The translations under genes and the position numbers were made by a program. A DNA stretch of 64,000 nt from Stella humosa (GTDB lineage: Bacteria; Pseudomonadota; Alphaproteobacteria; ATCC43930; Allostellaceae). Location of the stretch: positions 694,001 to 758,000 of the forward strand of contig NZ_AP019700.1 in NCBI RefSeq assembly GCF_006738645.1. Direction: 5' to 3'. Shown here piece after piece: positions 1 through 64,000 of this stretch. A model generated the notes under the pieces. It made no database searches. It was given only the letters and a program-made list of their open reading frames with translations, and was not told the origin of the DNA. Numbering within the stretch: the first letter of the stretch is position 1; each line of letters opens with the position of its first letter.

Positions 1-390
1 CGCCAGGGTCAGCGTGCTGTAGCCCAGCGGAATCTCGACAATCGCCGGGACGCCGCTGCGCTGGCACTGCTCGAACTCCGTGATCCGCATGCGGCGGGAC
101 ATGGCCAGCACGCTGGCGCTGTCGGCCGCGGCAGACCGGCAGAACTCCGCCAGTCCACGCTCGCTGCCCTTCAGGTCCATCTTCGGCGGCGCTACCACCC
201 CGCCTTCGGTGAGCTTGGTGAAGACGGCTTGCAGATAGGGGCTGACGAAGGTGGAGCCCACCACCTTGATCGGCTCGTTGGCCAGGGCGGGGGTGGCCGG
301 CATCGCCAGACCCACGGCCACGCAGGCGGCAGCGATCGCCACTCCCAGGCGGCGCACCGGAAGCGCCCATCGACCAATCCGACGACCCAT
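1..390 (-). CDS. PstS-like substrate-binding protein (N-terminal part, cut by window edge)
   Basis: This is the first 130 codons of a periplasmic binding protein that runs off the left edge. The ATG at 390 opens a typical signal peptide: a Arg-rich n-region, a hydrophobic Ala/Val/Leu stretch and an AxA-type cleavage site after about residue 37. The mature part begins with a VVGSTF-type motif and later has the SRRM and EIPLGYSTLTLA segments, which resemble phosphate ABC transporter PstS proteins. In that family the protein binds phosphate for the PstCAB importer. The C-terminal lobe and any pst genes are outside the window, so the substrate is an inference. Confidence 0.7.
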   Translation of the reverse strand, partial: MGRRIGRWALPVRRLGVAIAAACVAVGLAMPATPALANEPIKVVGSTFVSPYLQAVFTKLTEGGVVAPPKMDLKGSERGLAEFCRSAAADSASVLAMSRRMRITEFEQCQRSGVPAIVEIPLGYSTLTLA

Positions 391-489
391 CCCAGTGCCC
401 CCTGCTGCAACCGTTCGCCACAGGATAGCACTAATCACATGGCCAATCGCCATCGCCGATGGGTCCAGATCGAATATTATGTGCGCCGG

Positions 490-1179
490 TTATGTGCCCA
501 GCATCGCCGCTTGCAGCCGTTGCGGGTCCTGTGCGAGGTCGGCTCCGGTCGTCTCCAGCACGATCCGGCCCACGCGCATGACGCAGCAGCGATGGGCGAT
601 CGACAGGACCGCGGCGTTCTGCTCGGCGACCAGGATCGCCGTGCCCGAGGCCGCCACCCAGGTCAGCCGTTCCATCAGGTCGAAGATGACGGCGGGCGCC
701 AGACCCAGCGTCGGCTCGTCCAGGACCAGCAGGCGCGGCAGGTTCATCAGCGCGCGGCCGATCGCCAGCATCTGCTGCTGCCCGCCCGATAGCTGCCAGG
801 CCAGGGTCCGGTCCCGGGGCGCCAGTTGCGGGAACAACTCGTAGACCGCGGCCACGCGCTCGCGCCGGACCTTGGCGCCGGCGCGGCAGACCGCCAGCAG
901 GTTGTCGCCGACCGTCATGCCGGGGAAGACGCGGCGGCCCTCGGGCGACAGGCCGATGCCGAGCTTGGCCCGCTGCTCGGCCGGCAGGGTGTGGATCAAC
1001 GTGCCGGCCAGCGCCACGCTGCCGCCGGCGGCCGGCAGCAGCCCGGCCACCGCCTGGATCAGGCTGGACTTGCCCGCACCGTTGACGCCGAGCAGCGCCG
1101 TGACGGTGCCGGCCTCGACCGTCATGTCGATGGTGTCGACGACCTTGCCGCCACCGCGCACGACGGTCAGCCCGTTCAA
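490..1179 (-). CDS. livF: Branched-chain amino acid-type ABC transporter ATPase, LivF
   Basis: This is the second ATPase of a HAAT-family importer. Visible motifs are Walker A GVNGAGKSS (residues 31-39), signature LSGGQQQ, Walker B LLVLDEPT and the LivF-typical LGLAP and VAEQN segments. At 229 residues it is normal length. The only in-frame start is TTG at 1179. An ATG at 1262 overlaps the livG stop (ATGA), as expected for translational coupling, but its frame stops at 1176 after 28 codons. Reading through in the livF frame would give a Pro-rich leader, so either TTG is the true start or one base is gained or lost in the C-rich stretch near 1190-1200. It is last in the liv operon. Confidence 0.9.
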   Translation of the reverse strand: MNGLTVVRGGGKVVDTIDMTVEAGTVTALLGVNGAGKSSLIQAVAGLLPAAGGSVALAGTLIHTLPAEQRAKLGIGLSPEGRRVFPGMTVGDNLLAVCRAGAKVRRERVAAVYELFPQLAPRDRTLAWQLSGGQQQMLAIGRALMNLPRLLVLDEPTLGLAPAVIFDLMERLTWVAASGTAILVAEQNAAVLSIAHRCCVMRVGRIVLETTGADLAQDPQRLQAAMLGT

Positions 1180-1258
1180 CGCCAGCAGCGGGGGCGGCGG
1201 TGCCGGCTGGGGGCCGGCGTGGTCGGCGGTGCCGGCGGGGCTGCCTGGTCGATATCGG

Positions 1259-3058
1259 TCATCGGCCGGCCTCCTGCGGCTGGGCGCTGCGGCCGATATA
1301 GGCGGCGATCACGGCCGGGTCGCGGCGGATCTGGTCGGGCGTGCCGATGGAGACCAGCCGGCCCTGGTCGAGGCAGGCGACGCGGTCGGCCAACCCCAGC
1401 AGGAAGCCCAGATTGTGGTCGACGATGACCATGGCCAGCCCGCGGGTCTTGAACACGCGCAGGCGCTCGGCCAGGTAGGCCTGCTCCGGCTCCGACAGGC
1501 CGGCCGCCGGCTCGTCGAGCAGGATCAGCTCGGGGTTGCGGGCCAGCGCGCGCGCCAGTTCCAGCCGGCGCTGCGCGCCGGGCGGCAGCGACCCCGCCGG
1601 CCGCAGCGCGTCGCCGCCCAGGCCCAGCGCATCCAGGATGGCGACGGCTTCTGCCCGGGCGCGGCGCAGGCGGCCTTCGGCGCCGATCGCCAGCAGCGTG
1701 CCGAGCAGCCCGCCCGGCAGGTCGCCGATGCGGGCGACGGCGACATTGTCCAGCACCGTCAGTTGCGGATGCAGGTGGACCGTCTGGAAGGTGCGGGCGA
1801 CGCCGCGCTGGGCCAGCCGCGTCGCCGAGCGGCCCGTCATGTCCTCGCCCGACACGATCACCCGGCCTTCGTCGGCCGGCGTCAGCCCGGTCACCACGTC
1901 GACCAGCGTCGACTTGCCGGACCCGTTCGGGCCGATCAGGCCGAAGATCTCGCCCCGGCCGACCTTCAAGGTCACGCTTTCCATGGCGACGACGCCGCCG
2001 AAATTCTTCGACACCCGCTCCAGCCCGAGCACAGGGCGGGTGGTGGCCAGCAGCGAGCGGCCGGGCGCGCGCAGTGTCGGCAGCTTCTGCGTGAAGCGGG
2101 GCCGGCCGAACCAGCGGGCGCGCAACGCCTCCAGCCCGCCGACGATGCCTTCGGGGAAGAACAGGATCGCCAGCAGCAGCAGGGCGCCGAAGGCCAGCAG
2201 GCGATAGCCTTCCAGCACCTGGAACAGCTCGGGCGCCAGCACGACGAGGAAGGCGCCGATGATGGCGCCGGACGTGCGGGCGACGCCACCGACGACGCAG
2301 ATGACGAGGCAGCGCACCATGATGTCGAAGTCCAGCACCTCGGGCGAGACGACCCCGATGGTGTGGACCTGGAGCGCGCCCGCCAGCCCGGCCAGCCCGG
2401 CGCTGGCCAGGAAGGCCCAGAAGCGCAGGCGCTCGCTGCGCACGCCGGCCGCCACGGCGGCGTAGGGGTCGGTGCGCAGGACGTTGAAGGCCAGCCCGAT
2501 CAGGCTGCGTCGGATCTGGTAGAGGGCAAGCCCGGCCAGTGCCGCGATGCACCAGACCGCGACCATGGCCGACCAGCCCTCGAGCTGGGCACCGGCGAAG
2601 GACAGCGGGCGGATGCCGGCCAGGCCGTTCGACCCGCCGGTCAGGTCGATCCAGCCGATCGCCAGCACCAGCAGCACCTGGGCGATGCCCAGCGTCGCCA
2701 GGGCGAAATAGTGGGTCGACAGGCGCAGCACCGGCACCGCCACGACGGTCGCCAGGGCCAGCGCCACCAGGACGGCGGCCGGCAGGGTGAAGCTGCCGGT
2801 CCAGTCCCATTGCAGGGTCGCAAGCGCCGCCACATAGGCGCCGACGCCGAAGAAGGCGCCCTGGGCCAGGGAGAAGGCGCCGGCCAGGCCGAAGACGAAC
2901 TGATAGCCGATGCCCAGCAGGGCATAGATCGCGACCTGGGTCAGCAGCCGGATCGCGTAGGGGCCCTCCAGCGGCAGCATGAAGGCGACGAGCGCGCCCG
3001 CCGCGAAGATGAGCGGCAGGCGGATGCCGCCGGCGAACCAGAGGATGGCGCGGGTCAT
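1259..3058 (-). CDS. LivM-LivG fusion: branched-chain amino acid ABC permease and ATPase in one protein
   Basis: A continuous 599-residue frame joins two normally separate subunits. Residues 1 to about 315 form a LivM-type membrane permease with multiple hydrophobic helices and the LivM-typical GLAGAFSLAQGAFFGVGAY segment. From about 345 a LivG ATPase follows, with Walker A GPNGSGKST, a Q-loop GVARTFQ, Walker B LILLDEPAAGL and IVDHN switch region. The ABC signature is degenerate (LPPGAQ in place of LSGGQ), which is common in LivG. The ATG at 3058 overlaps the livH stop by ATGA, so translation is probably coupled. Such permease-ATPase fusions are known in some HAAT systems and enforce a fixed ratio of subunits. 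Confidence 0.9.
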   Translation of the reverse strand: MTRAILWFAGGIRLPLIFAAGALVAFMLPLEGPYAIRLLTQVAIYALLGIGYQFVFGLAGAFSLAQGAFFGVGAYVAALATLQWDWTGSFTLPAAVLVALALATVVAVPVLRLSTHYFALATLGIAQVLLVLAIGWIDLTGGSNGLAGIRPLSFAGAQLEGWSAMVAVWCIAALAGLALYQIRRSLIGLAFNVLRTDPYAAVAAGVRSERLRFWAFLASAGLAGLAGALQVHTIGVVSPEVLDFDIMVRCLVICVVGGVARTSGAIIGAFLVVLAPELFQVLEGYRLLAFGALLLLAILFFPEGIVGGLEALRARWFGRPRFTQKLPTLRAPGRSLLATTRPVLGLERVSKNFGGVVAMESVTLKVGRGEIFGLIGPNGSGKSTLVDVVTGLTPADEGRVIVSGEDMTGRSATRLAQRGVARTFQTVHLHPQLTVLDNVAVARIGDLPGGLLGTLLAIGAEGRLRRARAEAVAILDALGLGGDALRPAGSLPPGAQRRLELARALARNPELILLDEPAAGLSEPEQAYLAERLRVFKTRGLAMVIVDHNLGFLLGLADRVACLDQGRLVSIGTPDQIRRDPAVIAAYIGRSAQPQEAGR

Positions 3059-3930
3059 GCGCGGCGCCCCGTGGCTTCGCCCAGGATGCCGGTCGGTCGC
3101 AGCAGCAGGACGGCCAGCAACGCCACATAGAGCAGGGCGTCGGCGGCGAGGTGGCTGGTGGCGGCGGCCACGAAGGATTCGAACAGCGCGATCAGCAGGG
3201 CACCCAGCACGGCCCCCCAGATCCGGCCCCAGCCGCCGATGACGACGGCGATATAGGCCTTCAGCATGAAGTTGGCGCCGTCGGCGGGGGTGACGAAGAA
3301 CTGGTTGGCGACGAGCAGCCCGGCCGCGCCCGCCAGCGCGCCCGCCAGCGCGAAGCTCAGCAGGATCAGCGGGATGACGGGGATGCCGAGCGCCCGGGCG
3401 ATCTCCGGGTCCTGGGCCGTCGCGCGCAGGCGCCGGCCAAGCTGGGTGCGCTCCAGCAGCAGATGGAGGAGGCCGATCAGGACGGCCGCCGTGGCGATCA
3501 TCGCCAGCGCCTGCCAGCCGATGCTGGCCTCGCCCAGGCGGGCCTGGCCGGCCGCGACCAGCGGCGAGGCGGTGGCGGGCTCCGGCCCCGACAGGGCCAG
3601 GATCATGTTCTGGACGATGATGCCGAACGCGATGGTCGAGATGAAGACCGCGGTCGGCGGCCGCCGCCGCAGCGGCAGGAATGCGACCAGCGACAGCGCC
3701 AGCCCGATCAGGCCGGTGCCCAGCATGACCGCCGGCAGCAGGACCACCCCCGGAAGCTGGGTCATCGGCGACAGGGCGACGGCCAGGAAACCGCCGGCCA
3801 CCACCAGTTCGCCCTGGGCGAAGTTGACGGCGTTGGTCGCGTTGAGGACGAGCACGAAGCCCAGCGCCACCAGCGCGTAGGTGGAGCCGAGCGAGAGCGC
3901 CGACAGCAGTAGCTGCAGCAGGTCCGTCAT
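3055..3930 (-). CDS. livH: Branched-chain amino acid-type ABC permease, LivH
   Basis: This 291-residue integral membrane protein has about eight hydrophobic segments and the LivH hallmarks SLGSTYALVALGFVLV near the N-terminus and NFAQGE after it. It forms the translocation pore with the LivM part of the downstream fusion. It starts at ATG 3930, 52 bases after the binding-protein stop, and its stop overlaps the next start. Gene order (binding protein, H, M-G, F) supports one operon. Confidence 0.9.
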   Translation of the reverse strand: MTDLLQLLLSALSLGSTYALVALGFVLVLNATNAVNFAQGELVVAGGFLAVALSPMTQLPGVVLLPAVMLGTGLIGLALSLVAFLPLRRRPPTAVFISTIAFGIIVQNMILALSGPEPATASPLVAAGQARLGEASIGWQALAMIATAAVLIGLLHLLLERTQLGRRLRATAQDPEIARALGIPVIPLILLSFALAGALAGAAGLLVANQFFVTPADGANFMLKAYIAVVIGGWGRIWGAVLGALLIALFESFVAAATSHLAADALLYVALLAVLLLRPTGILGEATGRRA

Positions 3931-3982
3931 GGGCGGGGCCGGGCCATGAATCGGCTCTCCGCAAGGGTCTTTGCCGGCATGC

Positions 3983-5122
3983 TTACCCGTTCTTCAAGAC
4001 ATCGACATAGCGCCGGGTGATTCGCGGCACGCGATCCTTCCCGTCGTAGCAGAGGATGACGGCATCGTGCGCCATGTTTCCGCGACCGTCGGAGCGATAG
4101 GCCATGGCCAGGCCCTCGTGGCGGCCGGTCGCCAGCCGCTGGCGTATCGCCTCGCCACCCTGGGCGCCGGCCAGCACCGCCCGCAGCACCATCGACACGC
4201 CGTCATACTGGGCGAGCGCGAAGGCGTCGGGCTCGCTCTGGAAGCGGGCGCGATAGTCCGCCACCCATTGCTCCATGGCCGGGCTGCCGCCCGAGATCGG
4301 CGACGACCCGCTCTCGGCGCAGACGCCGGCCAGCTCGGCCGGCTCCAGCAGGGCCGCCGTCGCCGGCTGGTGCATCGCCGAGCCGGCGACGACCGGCAGG
4401 CCGAGGCCGAGGGCGGCCGCCTGGCGGATGATGCGGGCGGTCGATTCCGCGTGGAGCTGGAGGACCAGGACATCGGGCCGGGCGGCGCGCAGGCGGGTGA
4501 CGACGGGCGCCATGTCCTTCACCGCCGGCGACAGCCCGTCCTCGAAGACGATGGCGGCACCCAGCCGCTCGAACTCGGCCGCCAGGTGGCGGCGGCCGCT
4601 CTGGCCATAGGCGGTTGTCTGGTAGACGAGCGCCACGCGGCGCCGGCCCAGCTCCTCGACGGCGTAGCGGGCCTGGGCCGTCTTCACCACGGCGTCGCCC
4701 GGGAAGAAGCGGAAGACCCAGGCATTGTCGCGCTCGGTGATCTCTGCCGTGCCGGAGATGGTGACCAGCGGCACCCCTGCCTCGGCCGCGGCCGGCAACA
4801 GGGCCAGCATCTGCGTGCCCAGCATCGGCGCCACCATGGCCGTCAAGGGCGCCAGCCGCAGCGAGCGGGCGAACGCGTTTACCGCCGCCTCGGGCGAGGT
4901 CGCGGTGTCGACCGTCTCGGTGCGGATGGTGACCTGGGGGTGGTGGGCAAAGGCCAGCAGCGCCCCGTTGCGCTGGCTTGCCCCTTCGAGCGCCAGGAAG
5001 CCGGTCAGTGGCGCCAGGACGGGGATGGTGGCGGTCGCCTGGGCGCGCGCATTCCCCAGCCCCGCCGATGCCAGGAATGGCAGGGTGGCCGCAACTAGCT
5101 GCAGGCGATGGAACCAGCGCAT
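3983..5122 (-). CDS. Branched-chain amino acid-type ABC transporter substrate-binding protein
   Basis: This 379-residue periplasmic binding protein is of the Leu/Ile/Val (Peripla_BP_6) type. I chose ATG 5122 because it is followed by a signal peptide (MRWFHRL, hydrophobic core, cleavage after ARAQA). A longer in-frame start at 5293 would add about 57 hydrophilic residues with no signal-peptide character. Mature features include PVLAPLTG, PMLGTQMLALLP and a VPLVTISGTAEIT segment typical of the family. It should capture the ligand for LivH/LivMG/LivF encoded downstream. The family also transports amides, urea and aromatic acids, so the ligand is not certain. Confidence 0.88.
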   Translation of the reverse strand: MRWFHRLQLVAATLPFLASAGLGNARAQATATIPVLAPLTGFLALEGASQRNGALLAFAHHPQVTIRTETVDTATSPEAAVNAFARSLRLAPLTAMVAPMLGTQMLALLPAAAEAGVPLVTISGTAEITERDNAWVFRFFPGDAVVKTAQARYAVEELGRRRVALVYQTTAYGQSGRRHLAAEFERLGAAIVFEDGLSPAVKDMAPVVTRLRAARPDVLVLQLHAESTARIIRQAAALGLGLPVVAGSAMHQPATAALLEPAELAGVCAESGSSPISGGSPAMEQWVADYRARFQSEPDAFALAQYDGVSMVLRAVLAGAQGGEAIRQRLATGRHEGLAMAYRSDGRGNMAHDAVILCYDGKDRVPRITRRYVDVLKNG

Positions 5123-5441
5123 CTCGGACTTCGGGGCGGGCGGGAGATTGGTGGCCGGAAGATCGGGCGGGCGGGAGAGTGGGCATCGGGTGCGGCCAGT
5201 GTCAACCCGCGCGGGGAGGTGGCCCGCGACATCTGCATCGGATGTGATGGCCGTCACTGCGCGCGAATCCCGAAAGCGTAATATTCGCGTCATACCCCGC
5301 CCCCAGCGGGATCGTGGCCCAGGTTCCCCGACCGGGCCACACCGACCTCCGTCACCCTCCTCCCCAGACGGAGTCCTCGCCCCGCGGAGCCGCTCCCCCC
5401 GGCCCCCGCGGGGCGAACAAACTTCCCTAGTGCCACTCCAC
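5123..5441. other. Intergenic region upstream of the liv operon
   Basis: About 320 bases separate the acyl-CoA dehydrogenase stop from the liv binding-protein start, both on the minus strand. On the minus strand there is an exact TTGACA at 5205-5200 that could be a -35 element for liv, but no convincing -10 lies 16-18 bases downstream. An inverted repeat, CCCCGCGG at 5380-5387 and its complement at 5406-5413, lies just after the dehydrogenase stop. It could be a transcript-end hairpin but lacks a U-tract. No coding potential beyond shadow frames was seen. Confidence 0.4.
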
Positions 5442-7217
5442 CTATAGCCAGTCGACCGCGAAATCCGTCACGGCCGCGCCGCCGGTGGTCAGCGTCGCCA
5501 GACGCGCGGCCGCGGTCGGCATCTCGTGGGTGGCATAGAAGCGCGCGGTGGCGATCTTGGCCTGGTGGAAGGCCGGGTCCTCGCCCGCGGCCAGCGCGGT
5601 CGCTGCCGCACCGGCGGCCTTGGCCATCAGCCAGCCACCCGCCACCGTACCCAGTATCTGCAGGTAGGGGACGGCCCCGGCGGCGGCCAGACGCGGCTCG
5701 CTGCGGTGATGGGCCACCATCCAGGCGGTCGCCGTCTCCAGCGTGTCGATGCCGGCCCGGACCGGGGCGGCGATGTCGTCCTGGGTGCTGGAGTCCAGGT
5801 CGGCGCGCATGCGGTTGATCAGCGTGCCGGCGGCCGCCCCGCCGTCGCGGCCCAGCTTGCGGAACAGCAGGTCGTTGGCCTGGATGCCGTTGGTGCCCTC
5901 GTAGATGGGGGCGATGCGGGCGTCGCGCAGATGCTGGGCGGCCCCCGTCTCCTCGACGAAGCCGACGCCGCCATGCACCTGGACGCCGGTCGACGCCACC
6001 TCGACGCCGAGGTCGGTCGACCAGGCCTTCACGACCGGGATCATCAGGTCGACGAAGGCCTGCTGGCGGGCGCGCTCGGCCGGGTCGGGGTGGCGCAAGC
6101 CATGGTCCAGGGCGGCGGCCACGGTGTAGGCCAGCGCCCGGCTCGCCTCGGTCCGCGCCCGCATGGACAGCAGCATGCGGCGCACGTCGGGGTGGCGGGC
6201 AATGGCGACGGGCGTCGGGTCGGACGCGCCGATCTCGCGGCTCTGCACCCGGGCAAGCGCATAGTCGCGCGCCTGCTGGTAGGCGCGCTCGGCGATCGCC
6301 ACCCCCTCCAGCCCGACCGACAGGCGGGCGTTGTTCATCATCGTGAACATGTATTCGAGCCCGCGATTCTCCTCGCCGACGCGGAAACCGACGGCACCCC
6401 CATCGGCATCGCCAAAGGACAGGACGCAGGTCGGGCTGGCATGGATGCCCAGCTTGTGCTCCAGCGAGACGGTGCGCACGTCGTTGGCCGGGCCCGGCCG
6501 GCCATCGGCGTCCAGCAGGTAGCGCGGCACGATGAACAGCGAGATCCCGCGCGAGCCGGCGGGCGCGTCGGGCGTGCGCGCCAGCACCATGTGGATGATG
6601 TTCTGGGCGAGGTCGTGGTCGCCCCAGGTGATGAAGATCTTCTGCCCGGCGATGCGATAGGTGCCGTCGGCCTGCGGCACCGCGCGGCTGCGGATCAGGC
6701 CCAGGTCCGATCCAGCATGGGGCTCGGTCAGGTTCATGGTGCCGGTCCAGGTGCCGGCGATCATGTCGGGCAGGTAGGCCGCCTTCTGCTCGGGCGAGGC
6801 ATGGTGCGACAGCAGCTCGATGGCGCCCTGGGTCAGCAGGGGGCACAGCGAGAAGGCCATGTTGGCCGATGCCCACATCTCGCCGACCGCGGTGCCGACC
6901 AGCCAGGGCAGGCCCTGGCCGCCATGCTCGGGGTCGAAGGGCAGGCTGTTCCAGCCGGCCTCGACGAAGGTCTGGTAGGCGTCGCGGAAGCCCTTGGGCG
7001 TGCGCACCACGCCGTTTTCCAGCCGCGATCCCTCCTGGTCGCCCGAGCGGTTCAGGGGCGCCAGCACGCCGCCGGCAAACCGCGCCGCCTCGTCCAGGAT
7101 CTGGTCCACCAGGTCGGGTTCTGCCCCTTCGGCGCCCGGCAGCAGCGCCACCTGGTCGAGCCCCGCGATGTGCCGCAGGACGAAGCGCATGTCGGCGACG
7201 GGCGCGGTGTAGTTCAT
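5442..7217 (-). CDS. Acyl-CoA dehydrogenase, DmdC-like long form
   Basis: This 591-residue flavoenzyme catalyses alpha,beta-dehydrogenation of an acyl-CoA using FAD. It has the acyl-CoA dehydrogenase signatures TGTMNLTEPHAGSDLG (middle domain), QKIFITWGDHDLA and the C-terminal QVHGGVGFVEETGAAQHLRDARIAPIYEGTNGIQ region. Its length (classical enzymes are about 380 residues) and extra C-terminal helical domain match the DmdC/FadE5-type branch. Related proteins act on 3-methylmercaptopropionyl-CoA or medium/long acyl-CoAs; the substrate cannot be told here. The start ATG 7217 follows the upstream FAD-linked oxidase stop by 14 bases, so the two are likely co-transcribed. Confidence 0.9.
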   Translation of the reverse strand: MNYTAPVADMRFVLRHIAGLDQVALLPGAEGAEPDLVDQILDEAARFAGGVLAPLNRSGDQEGSRLENGVVRTPKGFRDAYQTFVEAGWNSLPFDPEHGGQGLPWLVGTAVGEMWASANMAFSLCPLLTQGAIELLSHHASPEQKAAYLPDMIAGTWTGTMNLTEPHAGSDLGLIRSRAVPQADGTYRIAGQKIFITWGDHDLAQNIIHMVLARTPDAPAGSRGISLFIVPRYLLDADGRPGPANDVRTVSLEHKLGIHASPTCVLSFGDADGGAVGFRVGEENRGLEYMFTMMNNARLSVGLEGVAIAERAYQQARDYALARVQSREIGASDPTPVAIARHPDVRRMLLSMRARTEASRALAYTVAAALDHGLRHPDPAERARQQAFVDLMIPVVKAWSTDLGVEVASTGVQVHGGVGFVEETGAAQHLRDARIAPIYEGTNGIQANDLLFRKLGRDGGAAAGTLINRMRADLDSSTQDDIAAPVRAGIDTLETATAWMVAHHRSEPRLAAAGAVPYLQILGTVAGGWLMAKAAGAAATALAAGEDPAFHQAKIATARFYATHEMPTAAARLATLTTGGAAVTDFAVDWL

Positions 7218-7231
7218 CGGCCAGGCTCCCT

Positions 7232-8662
<1,431 letters not shown>

Positions 8663-8711
8663 CAAGGCTCTCCAGGCATTGGCCCGCGGCAATCTAGTGG
8701 AAAGGGCCGAT

Positions 8712-9728
8712 CTAGTCGAACGTGGCAGGTACGTCGTCGCGCGGGGCCGCGGCGCGGCGCAGCCGGTCGTTGATGGCCTCGCCCAGGCCGGTCTCGGGGA
8801 TCGGCTGCACGGCAATCGCGCGAAGGTCGGGGCGGTCGAGCGCGCGCAGGTGGGCGAAAAGGTTGGCCGCGGCCTCCGCCAGGTCGCCCGACCGGCTGAG
8901 TTGCAGGGTGACGGCGGCACCCGTGGGCACCTCGGGGCCGAAGGCGAGCAGCGCCTCGTCGGCGGCGACCGCGGTCGCGTTCAGTCGCACCGGCCGGCCG
9001 GGGGCATAGTGGCTGGCAAGCTGCCCCGGGGCGGTCGGCCGCGTCGGGTCGCCATGGACAGCCGTGCCCAGGTGGCATCCCAGTGCCGCTTCCAGCAGCG
9101 TCCGCGCCAGCCCGCCCGGTCGCAGCAGGGTGGGTGCTTCGCCCGACAGGTCCAGCACGGTCGATTCGACGCCGACGCGACAGTCGCCGCCGTCGAGGAT
9201 CATGGCGACGGCCTGGCCCAGCCCATCGGCGACGTGGCGGGCGGTGGTCGGGCTGACGCCGCCGGACGGGTTGGCGCTGGGGCCGGCGACGGGGCGCCCG
9301 GCCGCCTCCAGCAGCGCCAGCGCCACCGGATGGGCCGGGATGCGCACGGCCACCGTGTCGAGGCCGGCAGTCGCCAGCAGCGACACCGCGCCCTCGGGCC
9401 GGCGCGGCAGCACCAGGGTCAGCGGCCCGGGCCAGAAGCGCTTCGCCACCGCCTCGGCCCGGGCATCCAGTCGCGCGATGCGGCGGGCGGCGGCCAGGTC
9501 GTGGACATGGGCGATCAGCGGGTTGAAGCGCGGCCGGCCCTTGGCCTGGAAGATGCGGGCGACGGCGGCGTCGCTGGAGGCGTCCCCGCCCAGGCCATAG
9601 ACGGTCTCGGTCGGGAAGGCGACGAGGCGGCCCTCGGCCAGCAGGCGTGCGCCCTCGGCGATCGTGGCGGGATCGGGCCGCTGGATGATGGCGGGGCTCG
9701 GATGGTCGCGGGCGGGCATGGCTGGCAT
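8712..9728 (-). CDS. L-threonylcarbamoyladenylate synthase (Sua5 type)
   Basis: The protein makes threonylcarbamoyl-AMP from threonine, bicarbonate and ATP, the first step of the t6A37 tRNA modification. Residues about 20-210 form the YrdC/TsaC domain, with FPTETVYGLGGDA, KGRPRFNPLI, WPGPLTLVL and PSANPSGG motifs. A C-terminal Sua5 domain of about 120 residues, beginning near the PGQLASHYAPGRP linker, makes this the long Sua5 form (338 residues). ATG 9728 gives MPAMPA; a second ATG lies three codons on. It is divergent from the membrane protein at 9878. Confidence 0.92.
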   Translation of the reverse strand: MPAMPARDHPSPAIIQRPDPATIAEGARLLAEGRLVAFPTETVYGLGGDASSDAAVARIFQAKGRPRFNPLIAHVHDLAAARRIARLDARAEAVAKRFWPGPLTLVLPRRPEGAVSLLATAGLDTVAVRIPAHPVALALLEAAGRPVAGPSANPSGGVSPTTARHVADGLGQAVAMILDGGDCRVGVESTVLDLSGEAPTLLRPGGLARTLLEAALGCHLGTAVHGDPTRPTAPGQLASHYAPGRPVRLNATAVAADEALLAFGPEVPTGAAVTLQLSRSGDLAEAAANLFAHLRALDRPDLRAIAVQPIPETGLGEAINDRLRRAAAPRDDVPATFD

Positions 9729-9877
9729 GGTTTGGCCGCTCTCGGCCGCCGCCGCAAGGGCGGTTGACCGAATCGCGGGCCTGCGGCACTGCTGCCGGGC
9801 CAGGGCGGCCGAGGCGTGGGGTGGGTCTCGATCGGCGCGGTCCCGCCGCACATTCCCCGGGCCCAGGAGCATCCGAC

Positions 9878-11377
9878 TTGGCCGTGCCATCGCCGTCTCG
9901 CGTGCCCTTCACCCTGCCTTTCCTGGGATTGGCCGCAGCCATTCTGCTGCTGGTCCACATGCCGCTGGCCGGCGCCTGCTACGGCTTCGTCGACGACTAC
10001 GTGCTGGCGCAGCCCGACCGGCCGCTGCCGGACTGGCCGCTGCTGGCCTGGATCGCGCGCGACGGCCGGCCGCTCTACGGCATCCTGCTCAACATCGTCA
10101 TGGCCCCGGTGGGCGACGTCTGCGACCTGCGTTTCGTGCGCGTGCTCTGCGTGCTGCTGGAGGCGGGCATCGCCACGCAGCTCTTCGCCCTGGCGCGCCG
10201 CCATGGCTGGCCGCTGCCGGCGGCAGGTGCGCTGGCCCTGCTGATGTTGGCCCTGCCGGGCTTTGCGGTGGCGGCCGCCTGGGCGACGCTGATCGGGCCA
10301 CTGGCGGCGGTGGCACTCGGCCTGGGCGCTGCCTGGTTCGCAGTCCCGGCGGCCGACGAGCGGCCGTCCATGGGGCGGCTGGCGGCGGCGGCCTGCCTGC
10401 TGGCGGCGGCCCTGTCGCTCTACCAGCCCGGCGCCATGGCCTTCTTTCCCGGCATCGCGGTGGCGCTGGCCCGCCGCCCGGCATCGCTTGCCACGCTGCG
10501 CGACCAGGTGGTGCCCGCCGCTGTCGTCTTCGTGGCGGTGGTCGCCGCCTATGCCCTCTTCTATCTGGCCCTGCCGCTGGTCATGCATGGACCGGGGCCG
10601 GGCGGTCCGCCCTCGGCGCGGGCGGCCCTGGCGATCGATCCCTGGGGCAAGCTCGTCTGGTTCCTGGGCGTGCCCCTGCGCCAGGCCGTCAACCTCTTCA
10701 ACCTGGAGCCGGTGCCGAAGTTCGGCTTCGGGGTGATGGCCGTGGTGGCGCTGGGTACCCTGCTGCGCCAGCGCCGGCTGCGGCCGGCCGCCCTGGCGCT
10801 GGCGGCGCAGGCCGGGCTGGTGGTGCTGGCCTACCTGCCGAACCTGGTGGTCGCGGAAAGCTGGCCCGCCTTGCGCACCAGCCTGCCGATGGCAATGACG
10901 ATGCTGGTGGTCGTCGCCGCGGCCCTGATGGCGATCGCCGAGCGTTTGGGCAACCGGGCGGGACCGACCGTCGGCGCCGGGCTGCTGGCGGGGCTGGCGG
11001 TCTATGGCTTCGCCGTCTCCGGCCCCGCCATCGACCGCACGCTGGTGCGCCTGCAGCGGGCCGAATGGCAGATCGTCCTGGACGGGGTGCGGGCGGCCGG
11101 TCCGCTCGCACCCGGCCGGGCGATCATGCTGGTGCCGGCCGGCACCCTGCGGCGCTGCGCCCCGTGGCGGCAGTTCGACGAGTTGGGCCTGCCCTCGACG
11201 ATCCGGCCATGGGCGGCCGACCACATGGTGCGGCACGCCTGGCGGGCGGTGCATGGCGAAGGGCTGCTGCCACGCTTCCACTTCGCCGGGCCCGGCGCGC
11301 CTTCGCCGCCGCTTGGTGCCGCGATCATCGACGTGGCGGCGGCATTGGCGGCCGACGACCGCGGCATCTGCCGGTAG
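9878..11377 (+). CDS. Polytopic membrane protein, GT-C/GtrII-like glycosyltransferase candidate
   Basis: A 499-residue protein with roughly ten hydrophobic segments and a DDY motif in the first periplasmic loop (about residue 38), the position where GT-C glycosyltransferases such as GtrII carry acidic catalytic residues. The C-terminal about 100 residues are soluble. I chose TTG 9878 because CAGGAG lies 8 bases upstream and the first hydrophobic segment then follows immediately; an in-frame upstream start at 9764 would add low-complexity sequence. Function is not recognised with confidence; transfer of a lipid-linked sugar is an inference from topology. Confidence 0.55.
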   Translation: MAVPSPSRVPFTLPFLGLAAAILLLVHMPLAGACYGFVDDYVLAQPDRPLPDWPLLAWIARDGRPLYGILLNIVMAPVGDVCDLRFVRVLCVLLEAGIATQLFALARRHGWPLPAAGALALLMLALPGFAVAAAWATLIGPLAAVALGLGAAWFAVPAADERPSMGRLAAAACLLAAALSLYQPGAMAFFPGIAVALARRPASLATLRDQVVPAAVVFVAVVAAYALFYLALPLVMHGPGPGGPPSARAALAIDPWGKLVWFLGVPLRQAVNLFNLEPVPKFGFGVMAVVALGTLLRQRRLRPAALALAAQAGLVVLAYLPNLVVAESWPALRTSLPMAMTMLVVVAAALMAIAERLGNRAGPTVGAGLLAGLAVYGFAVSGPAIDRTLVRLQRAEWQIVLDGVRAAGPLAPGRAIMLVPAGTLRRCAPWRQFDELGLPSTIRPWAADHMVRHAWRAVHGEGLLPRFHFAGPGAPSPPLGAAIIDVAAALAADDRGICR

Positions 11378-11381
11378 GGCG

Positions 11382-11792
11382 TCAGCCGGCGCCCGGCGGT
11401 GGCGACAGGGCCTCGATGATGCGGCACTCGGCCACCGTGCCCGAATGGCACTGGTTGACGATGCTGCCCAGTTCCCGGCGCAGGGCCTCCAGGTCGGCGA
11501 TCTTGCGCTCGACCTCGATCAGGTGCTCGCGGGCAATCGCGTCGATCGCCTCGCAGGACCGGTCGCGCTCGTCGGCGAGGTCGAGCATCGCGCGCACCTG
11601 GTCGAGCGAGAAGCCCAGGTCGCGTGAGCGGCGCACGAAGCTGAGGCGGTTCAGGTGCTGGGGCCCATAGGCGCGATAGTTGCCGGCGGTGCGCGCCGGC
11701 GCCGGGATCAGCCCGATCTTCTCGTAGAAGCGGACCGTCTCGACCTTGGTGCCGGCGCCGCGCGCCAACTCGCCGATCGTCAAATGTCGCAT
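11382..11792 (-). CDS. MerR-family heavy-metal-responsive regulator (ZntR/CadR/PbrR-like)
   Basis: A 136-residue MerR regulator with the N-terminal winged helix (TIGELARGAGTKVETVRFYEKIGLI) and a long dimerisation helix. Metal-site cysteines are visible at positions 80, 115 and 123, with His116 next to the second. This matches the three-Cys arrangement of ZntR, CadR and PbrR that sense divalent Zn, Cd or Pb, unlike the two-Cys CueR loop. It is divergent from the metal-exporting ATPase, and a MerR-type promoter lies in the 70-base gap. It should distort that promoter to activate the ATPase gene when metal binds. Confidence 0.92.
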   Translation of the reverse strand: MRHLTIGELARGAGTKVETVRFYEKIGLIPAPARTAGNYRAYGPQHLNRLSFVRRSRDLGFSLDQVRAMLDLADERDRSCEAIDAIAREHLIEVERKIADLEALRRELGSIVNQCHSGTVAECRIIEALSPPPGAG

Positions 11793-11799
11793 CGTGCCC

Positions 11800-11830
11800 T
11801 TGACCCTGTAGTAGCTACAGGCCCTATCTG
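11800..11830 (+). promoter_or_regulatory. MerR-type promoter with operator dyad for the P-type ATPase
   Basis: A -35 TTGACC (11800-11805) and a -10-like TATCTG (11825-11830) are separated by 19 bases, the over-long spacing that MerR regulators require. The spacer holds a perfect dyad, CTGTAG-TAG-CTACAG (11806-11820), extended by one pair to 11805-11821. The ATPase start codon is 33 bases downstream. Confidence 0.88.
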
Positions 11831-11862
11831 GTGGATCACGTCGGGTTTTTCGAGGTGACACC

Positions 11863-14028
11863 ATGGCCGAGCCGACCCCCCTCACGCTGCGCATCGAAGG
11901 GATGGACTGCGGCTCCTGCGCCGTGAAGATCGAGAACGCGATGAAGCGGCTACCGGGCGTCGGCGACATCGACGTCAACTATGCGCTGGGCTCGCTGTCG
12001 CTCACGGTCGACCAGGATCGCACCTCGCCCGAGCGGATCGCCGACAAGGTCCGCTCGCTGGGCTTCACCCCCGTCGCCGCCGGCCCGGCGGGACACGCGC
12101 ATGCCCGCCATGACGGCCATGGCCACGATCATGGGCATTCTCATTCCCATGCCCCCATGGACGGCGCCTGGTGGTCGTCGCCCAAGGTCCGGCAGGTCCT
12201 GGCGACGGCGATCCTGCTGGCCCTGGCCTTCGCCGTATCGTGGTTCCGGCCCGAATGGTCGCGGTGGGCCTACACGGCGGCCGCCCTGGTCGGCATGGTG
12301 CCGATCGCCCGCCATGCCCTGGCCGGCGCCGTCTCCGGTACGCCCTTCAGCATCGAGACGCTGATGACGGTGGCAGCCGTCGGCGCGATCGCGCTGGGCG
12401 AGGCGGGCGAGGCGGCTTTGGTGGTGTTCCTGTTCTCGGTCGGCGAGATGCTGGAGGGGGTGGCCGCCGGCCGCGCGCGGGCCGGGATCAAGGCGCTGAT
12501 CGACCTCGTCCCGCGCACCGCGCGGCGCCTGCGGGGCGAGGTGGTCGAGACCGTGCCGGTCGCCGACCTGGCCGTCGGCGACATCGTCCTGGTGCGCGCG
12601 GGCGACCGCATCCCGTCGGACGGCACCGTCGTGGAGGGCAGCTCCGAGGTCGACGAGGCGCCGGTCACGGGCGAGTCGGTGCCGGTCGCCAAGGGGCCGG
12701 GCGCCACGGTCTATGCCGGCAGCGTGAATGCCAATGGCGAACTGCAGGTCGCCATCACCCGCACGGCCGCCGACAACACGATCGCGCGCATCATCCACAT
12801 GGTCGAGCAGGCGCAGTCGTCGAAGGCGCCGACGGCGCGCTTCATCGACCGCTTCAGCCGCTGGTACACGCCGGCCGCCATGGTCGTGTCGGCCCTGGTG
12901 ATCCTGGTGCCGCCGCTGCTGTTCGCCGCCGGCTGGTACACCTGGCTCTATCGCGGCCTGGCCTTGCTGCTGATCGCCTGCCCCTGCGCGCTCGTCATCT
13001 CGACCCCGGCCGCCATCGCGTCCGGCCTGGCGCGCGGCGCCCGGCGCGGCTTGCTGATCAAGGGCGGGGCGGCGCTGGAGGCGCTGGGCCGGGTGAAGAC
13101 GATGGCCTTCGACAAGACCGGCACCCTGACGGTCGGCCGGCCGCGCGTGACCGATGTCGTGGCGGTCGCGGGCGACGAAGGCGAGGTCCTGGCCAAGGCC
13201 GCGGCGGTCGAGCGCGGATCGAGCCATCCGCTGGGCCTGGCCATCGTCGCCGAGGCCGGGCGGCGGGGGCTGGACATCCCGCGGGCCTTCGGCGGCACCA
13301 TCGCCACGCCGGGCAAGGCGGTGACCAGCCGGCTGATGTCGGGCTTCGTCTCGGTCGGCTCGCCCCGGCATGCGGCCGAGGAAGGGCTGGCGGACGCGGC
13401 CGTGCAGCAGCAGGTCCTGGCGCTCGAAGGCGAGGGCAAGACCGTCGTCCTGGTCAGCGAGGGGCGGCGCCTGCTGGGCCTGGTGGCGCTGCGCGACGAG
13501 CCGCGCGCGGACGCCGCCGAAGGCCTGTCCCGCCTGAGGGCGCTGGGCGTGCACACCGTCATGCTGACGGGCGACAATGCGCGCACCGCGGCCGCCATCG
13601 CCGGCACGCTCGGCCTGGAGGCCCGGGCCGGGCTGCTGCCGGACGAGAAGCTGGCGGCCATCGCCGCCTACAAGGCGGAGGGGCCGATCGCCATGGTAGG
13701 CGACGGCATCAACGACGCGCCGGCACTGGCGGCCGCCTCGGTCGGGATCGCCATGGGCGGGGGCACCGACGTGGCGCTGGAGACGGCCGACGTCGCCCTG
13801 CTGAAGGACCGGGTGACGGGCACGGCCGAGCTGGTCGCGCTGTCGCGCGCGACGCTGGCCAATATCTGGCAGAACGTCACGCTGGCCATCGGGCTGAAGG
13901 GCGTGTTCCTTGTCACGACGCTGGTCGGGACGACGCCGCTCTGGATGGCGATCCTGGCCGACACCGGGGCGACGGTGCTGGTCACCGCCAACGCCCTGCG
14001 CCTGTTGCGCTTCAAGTACGAGTCTTAA
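11863..14028 (+). CDS. Zn/Cd/Pb-translocating P1B-type ATPase (ZntA/CadA-like)
   Basis: A 721-residue heavy-metal efflux pump. Order of parts: an N-terminal HMA domain with CGSC (Cys16, Cys19), a His-rich linker near residues 78-97, the TGES actuator loop (269-272), the transmembrane CPC metal site (Cys373, Cys375), phosphorylation motif DKTGT (Asp417) and the GDGINDAP hinge near 613. CPC together with the His-rich stretch fits the Zn/Cd/Pb branch rather than Cu. A GAGGTG Shine-Dalgarno lies upstream of ATG 11863. Expression should be metal-induced through the divergent MerR regulator. Its stop overlaps the deacetylase start (TAATG). Confidence 0.95.
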   Translation: MAEPTPLTLRIEGMDCGSCAVKIENAMKRLPGVGDIDVNYALGSLSLTVDQDRTSPERIADKVRSLGFTPVAAGPAGHAHARHDGHGHDHGHSHSHAPMDGAWWSSPKVRQVLATAILLALAFAVSWFRPEWSRWAYTAAALVGMVPIARHALAGAVSGTPFSIETLMTVAAVGAIALGEAGEAALVVFLFSVGEMLEGVAAGRARAGIKALIDLVPRTARRLRGEVVETVPVADLAVGDIVLVRAGDRIPSDGTVVEGSSEVDEAPVTGESVPVAKGPGATVYAGSVNANGELQVAITRTAADNTIARIIHMVEQAQSSKAPTARFIDRFSRWYTPAAMVVSALVILVPPLLFAAGWYTWLYRGLALLLIACPCALVISTPAAIASGLARGARRGLLIKGGAALEALGRVKTMAFDKTGTLTVGRPRVTDVVAVAGDEGEVLAKAAAVERGSSHPLGLAIVAEAGRRGLDIPRAFGGTIATPGKAVTSRLMSGFVSVGSPRHAAEEGLADAAVQQQVLALEGEGKTVVLVSEGRRLLGLVALRDEPRADAAEGLSRLRALGVHTVMLTGDNARTAAAIAGTLGLEARAGLLPDEKLAAIAAYKAEGPIAMVGDGINDAPALAAASVGIAMGGGTDVALETADVALLKDRVTGTAELVALSRATLANIWQNVTLAIGLKGVFLVTTLVGTTPLWMAILADTGATVLVTANALRLLRFKYES

Positions 14029-14801
14029 TGAGCGTCCCGAAACGTCTGGCCGCCGGTCTGCTGGCGGCACTACTGATACCAGCCGCCGCCGTCGCGACCG
14101 GGGCGGAGCCGGCACCGCCAGAGGCCGAGGCCCGTCCGGCCGAACCGCGTCCGATCGAACCGCGGCTCACAGTGGAACGCGGCGGGCCGGGCGCGCCGCG
14201 GGTGGCGCTGACCTTCGATGCCTGCGACGGCGGGGCCGACCGCCGTATCCTGGATGTGCTGGTGGAGAATCGCATCCCCGCCACCTTCTTCGTCACCGCC
14301 ATCTGGATCCGCCGCAATCCGGCCGCCCTGGCGCTGCTGAAGGCCCACCCGGACCTCTATGCGATCGAGAACCACGGGGCCCGCCACGTGCCGGCGATCG
14401 ACCGGCCGACGATGGTCTACGGGCTCAAAGCAGCCGGCTCGCCCGAGGCCGTGCGGGCCGAGGTCGAGGGCGGCAGCCGCGCGATCGAGGCGGCGACGGG
14501 CCGGCGGCCGCAATGGTATCGCGGCGCCGGTGCGGTCTATACGCCGGCCACCATCGCCGCCATCCGGGCGATGGGCTTTCGCATCGCCGGCTATTCCCTG
14601 AGCGTGGAGGCCGGCACGCGGCTCGATGCGCACAAGGCGGCCGAACGGCTGGGCAAGGCGCGCGACGGCGACGTCGTCCTGGCCCACGCCAACCACCCGG
14701 CCTGGCCGACCGGGGCCGGCATTGCGGCCGGCATCCTTGCCCTCAAGGAAGCCGGCTTCCAATTCGTCGGCCTGGACGAGCCAGCGGCGCGCGGGCGATA
14801 G
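14028..14801 (+). CDS. Exported polysaccharide deacetylase family protein
   Basis: A 257-residue NodB-homology (CE4) protein with an N-terminal signal peptide and a Pro/Glu-rich linker before the catalytic domain. The metal-binding signatures are TFDACDGG (a variant of TFDDG) and HGARH (the HxxxH motif); later RGAG and LAHANHP correspond to the remaining CE4 motifs. The family removes N- or O-acetyl groups from cell-wall or extracellular glycans. Its ATG shares the adenine of the ATPase TAA stop, so it is probably translationally coupled to the metal pump, an unexpected pairing. Confidence 0.85.
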   Translation: MSVPKRLAAGLLAALLIPAAAVATGAEPAPPEAEARPAEPRPIEPRLTVERGGPGAPRVALTFDACDGGADRRILDVLVENRIPATFFVTAIWIRRNPAALALLKAHPDLYAIENHGARHVPAIDRPTMVYGLKAAGSPEAVRAEVEGGSRAIEAATGRRPQWYRGAGAVYTPATIAAIRAMGFRIAGYSLSVEAGTRLDAHKAAERLGKARDGDVVLAHANHPAWPTGAGIAAGILALKEAGFQFVGLDEPAARGR

Positions 14802-14808
14802 CGGCGGG

Positions 14809-15225
14809 TCAGCCGGCGACCGCCGCCGGCTCGACCTCCAGCACCGTCAGCGCCCGGCTTTCGCCGCGCCGCGTCTCCCACGCGATCGAGTGCCCGCGGG
14901 CGACGCCGATCAGGGCGGCACCGATCGGCGTCATCACCGAGACCCGGCCCTGCTCGATGTCCTGTTCGCCCGGATAGACCAGGGTCACGGTGCGTTCCTG
15001 CCGGGTCACGTCGTCGCGGAAGCGCACGCTCGAGCCCATGGCGACGACATCGGCCGGCAAGGCTGTCGCCTTCACCACCCGCGCGCGATCGAGTTCGCGG
15101 ATCAGGTACTCCGACACCTCCGGCATCGAATCGGCATAGCCGTCGGCCAGCCGGTTCAGGGTCTGGTGGTCGTCCTGCCGGACGGTGATGGGCGGTAGCT
15201 TCTGGCCGCGGCGGGGGGTGGTCAT
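14809..15225 (-). CDS. rnk: Nucleoside diphosphate kinase regulator-like GreA/Rnk-family protein
   Basis: A 138-residue protein with a short N-terminal coiled segment and the GreA/GreB C-terminal FKBP-like domain (GSSVRFRD, TLVYPGEQDIEQGRVSVMTPIGAALIG). The length and the short coiled-coil match Rnk, which binds RNA polymerase through the Gre site but does not trigger transcript cleavage. It converges with the deacetylase gene, with 7 bases between stops. Confidence 0.87.
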   Translation of the reverse strand: MTTPRRGQKLPPITVRQDDHQTLNRLADGYADSMPEVSEYLIRELDRARVVKATALPADVVAMGSSVRFRDDVTRQERTVTLVYPGEQDIEQGRVSVMTPIGAALIGVARGHSIAWETRRGESRALTVLEVEPAAVAG

Positions 15226-15421
15226 GGCAAGCCTCGCTGGCCCGGGCGCGGGACATGCGCGGCCGGGTCTGGGACGGTCAATCTGGACGGCGATGGAATG
15301 AAGTCGGCCCCGGCGCTGCGGGGCGCAAGCGACAGCTACGCGACCGGCCCCGGGGCGGCATGGCCCGTCAGCAGGGAACCTGCGCGGGCAAGATGGCGGA
15401 TTTCGAGGGGCGGCATCGCCC

Positions 15422-16507
15422 TTATGTCGGACGTCGGGGCCCCCGCGTCAATGCTCCGGGGCCGATCAGCCAGTGAAGATGCGGGTCGAAGCCGCCGGCG
15501 GCGATCAGCGGCGCCATCACGCCGTGGATGGCGATCCCCCGCAGCGGCACCAGTTCGACGCCCGGCACCCGCCCCAGGTGTTCGGCCTCCCGCCGGTCGA
15601 CCGCATTGTCCGCGCCGAACAGCATGCGCACCCTGGGCCGGCGTTCGGCGGCGGCATAGCGCCGGGCCAGGTCGAGCGCGCCCGTGTCGAGCGGCGGCGC
15701 GTCCGGGCCCAGCAGCCGGTGGCGTTCCAGCAGCAGCGGCACGGCGCCGTCGAGCACCGTCGGCCCGGCCAGGCAGAGAATGCGCCGGGCGCCGAGGTCG
15801 AGGCCGCAGTTGAGCGCCCCGTACGAGCCGGACGAGCTGCCCAGGCAGAGGATGCGGCGTGCGCCCAGCGACCGTGCGATGCCGTGCAGGCCGTCGATCA
15901 TGGCGGGATAGCCCGCGCCCAGCGAGCCGATGCCGCCCAGGAAATGGAGCCCGGCGAAATCGCGCAGATAGGCGATGTGGCTGCCCAGCCGGCAGAGCCA
16001 GCGATGGGCGACGGCGAGCGGCCCGTTCAGCTTGTGCGCCCCGCCGGTGAACACCAGCAGCAGCCGGTCGGCGCCGGGGCGTGGCACGATCTGGACGTCC
16101 AGGGTCGGATCGTCGGCCAGGTCCGCCTGTCCTTCCGGCAGGGCCGGCATATGACCCAGCAGGGCCTGCAGGTGGTTCAGCCCGGTCAACACGGGGTTGG
16201 GCGAGGACGCGTCGTCGGGGTAGCAGGCGCGTGCGCAGGCCCGGGCCGCCTCGATCTGGCCGAACGCGATGATGATGTCGAGCAGGATCATCCGGTCGCG
16301 CGCTGCGGCCGGCACGGGCGGCAGGGGCTGGCCGTTGTCGAAGCCTGCGATCTGCGCGATCGCCGCCCGCACCAGTTCCGCGCCGCGGAGATCGCGGCTG
16401 TGCCGCAGGACGTCGGCTACCGCGTCCGGGCCGCCGCGCCGCCAGCAATCGGCCAGTTGCGCCATCCTGCCCTGGGCCCGCGGCATTGGCCCGGCGAGGC
16501 CGCTCAA
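15422..16507 (-). CDS. Alpha/beta-hydrolase-like protein linked to an acyl carrier protein
   Basis: A 361-residue protein I do not recognise by family. The N-terminal about 130 residues look helical. The rest has alpha/beta-hydrolase character: a strand LLLVFTGG, a nucleophile-elbow-like GSSSGS (about residue 225), and a late His (GIAIHGVM) that could complete a triad. The TTG at 16507 overlaps the ACP stop (TTGA), which suggests coupling; ATGs at 16486 and 16465 are alternatives and none has a clear Shine-Dalgarno. Its tight linkage to an ACP gene suggests it acts on an acyl chain carried by that ACP, for example as a thioesterase or acyltransferase; this is inference. Confidence 0.6.
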   Translation of the reverse strand: MSGLAGPMPRAQGRMAQLADCWRRGGPDAVADVLRHSRDLRGAELVRAAIAQIAGFDNGQPLPPVPAAARDRMILLDIIIAFGQIEAARACARACYPDDASSPNPVLTGLNHLQALLGHMPALPEGQADLADDPTLDVQIVPRPGADRLLLVFTGGAHKLNGPLAVAHRWLCRLGSHIAYLRDFAGLHFLGGIGSLGAGYPAMIDGLHGIARSLGARRILCLGSSSGSYGALNCGLDLGARRILCLAGPTVLDGAVPLLLERHRLLGPDAPPLDTGALDLARRYAAAERRPRVRMLFGADNAVDRREAEHLGRVPGVELVPLRGIAIHGVMAPLIAAGGFDPHLHWLIGPGALTRGPRRPT

Positions 16508-16740
16508 GGATCGGCTGACTGCCGCGAATAGGCGGCGATGGCGGCGATCGAGCGGCAGGCGGGGAAGTCCGCATCGGCCACATGCAGGCCGTAGAGGTCT
16601 TCGACCCGCATCAGGATCTGCGCATGGTCGAGGGAATCCAGCCCGAAATCATAGAAATCGGTCTCGATCCCGAGTGCGGCCAGGTCGCCACGATCGACCG
16701 CGTCGGCAATCGCGGCGCGGATGTCGGCCTCGCTCAGCAT
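16504..16740 (-). CDS. Free-standing acyl carrier protein
   Basis: A 78-residue phosphopantetheine-binding protein. The motif DFGLDSLDHAQ places the modifiable serine at residue 36, with the helix I-III pattern of ACPs around it. It differs from the housekeeping fatty-acid ACP, which is more acidic and has a DSLD-VELVM motif, so it is probably a dedicated carrier for a specialised pathway. It overlaps the upstream unknown gene (ATG within ATGCTGA) and the downstream hydrolase-like gene, forming a tightly packed three-gene unit. No adenylation, ketosynthase or phosphopantetheinyl transferase gene is nearby. Confidence 0.88.
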   Translation of the reverse strand: MLSEADIRAAIADAVDRGDLAALGIETDFYDFGLDSLDHAQILMRVEDLYGLHVADADFPACRSIAAIAAYSRQSADP

Positions 16741-17405
16741 GGGCGTTCCTGTGCCAGAAGCAGACGGCCGAACGGGGCGCCGTCGGCGGCCATCGCGACC
16801 TTGCGGAAAGGCCCGGCATGCCCCGCGAGCGCGATCTCGACGGCAGCACCGGCCGGCGGCGAGCGGGTGCAGGCGATCTCGGCCAGCAGCCAGAAGGTGT
16901 CGGGCTCGTCGCGTTTCAGCAGGGCGACCGACAGCGCCACGGCGCGGCGAACGATGGGCATGCCCATAGCCCCGGCCGGCAGTCGCGCGCCCATCGCTTC
17001 CATCCGTGCCCCTTCGATCAGGGTAGCCTCGTCGAAGGGGATGCGGGCGGGGATCGGCCGGTCGGGCAACGGGCGCAGCCGGTGGCGCTGCGCCGTGCCG
17101 TTGCGCCTATGGTGAAAGCTGCCGATGTCGTCGATGCCCGGACCGGCCGTGCTGCCCGGGCTGGCCGTGCTGCCCGGGCTGGCCGCGTCGTCCAGCACCG
17201 CGATGGCGCAGTCGCAGGGCCGCCGCATCGTCAGGACCATGTCGGCGGTGGCACCGGTCAGGTGCCGCAACGCCTCGAAGATATCGGCACCATGGGCATA
17301 GCGGCGTGTGCCCGTCATCCCGACGGCAATGGAGGGGATGGCACGGTGGGCGGCATCCTCGATCAGCAGCCGATCCGATGTCATACCGGTTTCGTAGCCG
17401 GCCAT
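16734..17405 (-). CDS. Unknown protein encoded upstream of the ACP
   Basis: A protein of 216-223 residues whose family I do not recognise. Two starts are possible: ATG 17405 (MAGYETGM) and ATG 17384 (MTSDRLL); neither has a strong ribosome site. Near residue 100 there is a SPGSTA-SPGSTA-GPG repeat coded by an 18-bp tandem duplication. The second half (IPFDEATLIEGARMEAMG onward) loosely resembles a hotdog-fold helix and sheet, as in acyl-CoA/ACP dehydratases and thioesterases, but I see no catalytic signature. Overlap with the ACP gene implies a role in loading, modifying or releasing its cargo. The terminator at 17449-17479 lies just upstream and separates it from the LysR side. Confidence 0.6.
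   Translation of the reverse strand: MAGYETGMTSDRLLIEDAAHRAIPSIAVGMTGTRRYAHGADIFEALRHLTGATADMVLTMRRPCDCAIAVLDDAASPGSTASPGSTAGPGIDDIGSFHHRRNGTAQRHRLRPLPDRPIPARIPFDEATLIEGARMEAMGARLPAGAMGMPIVRRAVALSVALLKRDEPDTFWLLAEIACTRSPPAGAAVEIALAGHAGPFRKVAMAADGAPFGRLLLAQERPC
17145..17186. repeat. 18-bp tandem duplication inside a coding sequence
   Basis: The 18-bp unit GGCCGTGCTGCCCGGGCT occurs at 17145-17162 and 17163-17180 with a partial third copy. It is in frame in the unknown gene and encodes repeated Ser/Gly-Pro-Gly-Ser-Thr-Ala. It is likely a slippage-prone linker. Confidence 0.85.
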
Positions 17406-17448
17406 GGCCGGCGGCTCAAGGGCGACGGAGGGCTCCGGGGCCGCGAGC

Positions 17449-17479
17449 AAAAAAAGGCCCCGGTGTTTCCACCGGGGCC
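17449..17479 (-). terminator. Intrinsic terminator, 10-bp perfect stem plus T-run
   Basis: GGCCCCGGTG and its exact complement (17456-17465 and 17470-17479) enclose a 4-base loop, and on the minus strand seven T residues follow (17455-17449). This is the clearest rho-independent terminator in the window. It ends a transcript coming from the LysR side or from the candidate small RNA. Confidence 0.93.
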
Positions 17480-17625
17480 AGTTGAACAGGGAGGCTTCAC
17501 GTCTGGGAGACGTAGGATCCCGAAGGACCCCATTTCGGGCGGGGAGCCCGAAATCTCTGGCCGGTCGTCCCCTCCCAGCGGGGTCGAGCAACCGAATTCC
17601 GTGGTGCTGCAATGCAGCGCGTCCG
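17449..17625 (-). ncRNA. Candidate structured small RNA with repeated CUCCC elements
   Basis: Between LysR and the ACP cluster, about 180 bases fold on the minus strand into successive hairpins and end in a perfect intrinsic terminator. Hairpins, in RNA order: GCTGCA/TGCAGC (17618-17606), an 8-bp stem TTTCGGGC/GCCCGAAA with loop UCCCC (17553-17533), a 6-bp stem with UUCG tetraloop (17530-17515), and ACGTCT/AGACGT with loop CCC (17513-17499). A single-stranded CCUCCC follows at 17494-17489; it could also pair with GGGAGG near 17577-17572. The repeated C-rich elements resemble anti-Shine-Dalgarno motifs of alphaproteobacterial sRNAs. A TATTTA-like -10 lies near 17636-17631. The 5' end is uncertain, and I could not match it to a known family. 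Confidence 0.6.
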
Positions 17626-17737
17626 GATGATTAAATAGGCATCGGGTGCCCCCGCACCACAGCGATTGTCTCGTGGCGGATATGCGAAAACCGCATGGCT
17701 TCGGCCACATAGCAGCCAAAATTAGATTCTCCCGGCA

Positions 17738-17758
17738 ACTGCCGGTTCGACCGGCAGT
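17738..17758. repeat. Inverted repeat just downstream of LysR
   Basis: ACTGCCGGT and ACCGGCAGT form a 9-bp perfect hairpin with a 3-base loop, 13 bases after the LysR stop. There is no immediate U-tract, so it is a weak terminator or an mRNA 3'-end stabiliser. Confidence 0.6.
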
Positions 17759-17771
17759 CATGCTGCACTGC

Positions 17772-18662
17772 CTAAAATCGCGTCTCCGCGACCCTTGCCA
17801 CGAGATAATCGCGGAACACGGCAATGCGCTTGGAGTGGCGCAATTCTTCGGGGTAGACGAAGTAGGTGTCGACCGGCGGGCCGGCCAGTTCGGGCAGCAC
17901 GCGATCGAGCGTCTGGGACTCGGCGATCATGTAGTCCGGCAGGGCACCGATGCCCATTCCGCTCTCGACCGCCCGCAGGATCCCGTAGACGCTGTTGACC
18001 GTGAAGAGGTTGGGCCGGTGCCGACCGACCTGGCCGCCGATATCCATCAGCCAGTTCACCGACGGCGTCGGTGCGTGGCCATATTCGCCGAACACCACCA
18101 GCCGATGCTTCTCCAGGTCGGCCGTGGTCAGCGGCGTCCCGTGCTCCTGCAGGTACTGCCGCGAGGCGTAGAGATGGAGCGAGACGGTGACGAGGTGGCG
18201 CTGCACCAGGTCGGGCTGGCGCGGCGGGGCCATGCGGATGGCGACGTCGGCCTCGCGCATGCCGAGGTCGAGCTCGGTCTCGTCGAGCAGCAAGCTGACC
18301 TGGATGTCCGGGTAGCGGTCGATGAACTCGCGCATGCGCGGCGTCAGCCACATCGAGCCGAAGGCAACCGGCGCCGTCACCTTCAGCGGGCCCTTGGGCC
18401 GGTCCTTGGCCTCGCTGAGGGCGGCCTCGGTCATCGCCAGCTTGGCGAATACCTCATGGGCGGTGCGATAGAGCAGTTCGCCCTGCTCGGTCAGGATCAG
18501 GCCGCGGGCATGGCGATGGAACAGCGGCGTGCCGAGGCTGTCCTCGAGCGCGCTGATCTGCCGGCTGACCGCCGACTGGCTCAGATTCAGGTTCTCACCC
18601 GCATGCGTGAAGCTGCCAGCCTCCGCCACGGCGTGAAAGATACGCAGCTTGTCCCAGTCCAT
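17772..18662 (-). CDS. LysR-family transcriptional regulator
   Basis: A 296-residue LysR-type regulator beginning MDWDKLRIFHAVAEAGSFTHAGE, the canonical start of the subgroup encoded next to thioredoxin reductase in many alphaproteobacteria. The N-terminal winged helix-turn-helix is followed by a two-lobed effector domain (LKVTAPVAFGSMWLTP, then GMGIGALPDYM). ATG 18668 two codons upstream is an alternative. It lies 72 bases downstream of trxB on the same strand. The conserved linkage suggests redox-related control, but the effector is unknown. Confidence 0.9.
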   Translation of the reverse strand: MDWDKLRIFHAVAEAGSFTHAGENLNLSQSAVSRQISALEDSLGTPLFHRHARGLILTEQGELLYRTAHEVFAKLAMTEAALSEAKDRPKGPLKVTAPVAFGSMWLTPRMREFIDRYPDIQVSLLLDETELDLGMREADVAIRMAPPRQPDLVQRHLVTVSLHLYASRQYLQEHGTPLTTADLEKHRLVVFGEYGHAPTPSVNWLMDIGGQVGRHRPNLFTVNSVYGILRAVESGMGIGALPDYMIAESQTLDRVLPELAGPPVDTYFVYPEELRHSKRIAVFRDYLVARVAETRF

Positions 18663-18734
18663 TGCCATCCGCGTTCACGGGCTGTCGGCCTTGCGGCCGG
18701 CGCCCGAGCCCCCCTTGTCGTTGGCCGCCGACCC

Positions 18735-19706
18735 CTAGTCGGCGGCCTGCTTGCTCAACTCGTCCTCGGCCTCCGCCAGCCAGCGCTCGGCCTCGAGAGC
18801 CGCCATGCAGCCCAGCCCCGCGGCCGTCACCGCCTGCCGATATATCTTGTCACGCACATCGCCCGCCGCGAAGACCCCGGGGATGTCCGTCGCCGTCGAA
18901 TCGGCGCGAGTCAGAATGTAGCCCTCTGAATCGAGCGCCAGTTGCCCCTGGAACAGCTCGGTCACCGGCGTGTGGCCGATGGCGACGAACACGCCGTCCA
19001 GTTCCAGCGTCGACTGCTCCCCGCTGTCGACATGGTTCAGGCGCACCCCGGTGACGCCGGGCGGCGTGCCTTCGCCCAGGATCTCGTCCACCACCGCGTT
19101 CCATATCACCCGCACCTTGGGGTGGCGGAAGAGCCGGTCCTGCAGGATCTTCTCCGCCCGCAGGCGATCGCGCCGATGGATGAGGACGACCTCGCTGGCA
19201 TGGTTGGTCAGGTACAGCGCCTCCTCGACCGCGGTGTTGCCGCCGCCGACGACCGCCACCTTGCGGCCGCGGAAGAAGAAGCCGTCGCAGGTGGCGCAGG
19301 CCGACACGCCGGCGCCGCGATACCGCTCCTCGCTGGGCAGGCCCAGCCAGCGCGCCTGGGCGCCGGTCGCGATGACGATGCTATCGGCGGTGTATTCGTC
19401 CCCGCTGTCGCCGATGGCGCGGAACGGCCGCTGGCTCAGGTCGCAGGACACGATCAGGTCCCCCACCAGGCGCGTGCCGACATGCTCGGCCTGCCGGCGC
19501 ATCTGCTCCATCAGCCAAGGGCCCTGGATCACGTCGGCGAAACCGGGGTAGTTCTCGACGTCGGTGGTGATCATGAGCTGGCCGCCAGGCTGCATGCCCT
19601 CGACCAGCATCGGTTGCAGGTTGGCGCGCGCGGCATAGATGGCGGCGGTATAGCCCGCCGGTCCGCCGCCGATGATGAGAACCTTGCTGTGATGGCGCTG
19701 GGCCAT
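18735..19706 (-). CDS. trxB: Thioredoxin-disulfide reductase
   Basis: A 323-residue FAD/NADPH enzyme that reduces thioredoxin. Visible are the FAD dinucleotide motif [10 protein letters not shown], the redox-active CATC (Cys137, Cys140), the NADPH motif [12 protein letters not shown] and the C-terminal FAD motif [10 protein letters not shown]. Start ATG 19706 gives the standard length; the longer frame to 19733 adds nine residues without support. It is divergent from the glycosyltransferase gene at 19758. Confidence 0.96.
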
Positions 19707-19757
19707 TGCCCGCCGACTCCAGGAAATAAACACGAAACCATAAGATAGTCAGACCGG

Positions 19758-21263
19758 ATGACGAAAGAACCACCTGGATCGCCGCACTGGGCCACTGCGT
19801 CGTTACGGTCACAGGAGGGGCCGGGCTGGGCGGCCGTGCTGGCGCTCGTCGGCCTGCTGACCGCGCTGCGCCTGGCCTGGCTGGCGACCAGCCCGATCGA
19901 CCTCTATGGCGACGAGGCGCAGTACTGGATCTGGGCCCAGGACCCGGCCTTCGGCTATTATTCGAAGCCGCCGCTCGTCGCCTGGGCGATCCACCTGTCG
20001 ACCGCGCTCTTCGGTCCGTCGGAATTCGCGATAAAGCTGCCGAGCGCGCTCTTCCATGGCGGCACGGCGCTGGTGCTGGCCGCCATCGGCCGGGACCTGT
20101 CGGGCCCGCGCGTCGGTTTCTGGGCGGCCGTCCTGTGGGCGGTGACGCCGGCGGTGCAGATTTCCGCCCTCATCATCTCGACAGATCCGCCGATGCTGTT
20201 CTTCTGGGCATTGGCGCTGCACGCGTTCCTGCGGGCGCTCCGGGTGGAGGGCATGGGCTGGTGGGTGGCTGCCGGCCTGTGGGCGGGGCTCGGCCTGCTG
20301 TCGAAATATGCGATGGTCTATTTCCTGCTGTCGGCCGCCCTCTGCCTGGCGGCGAGCCCGGGCCTGCGGCCGCTCCTGTGGCGGCGCCTGCCGGTGACGG
20401 CGGGGGTGGCCCTGCTGCTGCTGCTGCCCAACATCCTGTGGAACCTGGGCAACGGGCTGGCCACCTTTCGCCACACGGGCGACAACGCCAATCTCGGTGG
20501 CCGGCTGTTCAACCCCGACGAGTTGCTGGAGTTCGCCGGCGCCCAGTTCGCGGTCTTCGGCCCGGTGACGATGCTGCTGCTGCTGCTGGCGCTACACGCG
20601 GCCTGGCGCGGGCAGGGCCAGCCGGCGGTGCGGCGGCTGGCCTTCTTCGTCTGGCCGACGCTGGCCGTGGCGCTGGCGATCGCCTTCCTGTCGCGCGCGC
20701 ATGCCAACTGGGCCGCACCCGCCTATGTCGCGGCCACGGTGCTGGTGGCCGACTGGGCGGTGGCGCGCGGCTGGCGCCGGCTGCTGGGCTGGACGGTGGC
20801 GGCCCATGCCTTCGCGGGCCTGCTGCTGATGGCGGGGCCGCCCCTGGTGCGCCAAGCGGGCTACGAATTGCCGGCGCGCTACGACCCCTGGCGGCGGGTG
20901 CGCGGCTGGTCCGACCTCGGCCGTCAGGTGACCGAGTTGCGCCGCCAGCATCCCCAGGCCGGCCTGCTGGTGGACAGCCGGCTGACCCTGGCCTCGCTCG
21001 TCTACTATGTCCGCCCGTTCGCCTTCGACGTGGTGAAGTGGAACCCCGACGGCGTCGCCAACGACCATTTCGAGATGACGACGCGGCTCGACCCGGATCC
21101 CGTGCGGGAATTCGTGCTGCTGAGCGGGCGCGAGGACCCGGCCGAGATCCTGGCCCGCTTCGAGCGGGTGGTGCCGCTGGGGCCGGTGGTGGTACCGATC
21201 GGCCCCGACCGCGACCGCCGCCACCATGCGTTCCTGGTGGGCGGCTTCCGCGGCTATCGCTAG
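19758..21263 (+). CDS. ArnT/PMT-type membrane glycosyltransferase
   Basis: A 501-residue polytopic protein of the GT-C fold (PMT_2, GT83-like). The first periplasmic loop has GDEAQYWIWAQ, with the acidic residues used by polyprenyl-phosphate-sugar-dependent transferases, followed by YYSKPPLVAW, both hallmarks of the ArnT-like family. About eleven hydrophobic helices and a soluble C-terminal domain follow. The family moves a sugar from undecaprenyl-phosphate donors to lipid A or other envelope acceptors. No aminoarabinose synthesis genes are nearby, so the donor is not known. Confidence 0.85.
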   Translation: MTKEPPGSPHWATASLRSQEGPGWAAVLALVGLLTALRLAWLATSPIDLYGDEAQYWIWAQDPAFGYYSKPPLVAWAIHLSTALFGPSEFAIKLPSALFHGGTALVLAAIGRDLSGPRVGFWAAVLWAVTPAVQISALIISTDPPMLFFWALALHAFLRALRVEGMGWWVAAGLWAGLGLLSKYAMVYFLLSAALCLAASPGLRPLLWRRLPVTAGVALLLLLPNILWNLGNGLATFRHTGDNANLGGRLFNPDELLEFAGAQFAVFGPVTMLLLLLALHAAWRGQGQPAVRRLAFFVWPTLAVALAIAFLSRAHANWAAPAYVAATVLVADWAVARGWRRLLGWTVAAHAFAGLLLMAGPPLVRQAGYELPARYDPWRRVRGWSDLGRQVTELRRQHPQAGLLVDSRLTLASLVYYVRPFAFDVVKWNPDGVANDHFEMTTRLDPDPVREFVLLSGREDPAEILARFERVVPLGPVVVPIGPDRDRRHHAFLVGGFRGYR

Positions 21264-21293
21264 CTGGCGCAGGCTTCAGGTGGATCCCGGGCT

Positions 21294-22295
21294 TCAGGGC
21301 GATCGCAGGCGCAGCAGGGCGGCCGCCACCCGGCCGGCATCGTCGGGGGGCTGGTAGGACCAGTCCTCCAGCCGGCCATCGAAGGGCCGGGTGATGCCGA
21401 GCGCGCGGAAATGGGCGTGGAAGCGGGCGAACTTGTCGGACCCGCCCGGCAGTTCGAAGATATGGACGGGCCTGCCCGTGGCCGATGCCTCCGACGGCAT
21501 GGAGACGGAATCGGACGTGACCAGGATGGCGTCGGCCAGCGCCAGGTAGCCCAGATAGGGATTGTCACCCTGGCCGTCCCAGAAGGCGACGCCCGGCCCG
21601 CGGATCCCCTGGCGCAGGATGGCGCCCGCCGCCGGCCCGGTCCGCCGGGAGGCGGTGACCGCCAGGCCGGCGCCGTGGTCCCGGTTCAGCGCCATTGCCG
21701 CCTCGGCCAGGCGGCGGGCGGCCTCCTCGGTCATGCGATAGGCGCGGCTGTTGCCGCCGATCAGGACCGCCACCAGCGGGCGCGGCAGATGGGCCAAATG
21801 CGGCGCCCACTGGGCGGCCGCCGCAGCCAAGGCCGCCGGCGTCACCTTGTGGATGGCGCCGTCGGTCAGGACGACGTTGGCGCCGCGCAGCCGGTCGTGC
21901 CGGGGCACCGTCACCAAGTCGAACAGGCCGGGGTCCAGGCCGCAATCCAGAATCTGGACGGCCAATGTTCGCCTGGGCAGCGCCCGCCCAGACGAGGCCG
22001 CCCGGACCCAGAGCGCGGTCCGGCCGGTGCGCCAGCCGGCGCCGATCGCGAAATCGGGCCAGGGTCCGACCGGCAGGCCGGTGGGGCGGGGCGCGATGCC
22101 GCGCCGCCACCAGCCGCCCGGCAGCAGCGACCATGGCAGGTCGACGGTCGCCCGCGCCGTCAGGGCCTGCCCGCCGATCGCGCCGGCCAGGCCGGCCAGT
22201 TGGCTCAGGTTGCCGGCCTTGCCGTCATGCAGCAGCCAGGTGCGGCGGGGCGCGGATTCAGCCCCTTCAGGGTTCGATTCTTGCTCGCTGGGCAT
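21294..22295 (-). CDS. ELM1/GtrOC1-family protein (mitochondrial fission ELM1-like)
   Basis: A 333-residue protein of the ELM1 family (PF06258 type), widespread in alphaproteobacteria and shared with plant ELM1. Motifs include WLLHDGKAGN near the N-terminus, VAVLIGGNSRAY, and LVTSDSVSMPSEASATGRPVHIFELPG, the last typical of glycosyltransferase-B-like nucleotide-sugar sites. ATG 22295 is preferred over an upstream GTG at 22334, which would overlap the divergent Lrp promoter. In bacteria the function is unclear; envelope glycan transfer is an inference. Confidence 0.85.
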   Translation of the reverse strand: MPSEQESNPEGAESAPRRTWLLHDGKAGNLSQLAGLAGAIGGQALTARATVDLPWSLLPGGWWRRGIAPRPTGLPVGPWPDFAIGAGWRTGRTALWVRAASSGRALPRRTLAVQILDCGLDPGLFDLVTVPRHDRLRGANVVLTDGAIHKVTPAALAAAAAQWAPHLAHLPRPLVAVLIGGNSRAYRMTEEAARRLAEAAMALNRDHGAGLAVTASRRTGPAAGAILRQGIRGPGVAFWDGQGDNPYLGYLALADAILVTSDSVSMPSEASATGRPVHIFELPGGSDKFARFHAHFRALGITRPFDGRLEDWSYQPPDDAGRVAAALLRLRSP

Positions 22296-22342
22296 TTGCC
22301 GGTAATATAGTTGCTCGAAATCGACGGAGAGCACACGCGGAC

Positions 22343-22834
22343 ATGCGCAGGATCAAGTTGGACAGGATCGACCGGCGCATCCTTCGCGATCTTCAGTCGG
22401 ACGGGCGGATGACCAATGTGGAACTGGCCCGTCGCGCGGATATCTCGGCCCCGCCCTGCCTGCGCCGCGTGCGCGCGCTGGAGGAGGCGGGCTTCATCCG
22501 CGGCTTCCATGCCGACATCGACCCCGCCCTGCTGGGCTTCGGCGTCACCGTCTTTGCCTCCGTCGGGCTGTCGAGCCAGGCCGAAACGGACCTGCGGGCG
22601 TTCGAGGACCTGGTAGGAAGCTGGCCCGAGGTACGCGAGTGCCACATGCTGGCGGGCGAGAACGACTTCCTGCTGCGCATCGTGGCCCAGGACTGGGACA
22701 CCTATCAGCGCTTCCTCACCACCCGGCTGACCGCCGCCCCCAATGTCAGCCACGTAAAGTCGGCGCTGGCCATCCGCTCCTCCAAGGAGCTGCCGGGGGT
22801 GCCGATCGAGGAAGAGGTCCCGGAGCCCGCCTGA
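22343..22834 (+). CDS. Lrp/AsnC-family transcriptional regulator
   Basis: A 163-residue feast/famine regulator: N-terminal helix-turn-helix (LDRIDRRILRDLQSDGRMTNVELARR) and a C-terminal RAM ligand-binding domain. It is divergent from the ELM1-like gene and converges with pntB (24 bases between stops). The ligand is probably an amino acid, as usual for the family. Confidence 0.93.
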   Translation: MRRIKLDRIDRRILRDLQSDGRMTNVELARRADISAPPCLRRVRALEEAGFIRGFHADIDPALLGFGVTVFASVGLSSQAETDLRAFEDLVGSWPEVRECHMLAGENDFLLRIVAQDWDTYQRFLTTRLTAAPNVSHVKSALAIRSSKELPGVPIEEEVPEPA

Positions 22835-22858
22835 GCCGGCCCCGGGAACAAGCAGGCG

Positions 22859-24256
<1,398 letters not shown>

Positions 24257-24269
24257 GATCCGGGCTCCC

Positions 24270-24683
24270 TCAGCGCGTCTTCTTCTTGAACATCTGCAGC
24301 ATCCGGTGGGTGACGATGAACCCGCCGAAGATGTTGACCGATGCCAGGATGACCGCCAGGAAGCCCATGACCTTGGCGAAGCCGAACCCGCCCGGGCCGG
24401 CCGCGATCAGGGCGCCGACGATGATGACGCTGGAGACCGCGTTGGTCACCGCCATCAGGGGCGAGTGCAGGGCGGGCGTCACCCGCCAGACGACGTAGTA
24501 GCCGACGAAGCAGGCCAGCACGAAGACGGCGAGCGCCCCGATGGTCGGGCTGAGCTCGGCTGCCTCGGCCGTGCGCTGGGCGATCTGCCCGGCGTCTCCC
24601 GCCAGCACCCGCAGCTTGGTGGCCAGCACGTCGGCGTCGCCCGCAAGCTGGCCGGCGCGCGTGGAAATCTGGTTGGCGTCCAT
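24270..24683 (-). CDS. pntAB: NAD(P) transhydrogenase subunit alpha, part 2 (membrane)
   Basis: A 137-residue protein with four hydrophobic helices ([15 protein letters not shown] and others), corresponding to the membrane part of PntA in enterics. In Rhodospirillum rubrum-type transhydrogenases it is a separate polypeptide, as here. ATG 24683 is preferred: a run of G residues serves as ribosome site across the pntAA stop. A GTG at 24692 that overlaps the stop is the alternative. Confidence 0.92.
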
Positions 24684-24688
24684 GCCGA

Positions 24689-25849
24689 TCACCCCCCCTG
24701 GCCGGCAAAGGCCGGATGCACGATTGCCCCACCCCTGGTCAGCAGGGTCGCCTTCACGATCTCGTCGGCTGTATCGATCTTCAAGGTCCCGGAGGCCTTG
24801 TCGACCAGCGGCGTCAGGAAGGCGACGAGGTTGCGGGCGTAGAGCTGACTCGCATCGACGGCGATGCGGCTGGCCGTGTTGGTCCAGCCGACGATGGAGA
24901 CGCCGCCGTCGGTCACCGCGATCTCGTCCGGCCGGCTGCCGGCGCAGTTCCCGCCCTGCTCGACCGCCAGGTCGACGACGACCGCACCCGGCTTCATGGC
25001 GGCCACCATCTCGGCCGTGATCAGCTTGGGCGCCGGCCGGCCGGGGATCAGTGCCGTGGTGATAACGATGTCCTGCTTGGCGATGTGCTGGGCCACCAGT
25101 TCGGCCTGCTTGGCGCGATAGGCGGCCGACATCTCCTTGGCATAGCCGGCAGCGGTCTCGGCCTGCTTGAACTCCTCGTCCTCGACGGCCACGAACTTGG
25201 CGCCCAGGCTCTCGACCTGCTCCTTGGCGGCGGGCCGCACGTCGGTCGCGGTCACGATGGCGCCCAGGCGCCGGGCCGTCGCGATCGCCTGCAGCCCGGC
25301 CACGCCCGCCCCCATGACGAAGACGCGGGCGGCGGCGACCGTGCCGGCCGCCGTCATCATCATCGGGAAGGCCTTGCCATAGACATGGGCCGCTTCCAGC
25401 ACGGCGCGGTAGCCGGCCAGGTTCGCCTGGGACGACAGCACGTCCATGGTCTGGGCGCGCGTGATGCGCGGCAGCAGTTCCATGGCGAACGCGTCGATCC
25501 CGCGCTCGGCATAGAGCCGCAGCAGGTCGGGCTCGGCATAGGGCGCCAGCATGCCGACCAGCACCGTGCCCCGGCGCATGGCCGACAGTTCGTCGACGGT
25601 GCCGTCGGTGCCGTGGGTCGGCCGCTGCACCTTCAGCACGACGTCGGCATCGGCCAGCAGGGTCGCCCGGTCGGCGACGATGGTGGCGCCGGCAGTCGCG
25701 TAGGCGTCGTCGGGCATGGCGGCGCTGCGACCGGCATCGGCTTCGACGGCAACCGTGAAGCCGAGCGCGACGAGGCGCTTGACCGAATCCGGCGAGGCGG
25801 CGACCCGGGCTTCTCCCGGACGACGCTCTTTTAATATGGCGAGCTTCAT
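24689..25849 (-). CDS. pntAA: NAD(P) transhydrogenase subunit alpha, part 1 (NAD-binding)
   Basis: A 386-residue soluble dI subunit that binds NAD(H). It starts [26 protein letters not shown], typical of the AlaDH/PNT N-terminal domain, and has the Rossmann motif [20 protein letters not shown] and the YAKEMS mobile loop. A much longer open frame continues upstream but has no family similarity and crosses the divergent sigma factor gene. The promoter should lie in the 25850-26170 interval. Confidence 0.96.
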
Positions 25850-26120
25850 TGTACTCCGCTCTCGGGACCGCGGGACGGCGAGCATGCCGGCTCGCCCATG
25901 GTTTGTGAAGCCCGCGCGGTACACGCGGGATATCGGGGCCGCGGGCGGCGGTCCCGGTGCCCGTCTTGACGCCGCCCGCCGCGGAAGCGACGATCCGGCG
26001 CCCGCCCGGACCTTTGCCCGGACCCTTGCCCGGACCCTTGATTGTCTAGGATTGATCGCCGACGTGCAGTGCCTCCTGTCGTATTTCTGCCACAGTCCTC
26101 CCGGCCGGGCGCCGGTCGCA
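25850..26120. other. Divergent intergenic region between pntAA and the ECF sigma gene
   Basis: About 320 bases up to the sigma start at 26174. It should hold the pnt promoter on the minus strand, though I see no clear -35/-10 pair. It contains a 12-bp triplicated repeat (26004-26039); the ECF-type promoter-like sequence lies at its right end. Frames through it are shadow ORFs. Confidence 0.4.
26004..26039. repeat. 12-bp tandem repeat, three copies
   Basis: The unit GCCCGGACCCTT (first copy with CCTTT) occurs three times head to tail about 80 bases upstream of the ECF promoter-like sequence. It may be slippage or a repeated protein-binding site. Confidence 0.8.
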
Positions 26121-26145
26121 GGAATATTCGCGAGCGGCTGCCGTT
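26121..26145 (+). promoter_or_regulatory. ECF/EcfG-like promoter upstream of the sigma gene
   Basis: GGAAT (26121-26125), a 16-base spacer and CGTT (26142-26145) match the GGAAC-N16/17-CGTT consensus of the alphaproteobacterial general stress sigma factor at eight of nine positions. It lies 28 bases before the sigma start codon, consistent with autoregulation or control by EcfG. Statistical support was not computed. Confidence 0.55.
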
Positions 26146-26173
26146 CCCCCCATAGCAGTGCGGCGGGTCTGGC

Positions 26174-26695
26174 GTGACCGCTCCGATCGGTGACCAGCTC
26201 ATCGTACTGCTGCCGCGTCTCCGGCGGTTCGCGCGGGGGTTGGCGAAGAGCATCGCCGATTCCGACGATCTGGTGCAGGCGGCGTGCGAACGCGCGCTGG
26301 CACGGGCACATCAGTGGCAACCGGGGACCCGGTTCGATAGCTGGATGTTCCGGATCGTGCAGACCATCTGGATCGACCAGATGCGGGCGCGGGCCGTGCG
26401 TGGCGAGGCGGATGCGATCGATCCCGAGGCACAGCCGACGGATGAATCGGTCCGCCGGGCCGAGGCGCGGATGTCGCTCGAGGCAGTCCAGAAGGCGGTG
26501 AACCGCCTGCCGGAGGAGCAGCGGGCGGTGCTGATGTTGGTGACGGTGGAAGGGTTGAGCTATAAGGAGGCAGCAGAGGCGCTTGACGTCCCCATCGGGA
26601 CGATCATGAGCCGGCTGGCCAGGGCTCGAGCTGCCGTGCAGAGCATTACCGGCATGGGTGCCGGTGGCCATGGAGGTGGGGATGCGACGGTTTGA
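26174..26695 (+). CDS. ECF-family RNA polymerase sigma factor
   Basis: A 173-residue extracytoplasmic-function sigma factor. Region 2 is visible as LRRFARGLAKSIADSDDLVQAACERAL with QPGTRFDSWMFRIVQTIW, and region 4 as LPEEQRAVLMLVTVEGLSYKEAAEALDVPIGTIMSRLARAR. It starts at GTG 26174 and overlaps the anti-sigma gene by 14 bases. The sequence resembles the group that includes EcfG, but nepR and phyR are absent and its partner is a membrane anti-sigma factor, so it is probably a separate envelope-responsive pathway. Confidence 0.92.
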   Translation: MTAPIGDQLIVLLPRLRRFARGLAKSIADSDDLVQAACERALARAHQWQPGTRFDSWMFRIVQTIWIDQMRARAVRGEADAIDPEAQPTDESVRRAEARMSLEAVQKAVNRLPEEQRAVLMLVTVEGLSYKEAAEALDVPIGTIMSRLARARAAVQSITGMGAGGHGGGDATV

Positions 26696-27509
26696 CGACG
26701 AGACGCTGGTGGCGTTCGTCGACGGCGAGTTGGACGACGCTACGGCCCGCGAGGTCGCCCGCGCCGTCGAATCCGACGCCGATCTGGCCGCGCGCGCAAG
26801 GATTTTCCGGGATTCGGCCGTGGTCGTGCGGGCCGCCTTCGCCGGCGTCATCGACGAACAGGTGCCGGACCGGCTGCTGCTGGCCGCCCGTGGCGTCGGC
26901 GCGGCCGAGACCGCCAACGTGGTGCCGTTCCGGCGCCGCAGCGTCGTCTCGCGCTGGATCGCACTGCCGCTGGCGGCTTCGGTCGCGGCCCTGATGATCG
27001 GTGCCAGCGCCGGCTACTGGGCCGGGCGTTCGCCGGTCGCCCCCCCGGTGACGGAGATGGCGGCGGCCTCGGGCTTGGTCGACAACCTGGCCGGCTACTA
27101 CGACCTCTACACCATGACCGGCGTCGAGCCCGAGCAGATGGCCTTTGCCGACATGCGCACGGGCGAGCGCGACGGCCTGCAGAGCTGGCTGTCGAACCGG
27201 CTGGAGCGCGAGACCAAGGTGCCGGACCTGTCGACCTTCGGCTACAGCCTGCGCGGCGGCCGGATCGTCATCTCCGAGGGCCGGCCGGCCGGCCAGATCA
27301 TCTACGAGAACCCGGCCGACAAGCGCCCGATCGCCATCTATGTCGGCACCACGACCAAGCGCGACGCCCAGATCACGCTGGACCAGCGCAAGGACGTGAA
27401 CGTCGCCTACTGGCGGCGCGAGGGGCGGACGATCGCCGTCTTCGGCAAGTCCGACAAGTCGGTCATCCGCGACATCGCGGCCAAGGTGGGCGAGGGCGGC
27501 GGGATCTGA
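26682..27509 (+). CDS. Membrane anti-sigma factor
   Basis: A 275-residue protein. The N-terminal about 70 residues (FDDETLVAFVDGELDDATAREVARAVE) match the cytoplasmic sigma-binding zinc-finger-like fold of anti-sigma factors, without the HxxxCxxC zinc motif. One transmembrane helix lies near residues 96-118 and is followed by a periplasmic domain of about 150 residues. ATG 26682 was chosen because GGAGGTGGGG precedes it; ATGs at 26658 and 26670 are possible. It should hold the overlapping sigma factor inactive until an envelope signal arrives. Confidence 0.85.
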   Translation: MRRFDDETLVAFVDGELDDATAREVARAVESDADLAARARIFRDSAVVVRAAFAGVIDEQVPDRLLLAARGVGAAETANVVPFRRRSVVSRWIALPLAASVAALMIGASAGYWAGRSPVAPPVTEMAAASGLVDNLAGYYDLYTMTGVEPEQMAFADMRTGERDGLQSWLSNRLERETKVPDLSTFGYSLRGGRIVISEGRPAGQIIYENPADKRPIAIYVGTTTKRDAQITLDQRKDVNVAYWRREGRTIAVFGKSDKSVIRDIAAKVGEGGGI

Positions 27510-27537
27510 CGCCCTCGCTGCCACATCCCAGACGCAG

Positions 27538-27567
27538 AAAGAGCCCGGCCGTTGTGCCGGGCTCTTT
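27538..27567. terminator. Bidirectional intrinsic terminator
   Basis: AAAGAGCCCGGC and its exact complement form a 12-bp stem with a 6-base loop, with A and T ends on either side. It sits between the convergent anti-sigma gene and the GH17 gene and can serve both strands. Confidence 0.9.
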
Positions 27568-27605
27568 CGCGTTTGGCAGACCTTGCCGCGTTTGGAATGC
27601 CGCGA

Positions 27606-29240
27606 TCAGGCCGGGCGGGCAGGCCGCGCCGGCAGCCGCATGCCGAAGGCCATGGGTATCGCGATCAGCACGGCCATGCCGGCCCAGATCAGCGCCTCGC
27701 GGTTGGCCAGCGTCTCGCCGATGACCATGCCGATCGCGGCCATGATGGAGGCGCCGAACAGGATCGCGCGATGGTCGCCGGCGACCGCCGGGCCGCTGCC
27801 CGGGCCGAACAGGCCGTCGATCGCCAAGCCGGCCCGGCCGTGGGCGCGGCCCAGCGCGTAGCGGGCGGCCACGAAGACGAGGGTGGCCAGCAGCGGCAGC
27901 GCGAACAGCTCGTTGGGGAAGTCGCGATAGCGGCCGTCGAAGGCGAGCAGCAGCGTATGCCCGGCCGCCAGCACCGCCCAGACGGCATAGAGCCGGCCCA
28001 GATAGCGGGCCCAGCCCGGCGCCGGCACGCTCTCGGCGGCGCCCAGGCTGCGGAAGGCGAACGCGAAGCCGGCCGCCGATGCCAGGGTGATCGCCGCCAC
28101 GAAGCCGGTCCACAGCAGGCGGTAGGTCGAATAGGCGTGGTTCCAGTCGAGCAGGATGGCGGCCAGCGCGCTGGTGGCGATCACCTGGCTGCCGGCCGCG
28201 ATCCACAGTGCGGCATGGGGCGACAGGCTGCGCCGGGTGAAGGCGATCCAGCCCAGCAGCAGCAGCGCCGCGGCCGAGGTCAGGGCGAAATGGGTCCGCC
28301 AGTGGCGGTTCTCGACCACCTTGCCGTCGGCCCCCCACTTGGCCACCCGCTCGGTCGAGAAGAGGCCCCAGTTGGCGCCGACCGTGCCTTCCAGCTTGGC
28401 CTTCCAGCCCTGGTCGAAGGCCTCGATCAGGTTGTAGTCGACGCCCTTCTCGGCGGCCAGGACGCGGAAGCCGTTGATGAAGCGGGCCTTGTTCACCAGC
28501 GTCGGCACGGCCGGCCCGCGCGAGCGCCCGGCGCTGGGCCAGCCGGCCTCGCCGATCAGCAGCTTCTTGCCGGGAAAGGCCGCCTCGATCTCGCGATAGG
28601 CGTCCATGACATGGGTTTCCATGTCCTCCACCGACGAGGGGTGGTTCTCCCAGTAGGGCAGGATATGGATGGTGATGAAGTCGACCTCGGCCGCCAGTGC
28701 TGCGTTGCGCTTCCAGAACTCCCACACGTCGGCATAGCTGACCGGCTGCTTCACGCCGGCCTTCACTTGGCGGAGGTAGCCCGCCAGCGCGTCGGGCTTC
28801 TGCTCCTTGCGCAGCAGCACCTCGTTGCCGACGATGACGCGCTTGATGACGTCGGGATAGGCGTTGGCCAGCCGGATGAGCGAGGCCACCTCCTTGTCGT
28901 TCACCTTGGGATCGCTGCCGATCCAGGCCGACATGGTGACCTCCATGCCGAGCCGCCGGGCGATCTCCGGCACCACTTCCAGCCCTTCCAGGCTGGTGTA
29001 GGTGCGGATGCCGCCGACCCGGCCCTTCAGCAGGGTCAGGTCCTCCTCGATCTCGGCCGCACTCGGGTAGCGTTCGACCAGCGGGCTCTGGCCGTCGCGG
29101 AAAGGCGCAAAGGACACGCTGCGGATGATGCCGAGCGGGCGCGCCTCCAGGTCGTAGGGGCGGTTGGGCAGGCTCCAGAACAGCCAGTTGGCGGCGACCG
29201 CGGCGACGGCGCCGACAGCAAGGGCAAGCAGGCGCAGCAA
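27606..29240 (-). CDS. Membrane-anchored GH17-family glucanase/transglycosylase (NdvC-like)
   Basis: A 544-residue protein. After an N-terminal membrane helix, residues about 38-320 form a glycoside hydrolase family 17 domain with acid/base Glu140 (VGNEV) and nucleophile Glu231 (IGEAGWPS). The C-terminal about 220 residues form about seven membrane helices. GH17 enzymes cut or transfer beta-1,3-glucan; in rhizobia the related NdvC is needed for beta-1,6 linkages of cyclic glucans. It starts at TTG 29240 with GGAGG just upstream. It follows the GT-C-like gene by 52 bases, implying joint work on a periplasmic or capsular glucan. Confidence 0.82.
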   Translation of the reverse strand: MLRLLALAVGAVAAVAANWLFWSLPNRPYDLEARPLGIIRSVSFAPFRDGQSPLVERYPSAAEIEEDLTLLKGRVGGIRTYTSLEGLEVVPEIARRLGMEVTMSAWIGSDPKVNDKEVASLIRLANAYPDVIKRVIVGNEVLLRKEQKPDALAGYLRQVKAGVKQPVSYADVWEFWKRNAALAAEVDFITIHILPYWENHPSSVEDMETHVMDAYREIEAAFPGKKLLIGEAGWPSAGRSRGPAVPTLVNKARFINGFRVLAAEKGVDYNLIEAFDQGWKAKLEGTVGANWGLFSTERVAKWGADGKVVENRHWRTHFALTSAAALLLLGWIAFTRRSLSPHAALWIAAGSQVIATSALAAILLDWNHAYSTYRLLWTGFVAAITLASAAGFAFAFRSLGAAESVPAPGWARYLGRLYAVWAVLAAGHTLLLAFDGRYRDFPNELFALPLLATLVFVAARYALGRAHGRAGLAIDGLFGPGSGPAVAGDHRAILFGASIMAAIGMVIGETLANREALIWAGMAVLIAIPMAFGMRLPARPARPA

Positions 29241-29292
29241 GGGGGGCCTCCGGTCGGCGCGGACGGTGCGGGGAAGGGGGAGGCCGCCGACG

Positions 29293-30942
29293 CTAGCGCC
29301 GGCGATAGACGATGTAGCGGTCGAACACCTTGTACATGTCGTAGTTCATGAACTCGGCCGCGAACTTCGAATTTTGCATGAAGTAGGCTAGGTAGTCGAA
29401 GACCTTGCCGTCGCAGGTCGGCATGCCGGGGATGCGGTCGATGACGACCAGGGTCGGCTTGTGCATCACCAGCCCGTCCGACACCGTGTCGTAGACCCGG
29501 CGCTCGGCCGCCGACATCTGGTCGACCGGGTTGAAGCGCTGCGGGCCGCTGGCGGGGCAGTATTTGTACACGCCCTGCAGCACCCACATGCTCATGTAGG
29601 GGCTGGCCATCCGCGTCCCGGTGTAGTTGACCATCGGGAAGAACGGATAGATCCCGGGCGACAGGGCCAGGAAATGGTCCTTGTTCTGCTCGGCGTCGAC
29701 CAGCGCGATCTGCCGGCCGAGGCGGCCGTCATAGCCCATGCGGTCGACCCGGAACCACGGCGGCTGGTCGTTGTTGGCGGCGACGTAGGAGAAGGCCAGC
29801 ACGCTGATCGCCAGCGTGGCGCCCAGGCGCCGCTGGCGCAGGATGTCGGTCGGGCCGTAGCGCTCGGCGGCCGCCGCCAGGACGGCCGCCCCCAGCAGGA
29901 TGAAGGCCAGGTCGGCATGCAGCCACTGGTGCGACCAGCCCTTGCCCTGCACGATCGTGGTGATGGCGGTGCCGATGGCGAAGAGCGCCAGCGTCTGGCA
30001 CAGGCGCGAGCGCACCATCAGCACGGTGACGATCGCCAGCACGCCGATCCCGGCTTCGATCGGCAGGAAGCCGCGGTTGAAGGCGACGAGCGGGCTGGAA
30101 TCGCCCAGGCGGGAATAGAACTCCAGCGTCATCGGCAGGATGACGTCGCCATACTCGGGGAAGGCCAGGAGCGTCAGCCCGACATACGCCGCCCACATGG
30201 CGCCCATGGTCCACGGCACCGGGTCGCGCAGGGCCTGGCCACGGCGGACCCAGAGCACGAAGAGCTCGATCAGCGCCGGCACGAGCAGGAAGAACGGCTT
30301 CAGCGCGAAGCCCGCCGCGGCCGCCATCGCGATGCCCAGCGCGATCACCAGCGGCACCCGCCGGCCTTCCAGCCGCAGTGCGGTCAGCACGACGTAGGGG
30401 ACGGTCAGCACCACCATCAGGTGCTCGCGCTGGCCGAGCTCGCCCGGGGTCAGCAGCGCGAACAGGAGCGCCAGCGGGACCAGGATGGAGGTCAGCGTGC
30501 CGGGCTCGCCGCGGCCGAGCTGGCCGGCCCGCCAGGCGAGCAGCCGCCACACGACGAAGGTGGACAGGATCGAGGTGGCGGCGACGCAGGCGATGAGGGC
30601 GGCCGGCTCCGGCAGGCCGGTCCATTGCCGGATCAGCACCGGCAGCAGGCCCAGGATGAAGACCAGCGGCGGGTTGACGTCGATCAGGTCGACATAGAGC
30701 CGCTCGCCCGCCCACCAGCGGTCCGAGAAATAGAGGATGGCGCCGGTGTCGTGGTCGATCGGCGCATAGAACTGGGCCGCGACCCAGATCAGCGGCACCG
30801 CCAGGCCGACGGCGATGGCGCCGGCCAGGGCCAGCCGCCCGGTAAGGTCGCTGGCCGTGACGAGGTGGCGCCAGCCCGTGGCGGGAATGCCGGAGTCGAT
30901 GGAGCGGCTGCGCCCAACTTCACCGGGATCATAGGTCGTCAT
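29293..30942 (-). CDS. Polytopic GT-C-like membrane protein
   Basis: A 549-residue protein with about eleven hydrophobic helices. The first periplasmic loop has a DHDTGAILYFSDRWWAGERLYVDLIDVNPPLVF segment, the layout of GT-C glycosyltransferases that carry acidic residues in loop 1. The C-terminal about 150 residues are soluble and hydrophilic, ending in YRRR. No exact family is recognised. Position directly upstream of the GH17 gene suggests a shared glycan pathway, with a lipid-linked sugar as likely donor; this is inference. Confidence 0.6.
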   Translation of the reverse strand: MTTYDPGEVGRSRSIDSGIPATGWRHLVTASDLTGRLALAGAIAVGLAVPLIWVAAQFYAPIDHDTGAILYFSDRWWAGERLYVDLIDVNPPLVFILGLLPVLIRQWTGLPEPAALIACVAATSILSTFVVWRLLAWRAGQLGRGEPGTLTSILVPLALLFALLTPGELGQREHLMVVLTVPYVVLTALRLEGRRVPLVIALGIAMAAAAGFALKPFFLLVPALIELFVLWVRRGQALRDPVPWTMGAMWAAYVGLTLLAFPEYGDVILPMTLEFYSRLGDSSPLVAFNRGFLPIEAGIGVLAIVTVLMVRSRLCQTLALFAIGTAITTIVQGKGWSHQWLHADLAFILLGAAVLAAAAERYGPTDILRQRRLGATLAISVLAFSYVAANNDQPPWFRVDRMGYDGRLGRQIALVDAEQNKDHFLALSPGIYPFFPMVNYTGTRMASPYMSMWVLQGVYKYCPASGPQRFNPVDQMSAAERRVYDTVSDGLVMHKPTLVVIDRIPGMPTCDGKVFDYLAYFMQNSKFAAEFMNYDMYKVFDRYIVYRRR

Positions 30943-31082
30943 AACGGGAGCCGCCGTACGCCTGAAGGTTGATGTTCAGGCACCTGTGGCACCCGACAGG
31001 CGGATAACGCGCCGCGGGGCAGCCTATTCCGCCGGATATCCGTCATCAACGGCCGACTTGCCGCAGGGCGCCGACGCCGGGA

Positions 31083-32663
31083 TCAGGGGGTGACCTGGGC
31101 CACCCCGTGCAGCTGCGCCACATGCTCGCGGAAGGCCGTCAGCTCCGGCCCGCGCAGGTCGCGGGGCGCCGGCATCAGCGCGTGCATCGGGTTGGTGGCC
31201 TGCCCGTCGACCAGCACCGAGAAATCCAGGTGCGGGCCGGTCGAGCGGCCGGACGAGCCGACATAGCCGATCACTTCGCCCTGGCGGACGGTTGCCAGTT
31301 CGGTGACGCCGGGGGCGTAGTCGCTGAGGTGGCCATAGGCCGTCGCCAGGCCCCCGCCATGGTTGATGCGGACATAGCGGCCATAGGCGCCGCGCCAGCC
31401 GGCCCATTCGACGACGCCGTCGGCGGACGCGACGATGGGCGTGCCGATCGGCGCGGCCAAGTCGATGCCGCGGTGGAACATGCGGCGCTTCAGCTTGGGG
31501 TGGCGGCGCCAGCCGAATTCGGAGGTCAGGCGGGCGTCGGCCACCGGCATGGTGAGCGTCAACGGCGCCACGCTGCGGCCGCGCTCGTCGAAATAGCCGG
31601 CCGCCCCGTCGTGGGGCATGTAGCGATAGATGCGATGGTCGTGCCCGGCGACGCGCACGCCGATGTAGCGCGCGATATAGCTGGTGCCGCGGTCCTGGCC
31701 GTCGCGACGCTCGGCCAGGATCTCGAAGGCCGACCCGCGCGGCACCGGCCGCGGCAGGTCCGGGTCGAGCGCCAGCAGGCGGTCGACCTCCTCGGCCAGG
31801 GCGGGCGGCACCTCGGCGGTGGCGAGCGAGGCGCGCCAGTCGGCCGAGACGCTGCCGGTCATGGTGACCAGGGTGGCGGCGCGTGTGTCCTTGCCCTCGG
31901 ACGCGGTGAAGGTGCCGTCGGCGCTGCGCACCAGCATGGCGTCGCCGCCCTGCGCCCGGACCACGCGCAGGGCCGTCAGGTTGCGCTCGCCGGCGTCGTT
32001 GGCGCCGTCGATCACCAGTTCGATGCGGTCGCCGCGCACCAGGCGGGCGCGCTCCTCGATGTCCTCGAAGGCATCGACGGCGGCAATCAGGTCGTCGGGA
32101 TTGACGTTCTCGCGCACCAGCACGTCGATCAGGGTCTCGTCATCCTCGATGAGGGCGATGACCCGACGGTCGCGCGGGGCGGGCGCGGCCGTGGCCGATG
32201 CCGTGCGGTAGAGGCTCTTGCTGGCGGCGGGAGCAGCGGGGGCTGGAAGGGCCAGATATCCGCCGGCACGGGCGGGAACGATCTTGGGGGCCGGGGCGTT
32301 CTTCGATAGCGGCTTGCCCTTGGCGTCGCGCCCCTGGGGCTTGGCGGGCGGCAGCTTGGCGGCGGCCTTGGTCGTCTTGCCCGGCGGCGTCGGCTTGGCG
32401 GCTGGCGCCTTGGCCGGGAGTGTCAGCGGCTTGACCCCCGGGCGGGCCGGGGCGGCCTTGGCAAGACCCGGCTTGGCTTGCGGCAGGGCCAGGACCATCT
32501 TGGCCGGCGGCGGCTTCTTCTGCGGGGTTATGGCCTGCTTGGCCGTGGCGGCGGAGGCCGGACTTTCGCCTGGAAGAACCGCGGCGATGGCGGCGGCGAG
32601 CACGAACGCCGAAGTCTTCCCCCAGAATGACGCGAAGACCCCGCGCGATCCAACTCTACCCAT
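31083..32663 (-). CDS. M23-family (LytM) murein peptidase with Pro/Ala/Lys-rich linker
   Basis: A 526-residue exported protein. A signal sequence (cleavage near ASA) is followed by about 110 residues rich in Pro, Ala and Lys, probably a wall-spanning linker. A middle domain resembles the OapA/LysM-like region of M23 peptidases. The C-terminal LytM domain has FHRGIDLAAPIGTPI (zinc His and Asp), GRYVRINHGGGLATAYGHLS and GPHLDFSV (HxH-type). ATG 32663 has GGAGGG upstream and is favoured over longer starts. It likely cleaves peptidoglycan crosslinks during growth or division. Confidence 0.92.
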   Translation of the reverse strand: MGRVGSRGVFASFWGKTSAFVLAAAIAAVLPGESPASAATAKQAITPQKKPPPAKMVLALPQAKPGLAKAAPARPGVKPLTLPAKAPAAKPTPPGKTTKAAAKLPPAKPQGRDAKGKPLSKNAPAPKIVPARAGGYLALPAPAAPAASKSLYRTASATAAPAPRDRRVIALIEDDETLIDVLVRENVNPDDLIAAVDAFEDIEERARLVRGDRIELVIDGANDAGERNLTALRVVRAQGGDAMLVRSADGTFTASEGKDTRAATLVTMTGSVSADWRASLATAEVPPALAEEVDRLLALDPDLPRPVPRGSAFEILAERRDGQDRGTSYIARYIGVRVAGHDHRIYRYMPHDGAAGYFDERGRSVAPLTLTMPVADARLTSEFGWRRHPKLKRRMFHRGIDLAAPIGTPIVASADGVVEWAGWRGAYGRYVRINHGGGLATAYGHLSDYAPGVTELATVRQGEVIGYVGSSGRSTGPHLDFSVLVDGQATNPMHALMPAPRDLRGPELTAFREHVAQLHGVAQVTP

Positions 32664-32897
32664 GCCCCCCTCCAAGCCCGGTGATACCACCGGCGGGCCC
32701 CCAACCCGCCTTTGTGAACGATTGTTACGAAAGCCACAGGGCGTGTCAAACAACCATCTGTGGACGGGTGCGGCAAACGACGCTCTTGACGTCACCGGAA
32801 TGCAGGCAAAATCGATTGATTCGGCCGAGTGATCCCATGCTGCGCCTGCGAAAAAAGACGACGACTAGGCTTCGACCCGGCCGCCGTCCGGCGCGAA

Positions 32898-34475
32898 TCA
32901 CTCGCGGGTGAGCGCGTCGCGCACCAGGGCGATGGTTTCGGCCACGCCGAACAGGACGATGAAGGAGCCCATGCGCGGCCCCTCGCTCTGCCCGAACAGC
33001 ACCTCGTACATCGCCTTGAACCAGTCGCGGAGCTGGGCGAAGGGGTGGCGCTTGCCGATCTCGTAGATGGCGTTCTGGATGGCCGTGGCGTCGGCGCCCG
33101 GCGGCAGCGCTTCCAGGGTCGCCACCAGGTCCTCCAGTGCGGCCCGCTCGACGTCGGTCGGTGCCCGCGGGTTCTGCTTGGGCTTGATGATGTCCTGGTA
33201 GTAGCGGACAGCGTAGCCGGCCAGCCGGTCGAGGGCGGGCGCATTGTCCGGCGTCGTGCCGGGGGCGTAGCGGCTGATGAAGCCCCACAGCACATCCTTG
33301 GTCTCGGCATGGGCGACGCCGACCAGGTTCAGCAGCACGCCGAAGGTCAGCGGCACGTCGGCCGCGGGCGTGTTGTCGCCATGGATGTGCCAGGCCGGGT
33401 TCTCCAGCCGGGCGGCGGGCGCCTCGTTCGGGTACTTCTCCAGGAACGTCAGGTACTCGTCGACCGCCCGCGGGATGACGTCGAAATAGAGCCGCTTGGC
33501 CCGGCGCGGCTGCTGGTACATGAAGAGCGACAGCGATTCCGGCGGCGCGTAGGCCAGCCAGTCCTCCACCGACAGGCCGTTGCCGCGCGACTTGGAGATC
33601 TTCTGGCCGCTGTCGTCCAGGAACAGCTCGTAGTTGAAGCCTTCGGGCGGCACCGCGCCCAGGATGCGCGCGATCTGGCCGGACAGACGCACGCTGTCGA
33701 TCAGGTCCTTGCCCGCCATCTCGTAATCGACGCCCAGCGCCACCCAGCGCATGGCCCAGTCGCACTTCCATTGCAGCTTGCAGTGGCCGCCCGTCACCGG
33801 CTGCTCGACCGTCCGTCCGTCCTCGTCCTGGAAGACGATGGTGCCGGCATCGACGTCGCGGTGGGTGATCGGCACCTGGAGGACGCGGCCGGTGCTGGGG
33901 CTGATCGGCAGGAACGGGCTGTAGGTCGCCTGGCGCTCCGCCCCCAGGCTCGGCAGCATCACCGCCATTACCTCGTCGTAGCGCTGCAGCACCGTCATCA
34001 GGGTCTGGTCGAAGCGGCCGGAGCGATAGCAGTCGGTGGCGCTCTGGAACTCGTAGTCGAAGCCGAACCTGTCCAGGAATGCCCGCAGGCGGGCATTGTT
34101 GTGCGCGCCGAAGCTGTCATGCGTGCCGAACGGGTCGGGCACGGCGGTCAGCGGCTTGCCCAGGTGCGGGCGCAGCAGGTCCGGGTTCGGCACGTTGTCC
34201 GGCACCTTGCGCAGCCCGTCCATGTCGTCGGAGAAGGCGAAGAGCCGGGTCGGCAGGTCGGACAGCAGGCCGAACGCGCGGCGCACCATGGTCGTGCGCA
34301 CGACCTCGCCGAAGGTGCCGATATGCGGCAGGCCGGACGGGCCGTAGCCGGTTTCGAACAGGACATAGCCCTTGTCGGGGGCTTTATTGGCGAAGCGTTC
34401 CTGCAGCCGCCGTGCCTCCTCGAAAGGCCATGCCTTCGCGCTTTGCGCCAGGCCGCGCTGCTCCGGGTCCGCCAC
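32898..34475 (-). CDS. lysK: Class I lysyl-tRNA synthetase
   Basis: A 525-residue synthetase that charges tRNA-Lys. It is the class I form: Rossmann signature PHIGTFGE (HIGH-type, near residue 51), KISKSRGN (KMSKS-type, near 290) and a C-terminal alpha-helix bundle. Class I LysRS is typical of archaea and many alphaproteobacteria and is unrelated to the class II LysS of most bacteria. It starts at ATG 34475 and is divergent from the helicase gene. Confidence 0.96.
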
Positions 34476-34581
34476 CGATCGTCTCCTGCTGCTGCTGGGA
34501 AAAAGGACCGGCGAAGCTATGCGCTGGCGCGGGCAGCGTCAACGCCGCCCCGCGCGGGCCCTTCTCCTTATATATAGGGGC

Positions 34582-37356
34582 ATGAACGAGTCGCCCGTCC
34601 CCGCGCCCCTGGCGCCCTCCCTCGTCGTCGGCCTGCGCGAGGCGGCGTGGCTGCCGGCCGACGGCGGTGGGGTGGAGGTGCTGGGCCTGGCGGCCGCGCG
34701 CGCGCGGGTCGAGGACGCCGCGCCCTACGTCGTCCATGGCCGGGCCGCCGCCCGGCGCCTGGGCCTGGATTCCTTTCCCTGTCTCGACCTGCTGGAACTC
34801 TATGCCTTCGTGCGGCCGGCCACCTTCTGCGTGCCGACGCCGCGCGGGCTGGCCCAGGCGCTGGGCTTCGAGCCGCCGGACGAGCGCACCCAGGCAGCCG
34901 AACTGCTGCCGCGCCTGGCGGAGCGCCTGCTGGCCGACCTGGCCGAGGAGGGCGACGCCGATGCCCGCGCCATCGCGCGCGCCATGGCCCGCGGCGGCTG
35001 GATCTGGGCGCCGGCCGTGCTGGCGGCCTTCGGCGAGACGGTCGACCCCCAGCGCGCCACGACGGCGGGCCTGGAGGTGTGGCGCGGCCTGGGCGAATGG
35101 TCCGAGCACGCGCCCGAGCCGCCGTCCGGCTCGCTGCCCGTGGCCGCCGACGAGGCGGAGGCGCGCCTGGCCGAACTGCTGGGGCCGGGGGCCGAGCGCC
35201 GGCCGCAGCAGGTGGAATATGCCGCCGCCGCCACCGCCGCCTTCGTGCCGCGCGAGCGCGCGGGCGAGCCGCATGTCGTGCTGGCCGAGGCCGGGACGGG
35301 CGTCGGCAAGACGCTGGGCTACCTGGCGCCGGCCACGCTCTGGGCCGAGCGCAACGGCGGCGCCGTCTGGGTCTCGACCTATACCCGCAACCTGCAGCGC
35401 CAGATCGACGACGAGCTGGACCGGCTGCATGCCGACCCGTTGCTGAAGGCGCGCCGCGTCGTCGTGCGCAAGGGGCGCGAGAACTATCTCTGCCTGCTGA
35501 ACTTCGAGGAGGCGGTGGGTGCTGCCCGCGGCCGGCCCGCCGATGCCATCCCGCTCGGCCTGATGGCGCGCTGGGCCGCGGCGTCGCGCGACGGCGACAT
35601 GGTGGGGGGCGACTTCCCGGCCTGGCTGGCGCAGTTGGTCGGCCGCGGCCGCACCCTGGGCCTGACCGACCGGCGTGGCGAGTGCGTCTATTCCGCCTGC
35701 CCGCACTACCACAAATGCTTCATCGAGCGCAGCGTGCGCCGGGCGCGCCGGGCCGACATCGTCGTCGCCAACCATGCGCTGGTGATGGTGCAGGCAGCAT
35801 TGGGCGGCATGGACGACACGCTGCTGCCGACCCGCCTGGTGTTCGACGAGGGCCATCATGTCTTCGACGCGGCCGACGGCGCCTTCGCGTCGCACCTGTC
35901 GGGGCAGGAGACGTCCGACCTCCGGCGCTGGCTGCGCGGGGCCGAGGGCGGGCGCAGCAGCCGCGCCCGCGGCCTGCGCCGACGGGTGGAAGACCTGGTG
36001 ACCGGCGACGAGGTGGCCGAGCGCGCGCTGGAGGACATCCTGATCGCGGCCGCGTCCCTGCCGGGCGAGGGCTGGCTGCCGCGCCTGGCCGGCGGCAAGC
36101 CCGAAGGCCCGGCCGAGGCGTTCCTGACCCTGGTGCGCCAGCAGGTGCATGCCCGTTCGCCCGACCGCGACGCCTCGAACTACGGCAAGGAGGCCGCCGT
36201 CTGGCCGCCGGTCGAGGGCCTGCTGGAGGTGGCGGCCGCGCTGGAGGACGCGCTGGCCCGGCTCGGCCGGCCGATGCGCACGCTGGTGGACCGGCTGAAG
36301 GCGCTGCGCGACGACGAGGCCGAGGAGGTCGACACCGCCACCCGCCTGCGCCTCGACGCCATCATCCGCGGCATCGCGCGGCGCGCCGACGGCGAGGTCG
36401 CCGGCTGGCAGAAGATGCTGCGCGACCTGGCCCGCGACACCCCGGTCGAATTCGTCGACTGGCTGGCGGTCGAGCGGTTCGAGGGGCACGACCTGGATGT
36501 CGGCATGTACCGCCACTGGATCGACCCGACCGTGCCGTTCACCGAAGCGGTGGTGAAGCCCGCCCACGGCGTCGTCGTCACCTCGGCCACCCTGACCGAC
36601 GGCAGCGGCGATCCCGATGCCGACTGGTCGGCGGCCGAGGAGCGGACGGGGGCCCGCCACCTGCCGCGCCCGGCCCTGCATGCGCGCGTGCCATCCCCCT
36701 TCGACTATGCCCGCCAGACCCGCGTGCTGGTGGTGACCGACCTGCGCCGCGACGATGTCGACCAGACGGCGGCCGCCTATCGCGCCCTGTTCCTGGCGTC
36801 GGGCGGCGGCGCGCTCGGCCTCTTCACCGCCGTCAGCCGGCTGCGCCAGGTCCATCACCGCATCGCGCCGGCGCTCGATGCCGCGGGCCTGCCGCTCTAT
36901 GCCCAGCATGTCGACGGGCTCGACACGACGACCCTGGTCGACATCTTCCGGGCGGAAGAGGAAAGCTGCCTGCTCGGCACCGATGCGGTGCGCGACGGGG
37001 TCGACGTGCCCGGCCGCTCGCTGCGCCTCATCGTGTTCGACCGCGTGCCCTGGCCCCGGCCCGACATCCTGCACAAGGCCAGGCGGGCTGCCTTCGGCGG
37101 GGCCGCCTATGACGAGCGGCTGACGCGCTTCCGCCTGCGCCAGGCGTTCGGCCGCCTGGTGCGCCGGGCCGACGACACCGGCGTCTTCGTGCTGCTGGAC
37201 CGCGCCTTCCCGTCGCGCCTGCACGGCGCCTTTCCGCCCGGCGTCACGGTGGTGCGCATGGGCCTGGCCGATGCGGTGCAGGCGACGCGCGGCTTCCTGA
37301 TGCCGCCGGCCCACGACCAGGCCGGCTCAGCCGAGCAGGGTCAGGACCACCGATAG
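34582..37356 (+). CDS. DinG/XPD-type ATP-dependent DNA helicase with Fe-S cluster
   Basis: A 924-residue superfamily 2 helicase. Walker A AGTGVGKT (Lys243, Thr244), the Fe-S cysteines 304, 368, 373 and 379 arranged as in XPD/DinG, Walker B DEGH (Asp422) and the C-terminal motifs VTSATLTDG, GLFTAVSRL, GTDAVRDGVDVPG and QAFGRLVRR are visible. The N-terminal about 200 residues are an extra domain not in E. coli DinG. Such helicases unwind 5' to 3' and act on R-loops or damaged forks. ATG 34582 follows AGGGG. The 3' end overlaps the convergent AEC gene by 30 bases. Confidence 0.93.
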   Translation: MNESPVPAPLAPSLVVGLREAAWLPADGGGVEVLGLAAARARVEDAAPYVVHGRAAARRLGLDSFPCLDLLELYAFVRPATFCVPTPRGLAQALGFEPPDERTQAAELLPRLAERLLADLAEEGDADARAIARAMARGGWIWAPAVLAAFGETVDPQRATTAGLEVWRGLGEWSEHAPEPPSGSLPVAADEAEARLAELLGPGAERRPQQVEYAAAATAAFVPRERAGEPHVVLAEAGTGVGKTLGYLAPATLWAERNGGAVWVSTYTRNLQRQIDDELDRLHADPLLKARRVVVRKGRENYLCLLNFEEAVGAARGRPADAIPLGLMARWAAASRDGDMVGGDFPAWLAQLVGRGRTLGLTDRRGECVYSACPHYHKCFIERSVRRARRADIVVANHALVMVQAALGGMDDTLLPTRLVFDEGHHVFDAADGAFASHLSGQETSDLRRWLRGAEGGRSSRARGLRRRVEDLVTGDEVAERALEDILIAAASLPGEGWLPRLAGGKPEGPAEAFLTLVRQQVHARSPDRDASNYGKEAAVWPPVEGLLEVAAALEDALARLGRPMRTLVDRLKALRDDEAEEVDTATRLRLDAIIRGIARRADGEVAGWQKMLRDLARDTPVEFVDWLAVERFEGHDLDVGMYRHWIDPTVPFTEAVVKPAHGVVVTSATLTDGSGDPDADWSAAEERTGARHLPRPALHARVPSPFDYARQTRVLVVTDLRRDDVDQTAAAYRALFLASGGGALGLFTAVSRLRQVHHRIAPALDAAGLPLYAQHVDGLDTTTLVDIFRAEEESCLLGTDAVRDGVDVPGRSLRLIVFDRVPWPRPDILHKARRAAFGGAAYDERLTRFRLRQAFGRLVRRADDTGVFVLLDRAFPSRLHGAFPPGVTVVRMGLADAVQATRGFLMPPAHDQAGSAEQGQDHR

Positions 37357-38271
37357 GGTGACGAAGGAGGCGGCCGTGGTCGACAGGATGGCGGTCGAGG
37401 TGCCGGCGACATAGATGCCGTAGCGCTGGGCCACGACGAAGGCGAGCGCGCCCGTCGGCAGGGCGGACATGATGACGGCGGCGGCTGCCCAGTGCCGGTC
37501 CATGGTGAAGACGCCGAACGCGAGCCAGGCGGCGATCAGCGGCTGGATCGCCAGCTTGCAGAGCGTGATCCAGGCCAGCTCCGGCAGGTTGCCCGCCAGC
37601 GGCTTGCCGACCAGGAACAGGCCGATGGCGAAGAGGGCGCCCGGCCCGGCCGTCGCCCCCAGCAGGTCGAGATAGGTCGCGACCGGCCGCGGCAGGCCGA
37701 TGCCGGCGGCCGACATCGCCAGCCCCGCGGCCGTCGCCCCCAGCAGCGGGTTGCGCAACAGGGCCAGGCCCAGGTCGCGCGCCACCCCGCGGCGGGCGCG
37801 CCCGGGCCGGCCGATCTCCGTCACGGCGATCGCCAGCACCAGGCCGATGCCGACGGTGAAGACCGTCGCCACCACGGCCGGCAGGGCGCGATCGGCGCCG
37901 AAGGCGGTGATGTAGAGCGGGATGCCCATGTAGCCGGTATTGGCGAAGCTGGCCGACAGCCCCTGCAGGCCGCGATGGGCGAGGCTGGGGCCAGCCGCTA
38001 ACAGACTGGCCGAGAACAGGCCGGTCGCCATGCCCAGCAGGTAGGTGGCGATGAAGGCGCCGCCGAAGGCTGCCAGGAAGGGCAGGTGGAACACGTCGGC
38101 CACCGGCACCTTCACCATGGCGTGGAACAGCAGGGCCGGCAGCGCAAACCAGTAGACGAAGCCGTTCAGCGCCTCGCTGGCGGCGTCGCCCAGCAGGCGC
38201 AGGCGGCCGGCGCCGTAGCCCGACGCCATGAGGGCGAAGACCGGCAGGACCACATTGACCACCGCCTCCAC
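37327..38271 (-). CDS. AEC-family (auxin efflux carrier-type) permease
   Basis: A 314-residue membrane protein of the AEC/MleP superfamily with about ten helices and the conserved FANTGYMGIPLY segment. Members move malonate, malate or other small organic acids; the substrate is unknown. It starts at GTG 38271 with no strong ribosome site. Its last codons overlap the end of the convergent helicase gene. Confidence 0.85.
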   Translation of the reverse strand: MEAVVNVVLPVFALMASGYGAGRLRLLGDAASEALNGFVYWFALPALLFHAMVKVPVADVFHLPFLAAFGGAFIATYLLGMATGLFSASLLAAGPSLAHRGLQGLSASFANTGYMGIPLYITAFGADRALPAVVATVFTVGIGLVLAIAVTEIGRPGRARRGVARDLGLALLRNPLLGATAAGLAMSAAGIGLPRPVATYLDLLGATAGPGALFAIGLFLVGKPLAGNLPELAWITLCKLAIQPLIAAWLAFGVFTMDRHWAAAAVIMSALPTGALAFVVAQRYGIYVAGTSTAILSTTAASFVTLSVVLTLLG

Positions 38272-38346
38272 CGCTTACACCCCCGTAACTTGACAATCCG
38301 CGCGGCAGTCCTCCACATCCGCGGCCACTCCACAGAAGCGGACGCC

Positions 38347-38754
38347 ATGATGCTCACCCCCCAGGACGCCTTGATCTACACGATGGTGATGGTGGCTGCC
38401 GCCGACAGCGACATGACCGACCCGGAGGTCTCGACGATCGGCGAAATCGTCAGCCACCTGCCGATCTTCCAGAATTTCGAGCAGGGGCGCCTGCCGCGCA
38501 CGGCGGCCGCCTGTGCCGAGATCATGCAGCAGGATGACGGGCTCGACGTGGCGCTCGACCAGATCAAGGCAGCCCTGCCGGCCAAGCTGCGGGAAACCGC
38601 CTATGCGCTGGCCTGCGACGTGGTCGCGGCCGACACCAAGGCCAGCCAGGAAGAGCTCCGCCTGCTGGAGATGATCCGCCACCGGCTCGACGTCGACCGC
38701 CTGACGGCGGCCGCCATCGAGCGCGGCGCCCGGGCGCGCTACGCCCGGGCCTGA
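38347..38754 (+). CDS. TerB-family protein
   Basis: A 135-residue all-helical protein matching the TerB (tellurite resistance B-like) family: MLTPQDALIYTMVMVAAADSDMTDPE with an acidic DSDMTDPE metal-binding-like loop, then DVVAADTKASQEELRLLEMIR. These short proteins are common outside ter operons and no terC/D/Z genes are nearby, so tellurite resistance is not implied. ATG 38350 is an alternative start. An intrinsic terminator follows. Confidence 0.82.
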   Translation: MMLTPQDALIYTMVMVAAADSDMTDPEVSTIGEIVSHLPIFQNFEQGRLPRTAAACAEIMQQDDGLDVALDQIKAALPAKLRETAYALACDVVAADTKASQEELRLLEMIRHRLDVDRLTAAAIERGARARYARA

Positions 38755-38772
38755 CGGACTGGGTGACATGAG

Positions 38773-38796
38773 GGGGGCGGGCAACCGCCCCCTTTT
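38773..38796 (+). terminator. Intrinsic terminator after the TerB gene
   Basis: GGGGGCGG and CCGCCCCC form an 8-bp perfect stem with a GCAA tetraloop followed by TTTT. It lies between the convergent TerB and M20 peptidase stops. Confidence 0.85.
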
Positions 38797-39941
38797 CAGG
38801 TGAGCGTCTCCAGCATCCGCAGCATCAGCCGGGCGCGCGGCTCGAACGACGAGTAGTAGGCCTGCTCGTAGTCGGTATGGGCACCCTTGCCGTCGACGCC
38901 CAGCCCGTCCAGCGTCGGCACGCCGACGGCGGCCGTGAAGTTGCCGTCGCTGCCGCCGCCGGTGACGACGCAATCCTCCAACTCGAAGCCGATCTCGGCC
39001 GCCAGCATCTTCGCGTGGTCGAACAGCTTGGCGATCTTCTCGTCCTTCTGGTAGGGCGGCCGGTTCATGCCGCCGGTCACCGTCACCTTCACGCCGGGCT
39101 CGTCGCTCGTGATGCCCAGGATGCGGGCCACCATCTCCTCGCCGGTCGCCGCGTCGGGCACGCGCAGGTCGACCTCGGCCGTGCAGAATTGCGGCACGAC
39201 GTTGACGCCGGTGCCGCCGCTGATCAGGCCGACATTGGTGGTGATGCCGCGGTCATAGTCGGTCATCCCCTCCAACTCCAGGATCAGCTTGGCCATGGCG
39301 CGCACGGCGCTGCGGCCGTCCTCGTGGCGGGCGCCGGCATGGGCGGGGCGGCCCTCGATCTCGACGACGAAGCGGCCGACGCCCTTGCGCGAGGTGACGA
39401 TCTTGCCGCCGTCGCGCGCGGGCTCGGTCACCAGGACATACTTGTTCTTCAGCGCCTCGGCCTCGATCAGCGCACGCGAGGTCGGGCTGCCGACCTCCTC
39501 CTCGGGCACGAACATGAAGGTGACCGGCAGCGGCGTCTGCCGCCCGGCCCGCATCAGGTGCTGGTAGGCATAGAAGGCGAGGTAGGCGCCGCCCTTCATG
39601 TCGTAGATGCCGGGGCCGAACACCACGTCGCCCTGCCGCTCGAAGCGCAGCTTCTCGATCATGCCGATCGGGTGGACGGTGTCGATGTGCGACAGCACCA
39701 GGATGCCCGGGCCGTCGCCGCCCCACTGCGTGCGCGCCTTCAGGATGTCGCCCCAGCCGTCGCGGCCGGGCGTGCGCTCGATGATGGCGCCCAGGCGCGC
39801 CAGCCCGTCCTGGACATGGTCGGCCATGCGGTTGACGGCGGCCGCGTCGGTCGAGGGGCTCTCGATCGAGACCCACTGGCGGATGCCCTCGAAGATTTCC
39901 TCGGCGCTGATGACGGGCTCGTTGCGCGACGCTTCATTCAT
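38796..39941 (-). CDS. M20-family metallopeptidase (CPG2-like)
   Basis: A 381-residue zinc-dependent aminoacylase/carboxypeptidase-type enzyme. Metal motifs: SHIDTVHP, YDMKGG, PEEEVGSP, and a C-terminal GVDGKGAHTDYEQ. The dimerisation (lid) domain is present in the middle. It resembles glutamate carboxypeptidase CPG2, which removes C-terminal Glu from folates and peptides, but the substrate is open. ATG 39941 (MNEAS) was chosen; no signal peptide is seen, so it is cytoplasmic. Confidence 0.88.
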   Translation of the reverse strand: MNEASRNEPVISAEEIFEGIRQWVSIESPSTDAAAVNRMADHVQDGLARLGAIIERTPGRDGWGDILKARTQWGGDGPGILVLSHIDTVHPIGMIEKLRFERQGDVVFGPGIYDMKGGAYLAFYAYQHLMRAGRQTPLPVTFMFVPEEEVGSPTSRALIEAEALKNKYVLVTEPARDGGKIVTSRKGVGRFVVEIEGRPAHAGARHEDGRSAVRAMAKLILELEGMTDYDRGITTNVGLISGGTGVNVVPQFCTAEVDLRVPDAATGEEMVARILGITSDEPGVKVTVTGGMNRPPYQKDEKIAKLFDHAKMLAAEIGFELEDCVVTGGGSDGNFTAAVGVPTLDGLGVDGKGAHTDYEQAYYSSFEPRARLMLRMLETLT

Positions 39942-40052
39942 GGATGGCACGCTCCGGTGCATGGGGCAGGGGATGGGGCAGGGATGGAATGGCGCCAACA
40001 TATCGGGAAAATTTCTGGCGCGCATGCATCGTCGCCCTCTTGCGGAACGCTT

Positions 40053-40084
40053 ACTAAGATATATCTTAGTGCTGTCTAAGACAG
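40053..40084. promoter_or_regulatory. Two palindromes upstream of the PadR gene
   Basis: ACTAAGATATATCTTAGT (40053-40070) is a perfect 18-bp palindrome, and CTGTCT-A-AGACAG (40072-40084) is a second one. Both contain CTAAGA. They end 13 bases before the PadR start codon and are the expected operator for autoregulation. Confidence 0.75.
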
Positions 40085-40097
40085 AAAGGGAGCACCC

Positions 40098-40694
40098 ATG
40101 CATTCCCATCATCGCCATGACGGCGACCATCGCTTCCATGCCCGCCGCGCCGGCCGCGACGATTCCGATAGCCATTTCGGCCGCCATGACGGGGGCCGGC
40201 ACGAACGCGGCGGGCGCGGCGGGCGCGGCGGCGGCCGGCGGATGTTCGAATCGGGCGAGCTGAAGCTGGTCCTGCTGCGCCTGCTGGAAGACCAGCCGCG
40301 CCACGGCTACGACTTCATCCGCGAGATCGAGACGCGCACCGGCGGCGCCTACGTGCCCAGCCCCGGCGTCGTCTATCCGACCCTGACGCTGCTGGACGAC
40401 CTGGGCCACATCGCCGAGGCACGGGCGGACGGAACCCGGCGCCTCTATTCGATCACCGATGCCGGCCGCGCCGAACTCGAGGCCAATCGCGCCGATGCCG
40501 AGGCGGCGACCGCGCGCCTGTCCGCCCTGGGGGCGGAGCGCGAGCGCGTCGATGGCGGTCCGGTGCGGCGCGCCATGCACAACCTGAAGGAAGTGCTGCA
40601 CCAGCGCCTGGCCAGCGAGGGCGTCGACCGCCAGATCCTGTTCGACGTGGCGGCCATCATCGACGAGGCGGCCGGCCGGATCGAGCGCCTCTAG
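40098..40694 (+). CDS. His-rich PadR-family regulator (YqjI-like)
   Basis: A 198-residue protein. The first about 48 residues are very rich in His, Arg, Gly and Asp (MHSHHRHDGDHRFH start), and the rest is a PadR winged helix (GELKLVLLRLLEDQPRHGYDFIREIE, GGAYVPSPGVVYPTLTLLDDLGHI) with a helical C-terminal dimerisation part. The architecture matches E. coli YqjI, a nickel-responsive repressor whose His-rich arm binds metal. GGGAG precedes ATG 40098. No siderophore-reductase partner (YqjH) lies nearby, so its targets besides itself are unknown. Confidence 0.88.
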   Translation: MHSHHRHDGDHRFHARRAGRDDSDSHFGRHDGGRHERGGRGGRGGGRRMFESGELKLVLLRLLEDQPRHGYDFIREIETRTGGAYVPSPGVVYPTLTLLDDLGHIAEARADGTRRLYSITDAGRAELEANRADAEAATARLSALGAERERVDGGPVRRAMHNLKEVLHQRLASEGVDRQILFDVAAIIDEAAGRIERL

Positions 40695-40777
40695 GCCGGG
40701 ACGCACGGTCCGGGCGGGGCGGATTGCCCTACGGCGGCTTGCGAACCGCCGCCGTTCGGCCTATCCGCTTCCTTCCC

Positions 40778-41845
40778 ATGGATATCTATCGTGCGGCCCT
40801 GCCGCTCATCCGCGCGCTCCCGGCAGAGCCGGCGCACGACCTGACCCTGCGCCTGCTGGAGTATGGCCTGGCGCCCGCGCCGCGCCCGATGGCCGAGCCG
40901 CTGTCGCTGGCGATCGACCTGTGGGGCCGGCGCTTTCCCAACCCGGTCGGGCTGGCGGCCGGGTTCGACAAGGATGCCCGGGTGCCGGCCCGCATGCTGC
41001 GCTTCGGCTTCGGCTTCGTGGAGACGGGCACGGTCACGCCGCTGCCCCAGGCCGGCAACCCCAAGCCGCGCCTCTTCCGCCTGCCCGAGGACCGGGGCGT
41101 GGTGAACCGCTTCGGCTTCAACAATCGCGGCCTGGAAGCCTATGTGACGCGCCTTCAGGCGCTGGCCGCGGCCGGCCGGCCCGGCATCGTCGGCGCCAAT
41201 GTCGGCAAGAACAAGGACCAGGCCGACGCCGTGGCCGACTATGTCGCCGGCATCGAGCGGGTGGCGGGTCTGGCCGACTATCTGGTCGTCAACGTCTCGT
41301 CTCCCAACACGCCCGGCCTGCGCGACCTGCAACGGCGAGAGCCGCTGCTGGCGCTGGCCCGGGCGGTGCTGGCGGCCCGCGCGCGGGTCGTGCCGGTCGA
41401 TGCGCCGCCGCTGCTGCTGAAGGTGGCACCCGACCTGTCGCCGGACGATCGCGCCGACATCGCCTTCGTGGCGCTGGAAAGCGGCATCGACGGGCTGATC
41501 GTCGGCAACACCACCGTGTCGCGCCCCGCCGGCCTGTCCGGCGCGGCGCGCGGGGAGCCGGGCGGCCTCAGCGGCCGGCCGCTCTTCCGTCTCTCGACCG
41601 ACGTGCTGGCCGACCTCTGGCGCCTGACCCAGGGCCGCATCCCCATCGTCGGCGCCGGCGGCGTGTCGAGCGGGGCCGAGGCCTATGCCAAGATCCGCGC
41701 CGGCGCCTCGCTGGTGCAGCTCTATACCGCGCTGGTCTATGAGGGGCCGGGGCTGGTGGGGCGCATCAAGCTGGAACTGGCGGCCCACCTCGCGCGCGAC
41801 GGCTTCGCCCATGTCGCCGACGCGGTCGGCGCCGACCATCGCTGA
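40778..41845 (+). CDS. pyrD: Dihydroorotate dehydrogenase (quinone), class 2
   Basis: A 355-residue membrane-associated FMN enzyme that oxidises dihydroorotate to orotate in pyrimidine synthesis. The N-terminal helix region for quinone contact, GLAAGFDKD, NRFGFNN, VVNVSSPNTPGLRDLQ (catalytic Ser) and GAGGVSSGAEAYAKIRAGASLVQLYT are all present. Length and the Ser base identify class 2. Followed by the P-loop kinase-like gene with a 13-base gap. Confidence 0.95.
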   Translation: MDIYRAALPLIRALPAEPAHDLTLRLLEYGLAPAPRPMAEPLSLAIDLWGRRFPNPVGLAAGFDKDARVPARMLRFGFGFVETGTVTPLPQAGNPKPRLFRLPEDRGVVNRFGFNNRGLEAYVTRLQALAAAGRPGIVGANVGKNKDQADAVADYVAGIERVAGLADYLVVNVSSPNTPGLRDLQRREPLLALARAVLAARARVVPVDAPPLLLKVAPDLSPDDRADIAFVALESGIDGLIVGNTTVSRPAGLSGAARGEPGGLSGRPLFRLSTDVLADLWRLTQGRIPIVGAGGVSSGAEAYAKIRAGASLVQLYTALVYEGPGLVGRIKLELAAHLARDGFAHVADAVGADHR

Positions 41846-41858
41846 TGGCGCGGCCGCC

Positions 41859-42398
41859 ATGGACGTTCCCCCGCAACGCATCGTCATCCTCGGCCGGTCC
41901 GGCAGCGGCAAGTCGACGCTGGCGCGTATGCTCGGCGCGCGGCTCGACCTGCCGGTCGTCCATCTCGATGCGCTGTTCTGGCAGCCGGGCTGGGTCGAGC
42001 CCGACCGGGAGAGCTTCCGCCAGCGCCTGACCGCGGCCTTGGCCGGCGACCGCTGGATCACCGATGGCAACTTCAGCAACACCTTCGACCTGCGCCTGCC
42101 GCGCGCTGACCTCATCGTCTGGGTCGAGGTGCCGCGCCTCGTCTCGATCTGCCGCGCGCTGCGCCGCGTCTGGAAATATTACGGCCGCACCCGCCCGGAC
42201 CTGGCGCCCGGCTGCCCGGAGCGGCTGGACCTCGCCTTCCTGCGCTACATCTGGAATTTCGACCGCGACATGAAGCCGAAGATCCTGGCGGCGGTCGCCC
42301 AGCATGGGCCGGGTGTGCCGATGGTGACGCTGCACGACGATGCCGAGGCGGCGGCCTTCCTCGCCACCATGCCCGACCGGGGCGGAGCACGATCATGA
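41859..42398 (+). CDS. P-loop kinase, adenylate kinase/topology modulation (FlaR)-like
   Basis: A 179-residue nucleotide-binding protein with Walker A GRSGSGKST and the VHLDALFWQPGW segment typical of the topology modulation protein (FlaR-like) group. The WITDGNFSNTFDLRLPRADLIVWVEVP region matches the same family. The biochemical substrate is unknown. It overlaps the DUF952 gene by ATGA. Confidence 0.85.
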   Translation: MDVPPQRIVILGRSGSGKSTLARMLGARLDLPVVHLDALFWQPGWVEPDRESFRQRLTAALAGDRWITDGNFSNTFDLRLPRADLIVWVEVPRLVSICRALRRVWKYYGRTRPDLAPGCPERLDLAFLRYIWNFDRDMKPKILAAVAQHGPGVPMVTLHDDAEAAAFLATMPDRGGARS

Positions 42399-42742
42399 CC
42401 GACCGCATCGCCTACAAGGTGCTGACCGCCGACCAGTTCGCGATCCTGGAACGCGACGGCCGCTTCGCCGGCGCGCCGGTCGACCTCGCCGACGGCTACA
42501 TCCACCTGTCCACCGCGGCCCAACTCGCCCAGACCATCGACCGGCACTTCGCCGGCCAGACGGGCCTCGTCATCGTCGCCGTCGACCTGGAGGCCCTGGG
42601 CGATGCGGTGAAGTGGGAGCCGTCGCGCGGCGGGCAATTGTTCCCGCACGTCTATGGCGCGCTGACGAAGGCCGCCGCCCTGGCCAGCGGACCGCTGGAT
42701 CGCGACCCGGTCGGCGGCATCCGGCTGCCGGGGACGGGGTGA
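42395..42742 (+). CDS. DUF952-family protein
   Basis: A 115-residue protein matching the DUF952 family: IAYKVLTADQFAIL, DGYIHLSTAAQLAQTI and a C-terminal GGQLFPHVYGAL block. The family is widespread in proteobacteria and has no established function; it resembles ADP-ribose-binding folds of glutathione-related enzymes only loosely. Translation is coupled to the kinase gene upstream through ATGA. Confidence 0.85.
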   Translation: MTDRIAYKVLTADQFAILERDGRFAGAPVDLADGYIHLSTAAQLAQTIDRHFAGQTGLVIVAVDLEALGDAVKWEPSRGGQLFPHVYGALTKAAALASGPLDRDPVGGIRLPGTG

Positions 42743-42834
42743 CGGCGGTGGCATGGGCAACCGCGCAATTGCCCCGCCACCCCCGCCATGGCACAACCGG
42801 CGGCCTCCTTCCCCCGCAACTTTCCCCGCGGTCC

Positions 42835-43701
42835 ATGATCCAGATCCATGACGACATCTCGGCCATCGTCGAGAACTATGACGGCTTCATCCTCGATCTG
42901 TGGGGCGTGCTCCATGACGGGACCAAGGCCTATCCGGGCGTGCCCGAGGCGCTGACGCGCCTGCATGCGGCCGGCAAGAAGATCGCGCTGCTGTCGAACG
43001 CGCCGCGCCGCGCCGTCCATGCCGAGGCGCGGATGGTCGAGCTGGGGGTGCCGAAGGACCAGTACGACTTCGTCATGACCTCTGGCGAGGACACCTGGGT
43101 GCATCTGCGCGACCGGCCGGATGCGTTCTACAAGGGGCTGGGGCGGCGCTGCTTCCATATCGGTCCGGCGCGCGACGTGAACCTGTTCGAGGGCGTCGAC
43201 GTCGAGCGGGTGGAGACGATCGAGGAGGCGGAGTTCATCCTCAATTCCGGCCCATGGGGTTATGACGAGACGATCGCCGACCATGAGGAGCGGCTGGCTA
43301 AGGGCGTGGCGCGCGGCCTGCCCATGGTCTGCGCCAACCCCGACCTGGTGGTGATGGTCGGCCCCCGCATCGTCATCTGCGCCGGCACGCTGGCCCGGCG
43401 CTACGAGGAGCTGGGCGGCCAGGTGCGCTATCACGGCAAGCCCTATCGCGGCGTCTACGACCGTATCCTGCACATGTTCGAGGGCGTGCCGCGCAACCGC
43501 ATCTGCGCCATCGGCGACACGCTGCGCACCGACGTGGCGGGCGCCAACCTGATCGGCATCGACTCGTTGCTCGTCACCGGCGGCGTCCATGCCGAGGAGT
43601 TCGGCGCCGCCGTCGGCGTGCGGCCGGAGCCGGCCCTGATCGAGGCCGCGATCGCGCGCGAGGGCATCCGCCCGACGGCTGCCCTGGTCGGGTTCCGCTG
43701 A
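42835..43701 (+). CDS. HAD-superfamily class IIA hydrolase
   Basis: A 288-residue sugar-phosphatase-like enzyme of the TIGR01459 type. The nucleophile motif is DLWGVLHDG, the Ser/Thr motif LLSNAPR, and the C-terminal Asp motif AIGDTLRTDVAGANLIGIDS. It likely dephosphorylates a small phosphate ester. The gene is followed by the orphan binding protein at 43746, same strand, 44 bases on. Confidence 0.88.
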   Translation: MIQIHDDISAIVENYDGFILDLWGVLHDGTKAYPGVPEALTRLHAAGKKIALLSNAPRRAVHAEARMVELGVPKDQYDFVMTSGEDTWVHLRDRPDAFYKGLGRRCFHIGPARDVNLFEGVDVERVETIEEAEFILNSGPWGYDETIADHEERLAKGVARGLPMVCANPDLVVMVGPRIVICAGTLARRYEELGGQVRYHGKPYRGVYDRILHMFEGVPRNRICAIGDTLRTDVAGANLIGIDSLLVTGGVHAEEFGAAVGVRPEPALIEAAIAREGIRPTAALVGFR

Positions 43702-43745
43702 CGGGCGGCGGCGAGCGCCGGGCGGGGTCGGGGGCGGCGGGTCGG

Positions 43746-45536
43746 ATGTCCGGCACCTGGCGCCGCCTGCGCCTGGCACTCGCCGCCCTCTACCTGTTGG
43801 GTCCGACGGCCGCCGCGGCGGCCGACCATGCGATCGCGATGCATGGCGAGCCGGCGCTGGCGCCGGGCTTCGCCCATCTGCCCTATGCCGACCCGGCCGC
43901 GCCCAAGGGCGGCCGCATGGCGGCCGCGGCCTTCGGCAGCTTCGACAGCCTGAACCCCTTCGTCATCCGCGGCGTGCCGGCGCGCGGCGTGCGCCAGTAC
44001 GTCTTCGAGAGCCTGCTGGCGCGCAACGAGGATGAGCCCTTCACGCTCTACGGCCTGCTCGCGGCCAAGGTCGAGGTGCCGCCCGACCGGGCCTGGGTCG
44101 CCTTCACGCTGGACCCGGCCGCGCGCTTCCAGAACGGCGATGCCGTCACCGTCGACGACGTGCTGTTCTCGCTCGACCTGCTGCGCCGCCAGGGGCGGCC
44201 CAACCACCGCCACTATTATTCCAAGGTGACGGCGACCGAGCGCATCGGCCAGCGCACGGTGAAGCTGGTCTTCGACGGCTCCGGCGATCGCGAGCTGCCG
44301 CTGATCCTGGGGCTGATGCCGGTGCTGCCGCGCAGCGTCTATGGCGCGCGCGCCTTCGACCAGGGCACGCTGGAGCTGCCGGTCGGCTCCGGCCCCTACC
44401 GGGTCGAGAAGGTGGAGCCCGGCCGCCAGGTCGTCTATCGCCGCGACCCCGACTGGTGGGGTCGCGACCGCCCGGTCAATCGCGGGCGCTTCAACTTCGA
44501 CGAGATCCGCTACGACTATTTCCGCGAGGCGAACGTCGCCTTCGAGGCGTTCAAGGCGGGCCTGCTGGACGTGCGGGTGGAGACCAGCCCGGCGCGCTGG
44601 GCCACCGGCTACGACTTTCCGGCCATGGCCGACGGCCGGGTGACGCGCGCCGAGATCGGCCACGGCCGCCCGTCCGGCATGTTCGGCTTCGTGCTGAACG
44701 CCCGCCGGCCGGCACTGGCCGACCCGGCGGTGCGCGCCGCCCTGGTCGATTCCTTCGATTTCGAATGGGCCAACCGGATGCTGTTCCACGGCACCTATCG
44801 CCGCATCGCCAGCTATTTCGACAATTCGCCCCTGGCCGCGACCGGCCCCGCCAGCCCGGCCGAGCGCGCCCTGCTGGCACCGTTCCTGGACCGCCTGCCG
44901 CCCGGGATCCTGGAGGCGCCGCCGCCCGCCTTGTCCGGCGACGGCAGCGGCCAGGACCGGGCGCAGCTACGCCGCGTCTTCGAACGGCTGGCGGCCGCCG
45001 GCTGGCGCACGCAGGACGGCCGCATGGTGCAGGAGGCGACCGGCCAGCCGCTCGCCTTCGAGATCCTGCTGGTGCAGCCCGAGCATGAGCGCATCGGCCT
45101 CCACTGGGCGCGCACCCTGCGGCGCCTGGGCATCGAGGTGCAGGTGCGCACGGTCGACAGCGCGCAATACCAGGGCCGGCTGGAGAATTTCGACTTCGAC
45201 GTCGTCGTCAACCTGTGGGCCAACTCGCTGTCGCCCGGCAACGAGCAGTCCTTCTACTGGGGGCAGGAGGCGGCCCGCCAGGAGGGCAGCCGCAACTATC
45301 CGGGCGTGGCCGAACCCGCGGTCGATGCCGCCATCGCGAGCCTGGTCGAGAGCCGCACGCGCGACGAGCTGGTGACGGCGGCGCGCGCGCTCGACCGGCT
45401 GCTGCTGGCAGGCCACCATGTCGTGCCGCTGTGGTACGAGCCGGTCGACCGCATCGCCTGGTCGACCAGGCTCGGTCGCCCGCCGCGCTCGCCCGCTACC
45501 GGCGTCGACTTCGACGGTTGGTGGCAGGCGCGCTGA
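43746..45536 (+). CDS. Family-5 extracellular solute-binding protein (YejA-like), orphan
   Basis: A 596-residue periplasmic protein with a signal peptide (cleavage near AAAA-DHA). The MHGEPALAPGFAHLPYADPAAPKGGRM opening, FDSLNPFVIRG and the RFNFDEIRYDYFREANVAFEAFKAG region match YejA-type oligopeptide (microcin C) binding proteins. No yejBEF permease or ATPase genes follow; the next gene is on the other strand. Its partner transporter must be elsewhere. Confidence 0.88.
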   Translation: MSGTWRRLRLALAALYLLGPTAAAAADHAIAMHGEPALAPGFAHLPYADPAAPKGGRMAAAAFGSFDSLNPFVIRGVPARGVRQYVFESLLARNEDEPFTLYGLLAAKVEVPPDRAWVAFTLDPAARFQNGDAVTVDDVLFSLDLLRRQGRPNHRHYYSKVTATERIGQRTVKLVFDGSGDRELPLILGLMPVLPRSVYGARAFDQGTLELPVGSGPYRVEKVEPGRQVVYRRDPDWWGRDRPVNRGRFNFDEIRYDYFREANVAFEAFKAGLLDVRVETSPARWATGYDFPAMADGRVTRAEIGHGRPSGMFGFVLNARRPALADPAVRAALVDSFDFEWANRMLFHGTYRRIASYFDNSPLAATGPASPAERALLAPFLDRLPPGILEAPPPALSGDGSGQDRAQLRRVFERLAAAGWRTQDGRMVQEATGQPLAFEILLVQPEHERIGLHWARTLRRLGIEVQVRTVDSAQYQGRLENFDFDVVVNLWANSLSPGNEQSFYWGQEAARQEGSRNYPGVAEPAVDAAIASLVESRTRDELVTAARALDRLLLAGHHVVPLWYEPVDRIAWSTRLGRPPRSPATGVDFDGWWQAR

Positions 45537-45552
45537 GACAGGGCGGCGCCGG

Positions 45553-46446
45553 TCAGCGGCCGAAGCCGCCCTCGGGCACGTCGAGTTCGAGGAATACGGG
45601 GTAGTGGTCGGATGCCTTGGCGTCGTCGTCGATGCGCATCGACCGGACGTGGCGGGCGACCGAGGGCGTCACGAACATATGGTCGATCCGCACATGGCCG
45701 GAATAGTCGCTGCGGATGCTGACGCCATCCTCCTCGCGGTGGCCGGCCGCGACCCAGGCGTCGCGGAGCGCCGTCGCTCGCACGACGCGGCCGTTGATCG
45801 CGTCCATCTCGCCGCAGATGGCGGCATATTCGGGCGTGCGGTAGTCGAAGTTCATGTCGCCCAGCACGAGTGCCGGCTCCGGCAGGGCGGGCACGTCCCA
45901 GCCCTCGGTCCAATCGGCCGTGTGGGTCCCGTCCCAGGCCGAGCCGTTGGCCGGCGCATCGGCCACCGTGCGCAGAATGAGCTCGATCTGCGGCAGGCGC
46001 TGGCCGGGCGAGATGTGGGAGAGGTGGGTCGAATAGATGCGCACATCGCCGACCGGCGTCTCCACCACCGCCTCCACCAGGCAGCGCTGCATGTCGTAGA
46101 TGGTGGCGAGTGCCGTCTTGGGCAGCAGGAAGGTGCGGCTGGAGCGGATCGGCCAGCGGCTGGCGACCATGTTGCCGAAGGTGCGGCGGCGGTTGTCGGG
46201 GCCGCTGGCGCCCGCGACCGGCGTCGCCGCCACGTCCAGCCCGTAGCCATAGACGTAGTGGAAGCCGAGCCGCCGGGCGAGGCCGGCCGCCTGGTCCTCG
46301 CCGCCGGTGCGCTGCCAGTTCTGCGTCACCTCCTGGAAGCCGACGATGTCGGCGCCGGCCACCTCGCGGGCGGTGCGGTCGAGGTCGAAGCGCATGTCGA
46401 GCCCGCGGCCGAACTGGATGTTGTAGGTGGCGACCGTGATCTTCAT
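45553..46446 (-). CDS. Endonuclease/exonuclease/phosphatase-family hydrolase
   Basis: A 297-residue metal-dependent enzyme of the EEP fold. Motifs: TYNIQFG (Asn), FQEV (metal Glu), YSTHLSH, GDMNFDYRTPEY (Asp, Asn) and the C-terminal SDHYPVF (Asp-His). The fold includes phosphodiesterases, sphingomyelinases, inositol phosphatases and nucleases; without a signal peptide it is cytoplasmic. It is downstream of the sugar-type ABC permeases, 16 bases after the last one, so it may process the imported, possibly phosphodiester, substrate. Confidence 0.87.
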   Translation of the reverse strand: MKITVATYNIQFGRGLDMRFDLDRTAREVAGADIVGFQEVTQNWQRTGGEDQAAGLARRLGFHYVYGYGLDVAATPVAGASGPDNRRRTFGNMVASRWPIRSSRTFLLPKTALATIYDMQRCLVEAVVETPVGDVRIYSTHLSHISPGQRLPQIELILRTVADAPANGSAWDGTHTADWTEGWDVPALPEPALVLGDMNFDYRTPEYAAICGEMDAINGRVVRATALRDAWVAAGHREEDGVSIRSDYSGHVRIDHMFVTPSVARHVRSMRIDDDAKASDHYPVFLELDVPEGGFGR

Positions 46447-46462
46447 CGGCTGGATGGTCCTG

Positions 46463-47326
46463 CTACTTGATGCCGGAGTGGACGAAGGCGTCCATGATGA
46501 ACCGCTGGGCGAAGACGAAGATGGCCAGTGCCGGCAGCAGGCCCAGCACGGCCGTCGCCATCAGGGGCGCCCATTGCTGGAGCTGCTCCTGGTTGGTGGC
46601 GAACAGCTTCAGGCCGATCGACAGCGTCTTCATCTCCGCGTCGTTCAGGATCAGGTGCGGCCACAAATAGAGGTTCCAGGCCGAAAGGAAGCTCAGCACC
46701 GTCAGCGAGGCGATGGCCGGCAGCGTGTTGGGCACGACGATCGAGACCAGCGTGCGCAACGGCCCGGCGCCGTCGATGACGGCGGCTTCCAGCAGCTCGG
46801 TCGGCACCACCTTGAAGCTCTGCCGCAGGAAGAAGATGGCAAAGCCGCAGAAGGCGATCGAGGGCACGATGACGCCGGTCAGCGTGTTGTAGAGGTCGAG
46901 CTTGACGACCGCGATGTAGGTCGGGATCAGCGTGATGACGTAGGGAATGGTCATCGTGCCGACGATCAGCGCGAACAGCCAGTCGCGCCCGCGAAAGCGG
47001 AAATGGGCGAACGCGAAGGCGGCCGGGATCGAGATCAGCATCTTGCCGGCGGCGATCGCGGTCGCCGTGATCATCGAGTTCACCAGCCAGTGCGCCACCG
47101 GCTGCACCTTGAAGGCGACGGCGAAGTTCTCCAGCGTCGGGCTGGTCGGCAGCAGGCCCATGCTGCGGCGGAACACCAGTTCGTTGGGCGTGAACGCCGT
47201 CGTGAACATCCACAGCAGCGGGAACAGCGTCACCACGGCCGCGATCACCAGTGCGGTGTGGATGACGACCCGGCGCAGCAGCTCGGCGGCGCGGTCGACG
47301 GGGGGCGGGCTACTGGTAGTGGACAT
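46463..47326 (-). CDS. Carbohydrate-type ABC permease (MalG/UgpE-like)
   Basis: A 287-residue permease with six helices and the EAA loop ELLEAAVIDGAGPLRTLVSIVVPNTLPAI. It forms a heterodimer with the upstream permease, whose gene it overlaps by 17 bases. The cluster lacks an ATPase, so a shared MsmK/UgpC-type protein from elsewhere should energise it. Confidence 0.9.
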   Translation of the reverse strand: MSTTSSPPPVDRAAELLRRVVIHTALVIAAVVTLFPLLWMFTTAFTPNELVFRRSMGLLPTSPTLENFAVAFKVQPVAHWLVNSMITATAIAAGKMLISIPAAFAFAHFRFRGRDWLFALIVGTMTIPYVITLIPTYIAVVKLDLYNTLTGVIVPSIAFCGFAIFFLRQSFKVVPTELLEAAVIDGAGPLRTLVSIVVPNTLPAIASLTVLSFLSAWNLYLWPHLILNDAEMKTLSIGLKLFATNQEQLQQWAPLMATAVLGLLPALAIFVFAQRFIMDAFVHSGIK

Positions 47327-48194
47327 AGCGCTCGAAGACCTTGAACTGCAGCCACGTCACCAGAGCGACCAGGGCGATGATGATGGTGGCGACGGCCGCC
47401 GCCTCGCCGAAGTTGAACTGCCGGAAGGCGCGCTCGTAGAGGAAATAGACGAGGTTGGAGGAGGTGTTGAACGGCCCGCCCTCGGTCAGCACGTCGACCA
47501 CGCCGACGATCTCGTCCATCACGATCAGCACCGTGGTGATCGCGGTGAAGAAGAGGGTGGGGGAGATCATCGGCAGCTCGATGCGGAATGCCCGCACCCA
47601 GGCGTTGGCGCCGTCGAGCTCGGCCGCCTCCAGCACCTCGCCCGGGATGTTCACGAGCGCTGCCGCATAGAGGATCAGGTTCAGCCCGAACCCCTTCCAG
47701 AAGGCGACCGCCGTCACGCACCAGATCGCCAGGTCGGGATCGTTGATCCAGCGATGGGTCGGTAGGCCCGCCGCCTCCAGCAGCGTGTTGAGGAAGCCCA
47801 CGATCGGGTTGAACATCCACAGCCAGACCACGCCCGCGATCGAGAACGAGACGATGGTCGGGATGAAGTAAATGGCGCGATAGGCCCGCACCAGGATCGG
47901 GTTGCGCACCCGGAGCAGGGTGAAGGCCAGGACCAGCGGGATGACGATCTTGAGCGGCACCAGCACGGCGAGGTAGATCGCCGTGTTGGTGGTGGCACTT
48001 TGGAAGTCGATGTTCTCCATGGTCGAGACGTAGTTGTCGGTCCCCCGCCAGGTGAAGTCGCCGCGGAGCACGTTCCAGTCGTAGAACGAGACCCCGACGT
48101 TCAGCACCATGGGCAGGTAGACGAACACCACCACCGCCAGCACGGCCGGCGCGATGAAGAGCCAGGCCGCATAGCGACCCTGGAGGGCGAACAT
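47310..48194 (-). CDS. Carbohydrate-type ABC permease (MalF/UgpA-like)
   Basis: A 294-residue permease with six helices, the LFIAPAVLAVVVFVYLP start and an EAA loop GEVLEAAELDGANAWVRAFRIELPMISP. It lies 29 bases downstream of the binding protein gene and overlaps the second permease. The arrangement is that of CUT1 importers for di- or oligosaccharides or glycerol-3-phosphate-type substrates. Confidence 0.9.
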   Translation of the reverse strand: MFALQGRYAAWLFIAPAVLAVVVFVYLPMVLNVGVSFYDWNVLRGDFTWRGTDNYVSTMENIDFQSATTNTAIYLAVLVPLKIVIPLVLAFTLLRVRNPILVRAYRAIYFIPTIVSFSIAGVVWLWMFNPIVGFLNTLLEAAGLPTHRWINDPDLAIWCVTAVAFWKGFGLNLILYAAALVNIPGEVLEAAELDGANAWVRAFRIELPMISPTLFFTAITTVLIVMDEIVGVVDVLTEGGPFNTSSNLVYFLYERAFRQFNFGEAAAVATIIIALVALVTWLQFKVFERYVHYQ

Positions 48195-48223
48195 CGGTCC
48201 GCTCGGTTACGGTGTCCGGCGCG

Positions 48224-49480
48224 TCAGGCGAGCAGGCGGGAGACCGCGGCCTTGCTGCCCTTCATGCCGTCGGCCACCGACGCCTGGCCGTTGACGACGC
48301 GCGAGATCCAGTCGCTGTGCGCCTTCAGGGCCTCCAGCCCGCGCGCGCCCGGCCACACCGTCTCGGGCGTCAGCCCGTCGGCAAGCTGGGCATAGGCGGC
48401 CTCGTGCCCGGCCGGCACCGCAAGCTGGTGCTTGGTCGTGTTGAGGTAGCCGGTCTTCAGCCACAGCTCCATCGCCTCGGCCGTTCCGCAGAACTTGAGG
48501 AACTCCAGCGATGCCGCCTGCTGCTCGCTGTTGCGGGCCAGCACGGACAGGAAGTTGCCGCCGCTGTTCATGCGCCGCGGCCGGCCTTCCAGGCCTGGCG
48601 TCTTGGTCAGCTTGATCTCGAAGCTGGTCTGCGCCTTCACGCCCGACAGGCGGGCCGAGCTGGTGACCATCGTGCAGAGCGCGCCCGACTGAAAGGCCGT
48701 GATCATCTCGCTGATGCTGATCGGCTTCCACAGCCCCTTGCGGTGCGGCTCGACGAACTTCTCCATGCCGTAGATGGCCTCGGCGCTGTCCATCACCGGC
48801 CGGCCCTGGGCGTCGAGCACGTCGCCGCCGGCATTCTGGATGAAGGCCTGGGGCAGCCACTCGTTCACTTCGTAGACCAGCGCCGCCTTGCCGGTCTTCT
48901 GCTGCAACTGGGCCAGGTTGGGATAGAGCTCCTCGACCGTGGTCGGCAGCTTGGCCGGGTCGAGCCCGGCGGCGCGCCACAGGTCCATGTTGATGTAGAG
49001 GACGGGCGTGCTGAGCGCCCACGGAATGCCGAGCACGGCGCCCTCGACCGTCACCATCTTCACGGCGGCGTCGGAATAGTTGGCGAGGATCGCGTCGCCG
49101 GCCGCGCCGACCTTGCGGATGTCCAGGGCGCCCAGCGTGTGCTTGGCGAAGGATGCCAGCTTCCAGCCCGTCGTCAGGACCGCCGGCGGCCGGCCCGCGG
49201 CGATGCCGGCCATGGCCTTCTGGGTGATCGCCTCGTAGGTCGTGCCCTCCTGGCGGCTGACCGCGGTGACGCCCGTGTTCTTCTGGTTGAAGGCCCGGAT
49301 CACCAGCTCCATCGGGTGGTCGGCGCCCGAGAAGAAATGGACCACGTCGATCGACGCGTTGGCCGACAGGGCGGTGCGGCTGGTGCCGGCGAATGCCGCC
49401 GCCGCGGCGGCGCCACCCAGCATGCCGAGCGCGGTGCGGCGGCCGAAAACGGACTTCGAGGATGCTGCCTTGGTCGTCAT
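48224..49480 (-). CDS. Carbohydrate/glycerophospho-type ABC substrate-binding protein (family 1)
   Basis: A 418-residue exported protein with a twin-arginine-like start (GRRTALGMLGGAAAAA), suggesting Tat export. Mature motifs DVVHFFSGADHPMELVIRAFNQKN, SGALCTMVTSSARL and LEFLKFCGTAEAMELW resemble UgpB-type binding proteins. With an adjacent EEP-family phosphatase a phosphodiester such as a glycerophosphodiester is possible, but this is inference. GGGAGGAAACC precedes ATG 49480. The LacI-type palindrome at 49590-49603 lies about 110 bases upstream. Confidence 0.88.
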   Translation of the reverse strand: MTTKAASSKSVFGRRTALGMLGGAAAAAAFAGTSRTALSANASIDVVHFFSGADHPMELVIRAFNQKNTGVTAVSRQEGTTYEAITQKAMAGIAAGRPPAVLTTGWKLASFAKHTLGALDIRKVGAAGDAILANYSDAAVKMVTVEGAVLGIPWALSTPVLYINMDLWRAAGLDPAKLPTTVEELYPNLAQLQQKTGKAALVYEVNEWLPQAFIQNAGGDVLDAQGRPVMDSAEAIYGMEKFVEPHRKGLWKPISISEMITAFQSGALCTMVTSSARLSGVKAQTSFEIKLTKTPGLEGRPRRMNSGGNFLSVLARNSEQQAASLEFLKFCGTAEAMELWLKTGYLNTTKHQLAVPAGHEAAYAQLADGLTPETVWPGARGLEALKAHSDWISRVVNGQASVADGMKGSKAAVSRLLA

Positions 49481-49589
49481 TGGTTTCCTCCCCTGGGGGT
49501 GCCCGGGCGGTCGCGGGCGAGGGGTGGCGCGGCGGGTCCGGTTCCCGGGCGGGCGCGGCTGGCCTCGACTGCGATCGGTGACCCCGACC

Positions 49590-49603
49590 TGCACTCGTGT
49601 GCA
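49590..49603. promoter_or_regulatory. LacI-type operator upstream of the ABC transporter operon
   Basis: TGCAC-TCGT-GTGCA is an inverted repeat with arms of 5 bases, between the LacI stop and the binding-protein start. The same arms recur at 50732-50745 on the other side of the lacI gene. LacI proteins bind such short symmetric sites. Confidence 0.7.
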
Positions 49604-49646
49604 TAGTGGCATGCACGTTTTGCGCGGGTCAAGGCAGGCGCGCGTG

Positions 49647-50666
49647 TCAGGTGGCGGCCACCGGGCGGGTGGAGCCACGCACTTCCAGCCGGCACGGCAT
49701 CGACGCCCGCACCGGGTCGGAGCCCGGCTGCTCGCGCTGGGCGACCAGCAGTTCGACCGCGCGCGCGGTCATCTGGTCGACGCTCTGGTCGACGGTGGTC
49801 AGGTCGTATCCCTTCCACCGGGCGGCATCGATGTTGTCGTAGCCGGCGATCGACAGGTCGTGCGGCAGGACGAGGTCCAGCTCGTTGCGGGCAACGTCGA
49901 TGGCGCCGATCGCCATGGTGTCGTTGGCGCAGAAGATGGCGTCCGGCCGCGGGTTCAGCGCCAGCAGGCGGCGCGCGGCGGCGGCGGCGTCCTCGTAGGA
50001 GTAGTTGCCGACATCGCGCGCATAGAGTGGCTGGCCCCGCTGCCGCAGGCGGTCGACGAAGCCCTTCTCGCGGTCGCGGCTGCTGGAGGTATCCTCCAGC
50101 CCCGCCATGAAGGCGATGCGCTGGTGGCCGCCGGCGACCAGGTGGTCGGCCATCTCGCGCCCGCCGACGGCATTGTCGCAATAGACCGCGCTGACCGCAT
50201 CGAAATCGACGTAGCGGTTGATCAGGACGACCGGCCGCCCGGCGCGCGCGCACTGCGCCGCCAGGGTGGAGGACAAGGTCGCGGCCGCGATCAGCACGCC
50301 GTCCACCTGGTAGGCCAGCAGTTGCGGCACCAGCGAATCGAGGTCGCGGGAATGCCGGCACGACAGCAGCAGCGGCGCCAGGCCGGCGTCCTGCAGCTTC
50401 AGGCAGATCGATTCCAGCACCCGCGCATAGAAGGGGTTGGAGAGGTCCGCCACCACCACGCCGACGATGCGCGAGCGCCGGGTGATCAGCCCGCGGGCGA
50501 TGGCGTTGGGGCTGTAGCCCAGCAGTTCGGCCGCATGCAGCACCTTCTCGCGCGTGTCCTCGGCGATGTAGGCGCCTGCGGTGAAGGCGCGCGACACGGC
50601 GGAACGCGACACGCCGGCCAGCCGCGCCACGTCGATCGATCGGACATTATGCACTCGTCTGCTCAT
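49647..50666 (-). CDS. LacI-family transcriptional regulator
   Basis: A 339-residue regulator. The N-terminal helix-turn-helix and hinge (SIDVARLAGVSRSAVSRAFTAGAYIAEDTREKVLHAAELLGYSPNAIARGLI) are followed by a periplasmic-binding-like effector domain (IVGVVVADLSNPFYA, DAIFCANDTMAIGAIDVAR). ATG 50666 gives the standard start. It sits upstream of the ABC operon and divergent from the MFS gene, with matching palindromes on both sides. Confidence 0.93.
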   Translation of the reverse strand: MSRRVHNVRSIDVARLAGVSRSAVSRAFTAGAYIAEDTREKVLHAAELLGYSPNAIARGLITRRSRIVGVVVADLSNPFYARVLESICLKLQDAGLAPLLLSCRHSRDLDSLVPQLLAYQVDGVLIAAATLSSTLAAQCARAGRPVVLINRYVDFDAVSAVYCDNAVGGREMADHLVAGGHQRIAFMAGLEDTSSSRDREKGFVDRLRQRGQPLYARDVGNYSYEDAAAAARRLLALNPRPDAIFCANDTMAIGAIDVARNELDLVLPHDLSIAGYDNIDAARWKGYDLTTVDQSVDQMTARAVELLVAQREQPGSDPVRASMPCRLEVRGSTRPVAAT

Positions 50667-50701
50667 CGGCCCTCGACTGCCGGTTACGGGGGTGGCGCAG
50701 A

Positions 50702-50745
50702 TTGACAGAAAGAAATTGGCCATGCCAGAACTGCACACGCGTGCA
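50702..50745 (+). promoter_or_regulatory. Promoter-like -35 and LacI-type operator before the MFS gene
   Basis: An exact TTGACA (50702-50707) precedes a weak CCAGAA -10 at 17-base spacing. Immediately downstream is the palindrome TGCAC-ACGC-GTGCA (50732-50745), matching the site near 49590. The placement just after the -10 would suit repression. Confidence 0.6.
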
Positions 50746-50773
50746 GATGAGCGTCGGCGGGGCTGGGCCAGGG

Positions 50774-51997
50774 ATGAATGCGACCAAGGCCGCGCCGCGA
50801 GAGATCGGCCTCGTCCTGCTGCTGCTGGCGGCCTCGATTCTGGCGATGCTGAACGCCTCGTCCTTCCCGGCGCTGATGCCGGTGCTGCGCCAGGAATGGG
50901 GCCTGTCGAATACCGAGGCCGGCTGGATCAGCGGCATCTTCTATGGCGGCTATATCTGCGCCGTGCCGTTCTGCGTCTCGCTGACCGACCATGTCGACGC
51001 CCGACGCATCTACCTGTCGGCGCTGCTGCTGACGGCCGCGGCCGCACTGGGCTTCGCGCTGCTGGCCGACGGGCTGTGGTCCGCTCTGGCCTTTCGCGCG
51101 CTGGCGGGGGCGGGGCTGGCCGGCACCTACATGCCGGGCCTGCGACTCCTGACCGATCGCACCGGCCCGCATCGCCAGGCGCGCTGGATCGCGCTCTACA
51201 CCGCCAGCTACGGGCTCGGCACCAGCGTCTCCTACGTCGCCACGATCGAGATCGCCGCCTATGCCGGCTGGCGCCACGCGCTGGTGACGGCGGCGGCGGG
51301 TGCGGTCGTGGGCTTTGCCATGGTCCTGCTGGTGCCGCGCCACCACGACCCGGAGCGTGCCGCGCGCTTTCGTCTGCCCGACATGCGGCCGGTGCTGCGC
51401 AACCGGCCGGCGATGAAATACATCCTGCTCTACGGCGCCCATAACTGGGAGCTGTTCGCCTTCCAGAGCTGGATCGTCAGCTATCTCACCTGGTGCGGTG
51501 CGGCGGGCGGCGGCGGCCCCGGCTGGCATGCCTGGGTGAGTTGGCTGACGGCCGGCTTCCTGCTGGCCAGCATGGGCGCCAGCATCCTGGGGGCAGAGGT
51601 GGCGACCCGCATCGATCGCGGTCGCCTGATCGCACTCGTGATGGTGGCCGGCCTGGTGGTGGCGCCGCTGGCCGGGCTCGGCGGGTTCGCGCCGCTGTGG
51701 CTGCCCGTGCTGGCGTGCCTGGCCTTCAGCATGCTGACCATGGGGGATTCCGCGGCGATCACCACCGGGGCGATCTTCGCCGCGCGCGACGGGCAGCGGG
51801 GGGTGACGCTGGCCGTGCACTCGGTGGTCGGTTTCGGCGGGGGTCTGGTCGGGCCGCTGGCCGTGGGCGGCGTCCTCGACCTGACCGCAGGCTGGGGTGA
51901 AGGTGTGAGTTGGCTCGCGGCCTTCCTGACGATGGCCTTCGGGTCGATGGCGGGCCTGGCGATCCTGGCGCGCTGGAAGATGGCGGCGCCAAATTGA
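50774..51997 (+). CDS. MFS transporter
   Basis: A 407-residue, 12-helix major facilitator with FPALMPVLRQEWGLSNTEAGWISGIFYGGY near the start, as in the CynX/NarK-like and sugar/organic acid branches. ATG 50774 (MNATK) is the best start; ATG 50747 overlaps the operator, and the frame is open to 50702. The regulatory link to the adjacent LacI and ABC operon suggests transport of a related compound or product. Confidence 0.83.
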   Translation: MNATKAAPREIGLVLLLLAASILAMLNASSFPALMPVLRQEWGLSNTEAGWISGIFYGGYICAVPFCVSLTDHVDARRIYLSALLLTAAAALGFALLADGLWSALAFRALAGAGLAGTYMPGLRLLTDRTGPHRQARWIALYTASYGLGTSVSYVATIEIAAYAGWRHALVTAAAGAVVGFAMVLLVPRHHDPERAARFRLPDMRPVLRNRPAMKYILLYGAHNWELFAFQSWIVSYLTWCGAAGGGGPGWHAWVSWLTAGFLLASMGASILGAEVATRIDRGRLIALVMVAGLVVAPLAGLGGFAPLWLPVLACLAFSMLTMGDSAAITTGAIFAARDGQRGVTLAVHSVVGFGGGLVGPLAVGGVLDLTAGWGEGVSWLAAFLTMAFGSMAGLAILARWKMAAPN

Positions 51998-52006
51998 CGG
52001 CGGCAG

Positions 52007-52246
52007 CTATGTGGACGGCGCCTCGACGGCCACCGTCCGCTGGCCCGGTCGCGGCGGGCTGGGCGCTGGCAGCGGGCGACCGGCCTGGGCCAGGCGCTCC
52101 AGTGCCATGGCGAGGGACTGGGCGGCCGCCGCCACGGCCTCAGGCTCGGTAGCACCCTCGGCGCCGGCGCGGAGCACGTCGGGAAAGGTCACGAACAGGC
52201 GGCCATCCTCGCCGGTTTCCAGCTCGTAGGGATAGGCATGGCGCAC
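52007..52246 (-). CDS. Orphan HicB-like antitoxin-fold protein
   Basis: A 79-residue protein with the HicB RNase-H-like fold: YPYELETGEDGRLFVTFPDVLRAGAEGATEPEAVAAAAQSLAMALERL. HicB normally neutralises the HicA RNase encoded next to it and binds the operon promoter through a C-terminal DNA-binding domain. Here no HicA-like frame is seen on either side and the C-terminus is a short Pro-rich tail without an obvious HTH. It converges with the MFS gene. Confidence 0.75.
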   Translation of the reverse strand: MRHAYPYELETGEDGRLFVTFPDVLRAGAEGATEPEAVAAAAQSLAMALERLAQAGRPLPAPSPPRPGQRTVAVEAPST

Positions 52247-52315
52247 CGGATGGTTCTCCTGGCGGGGGACGGGCGGCCGATCATAGCCCGCGTCGTCCGG
52301 CTGCGCCGCATCGGC

Positions 52316-52669
52316 TTAGGCCGCGCGAGCCAGCTCCCGGATAGCCCGGCGCGGCGGCACCGAAACCGCATCGAGGTCGCTTGCCGGCAAGGGCGGCTGC
52401 CAATCGAGGCGCGGCAGGGGGCTCGCGACCGGCCGTGGACGCTCTCGCGTCAGCTCGCCCAGGGATGCCACGCAGATGAAGGCGACCGGCAGGGCGCAGA
52501 TCATCAGCCAGTCGGCCTGGGCTGCCAGATTCAAGGTTGGCGGGAGATTGGCGACGTCGCCGCCGATCACGAGGTAGCTGAGGCTGGCGACAGCCACCGT
52601 CCCGGCCCCGACGCCGCCAGCGGCGGAAAGCAAGATCAATGCGGCGACCGGCAATTGGCGCTTGTCCAT
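52316..52669 (-). CDS. Small membrane protein of unknown function
   Basis: A 117-residue protein with two hydrophobic helices (about residues 5-32 and 55-75) and a Pro/Arg-rich hydrophilic tail. I do not recognise the family. ATG 52669 (MDKRQLP) is the best start because a hydrophobic helix follows directly; longer starts to 52708 give Cys/Arg-rich leader. It is divergent from the SnoaL-like gene and about 70 bases upstream of the HicB gene on the same strand. Confidence 0.5.
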   Translation of the reverse strand: MDKRQLPVAALILLSAAGGVGAGTVAVASLSYLVIGGDVANLPPTLNLAAQADWLMICALPVAFICVASLGELTRERPRPVASPLPRLDWQPPLPASDLDAVSVPPRRAIRELARAA

Positions 52670-52823
52670 GATGCCTCCGTTCCTGCGGCAGACAGACGCC
52701 CCCTCCACGCAGTCAATGCCGATGGGCTGGCGGGGGTTCCCCCGGGCGTGATCGAACGGCGCGGGGGAACTGCGGCCCGCCCGGCCGCATTCTCAGGACA
52801 CTGGCAGATCCCGAGAGAGTTCC

Positions 52824-53171
52824 ATGAAACACGACGACGCATGGCGTACCGAGCGTAGCTTCTGGCTGGAAGGGATCGAGCAGTTCGAGTCCGGACTGGC
52901 CCAGCACTGCGTGATGGCCTTTCCCGAGCCGGTCGGCATTCTGGTAGGCGACGACATCCTTCACGGCCTGGCCGGCGCACCGCGCTGGAACAGCCTCGAC
53001 ATCACCCATCAGGTGCTGACCCGGCCCGACGACGACAGTTGCGTGCTGGGATATCGCGCGGACGCCAGGCGGGATGCGGGCGACGCCTATGCCGCTTTCT
53101 GCACGTCCACTTATCGCCGGACGGGTGCGGGCTGGAAGCTGGTGCAGCACCAGCAGACGCCGATCGGCTGA
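52824..53171 (+). CDS. SnoaL/NTF2-like (DUF4440-type) protein
   Basis: A 115-residue protein with a cone-shaped NTF2-like fold signature: WLEGIEQFESGLAQHCVMAFPEPVGILVGDDIL near the start and WKLVQHQQTPI at the end, typical of SnoaL/DUF4440 proteins. These bind small hydrophobic ligands or act as isomerases; the role here is unknown. Confidence 0.75.
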   Translation: MKHDDAWRTERSFWLEGIEQFESGLAQHCVMAFPEPVGILVGDDILHGLAGAPRWNSLDITHQVLTRPDDDSCVLGYRADARRDAGDAYAAFCTSTYRRTGAGWKLVQHQQTPIG

Positions 53172-53220
53172 TCGGCATCGGTCGGCCCCGGCCGGGCGCG
53201 ACGGCCGGGGCCGATCCGGA

Positions 53221-53284
53221 CTTGGCCAAAGCCAGGCTTGGCCAAAGGCAGGCTTGGCCAAAGGCAGGCTTGGCCAAAGGCGGG
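53221..53284. repeat. 16-bp tandem repeat, four copies
   Basis: The unit CTTGGCCAAAGGCAGG occurs four times head to tail, with one base changed in the first copy and one in the last. Each copy contains the palindrome TTGGCCAA. It lies between the SnoaL-like stop and the convergent small-protein gene, so it is non-coding. Confidence 0.92.
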
Positions 53285-53290
53285 GATGGG

Positions 53291-53488
53291 TCAGACGCGA
53301 CCGCCTTTTCGCGCCGCATCGTGGAAATGATGGCGGTCGCGCTCGCCGCCCCCGCCGGAGACCTTCGAGTGCCCGTCATTCTTGATCGGGAGCGGCTTGG
53401 GAATCTCCGTGGGGTCCTTGGCATTTTCGTGTGCCGCACCCGGTCCGCCCTGCCGGATGCTGGCGAGCGTTCTGGTCGAGGTCGACAT
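53291..53488 (-). CDS. Small hydrophilic protein, third gene of the small-protein operon
   Basis: A 65-residue hydrophilic, Gly/Lys/His-rich protein with no cysteine and no hydrophobic segment. The family is not recognised. A strong GGGAGGGAT ribosome site precedes ATG 53488. The gene is 20 bases downstream of the next small gene, same strand. The composition suggests an intrinsically disordered stress protein. Confidence 0.6.
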   Translation of the reverse strand: MSTSTRTLASIRQGGPGAAHENAKDPTEIPKPLPIKNDGHSKVSGGGGERDRHHFHDAARKGGRV

Positions 53489-53508
53489 GGGTTATCCCTC
53501 CCGGATCG

Positions 53509-53694
53509 CTAGCGATCCTGCTGGTAGCCCTGGTGGGTCGTGTTCTGGCGAATATTGGCTTCCTGCCCGCGCTGGTCGGAATCGCGCGGCGCCTGTTCCT
53601 GCAGTTTCTCAGGCGACAGCGTCGCGTCATCCGGGCCGGCGGGACCCTTGTCGGTCCGGTTGGCGGGCGGGATGGGTGGCATCTTCCTGCTCAT
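53509..53694 (-). CDS. Small hydrophilic protein, second gene of the small-protein operon
   Basis: A 61-residue protein rich in Gln, Asp, Pro and Arg, without hydrophobic segments, and probably disordered. GGAGGAGC precedes ATG 53694 at good spacing. It lies 20 bases after the DUF3008-like gene and 20 before the next small gene. I do not recognise the family. Confidence 0.6.
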   Translation of the reverse strand: MSRKMPPIPPANRTDKGPAGPDDATLSPEKLQEQAPRDSDQRGQEANIRQNTTHQGYQQDR

Positions 53695-53714
53695 GCGGAT
53701 GCTCCTCCGGCCAG

Positions 53715-53903
53715 TCAGGCTTGGCCGACACGTTCGGGCTTGCCCTTGAGCTGGCCGGAGGCCATGCGCTCAAGCTCGGCTTCGCTCATGGATTTCTCCA
53801 TGGATTTCGACGCGCCCTGGAGATCGCCCTTCTTGGTTTCGCCGCGCTTGGCGGACAGGGCGGCGCCGGCCGCCTTCTGCTGTGCCTTTGATTTGGCAGG
53901 CAT
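53715..53903 (-). CDS. DUF3008-like small basic protein, first gene of the small-protein operon
   Basis: A 62-residue Lys/Ala-rich protein opening MPAKSKAQQKAAGAALSAKRG, which matches the DUF3008 family of alphaproteobacteria. GGAGGACC precedes ATG 53903. The function of the family is unknown; the small basic nature suggests nucleic acid or membrane association. An EcfG-like promoter lies about 50 bases upstream. Confidence 0.72.
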   Translation of the reverse strand: MPAKSKAQQKAAGAALSAKRGETKKGDLQGASKSMEKSMSEAELERMASGQLKGKPERVGQA

Positions 53904-53954
53904 ATGGTCCTCCATCCTGCAAACGGTGCCGACATCGGCACCGGTCAGGAAGTC

Positions 53955-53980
53955 AACCGGTCCAACCCGGCGGTTGTTCC
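53955..53980 (-). promoter_or_regulatory. EcfG-like promoter of the small-protein operon
   Basis: On the minus strand GGAAC (53980-53976), a 17-base spacer and GGTT (53958-53955) match the GGAAC-N16/17-CGTT consensus at eight of nine positions. It is 52 bases upstream of the first small gene and just behind the cupin gene stop. Candidate only; no statistics were computed. Confidence 0.55.
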
Positions 53981-53992
53981 AGCCCGCACCCC

Positions 53993-54478
53993 CTACTTGC
54001 GGCGCGGGTCCTCCGCCGGGTTGACGTAGGTAACGGCCCAAGGGCCGACGCTGTGCATCTGGATGACGGTCTCCTCGGTCGTCCAGGCGAAGTGCGGCGT
54101 GCCCGGCTGCATCACGGCGAAGCCGCCCGGCGTCAGGGCCGTCGTCTTCTTTTGGTCGAACGTCTCGCCCATGCCCATGTGGAACGTGCCCGACAGCACA
54201 GTGACATGCTCGATCACCGGATGATGGTGCGCCGGCAGGCGATAGTTGGCCGGGAAGCGGATGCGTGCCGTGATCGGGCGGGCGTCGCTCAGCGGCCCCT
54301 CGATGACGCTGATCTTGGCCCCCGGCGGCAGCGAAGGCAGGTCGGCCCACTTCATGTCGGCCGGCAGCAGCATGGTGTGACCGGCGCCGTGTCCTGCCGG
54401 ATGGGTCTGGGCGGTCGCGGCGGTGGCGCAGATGGCGGTGGCAGCGGCGAAGAGCGCGGCCGGAACGATGCGGTTCAT
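53993..54478 (-). CDS. Exported cupin-domain protein
   Basis: A 161-residue protein with a signal peptide (cleavage after ATAQ or AQT) and a single cupin barrel: PAHHHPVIEHVTVLSGTFHMGMG (metal-binding His and Glu) and PGTPHFAWT. The family is DUF4437/ChrR-cupin-like; enzymatic activity or metal storage is unknown. It shares the minus strand with the methyltransferase upstream. Confidence 0.8.
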   Translation of the reverse strand: MNRIVPAALFAAATAICATAATAQTHPAGHGAGHTMLLPADMKWADLPSLPPGAKISVIEGPLSDARPITARIRFPANYRLPAHHHPVIEHVTVLSGTFHMGMGETFDQKKTTALTPGGFAVMQPGTPHFAWTTEETVIQMHSVGPWAVTYVNPAEDPRRK

Positions 54479-54512
54479 GGCGGGTCCTCTCATCTTGTCG
54501 CGGGAAGGCGGA

Positions 54513-55364
54513 TCAGCGCCGGGTGACGACGATCTCGAGATAGTCGCTGGGGGCGACCATGGTGGCGTCACCGGAGCGGTTGAAGCGGCCGATGAGCGCG
54601 ACCAAGTCGGCCTCCAGGGCTGCCTGGGCTGCCGGTTCGAGAGCCGCGAACGCCTTCAGCACCGGGCCGTAATAGGTGCGGAACACTTCCAGCCAGTGGG
54701 CGGCCGAGCGGTAGCGGAAGGCGAAGCTGCGCCGCGTCACCTGGATCGTGGCGGCGTCGGGCCCGAACATCTCCTGGATACGGGCCTCGGTGCCCCAGAG
54801 GGCGGGCGACTTCACCCCGGCCGGCGGCGGCAGGTGGGCGCCGATGGTCTTGAAGAGCTGGCCGATGAAGCCGTCCGGCGTCCAGTTGGCGAGCCCGATG
54901 TGCCCGCCCGGGCGGCAGACGCGGATCATCTCGGCCGCGGCGCGGTCCTGGTCGGGGGTGAACATGACGCCGAAGGTCGAGAGGACGGCGTCGAACGACG
55001 CATCGGCGAACGGCAGCGCCTCGGCATCGGCCTGCTGGAAGCGGATGTCGAGGCGCTCGGCCGCCGCGCGCTCGCGGCCGCGCTCCAGCAAGGCCGGGAC
55101 ATAGTCGGTGGAGGTGACGCGGCACCAGCGGCGGGTAGCCGCGAGGGAGGCGTTGCCGTTGCCGGCGGCGACATCGAGAACCTCGCTTCCCGCGCGCAAG
55201 TCGATGGCTTCGCACAACTGTTCGCCGACGAGCTGCAGCGTCGTGCCGACGATCGCATAGTCCCCGGAGGACCACGCACCCTGCTGGCGCGCCTTGACGG
55301 CACCCAAGTCCGCCTGTGGCGTGGATAGATGGTTTTGACTATTGGTGGACAGCGCTGTACCCAT
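54513..55364 (-). CDS. Class I SAM-dependent methyltransferase
   Basis: A 283-residue methyltransferase with the SAM motif EVLDVAAGNGNASLAA, the post-I acidic region, QADAEALPFADASFDAVLSTFGVMF and the RVCRPGGHIGLANW motif, typical of UbiE/Methyltransf_11-type enzymes. GGAGGAAA precedes ATG 55364. It is divergent from the AraC regulator, which may control it. The substrate is unknown. Confidence 0.87.
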   Translation of the reverse strand: MGTALSTNSQNHLSTPQADLGAVKARQQGAWSSGDYAIVGTTLQLVGEQLCEAIDLRAGSEVLDVAAGNGNASLAATRRWCRVTSTDYVPALLERGRERAAAERLDIRFQQADAEALPFADASFDAVLSTFGVMFTPDQDRAAAEMIRVCRPGGHIGLANWTPDGFIGQLFKTIGAHLPPPAGVKSPALWGTEARIQEMFGPDAATIQVTRRSFAFRYRSAAHWLEVFRTYYGPVLKAFAALEPAAQAALEADLVALIGRFNRSGDATMVAPSDYLEIVVTRR

Positions 55365-55490
55365 GACTTTCCTCCGTTCGGGCAGTTGCGGTTGCTTGCG
55401 ACGCCGTAGATATCGGCATCCACCGCCACGGCGAATGACTGCGCGGCCGGATCACTTGACCATTCGTCCAAATCTGGAAGCTTGCCCCTG

Positions 55491-56453
55491 ATGACGGACC
55501 CGCTTTCGGAAGTGCTGCGCGCCGTCCGCCTGACCGGCGGACTGTTTCTCGATGCGCGTTTCACCGCCCCCTGGTGCGTGAACGCGCGCATCACGCCCGA
55601 CCATTGCCAGGGCTACCTGGCCGCACCCACCCAGATCATCGGCTACCACTTCGTCATCGCGGGCCGGCTGTCGGTGGCCGTCGACGGCAGCCCGCCCATC
55701 GCGGCGCGGGCGGGCGAGGTGGTGCTGCTGCCGCGCAACGACCGGCACATGCTGGGCAGCGACATGACCCTGGCGCCGTTCGAGGCGAGATCGCTGATCC
55801 TGCGGTCCCCGGCGGGCGGCCTGGCCCGCATCGTCCATGGCGGCGGCGGCGAGGCGACGCATATCGTCTGCGGTTTCCTCGGCTGCGAGGAGACGTTCAA
55901 CCCCCTGATCGCCACCCTGCCGGCGATCCTGAAGGTCGACATCCGCGAGGGTGCCCTGCGCGACTGGGTGGAGGCATCGGTCCGCCTGGCGGCAGGCGAG
56001 CTGGTGGAGGGGCGCTATGGCTCGTCGGACGCCATGGCCCGCCTCAGCGAACTGCTGCTGGTCGAGGCCGTGCGCAACTATTCGGCCGCCGAGGGCGACC
56101 GCGAGGCCGGCTGGCTGCGCGGGCTGGCGGACCCCCATGTCGGTCGCGCACTGGCCCTGATCCACCAGCAGATCGGCATGCCCTGGTCGGCCGATGCGCT
56201 GGCCCGCGAGGTGGCCCTGTCGCGCAGCGCCTTTGTTGAGCGCTTCAGCGCGCTGATCGGCATGCCGCCTATCCGCTATCTCACCGTCTGGCGCCTGCGC
56301 ACGGCCCAACTGCATCTGCGCCAGACACGCCACAGCATCGCCCAGCTCGCCCGCCTGGTCGGCTACGAGTCCGAGGAAGCGTTCAGCCGCGCCTTCAAGC
56401 GCGAGTTCGGCCTGCCGCCTGCGCGCTGGCGCGAGCAGCACGCCGCTGCCTGA
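55491..56453 (+). CDS. AraC-family transcriptional regulator with cupin domain
   Basis: A 320-residue regulator. An N-terminal cupin (Cupin_6) ligand domain is followed by two AraC helix-turn-helix motifs (WSADALAREVALSRSAFVERFSALIGMPPIRYLTVWRLRTA, then SIAQLARLVGYESEEAFSRAFKREFGLPPARWRE). ATG 55491 was preferred to TTG 55482. It is divergent from the methyltransferase gene, its most likely target. Confidence 0.92.
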   Translation: MTDPLSEVLRAVRLTGGLFLDARFTAPWCVNARITPDHCQGYLAAPTQIIGYHFVIAGRLSVAVDGSPPIAARAGEVVLLPRNDRHMLGSDMTLAPFEARSLILRSPAGGLARIVHGGGGEATHIVCGFLGCEETFNPLIATLPAILKVDIREGALRDWVEASVRLAAGELVEGRYGSSDAMARLSELLLVEAVRNYSAAEGDREAGWLRGLADPHVGRALALIHQQIGMPWSADALAREVALSRSAFVERFSALIGMPPIRYLTVWRLRTAQLHLRQTRHSIAQLARLVGYESEEAFSRAFKREFGLPPARWREQHAAA

Positions 56454-56533
56454 CGTCAAACCCGGCTGGCGCGAGGACGGTCGATGCCGGCATGATCCGG
56501 CCGCAAGCGACCAGGTCGGGAGGAAACAGCATC

Positions 56534-57271
56534 ATGAGTCAGCGACGCAGGGCAGCCCTTGTCACCGGGGCCGGGCGCAACATCGGCCGCGCGGTGGCGC
56601 TGGGCCTGGCCCGGGACGGCTTCGACGTGGTCGTCAACGGCTCGTCCGACCGCGCCGCCTGCGAGGCGGTGGCGGGCGAGGTGGCCGCCCTGGGCGCGGG
56701 CGCCCTGGTGGCGATGGGCGATGTCGGCCGGCCCGAGGAATGCGCGCGCATCGTGGCCGAGGCCGCCGGCCGCTTCGGCGGCGTGGACGTGCTCGTCAAC
56801 AACGCCGCGCTGCGGCCGGCCAAGCCCTTCCTGGAAATGGACGAGGGCGAGTGGCGGCGGGTCATCTCGGTCGATCTCGACGCTGCCGTCTGGTTCGCGC
56901 GCCTCTGCCTGCCGGGCATGCTGGAGCGCGGTTGGGGCCGCATCGTCAACTTCACCGGCATGAACGCGATGCACGGCTATGCCGGCCACGCGCCGGTTTC
57001 GGTCGCCAAGCATGGCGTGTGGGGCCTGACCAAGGCGCTCGCCAAGGAATTCGGGGCCAAGGGCATCACCATCAACGCCGTGTCGCCCGGGCCAATCGCG
57101 GCCGACGACGAGGACCCGGCCACCGCCCGCCGCGAGGCCGCCGTCCGCACCCCGCTCGGCCGCCTCGGCACGCCCGAAGAGGTCGCCACGGTCGTGCGCA
57201 TGCTGGCATCCGATGGCGGCGCCTACGTGACCGGGCAGATGCTGCAGGTGAACGGCGGCGGGCAGACCTAG
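56534..57271 (+). CDS. SDR-family protein lacking the catalytic tyrosine
   Basis: A 245-residue Rossmann-fold protein with TGAGRNIG (11-18) and NNAA (89-92) as in short-chain dehydrogenases. The usual YxxxK is VSVAK: Val155 in place of Tyr, with Lys159 kept. The upstream catalytic Ser region reads NFTGMNAMH. Such proteins either use a different mechanism or have become non-oxidoreductive. GGGAGGAAAC precedes ATG 56534. It is the first gene of the TRAP/amidase cluster. Confidence 0.85.
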   Translation: MSQRRRAALVTGAGRNIGRAVALGLARDGFDVVVNGSSDRAACEAVAGEVAALGAGALVAMGDVGRPEECARIVAEAAGRFGGVDVLVNNAALRPAKPFLEMDEGEWRRVISVDLDAAVWFARLCLPGMLERGWGRIVNFTGMNAMHGYAGHAPVSVAKHGVWGLTKALAKEFGAKGITINAVSPGPIAADDEDPATARREAAVRTPLGRLGTPEEVATVVRMLASDGGAYVTGQMLQVNGGGQT

Positions 57272-57300
57272 CCGCCCGTCCGGGGCAGCGCCCGTCCGCC

Positions 57301-58077
57301 ATGTCGATGGACCGTCAACCGCACGGGTCCCGCGAGGTCAAGTCGGCCACGCGGGTGCTGCGCGTGTTCGAGATATTCGCCGAGACCAAGCGCCCCATGC
57401 GCATCTCGGAGCTGGCGGCGGAGCTCGGCATTCCGCAGTCCAGCGTGTCGATGCTGGTGCAGACCTTGATCCAGCATGGCTACATGGAGGCGACGGGCCG
57501 CGGCCGGACCGTGCAGCCGACGCTCAGCCTGGCCCTGCTCGGCACATGGCTCGACGAGCAGTTCTCGCGCGCCGGCGGGCTGCACGAGATGCTGCACGAG
57601 ATCGTCGCCTTCTGCCAGGACACGGTCATCCTCGGCGCGGAGATGGGGATCGAGGTGCATTATGTGCACGTCGTCCAGGGCAGCCACCCGCTGCGCTACG
57701 ACATCAAGCGCGGCACCCGCCGGTCCCTGGTCGATGCCAATGCCGGTCGCGTGCTGCTGGCACTGAAGCCCGACGAGGAGATCGGCCGGATCATCACGCG
57801 CACGCAGGCCGAGCGACCGGACCGGCCGATCGACCGCAAGCGCCTGCACCGGGAGATCGAGACGATCCGCCGCCAGGGGTACTCCTACAGCGAGAACATG
57901 GTGGTGCCGGGGGCCAGCGTGATTGCCGCGGCCTTGCGGGGAGGCGGCGTGCACCGACCGTTCGCGGTCGGCATCGCCGGCCCGACCGAGCGGCTGCGCG
58001 CCAACCTCGCCGCCAACGCCCATTGCCTGTCGGAAGTGCTGGCCCGCTATGTCGGGCCGTCGGCCGCCGGGCGCTGA
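57301..58077 (+). CDS. IclR-family transcriptional regulator
   Basis: A 258-residue regulator with an N-terminal winged helix (ATRVLRVFEIFAETKRPMRISELAAELGIPQSSVSMLVQTL) and a GAF-like effector domain. It starts 29 bases after the SDR gene and lies immediately upstream of the TRAP transporter. It probably controls that cluster in response to a small organic acid, as IclR proteins do. A palindrome-like sequence lies between it and dctP. Confidence 0.92.
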   Translation: MSMDRQPHGSREVKSATRVLRVFEIFAETKRPMRISELAAELGIPQSSVSMLVQTLIQHGYMEATGRGRTVQPTLSLALLGTWLDEQFSRAGGLHEMLHEIVAFCQDTVILGAEMGIEVHYVHVVQGSHPLRYDIKRGTRRSLVDANAGRVLLALKPDEEIGRIITRTQAERPDRPIDRKRLHREIETIRRQGYSYSENMVVPGASVIAAALRGGGVHRPFAVGIAGPTERLRANLAANAHCLSEVLARYVGPSAAGR

Positions 58078-58083
58078 CGGGCA

Positions 58084-58102
58084 TATCATTGCATATGTGA
58101 TA
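58084..58102. promoter_or_regulatory. Candidate IclR operator upstream of dctP
   Basis: TATCA and TGATA arms with an inner CATATG form an imperfect A/T-rich palindrome in an otherwise G+C-rich intergenic stretch, about 100 bases before dctP. The assignment to the adjacent IclR is inference. Confidence 0.4.
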
Positions 58103-58202
58103 ATCGGCCCGCCGAGGACTATTTCGTTGGCCGACCGATCAGGGTTCGCCCCAACAATGGAAAGCCCGGCTCGTTCGAGCACCGGCGTTCGAGGGGGGAT
58201 CC

Positions 58203-59219
58203 ATGTCGAGTTTCATTTCGCGAGTTCTGGCCGCCGTGGCGGCGGTGGCCGCACTGTCGGCGCCGGCCGTGGCGCAACCGTTCCAGATGCGCGCCTCGGT
58301 CGACACCAACATGACGACCAGCCGCACCGCCCATCTGGCGGAGTACCTGAACGAGGTCGAGAAGCGGTCGAACGGCCGCATCAAGCCCACGCTCTATCAT
58401 TCGGCCCAGCTCTATCCCGACCGCGACGTCGGCAAGGCGCTGATCCAGGGCAGCATCGAGCTGGCCTTGCCCGGGTCCTGGACGATCTCCGGCATCGTGC
58501 CGGACCTCGACTTCCCCGGCCTGCCCAGCTTCTTCGGCATCAGCACCGAGAATGCGCGCAAGGTGGTCGACGGCGAGGTCGGCCGCATGATCAACGCGCA
58601 GCTCGAGCAGAAGCTGCGCTCTCACGTCGTCGGCCGCTGGCACGAGCTGGAGCCGCTGCACACCTACGCCACGGCCAAGGACATCCGCCGCTTCGAGGAC
58701 ATGAAGGGCCTGCGCGTGCGCCATCCCGGCAGCGCCATGCAGGCCCTCCAGATCGGCCAGAAGGGGGCCAGCCCCGTCGTCGTCCCCTGGCCCGACGTGG
58801 CGCTGGCGCTGAGCCAGGGCACCGTCGACGCGCTGGTCAGCACCCACAACACCGTGGTCAGCGGCAAGCTGTGGGACTCCGGCGTGAAGTACGTCTTCGA
58901 GGACTTCAACTCGCGGATGTTCCAGGTGCTGCTGGTCAACCAGACCTTCTGGAACGCGCTGCCGGCCGACCTGAAGGCGGTGATGACCGACACCTGGGAG
59001 CAGATGCTGCCGACCTTCCTGGAGCGCATCCGCAACAACGAGACCGACTGGCGCGCGACGCTCGTCAAGAACGGCATGACCATCCATGCCCCGCCGGCCG
59101 AGGATATTGCCCGCCTGCGCGAACGGCTGCTGCCGACCGAGGACGCCGCGGTCAAGGAACTGAAGGTCAATCCTAAGATTTCGGAAATCATCAAGCGCAT
59201 TCAGGCATCGGGTAGCTGA
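58203..59219 (+). CDS. dctP: TRAP transporter substrate-binding protein DctP
   Basis: A 338-residue periplasmic protein with a signal peptide (cleavage after AVAQ) and DctP-family features: YLNEVEKRSNGRIKPTLYHSAQLYPDRDVGKALIQGSIELA, RHPGSAMQALQIGQKGASPVVVPWPDVALALSQGTVDALVS. The family binds organic acids such as C4-dicarboxylates or amino-acid derivatives. GAGGGGGG precedes ATG 58203. It is separated from dctQ by a long leader with strong hairpins. Confidence 0.93.
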   Translation: MSSFISRVLAAVAAVAALSAPAVAQPFQMRASVDTNMTTSRTAHLAEYLNEVEKRSNGRIKPTLYHSAQLYPDRDVGKALIQGSIELALPGSWTISGIVPDLDFPGLPSFFGISTENARKVVDGEVGRMINAQLEQKLRSHVVGRWHELEPLHTYATAKDIRRFEDMKGLRVRHPGSAMQALQIGQKGASPVVVPWPDVALALSQGTVDALVSTHNTVVSGKLWDSGVKYVFEDFNSRMFQVLLVNQTFWNALPADLKAVMTDTWEQMLPTFLERIRNNETDWRATLVKNGMTIHAPPAEDIARLRERLLPTEDAAVKELKVNPKISEIIKRIQASGS

Positions 59220-59235
59220 CGAATACAAAAGCCAA

Positions 59236-59300
59236 CGATCACCAGTGTGATCGCGGTGGTATTCTCGATGTCCCCTCCGCCCGAATGCGCGGCGGAGGGG
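59236..59300 (+). other. Intercistronic hairpins between dctP and dctQ
   Basis: A 7-bp hairpin CGATCAC/GTGATCG (59236-59253) and a 10-bp perfect hairpin CCCCTCCGCC/GGCGGAGGGG (59272-59300) lie in the gap of 161 bases. Neither is followed by a T-run. This layout is typical of structures that stabilise the upstream binding-protein message or reduce read-through, giving more DctP than membrane subunits. Confidence 0.7.
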
Positions 59301-59380
59301 GTGGCGTCCTGCCTGTCCGGGGCCCGGTATTTGCCGGGTCCTTGCGGTGGCCGGCATAAATTCTGGCGCTGTCGGAGCCG

Positions 59381-59893
59381 ATGATGGGCCGTGTTCTAGA
59401 TCATATCGAGACCTGGATCGTCGGCATCCTGGGTCTGGCGATGCTTGCGGTCGCCATCGCCCAGGTGCTGGCCCGCTATGTGCTGCCCTGGCTGGTCGCG
59501 GGCGGCGGCGAGGAGATCGTGGTCTATCTTTTCGTCTGGGCGGCCATGATCGCCTGCGCGGGGGCGGCGGCGCGCACCGCGCATATCCGGGCCGACCTGC
59601 TGCTGCGCGCGCTGTCGCCACGCCAACTCCGCATCGTCGAGCTGATCAATGCCATCGCGGCCGCCGGCTTCTGCGCGCTGCTGGTCTGGTATGGCTGGGA
59701 AGTGGTCGACATCGCGCTGCTGATCGACGAGCGCAGCCAGACCGGCATCAGCTTCCCCATGTGGATCTACTACCTGGCCCTGCCGGCGGGGGCGCTGCTC
59801 ATGCTGATCGCCTATGTCGGCGTCATCCACCGGATCCTGACGGGCCGGGCGGCGGCTGCCCCGCGGGCCGTCACCATCGAGGACGGGATCTGA
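59381..59893 (+). CDS. dctQ: TRAP transporter small permease subunit DctQ
   Basis: A 170-residue protein with four membrane helices and the ETWIVGILGLAMLAVAIAQVLARYVLPW start of the DctQ family. It links DctM with DctP function. CGGAG precedes ATG 59381. It is 3 bases upstream of dctM. Confidence 0.9.
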   Translation: MMGRVLDHIETWIVGILGLAMLAVAIAQVLARYVLPWLVAGGGEEIVVYLFVWAAMIACAGAAARTAHIRADLLLRALSPRQLRIVELINAIAAAGFCALLVWYGWEVVDIALLIDERSQTGISFPMWIYYLALPAGALLMLIAYVGVIHRILTGRAAAAPRAVTIEDGI

Positions 59894-59896
59894 CCC

Positions 59897-61171
59897 ATGG
59901 CGCTGCTGGCCATCCTCGTCTTCATCGTCACGCTCGCGATCGGCGTGCCGATCTTCATCGCCATCGGCCTGACCGCCGTCTACGGCTTCGTCATCGACAA
60001 CCAGCCGCTCACGGCCTTCGCCCAGAAGGCGATCGACGAGCTGAACGCGCCGATGCTGCTGGCCATCCCGTTCTTCGTCATGGCCGCCACCTACATGGAA
60101 AAGGGCGGCATTGCGGCGGCCCTGGTCGACATGGGCTCGGCCTGGCTGGCGGGCGTGCGCGGCTCGCTCGGGCTGATCAGCGTCATGTCCTGCGTCATGT
60201 TCGCGGCCATCTGCGGCTCGTCGGTCGCGACGTGCCTGGCCATGGGCACCATCATGATCCCGGCGATGCTGCGCCACCGCTATCCGCGGCCGTTCGCGGT
60301 CGGCCTGATCGGGGCGGCGGGAACGCTGGGCATCCTCATTCCACCCAGCCTGCCGCTCATCCTCTATGGCGTGATCGCCGACCAGTCGGTGCCGCGCCTG
60401 TTCCTGGCCGGGGTCGTCCCGGGCCTGCTGGTCGCATTCGCCTTCACCATCTGGGTGCTGGTCCAGGCCCGGCGCCTCAACCTGGCGGGCGGCGAGGGCA
60501 TCGAGCGCAGCCAGTTCATCCGCCTCAACCTGCGCGCCCTGCCGGCCCTGTCGATTCCGGTCATCATCGGCGCCTGCATCTATGGCGGTCTTACGACCGT
60601 GACTGAGGCGGCCGCGGTGGCCGCCTTGGCGGCCCTGGTCGTCAGCATCGGCTTCTATCGCACCATGCGGTTCGCCGACATCGTGCCGGCGACGGCGGTC
60701 GCCATGCGCAGTGCCGCCGTCATCATCATCATCGTCTCCACCGCGCTGGTCTTCGGGCACTGGATCACCAAGTCCGGCGTGCCCGCGGCGGCCGCGCGCA
60801 TGATCGGCGATGCCGGGCTCACCTCCTGGCAGTTCCTGCTGATCATCAACGCCATCATGTTCGTGCTGGGCATGTTCCTGGAGGTGGCGTCGATCCTGCT
60901 GATCACGCTGCCGATTCTGTTGCCGATGCTGGCCCCGCTCGGCATCGACCCTATCCATTTCGCCATCATCCTGACGATCAACATGGAACTGGCGATGATC
61001 ACGCCGCCGGTCGGCCTCAACCTCTATGTCCTGACCGGGATATCGGGCACCTCGATCGGCGAGGCGATCCAGGGGGTGCTGCCCTTCATCGTCATCCTGG
61101 TCACGATGCTGATGCTGATCACCTATGTGCCGGTCCTGTCGCTCTGGCTGCCGACCCTGGTGTATGGATGA
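59897..61171 (+). CDS. dctM: TRAP transporter large permease subunit DctM
   Basis: A 424-residue permease of the DctM family with about twelve helices, GVPIFIAIGLTAVYGF, AAICGSSVATCLAMGTIMIPAMLRHRY and the PPVGLNLYVLTGI segment. It performs sodium-coupled uptake with DctP and DctQ. Its stop overlaps a possible early start of the amidase gene. Confidence 0.95.
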   Translation: MALLAILVFIVTLAIGVPIFIAIGLTAVYGFVIDNQPLTAFAQKAIDELNAPMLLAIPFFVMAATYMEKGGIAAALVDMGSAWLAGVRGSLGLISVMSCVMFAAICGSSVATCLAMGTIMIPAMLRHRYPRPFAVGLIGAAGTLGILIPPSLPLILYGVIADQSVPRLFLAGVVPGLLVAFAFTIWVLVQARRLNLAGGEGIERSQFIRLNLRALPALSIPVIIGACIYGGLTTVTEAAAVAALAALVVSIGFYRTMRFADIVPATAVAMRSAAVIIIIVSTALVFGHWITKSGVPAAAARMIGDAGLTSWQFLLIINAIMFVLGMFLEVASILLITLPILLPMLAPLGIDPIHFAIILTINMELAMITPPVGLNLYVLTGISGTSIGEAIQGVLPFIVILVTMLMLITYVPVLSLWLPTLVYG

Positions 61172-61196
61172 TTCCTACCTTTCGGAGCCCCCAGCC

Positions 61197-62576
<1,380 letters not shown>

Positions 62577-62742
62577 TCCTGCGCTGGAGCCGATCCGGCC
62601 CCTTGCCGCGGGGCCGGATCGGCGCCACCCTGGCCGGCAAGGCGGCGGGCCATCGGTCCCGTCCGCGACAAGAAACAAGACCGGGCAGCGAAACCCCTTG
62701 AGCAGAACGCCGGGCGTGGACGAGAAGCGGCCGGGCGGCACC

Positions 62743-63951
62743 ATGTCCCTGCTGCGCGAGGCGGCTTTCCGGCGCGTCTGGCTGGTCGGCACGCTGGTCG
62801 GCACCGTCCGCTGGATCGAATTCCTGGTGACCGGCGTCTATGTGCTGGAACTGACCGGCTCGCCCGTTCAGGTGGCGCTGATGACGATGCTGCGGATGGT
62901 GCCGATGCCGCTGCTCAGCGCCTTCGCCGGCGCCATCGCCGAGCGGATCAGCCGGCGCCGGCTGCTCCTGGCCCTCCTGTCGGTCGGCCTGCTGGTTTCG
63001 CTGGCGCAGGCCGGTCTCGCCTGGTCCGGTCGGCTGGAACTGTGGCACGTCGCCATCGGCGTCGTCGTGAACGGCGCCATCTGGGCGATCGACATGCCTG
63101 TGCGCCGCACGATGCTGGGCGAACTGGCCGGTCCCGGGCGCACGGCCGGCGCCATGGGGCTCGATGCCGCCACCAACAATGCCACCCGCATGCTGGGGCC
63201 GGGCGTCGGCGGCCTGCTGCTGGAAACGACCGGCATCCATGGCGCCTTTCTGCTGGGATCGGTCCTCTATGCCGGCGGCCTCTGGATGCTGCTGGGCCTG
63301 CGGGCCGCCGAGGCCCCGCCGCTGGTTGGTGCCCTGCGCCTGTTCCAGCGCATCGGCGAGGGGCTGCGCGTCATCCGCGGCGACCCGGCCCTGGTCGGCA
63401 CCCTGACCATCACGGTCGTCTTCAACGTCTTCGCCTGGCCCGCCACGGCGATGGTGCCGGTGATCGGCGAGCAGCACCTGCGCCTGACGGCCTTCCCCAT
63501 CGGGCTGTTGATGAGCGCGGACGGGCTGGGCGCGCTGCTGGGCGCCATCCTGGTGGCGCACGGCGCGCGGCCGACGATGTTCCGCGGCCTCTACATGCTG
63601 GGGGTGGCGATGTTCGCGGCCGCCTCGATCGTCTTCGCGCTCAGTCCCTGGCCGCTGCTGTCGGGCCTGGCCCAGGTGACGGCCGGGTTCGGCAGCGCCT
63701 GCTTTGCCACCATGCAGGCGACCATCGTCTTCCTGTCGGCGCCACCCGCCGTCCGCGCCCGGGTGATGGGGGTGCTGTCGGTCTGCATCGGCACGGCGGT
63801 GCTGGGCTTCGTGCATCTGAGCCTGCTCGCCCACTGGCTGGGCGGGGTCGCCGCGGCACTGGTGACCAGCAGTGCGGCGCTGGTGGCGCTGGCCCTGGTG
63901 GCGGTGTTCCAGCCGGCCGTACGGCCGGGGGCGCCGTTCGTGCCGCGATAG
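62743..63951 (+). CDS. MFS exporter (EntS/DHA3-like)
   Basis: A 402-residue, 12-helix MFS protein with FRRVWLVGTLVGTVRWIEFLVTGVYVLELTGSPVQVAL near the start and DMPVRRTMLGELAGPGRTAGAMGLDAATNNATRMLGPGVGG, the MFS_3/EntS branch. Such proteins often export siderophores or drugs. ATG 62743 is favoured; GTG 62716 and a further start at 62698 are open. It follows the amidase by 166 bases and may or may not belong to that cluster. The last 49 bases of the window hold nothing recognisable. Confidence 0.85.
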   Translation: MSLLREAAFRRVWLVGTLVGTVRWIEFLVTGVYVLELTGSPVQVALMTMLRMVPMPLLSAFAGAIAERISRRRLLLALLSVGLLVSLAQAGLAWSGRLELWHVAIGVVVNGAIWAIDMPVRRTMLGELAGPGRTAGAMGLDAATNNATRMLGPGVGGLLLETTGIHGAFLLGSVLYAGGLWMLLGLRAAEAPPLVGALRLFQRIGEGLRVIRGDPALVGTLTITVVFNVFAWPATAMVPVIGEQHLRLTAFPIGLLMSADGLGALLGAILVAHGARPTMFRGLYMLGVAMFAAASIVFALSPWPLLSGLAQVTAGFGSACFATMQATIVFLSAPPAVRARVMGVLSVCIGTAVLGFVHLSLLAHWLGGVAAALVTSSAALVALALVAVFQPAVRPGAPFVPR

Positions 63952-64000
63952 CACGGCCCCACTTGGCCGTTGCCGCAGGGCGACGGCGGGGGATAGCCTC

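Follow-up and report, generated by a model that had tools for sequence, protein, structure and literature searches.

A conserved small RNA downstream of vtlR in Stella humosa, at the genomic place of AbcR and SorX

Introduction

The described RNAs closest to the one considered here are AbcR, SorX and MmgR. AbcR (ar15, RF02345) is found in rhizobia, and is reported to repress transporter mRNAs by means of anti-Shine-Dalgarno motifs (PMC5461406, PMC8844928). One of its genes, abcR1, is described as having a promoter of its own (PMC8844928). Accounts of the control of this promoter disagree: according to one paper, the LysR-type regulator LsrB drives abcR1 in S. meliloti (PMC8844928), whereas another states that it does not (PMC7486931). 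The VtlR box has been published as GCAT-N3-TG-N3-T (PMC8844928, PMC7486931), and a cysteine redox switch has been described for LsrB (PMC8844928).

For SorX (RF02784), known from phototrophs, published work reports that RNase E releases it from a 3' UTR (PMC6238624, PMC9438474) and that it represses potA (PMC9438474). Both AbcR and SorX are described as Hfq-dependent (PMC9438474, PMC3712013). MmgR, also named SisA-D (ar8, suhB, RF00519), is described as being under PhaR-type control (PMC12542648), and its gene is said to adjoin a formylglutamate amidohydrolase gene in most species (PMC12559287).

The locus in Stella humosa

The window is a stretch of 64,000 nucleotides of the Stella humosa genome. 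On its minus strand, trxB, a LysR gene, a gap, an open reading frame and an acyl-carrier-protein-like gene follow one another in this order:

18735..19733, minus strand: trxB, thioredoxin reductase, upstream of vtlR (NCBIfam TIGR01292, 406.3 bits, cut-off 343.45)
17772..18668, minus strand: vtlR/lsrB orthologue, LysR-type regulator of 298 aa without cysteine (Pfam HTH_1 and LysR_substrate)
16734-17405, minus strand: open reading frame, start taken as 17405, without a Pfam or NCBIfam match
16504-16740, minus strand: acyl-carrier-protein-like gene

From the LysR stop (17772) to the start of the next minus-strand reading frame (17405), the gap spans 366 bases. The acyl-carrier-protein-like gene has reading frames without a Pfam match on both sides (16734-17405 and 15422-16507, both minus strand). 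Over residues 1-298, the LysR protein shares 50.3% identity with the one encoded after trxB in S. meliloti Ak57. The protein of the window has no cysteine, compared to three in each of three rhizobial proteins, so a redox switch of the LsrB type is not to be assumed here.

A first-pass annotation had claimed that the gap is not empty on the minus strand, and the fold of the whole gap (17449-17771) is indeed more stable than every shuffle (z -5.05, 0/100 as low). The narrower stretch 17449-17640 folds at -87.6 kcal/mol (z -3.65, 0/200 shuffles as low). The following parts can be distinguished:

17449..17625, minus strand: small RNA of about 177 nt, with a 5' end inferred from the promoter and a 3' end given by the terminator
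17533..17553, minus strand: hairpin 1, UUUCGGG-CUCCCCG-CCCGAAA, with a C-rich loop (7/7 pairs changed on both sides among relatives; 87.5% of cells paired)
17515..17531, minus strand: hairpin 2, GGGGUCC-UUCG-GGAUCC (helices 2 and 3: 7/7 pairs changed on both sides)
17499..17513, minus strand: hairpin 3, ACGUCUCCCAGACGU, with a near-invariant CUCCCA loop (97.4% of cells paired, little variation)
17481..17498, minus strand: single-stranded GAAGCCUCCCUGUUCAAC, proposed anti-Shine-Dalgarno seed (invariant in relatives; 12-bp pairing with a solute-binding-protein leader)
17449..17479, minus strand: intrinsic terminator, 10-bp stem and seven U (10/10 pairs changed on both sides; 96.1% of cells paired)

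Most of the structural detail in the annotation held. The minimum free energy (MFE) fold contains the UUCG tetraloop (17515-17531) and a terminator stem of 10 pairs at 17456-17479, followed by seven U that run to 17449. It also exposes all three of the C-rich, CUCCC-like elements that had been listed, namely UCCCC in the loop of 17533-17553, CCC within the CUCCCA of 17499-17513, and the single-stranded CCUCCC of 17481-17498, where the exposed strand includes GAAGCCUCCCUGUUCA. At least four stable hairpins had been described, and the MFE has them, but the conserved unit is three hairpins and the terminator, with a variable hairpin further 5'. A scan for terminators gave two terminator-like sites in 2 kb compared to 0.8 (sd 1.0) in shuffles; as this count is near the shuffle level, it is the stem itself that is remarkable and not the count. 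The expected transcript of 150-190 nt ending at 17449 agrees with the roughly 177 nt that would separate the putative start near 17625 from the terminator.

Conservation and covariation

A DNA search of 61 relatives gave a match in 40. The core is present in 30/30 loci of relatives (at most 4 mismatches allowed), and four congeners are identical across 17553-17481, with diverged sequence more 5'. When 30 loci of relatives are aligned, the stretch GUCUCCYAGACGUGAAGCCUCCCUGU is invariant; it is preceded by two hairpins of variable sequence and followed by the terminator. For 20 of the 30 consensus pairs in this alignment, at least one sequence is changed on both sides with the pair kept.

A covariance model, R1, was built from relatives without SorX. 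It matches 189 of 385 genomes sampled evenly from the class (E <= 1e-3), while the other 196 gave no match with the filters applied to large sets, which are stricter. Second copies of the RNA occur in some of the class genomes. For a larger test of covariation, 83 distinct sequences from 84 chosen loci were aligned by fitting them to the model. Here 93.3% of cells pair, compared to 68.0 in shuffles, and 575 cells are changed on both sides, compared to 167. The covariation score is 0.581, against 0.163 in shuffles (0/500 as high) and at most 0.118 with the partners slid. The number of pairs with a change on both sides is less striking (24 versus 21.6 in shuffles, 6/500 as high).

The changes sit in hairpins 1 and 2 and in the terminator, while hairpin 3 hardly changes. 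Its invariance in the 83-sequence set is partly a matter of selection, because the exact 27-base core was the criterion for including loci L189-L268; the region is also near-invariant in the 30-locus alignment, which is free of such selection. A protein-coding reading, either of 17404-17634 or of a TTG-extended reading frame at 16734-17612, was rejected because the stems covary and the loops vary in length.

At least 119 stretches in a public genome collection contain the exact core. Among the 80 matches listed, 73 have titles that name an alphaproteobacterial taxon and 7 name only Proteobacteria; the genera include Azospirillum, Roseomonas, Inquilinus, Reyranella, Kiloniella, Nisaea, Magnetovibrio and Caedibacter. 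The small RNA is real and widely conserved, being present in about half of the class genomes sampled. A lack of hairpin conservation in relatives had been named beforehand as an outcome that would refute the proposal, and this test came out for an RNA. The description as a small RNA of alphaproteobacterial type with repeated anti-Shine-Dalgarno CUCCC motifs was right in kind.

Linkage to vtlR

The LysR protein of the window has a match in 227 of the 385 class genomes at E <= 1e-60. Of the 104 genomes for which matches to both the protein and the RNA are listed, 95 have the RNA downstream of vtlR on the same strand at no more than 6 kb, 83 of them at no more than 570 nt; it is far from vtlR in 3 and on another contig in 6. 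Forty vtlR loci without a listed RNA were examined, and an R1 match (E <= 1e-3) follows the gene in 14 of them. There is none in the other 26, and these are counted against a VtlR-linked reading. Among the 80 named loci with the core, a VtlR C-terminal signature stands upstream in 53 of the 69 that have enough upstream sequence.

The slot after vtlR varies. At L103, L115, L129, L139 (family f43), L141 and L253, at least two R1-type matches stand near each other, either behind vtlR or within a single locus; they are read as tandem copies of the RNA, like AbcR1/AbcR2 in rhizobia. At L110, L125 and L136 (family f122), the sequence after vtlR has several CUCCC-type stretches and hairpins before a terminator and no R1 match; a further, diverged occupant is possible there. 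At L188 (Methylobacterium bullatum) and L169, other sequence follows vtlR almost directly and no RNA model matches, which shows that the slot can be empty. One record, L182 (CP090106.1), is titled S. meliloti pSymB; given its length of 3.7 Mb and the trxB-lsrB-abcR locus on it, this is apparently a mislabelled or fused replicon.

Promoter and proposed regulator sites

The sequence upstream of the RNA holds four candidate elements:

17682..17696, minus strand: LysR-type palindrome ATGC-N7-GCAT, proposed VtlR box, at about -71 to -57
17655..17660, minus strand: weak -35 region (GTGGTG), assigned by position alone (T and GG conserved, offsets 37-39 of the anchored profile)
17632..17638, minus strand: -10 element CTATTTA, assigned by position in the palindrome-anchored profile (start then at about 17625)
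17606..17618, minus strand: dyad GCTGCATTGCAGC, a PhaR-like operator just past the putative start, at about +8 to +20

The palindrome is present in 92 of 151 distinct upstream regions, compared to 1.3 in dinucleotide shuffles and 2/145 in a downstream control; its strict form is missing from the other 59, which is counted against it, and because the regions share kinship all such promoter counts overstate the number of independent events. When regions are aligned on the palindrome, a conserved G and T appear in the flank at the places of the published VtlR box. In the window this box is partial (GCAT-ATC-CG-CCA-C for GCAT-N3-TG-N3-T), with the palindrome itself present. The abcR regions of S. 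meliloti and R. leguminosarum have the same palindrome, overlapping the published box; in Shinella the box is present and the strict palindrome is missing. The strict palindrome was not found at the loci of Azospirillum p2, Tistrella pTM3, Paracoccus and Methylobacterium.

Counted from the first base of the palindrome, a -10-like element follows at about 58-64 nt, and its position points to transcription starting near 17625. At this offset, the commonest hexamers in 110 loci are CTATTT (8) and CTATAT (6).

The dyad pattern TGC-N3-GCA occurs anywhere in 86/151 upstream regions, compared to 21.6 in shuffles and 28/145 downstream regions. At 77-85 nt after the palindrome start it occurs in 45/151 (0.0 in shuffles, 0/145 downstream); at this distance it is missing from 106/151, again counted against it. 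The dyad resembles PhaR sites reported for S. meliloti, the mmgR site among them (PMC12542648), and the Stella humosa genome encodes a PHB_acc_N (PhaR-type) protein. In the transcript, the dyad might also fold into a small 5' hairpin, which makes PhaR binding a putative role.

Predicted targets and Hfq

Targets were searched for with a single pattern, the seed complement AACAGGGAGG followed by ATG within 2-12 nt. It occurs once in this genome, twice in genome G001 and three times in congener G003, and the reversed pattern occurs 1, 0 and 0 times, respectively. The site in this genome and one of the G003 sites precede the same NMT1-type solute-binding protein, and in G003 the 12 paired bases of this leader are kept while the sequence further upstream differs. 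In G001, one site stands before a DctP solute-binding protein and the other opens only 12 codons; of the remaining two G003 sites, one stands before a dienelactone hydrolase and the other before a protein with no Pfam match. The five reading frames of at least 197 aa that follow sites encode three solute-binding proteins, of which two are orthologues of each other, and two other proteins. A flank-shuffle control was circular, since the sites had been chosen by the same pattern. As the sites are few and were chosen by complementarity, they serve as a lead to targets. The NMT1-type and DctP sites agree with the reported repression of transporter genes by AbcR and SorX.

Hfq (PF17209) was not found in this genome assembly; it is present in 54 of the 61 relatives, including three congeners. 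At C1:2733755-2735630, about 2.3 kb is missing compared to congener G003, with both flanks matching (L308, L310, L311). In G003 the missing part holds a HAD-type hydrolase (read from sequence), hfq and most of hflX. The gap is either a real deletion or an assembly error. In the first case, the RNA has to function in this organism in the absence of Hfq; in the second, there is no conflict with Hfq-dependence.

Proposed mechanism and alternatives

The most probable reading, held with good though not full confidence, is that the locus encodes a trans-acting RNA of about 177 nt, activated by VtlR, gated by a PhaR-type repressor and acting as an anti-Shine-Dalgarno repressor of transporter genes. 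VtlR, encoded just upstream, would bind ATGC-N7-GCAT at 17682-17696 and activate the weak promoter, with transcription starting near 17625. The dyad at about +8 to +20 would be the binding site of a PhaR-type repressor, a sensor of stored polyhydroxybutyrate; this would apply to many relatives and probably to Stella humosa as well. Transcription would stop at the terminator of the RNA itself. The CUCCC elements that the RNA exposes, especially the single-stranded GAAGCCUCCCUGUUCA, would pair with Shine-Dalgarno regions and block translation, and the repressed genes would be transporters, chiefly those for periplasmic solute-binding proteins. The RNA looks like one sequence family with SorX and occupies the genomic place of AbcR. 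Its structure and conservation, the gene order, the conserved boxes of the promoter and the position in common with SorX and AbcR are computational results, whereas transcription and its start, the binding of VtlR and PhaR, the targets and the outcome are predictions.

Part of this evidence could be read differently. Since SorX is reported to be released from a 3' UTR by RNase E (PMC6238624, PMC9438474), and the RNA of the window falls into the SorX sequence family and lies on the same strand directly after vtlR, a vtlR or trxB-vtlR transcript might run to the terminator and RNase E might free its stable 3' part. We regard this as unlikely, though as the most serious of the alternatives: the palindrome, -10 element and dyad are kept at fixed distances, which would be superfluous for a pure 3'-UTR product, and abcR1 at the same place is reported to have its own promoter (PMC8844928). 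The two routes can coexist. The position directly after vtlR in most of the genomes compared would also suit a stretch that is only the vtlR 3' UTR and terminator, serving mRNA stability or autoregulation with no function in trans. This is improbable, because the least variable part is precisely the anti-Shine-Dalgarno single strand and the CUCCCA loop, copies lie far from vtlR or on other contigs in 9/104 genomes, second copies exist, and other RNAs at this place are described as acting in trans (PMC5461406, PMC8844928, PMC9438474).

The trans-acting RNA could further be thought a form of MmgR/ar8. The two share a weak hairpin, a single-stranded CCUCCCU and a terminator; the suhB model gives 26.2 bits over the 3' module, below its cut-off of 41; suhB and ar15 belong to one Rfam clan (CL00108); and a PhaR site is reported at mmgR too (PMC12542648). 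However, a separate ar8 locus in this genome (C1:1587017-1587090) reaches 61.6 bits, the published ar8 10-mer UUUCCUCCCU (PMC12559287) is replaced by AAGCCUCCCU in the window, and the neighbours are the LysR gene and a reading frame without a Pfam match rather than a formylglutamate amidohydrolase gene. This identity is therefore very improbable. The first-pass annotation had offered a divergent 6S RNA as its alternative, for which nothing speaks beyond length. The 6S model (RF00013) has no match in the region at E <= 10, and the structure that the alignment supports consists of consecutive short hairpins with a terminator, which leaves this idea with practically no weight.

Comparison with known systems

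A widespread RNA for which Rfam has no separate entry now has a model of its sequence and structure. The analysis ties SorX to the vtlR gene, bringing the AbcR literature of rhizobia and the SorX literature of phototrophs to one testable question on the shut-off of uptake, and the two-box promoter predicts which regulators to test. In a literature search conducted mostly outside subscription papers, no paper joined AbcR1, Rhodospirillales and sRNA, SorX was absent from the four papers in which VtlR, LsrB and sRNA occur together, and the 21-base core appeared in no paper; with this coverage, the link may nevertheless have been published. Five 10-base pieces were not found in the main text of an A. 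brasilense paper (PMC7685610).

Across the whole window, all matches to Rfam families stay below their cut-offs. Sub-threshold matches (suhB, SorX, BjrC1505, SorY, Betaproteobacteria_toxic_sRNA and others) do not amount to membership, and many cover mainly the terminator. The first-pass annotation had left the family unrecognised; it can be identified as the vtlR/lsrB-linked RNA in the position of AbcR (Rhizobiaceae) and SorX (Paracoccus).

In rhizobia, the AbcR gene order trxB-vtlR-sRNA is the same as in the window. The ar15 model exceeds its cut-off after vtlR in three Rhizobiaceae (S. meliloti, R. leguminosarum and Shinella), each with two ar15 genes, compared to one copy in the window; R. 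leguminosarum has the same trxB-vtlR-ar15 order as S. meliloti. Upstream, S. meliloti and R. leguminosarum share the palindrome ATGC-N7-GCAT with the window. The RNAs also share the M1 motif CUCCCA exposed in a hairpin, reported in the first hairpin of AbcR (PMC5461406) and lying in the loop of the third in the window. In other respects they differ. The M2 motif GUUCCC between the hairpins of AbcR is replaced by GCCUCCCUGUU, within GAAGCCUCCCUGUUCAAC. At E <= 10, the ar15 model (gathering score 40) finds nothing within 17380-17790, and R1 does not match the three rhizobial ar15 pairs even with filters off. The ar15 model (RF02345) has no match in 190 class genomes, nor in the controls, so absence is not implied. 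AbcR holds the same place as the RNA of the window, and any homology between the two is conjectural.

The likeness to SorX extends to sequence. The RNA of the window scores 24.4 bits with the SorX model, below the gathering score of 46.6, and a cmscan alignment shows that the two share the single strand CCUCCCUGUU followed by the terminator; unlike SorX, the RNA of the window has three hairpins upstream of the seed. SorX exceeds its cut-off directly after the vtlR gene, as in the window, in six loci (Paracoccus denitrificans, three genomes of family f24 and two of f44; a fourth f24 genome is below the cut-off). R1 finds SorX loci at E 4e-9 to 2e-4. Since it finds SorX but not ar15, SorX and the RNA of the window look like one sequence family.

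It is tempting, though rather doubtful, to take these systems as descendants of one ancestral alphaproteobacterial RNA born downstream of vtlR, with VtlR (about -71 to -57) and PhaR (about +8 to +20) acting on one promoter to turn uptake off when carbon is stored. SorX would then be the form of one lineage, AbcR would have taken over the slot or diverged in it in Rhizobiaceae, and the RNA would still work here despite the loss of hfq. While the expected mode of action is ordinary, the recognised family and the link from SorX to the place of AbcR are new.
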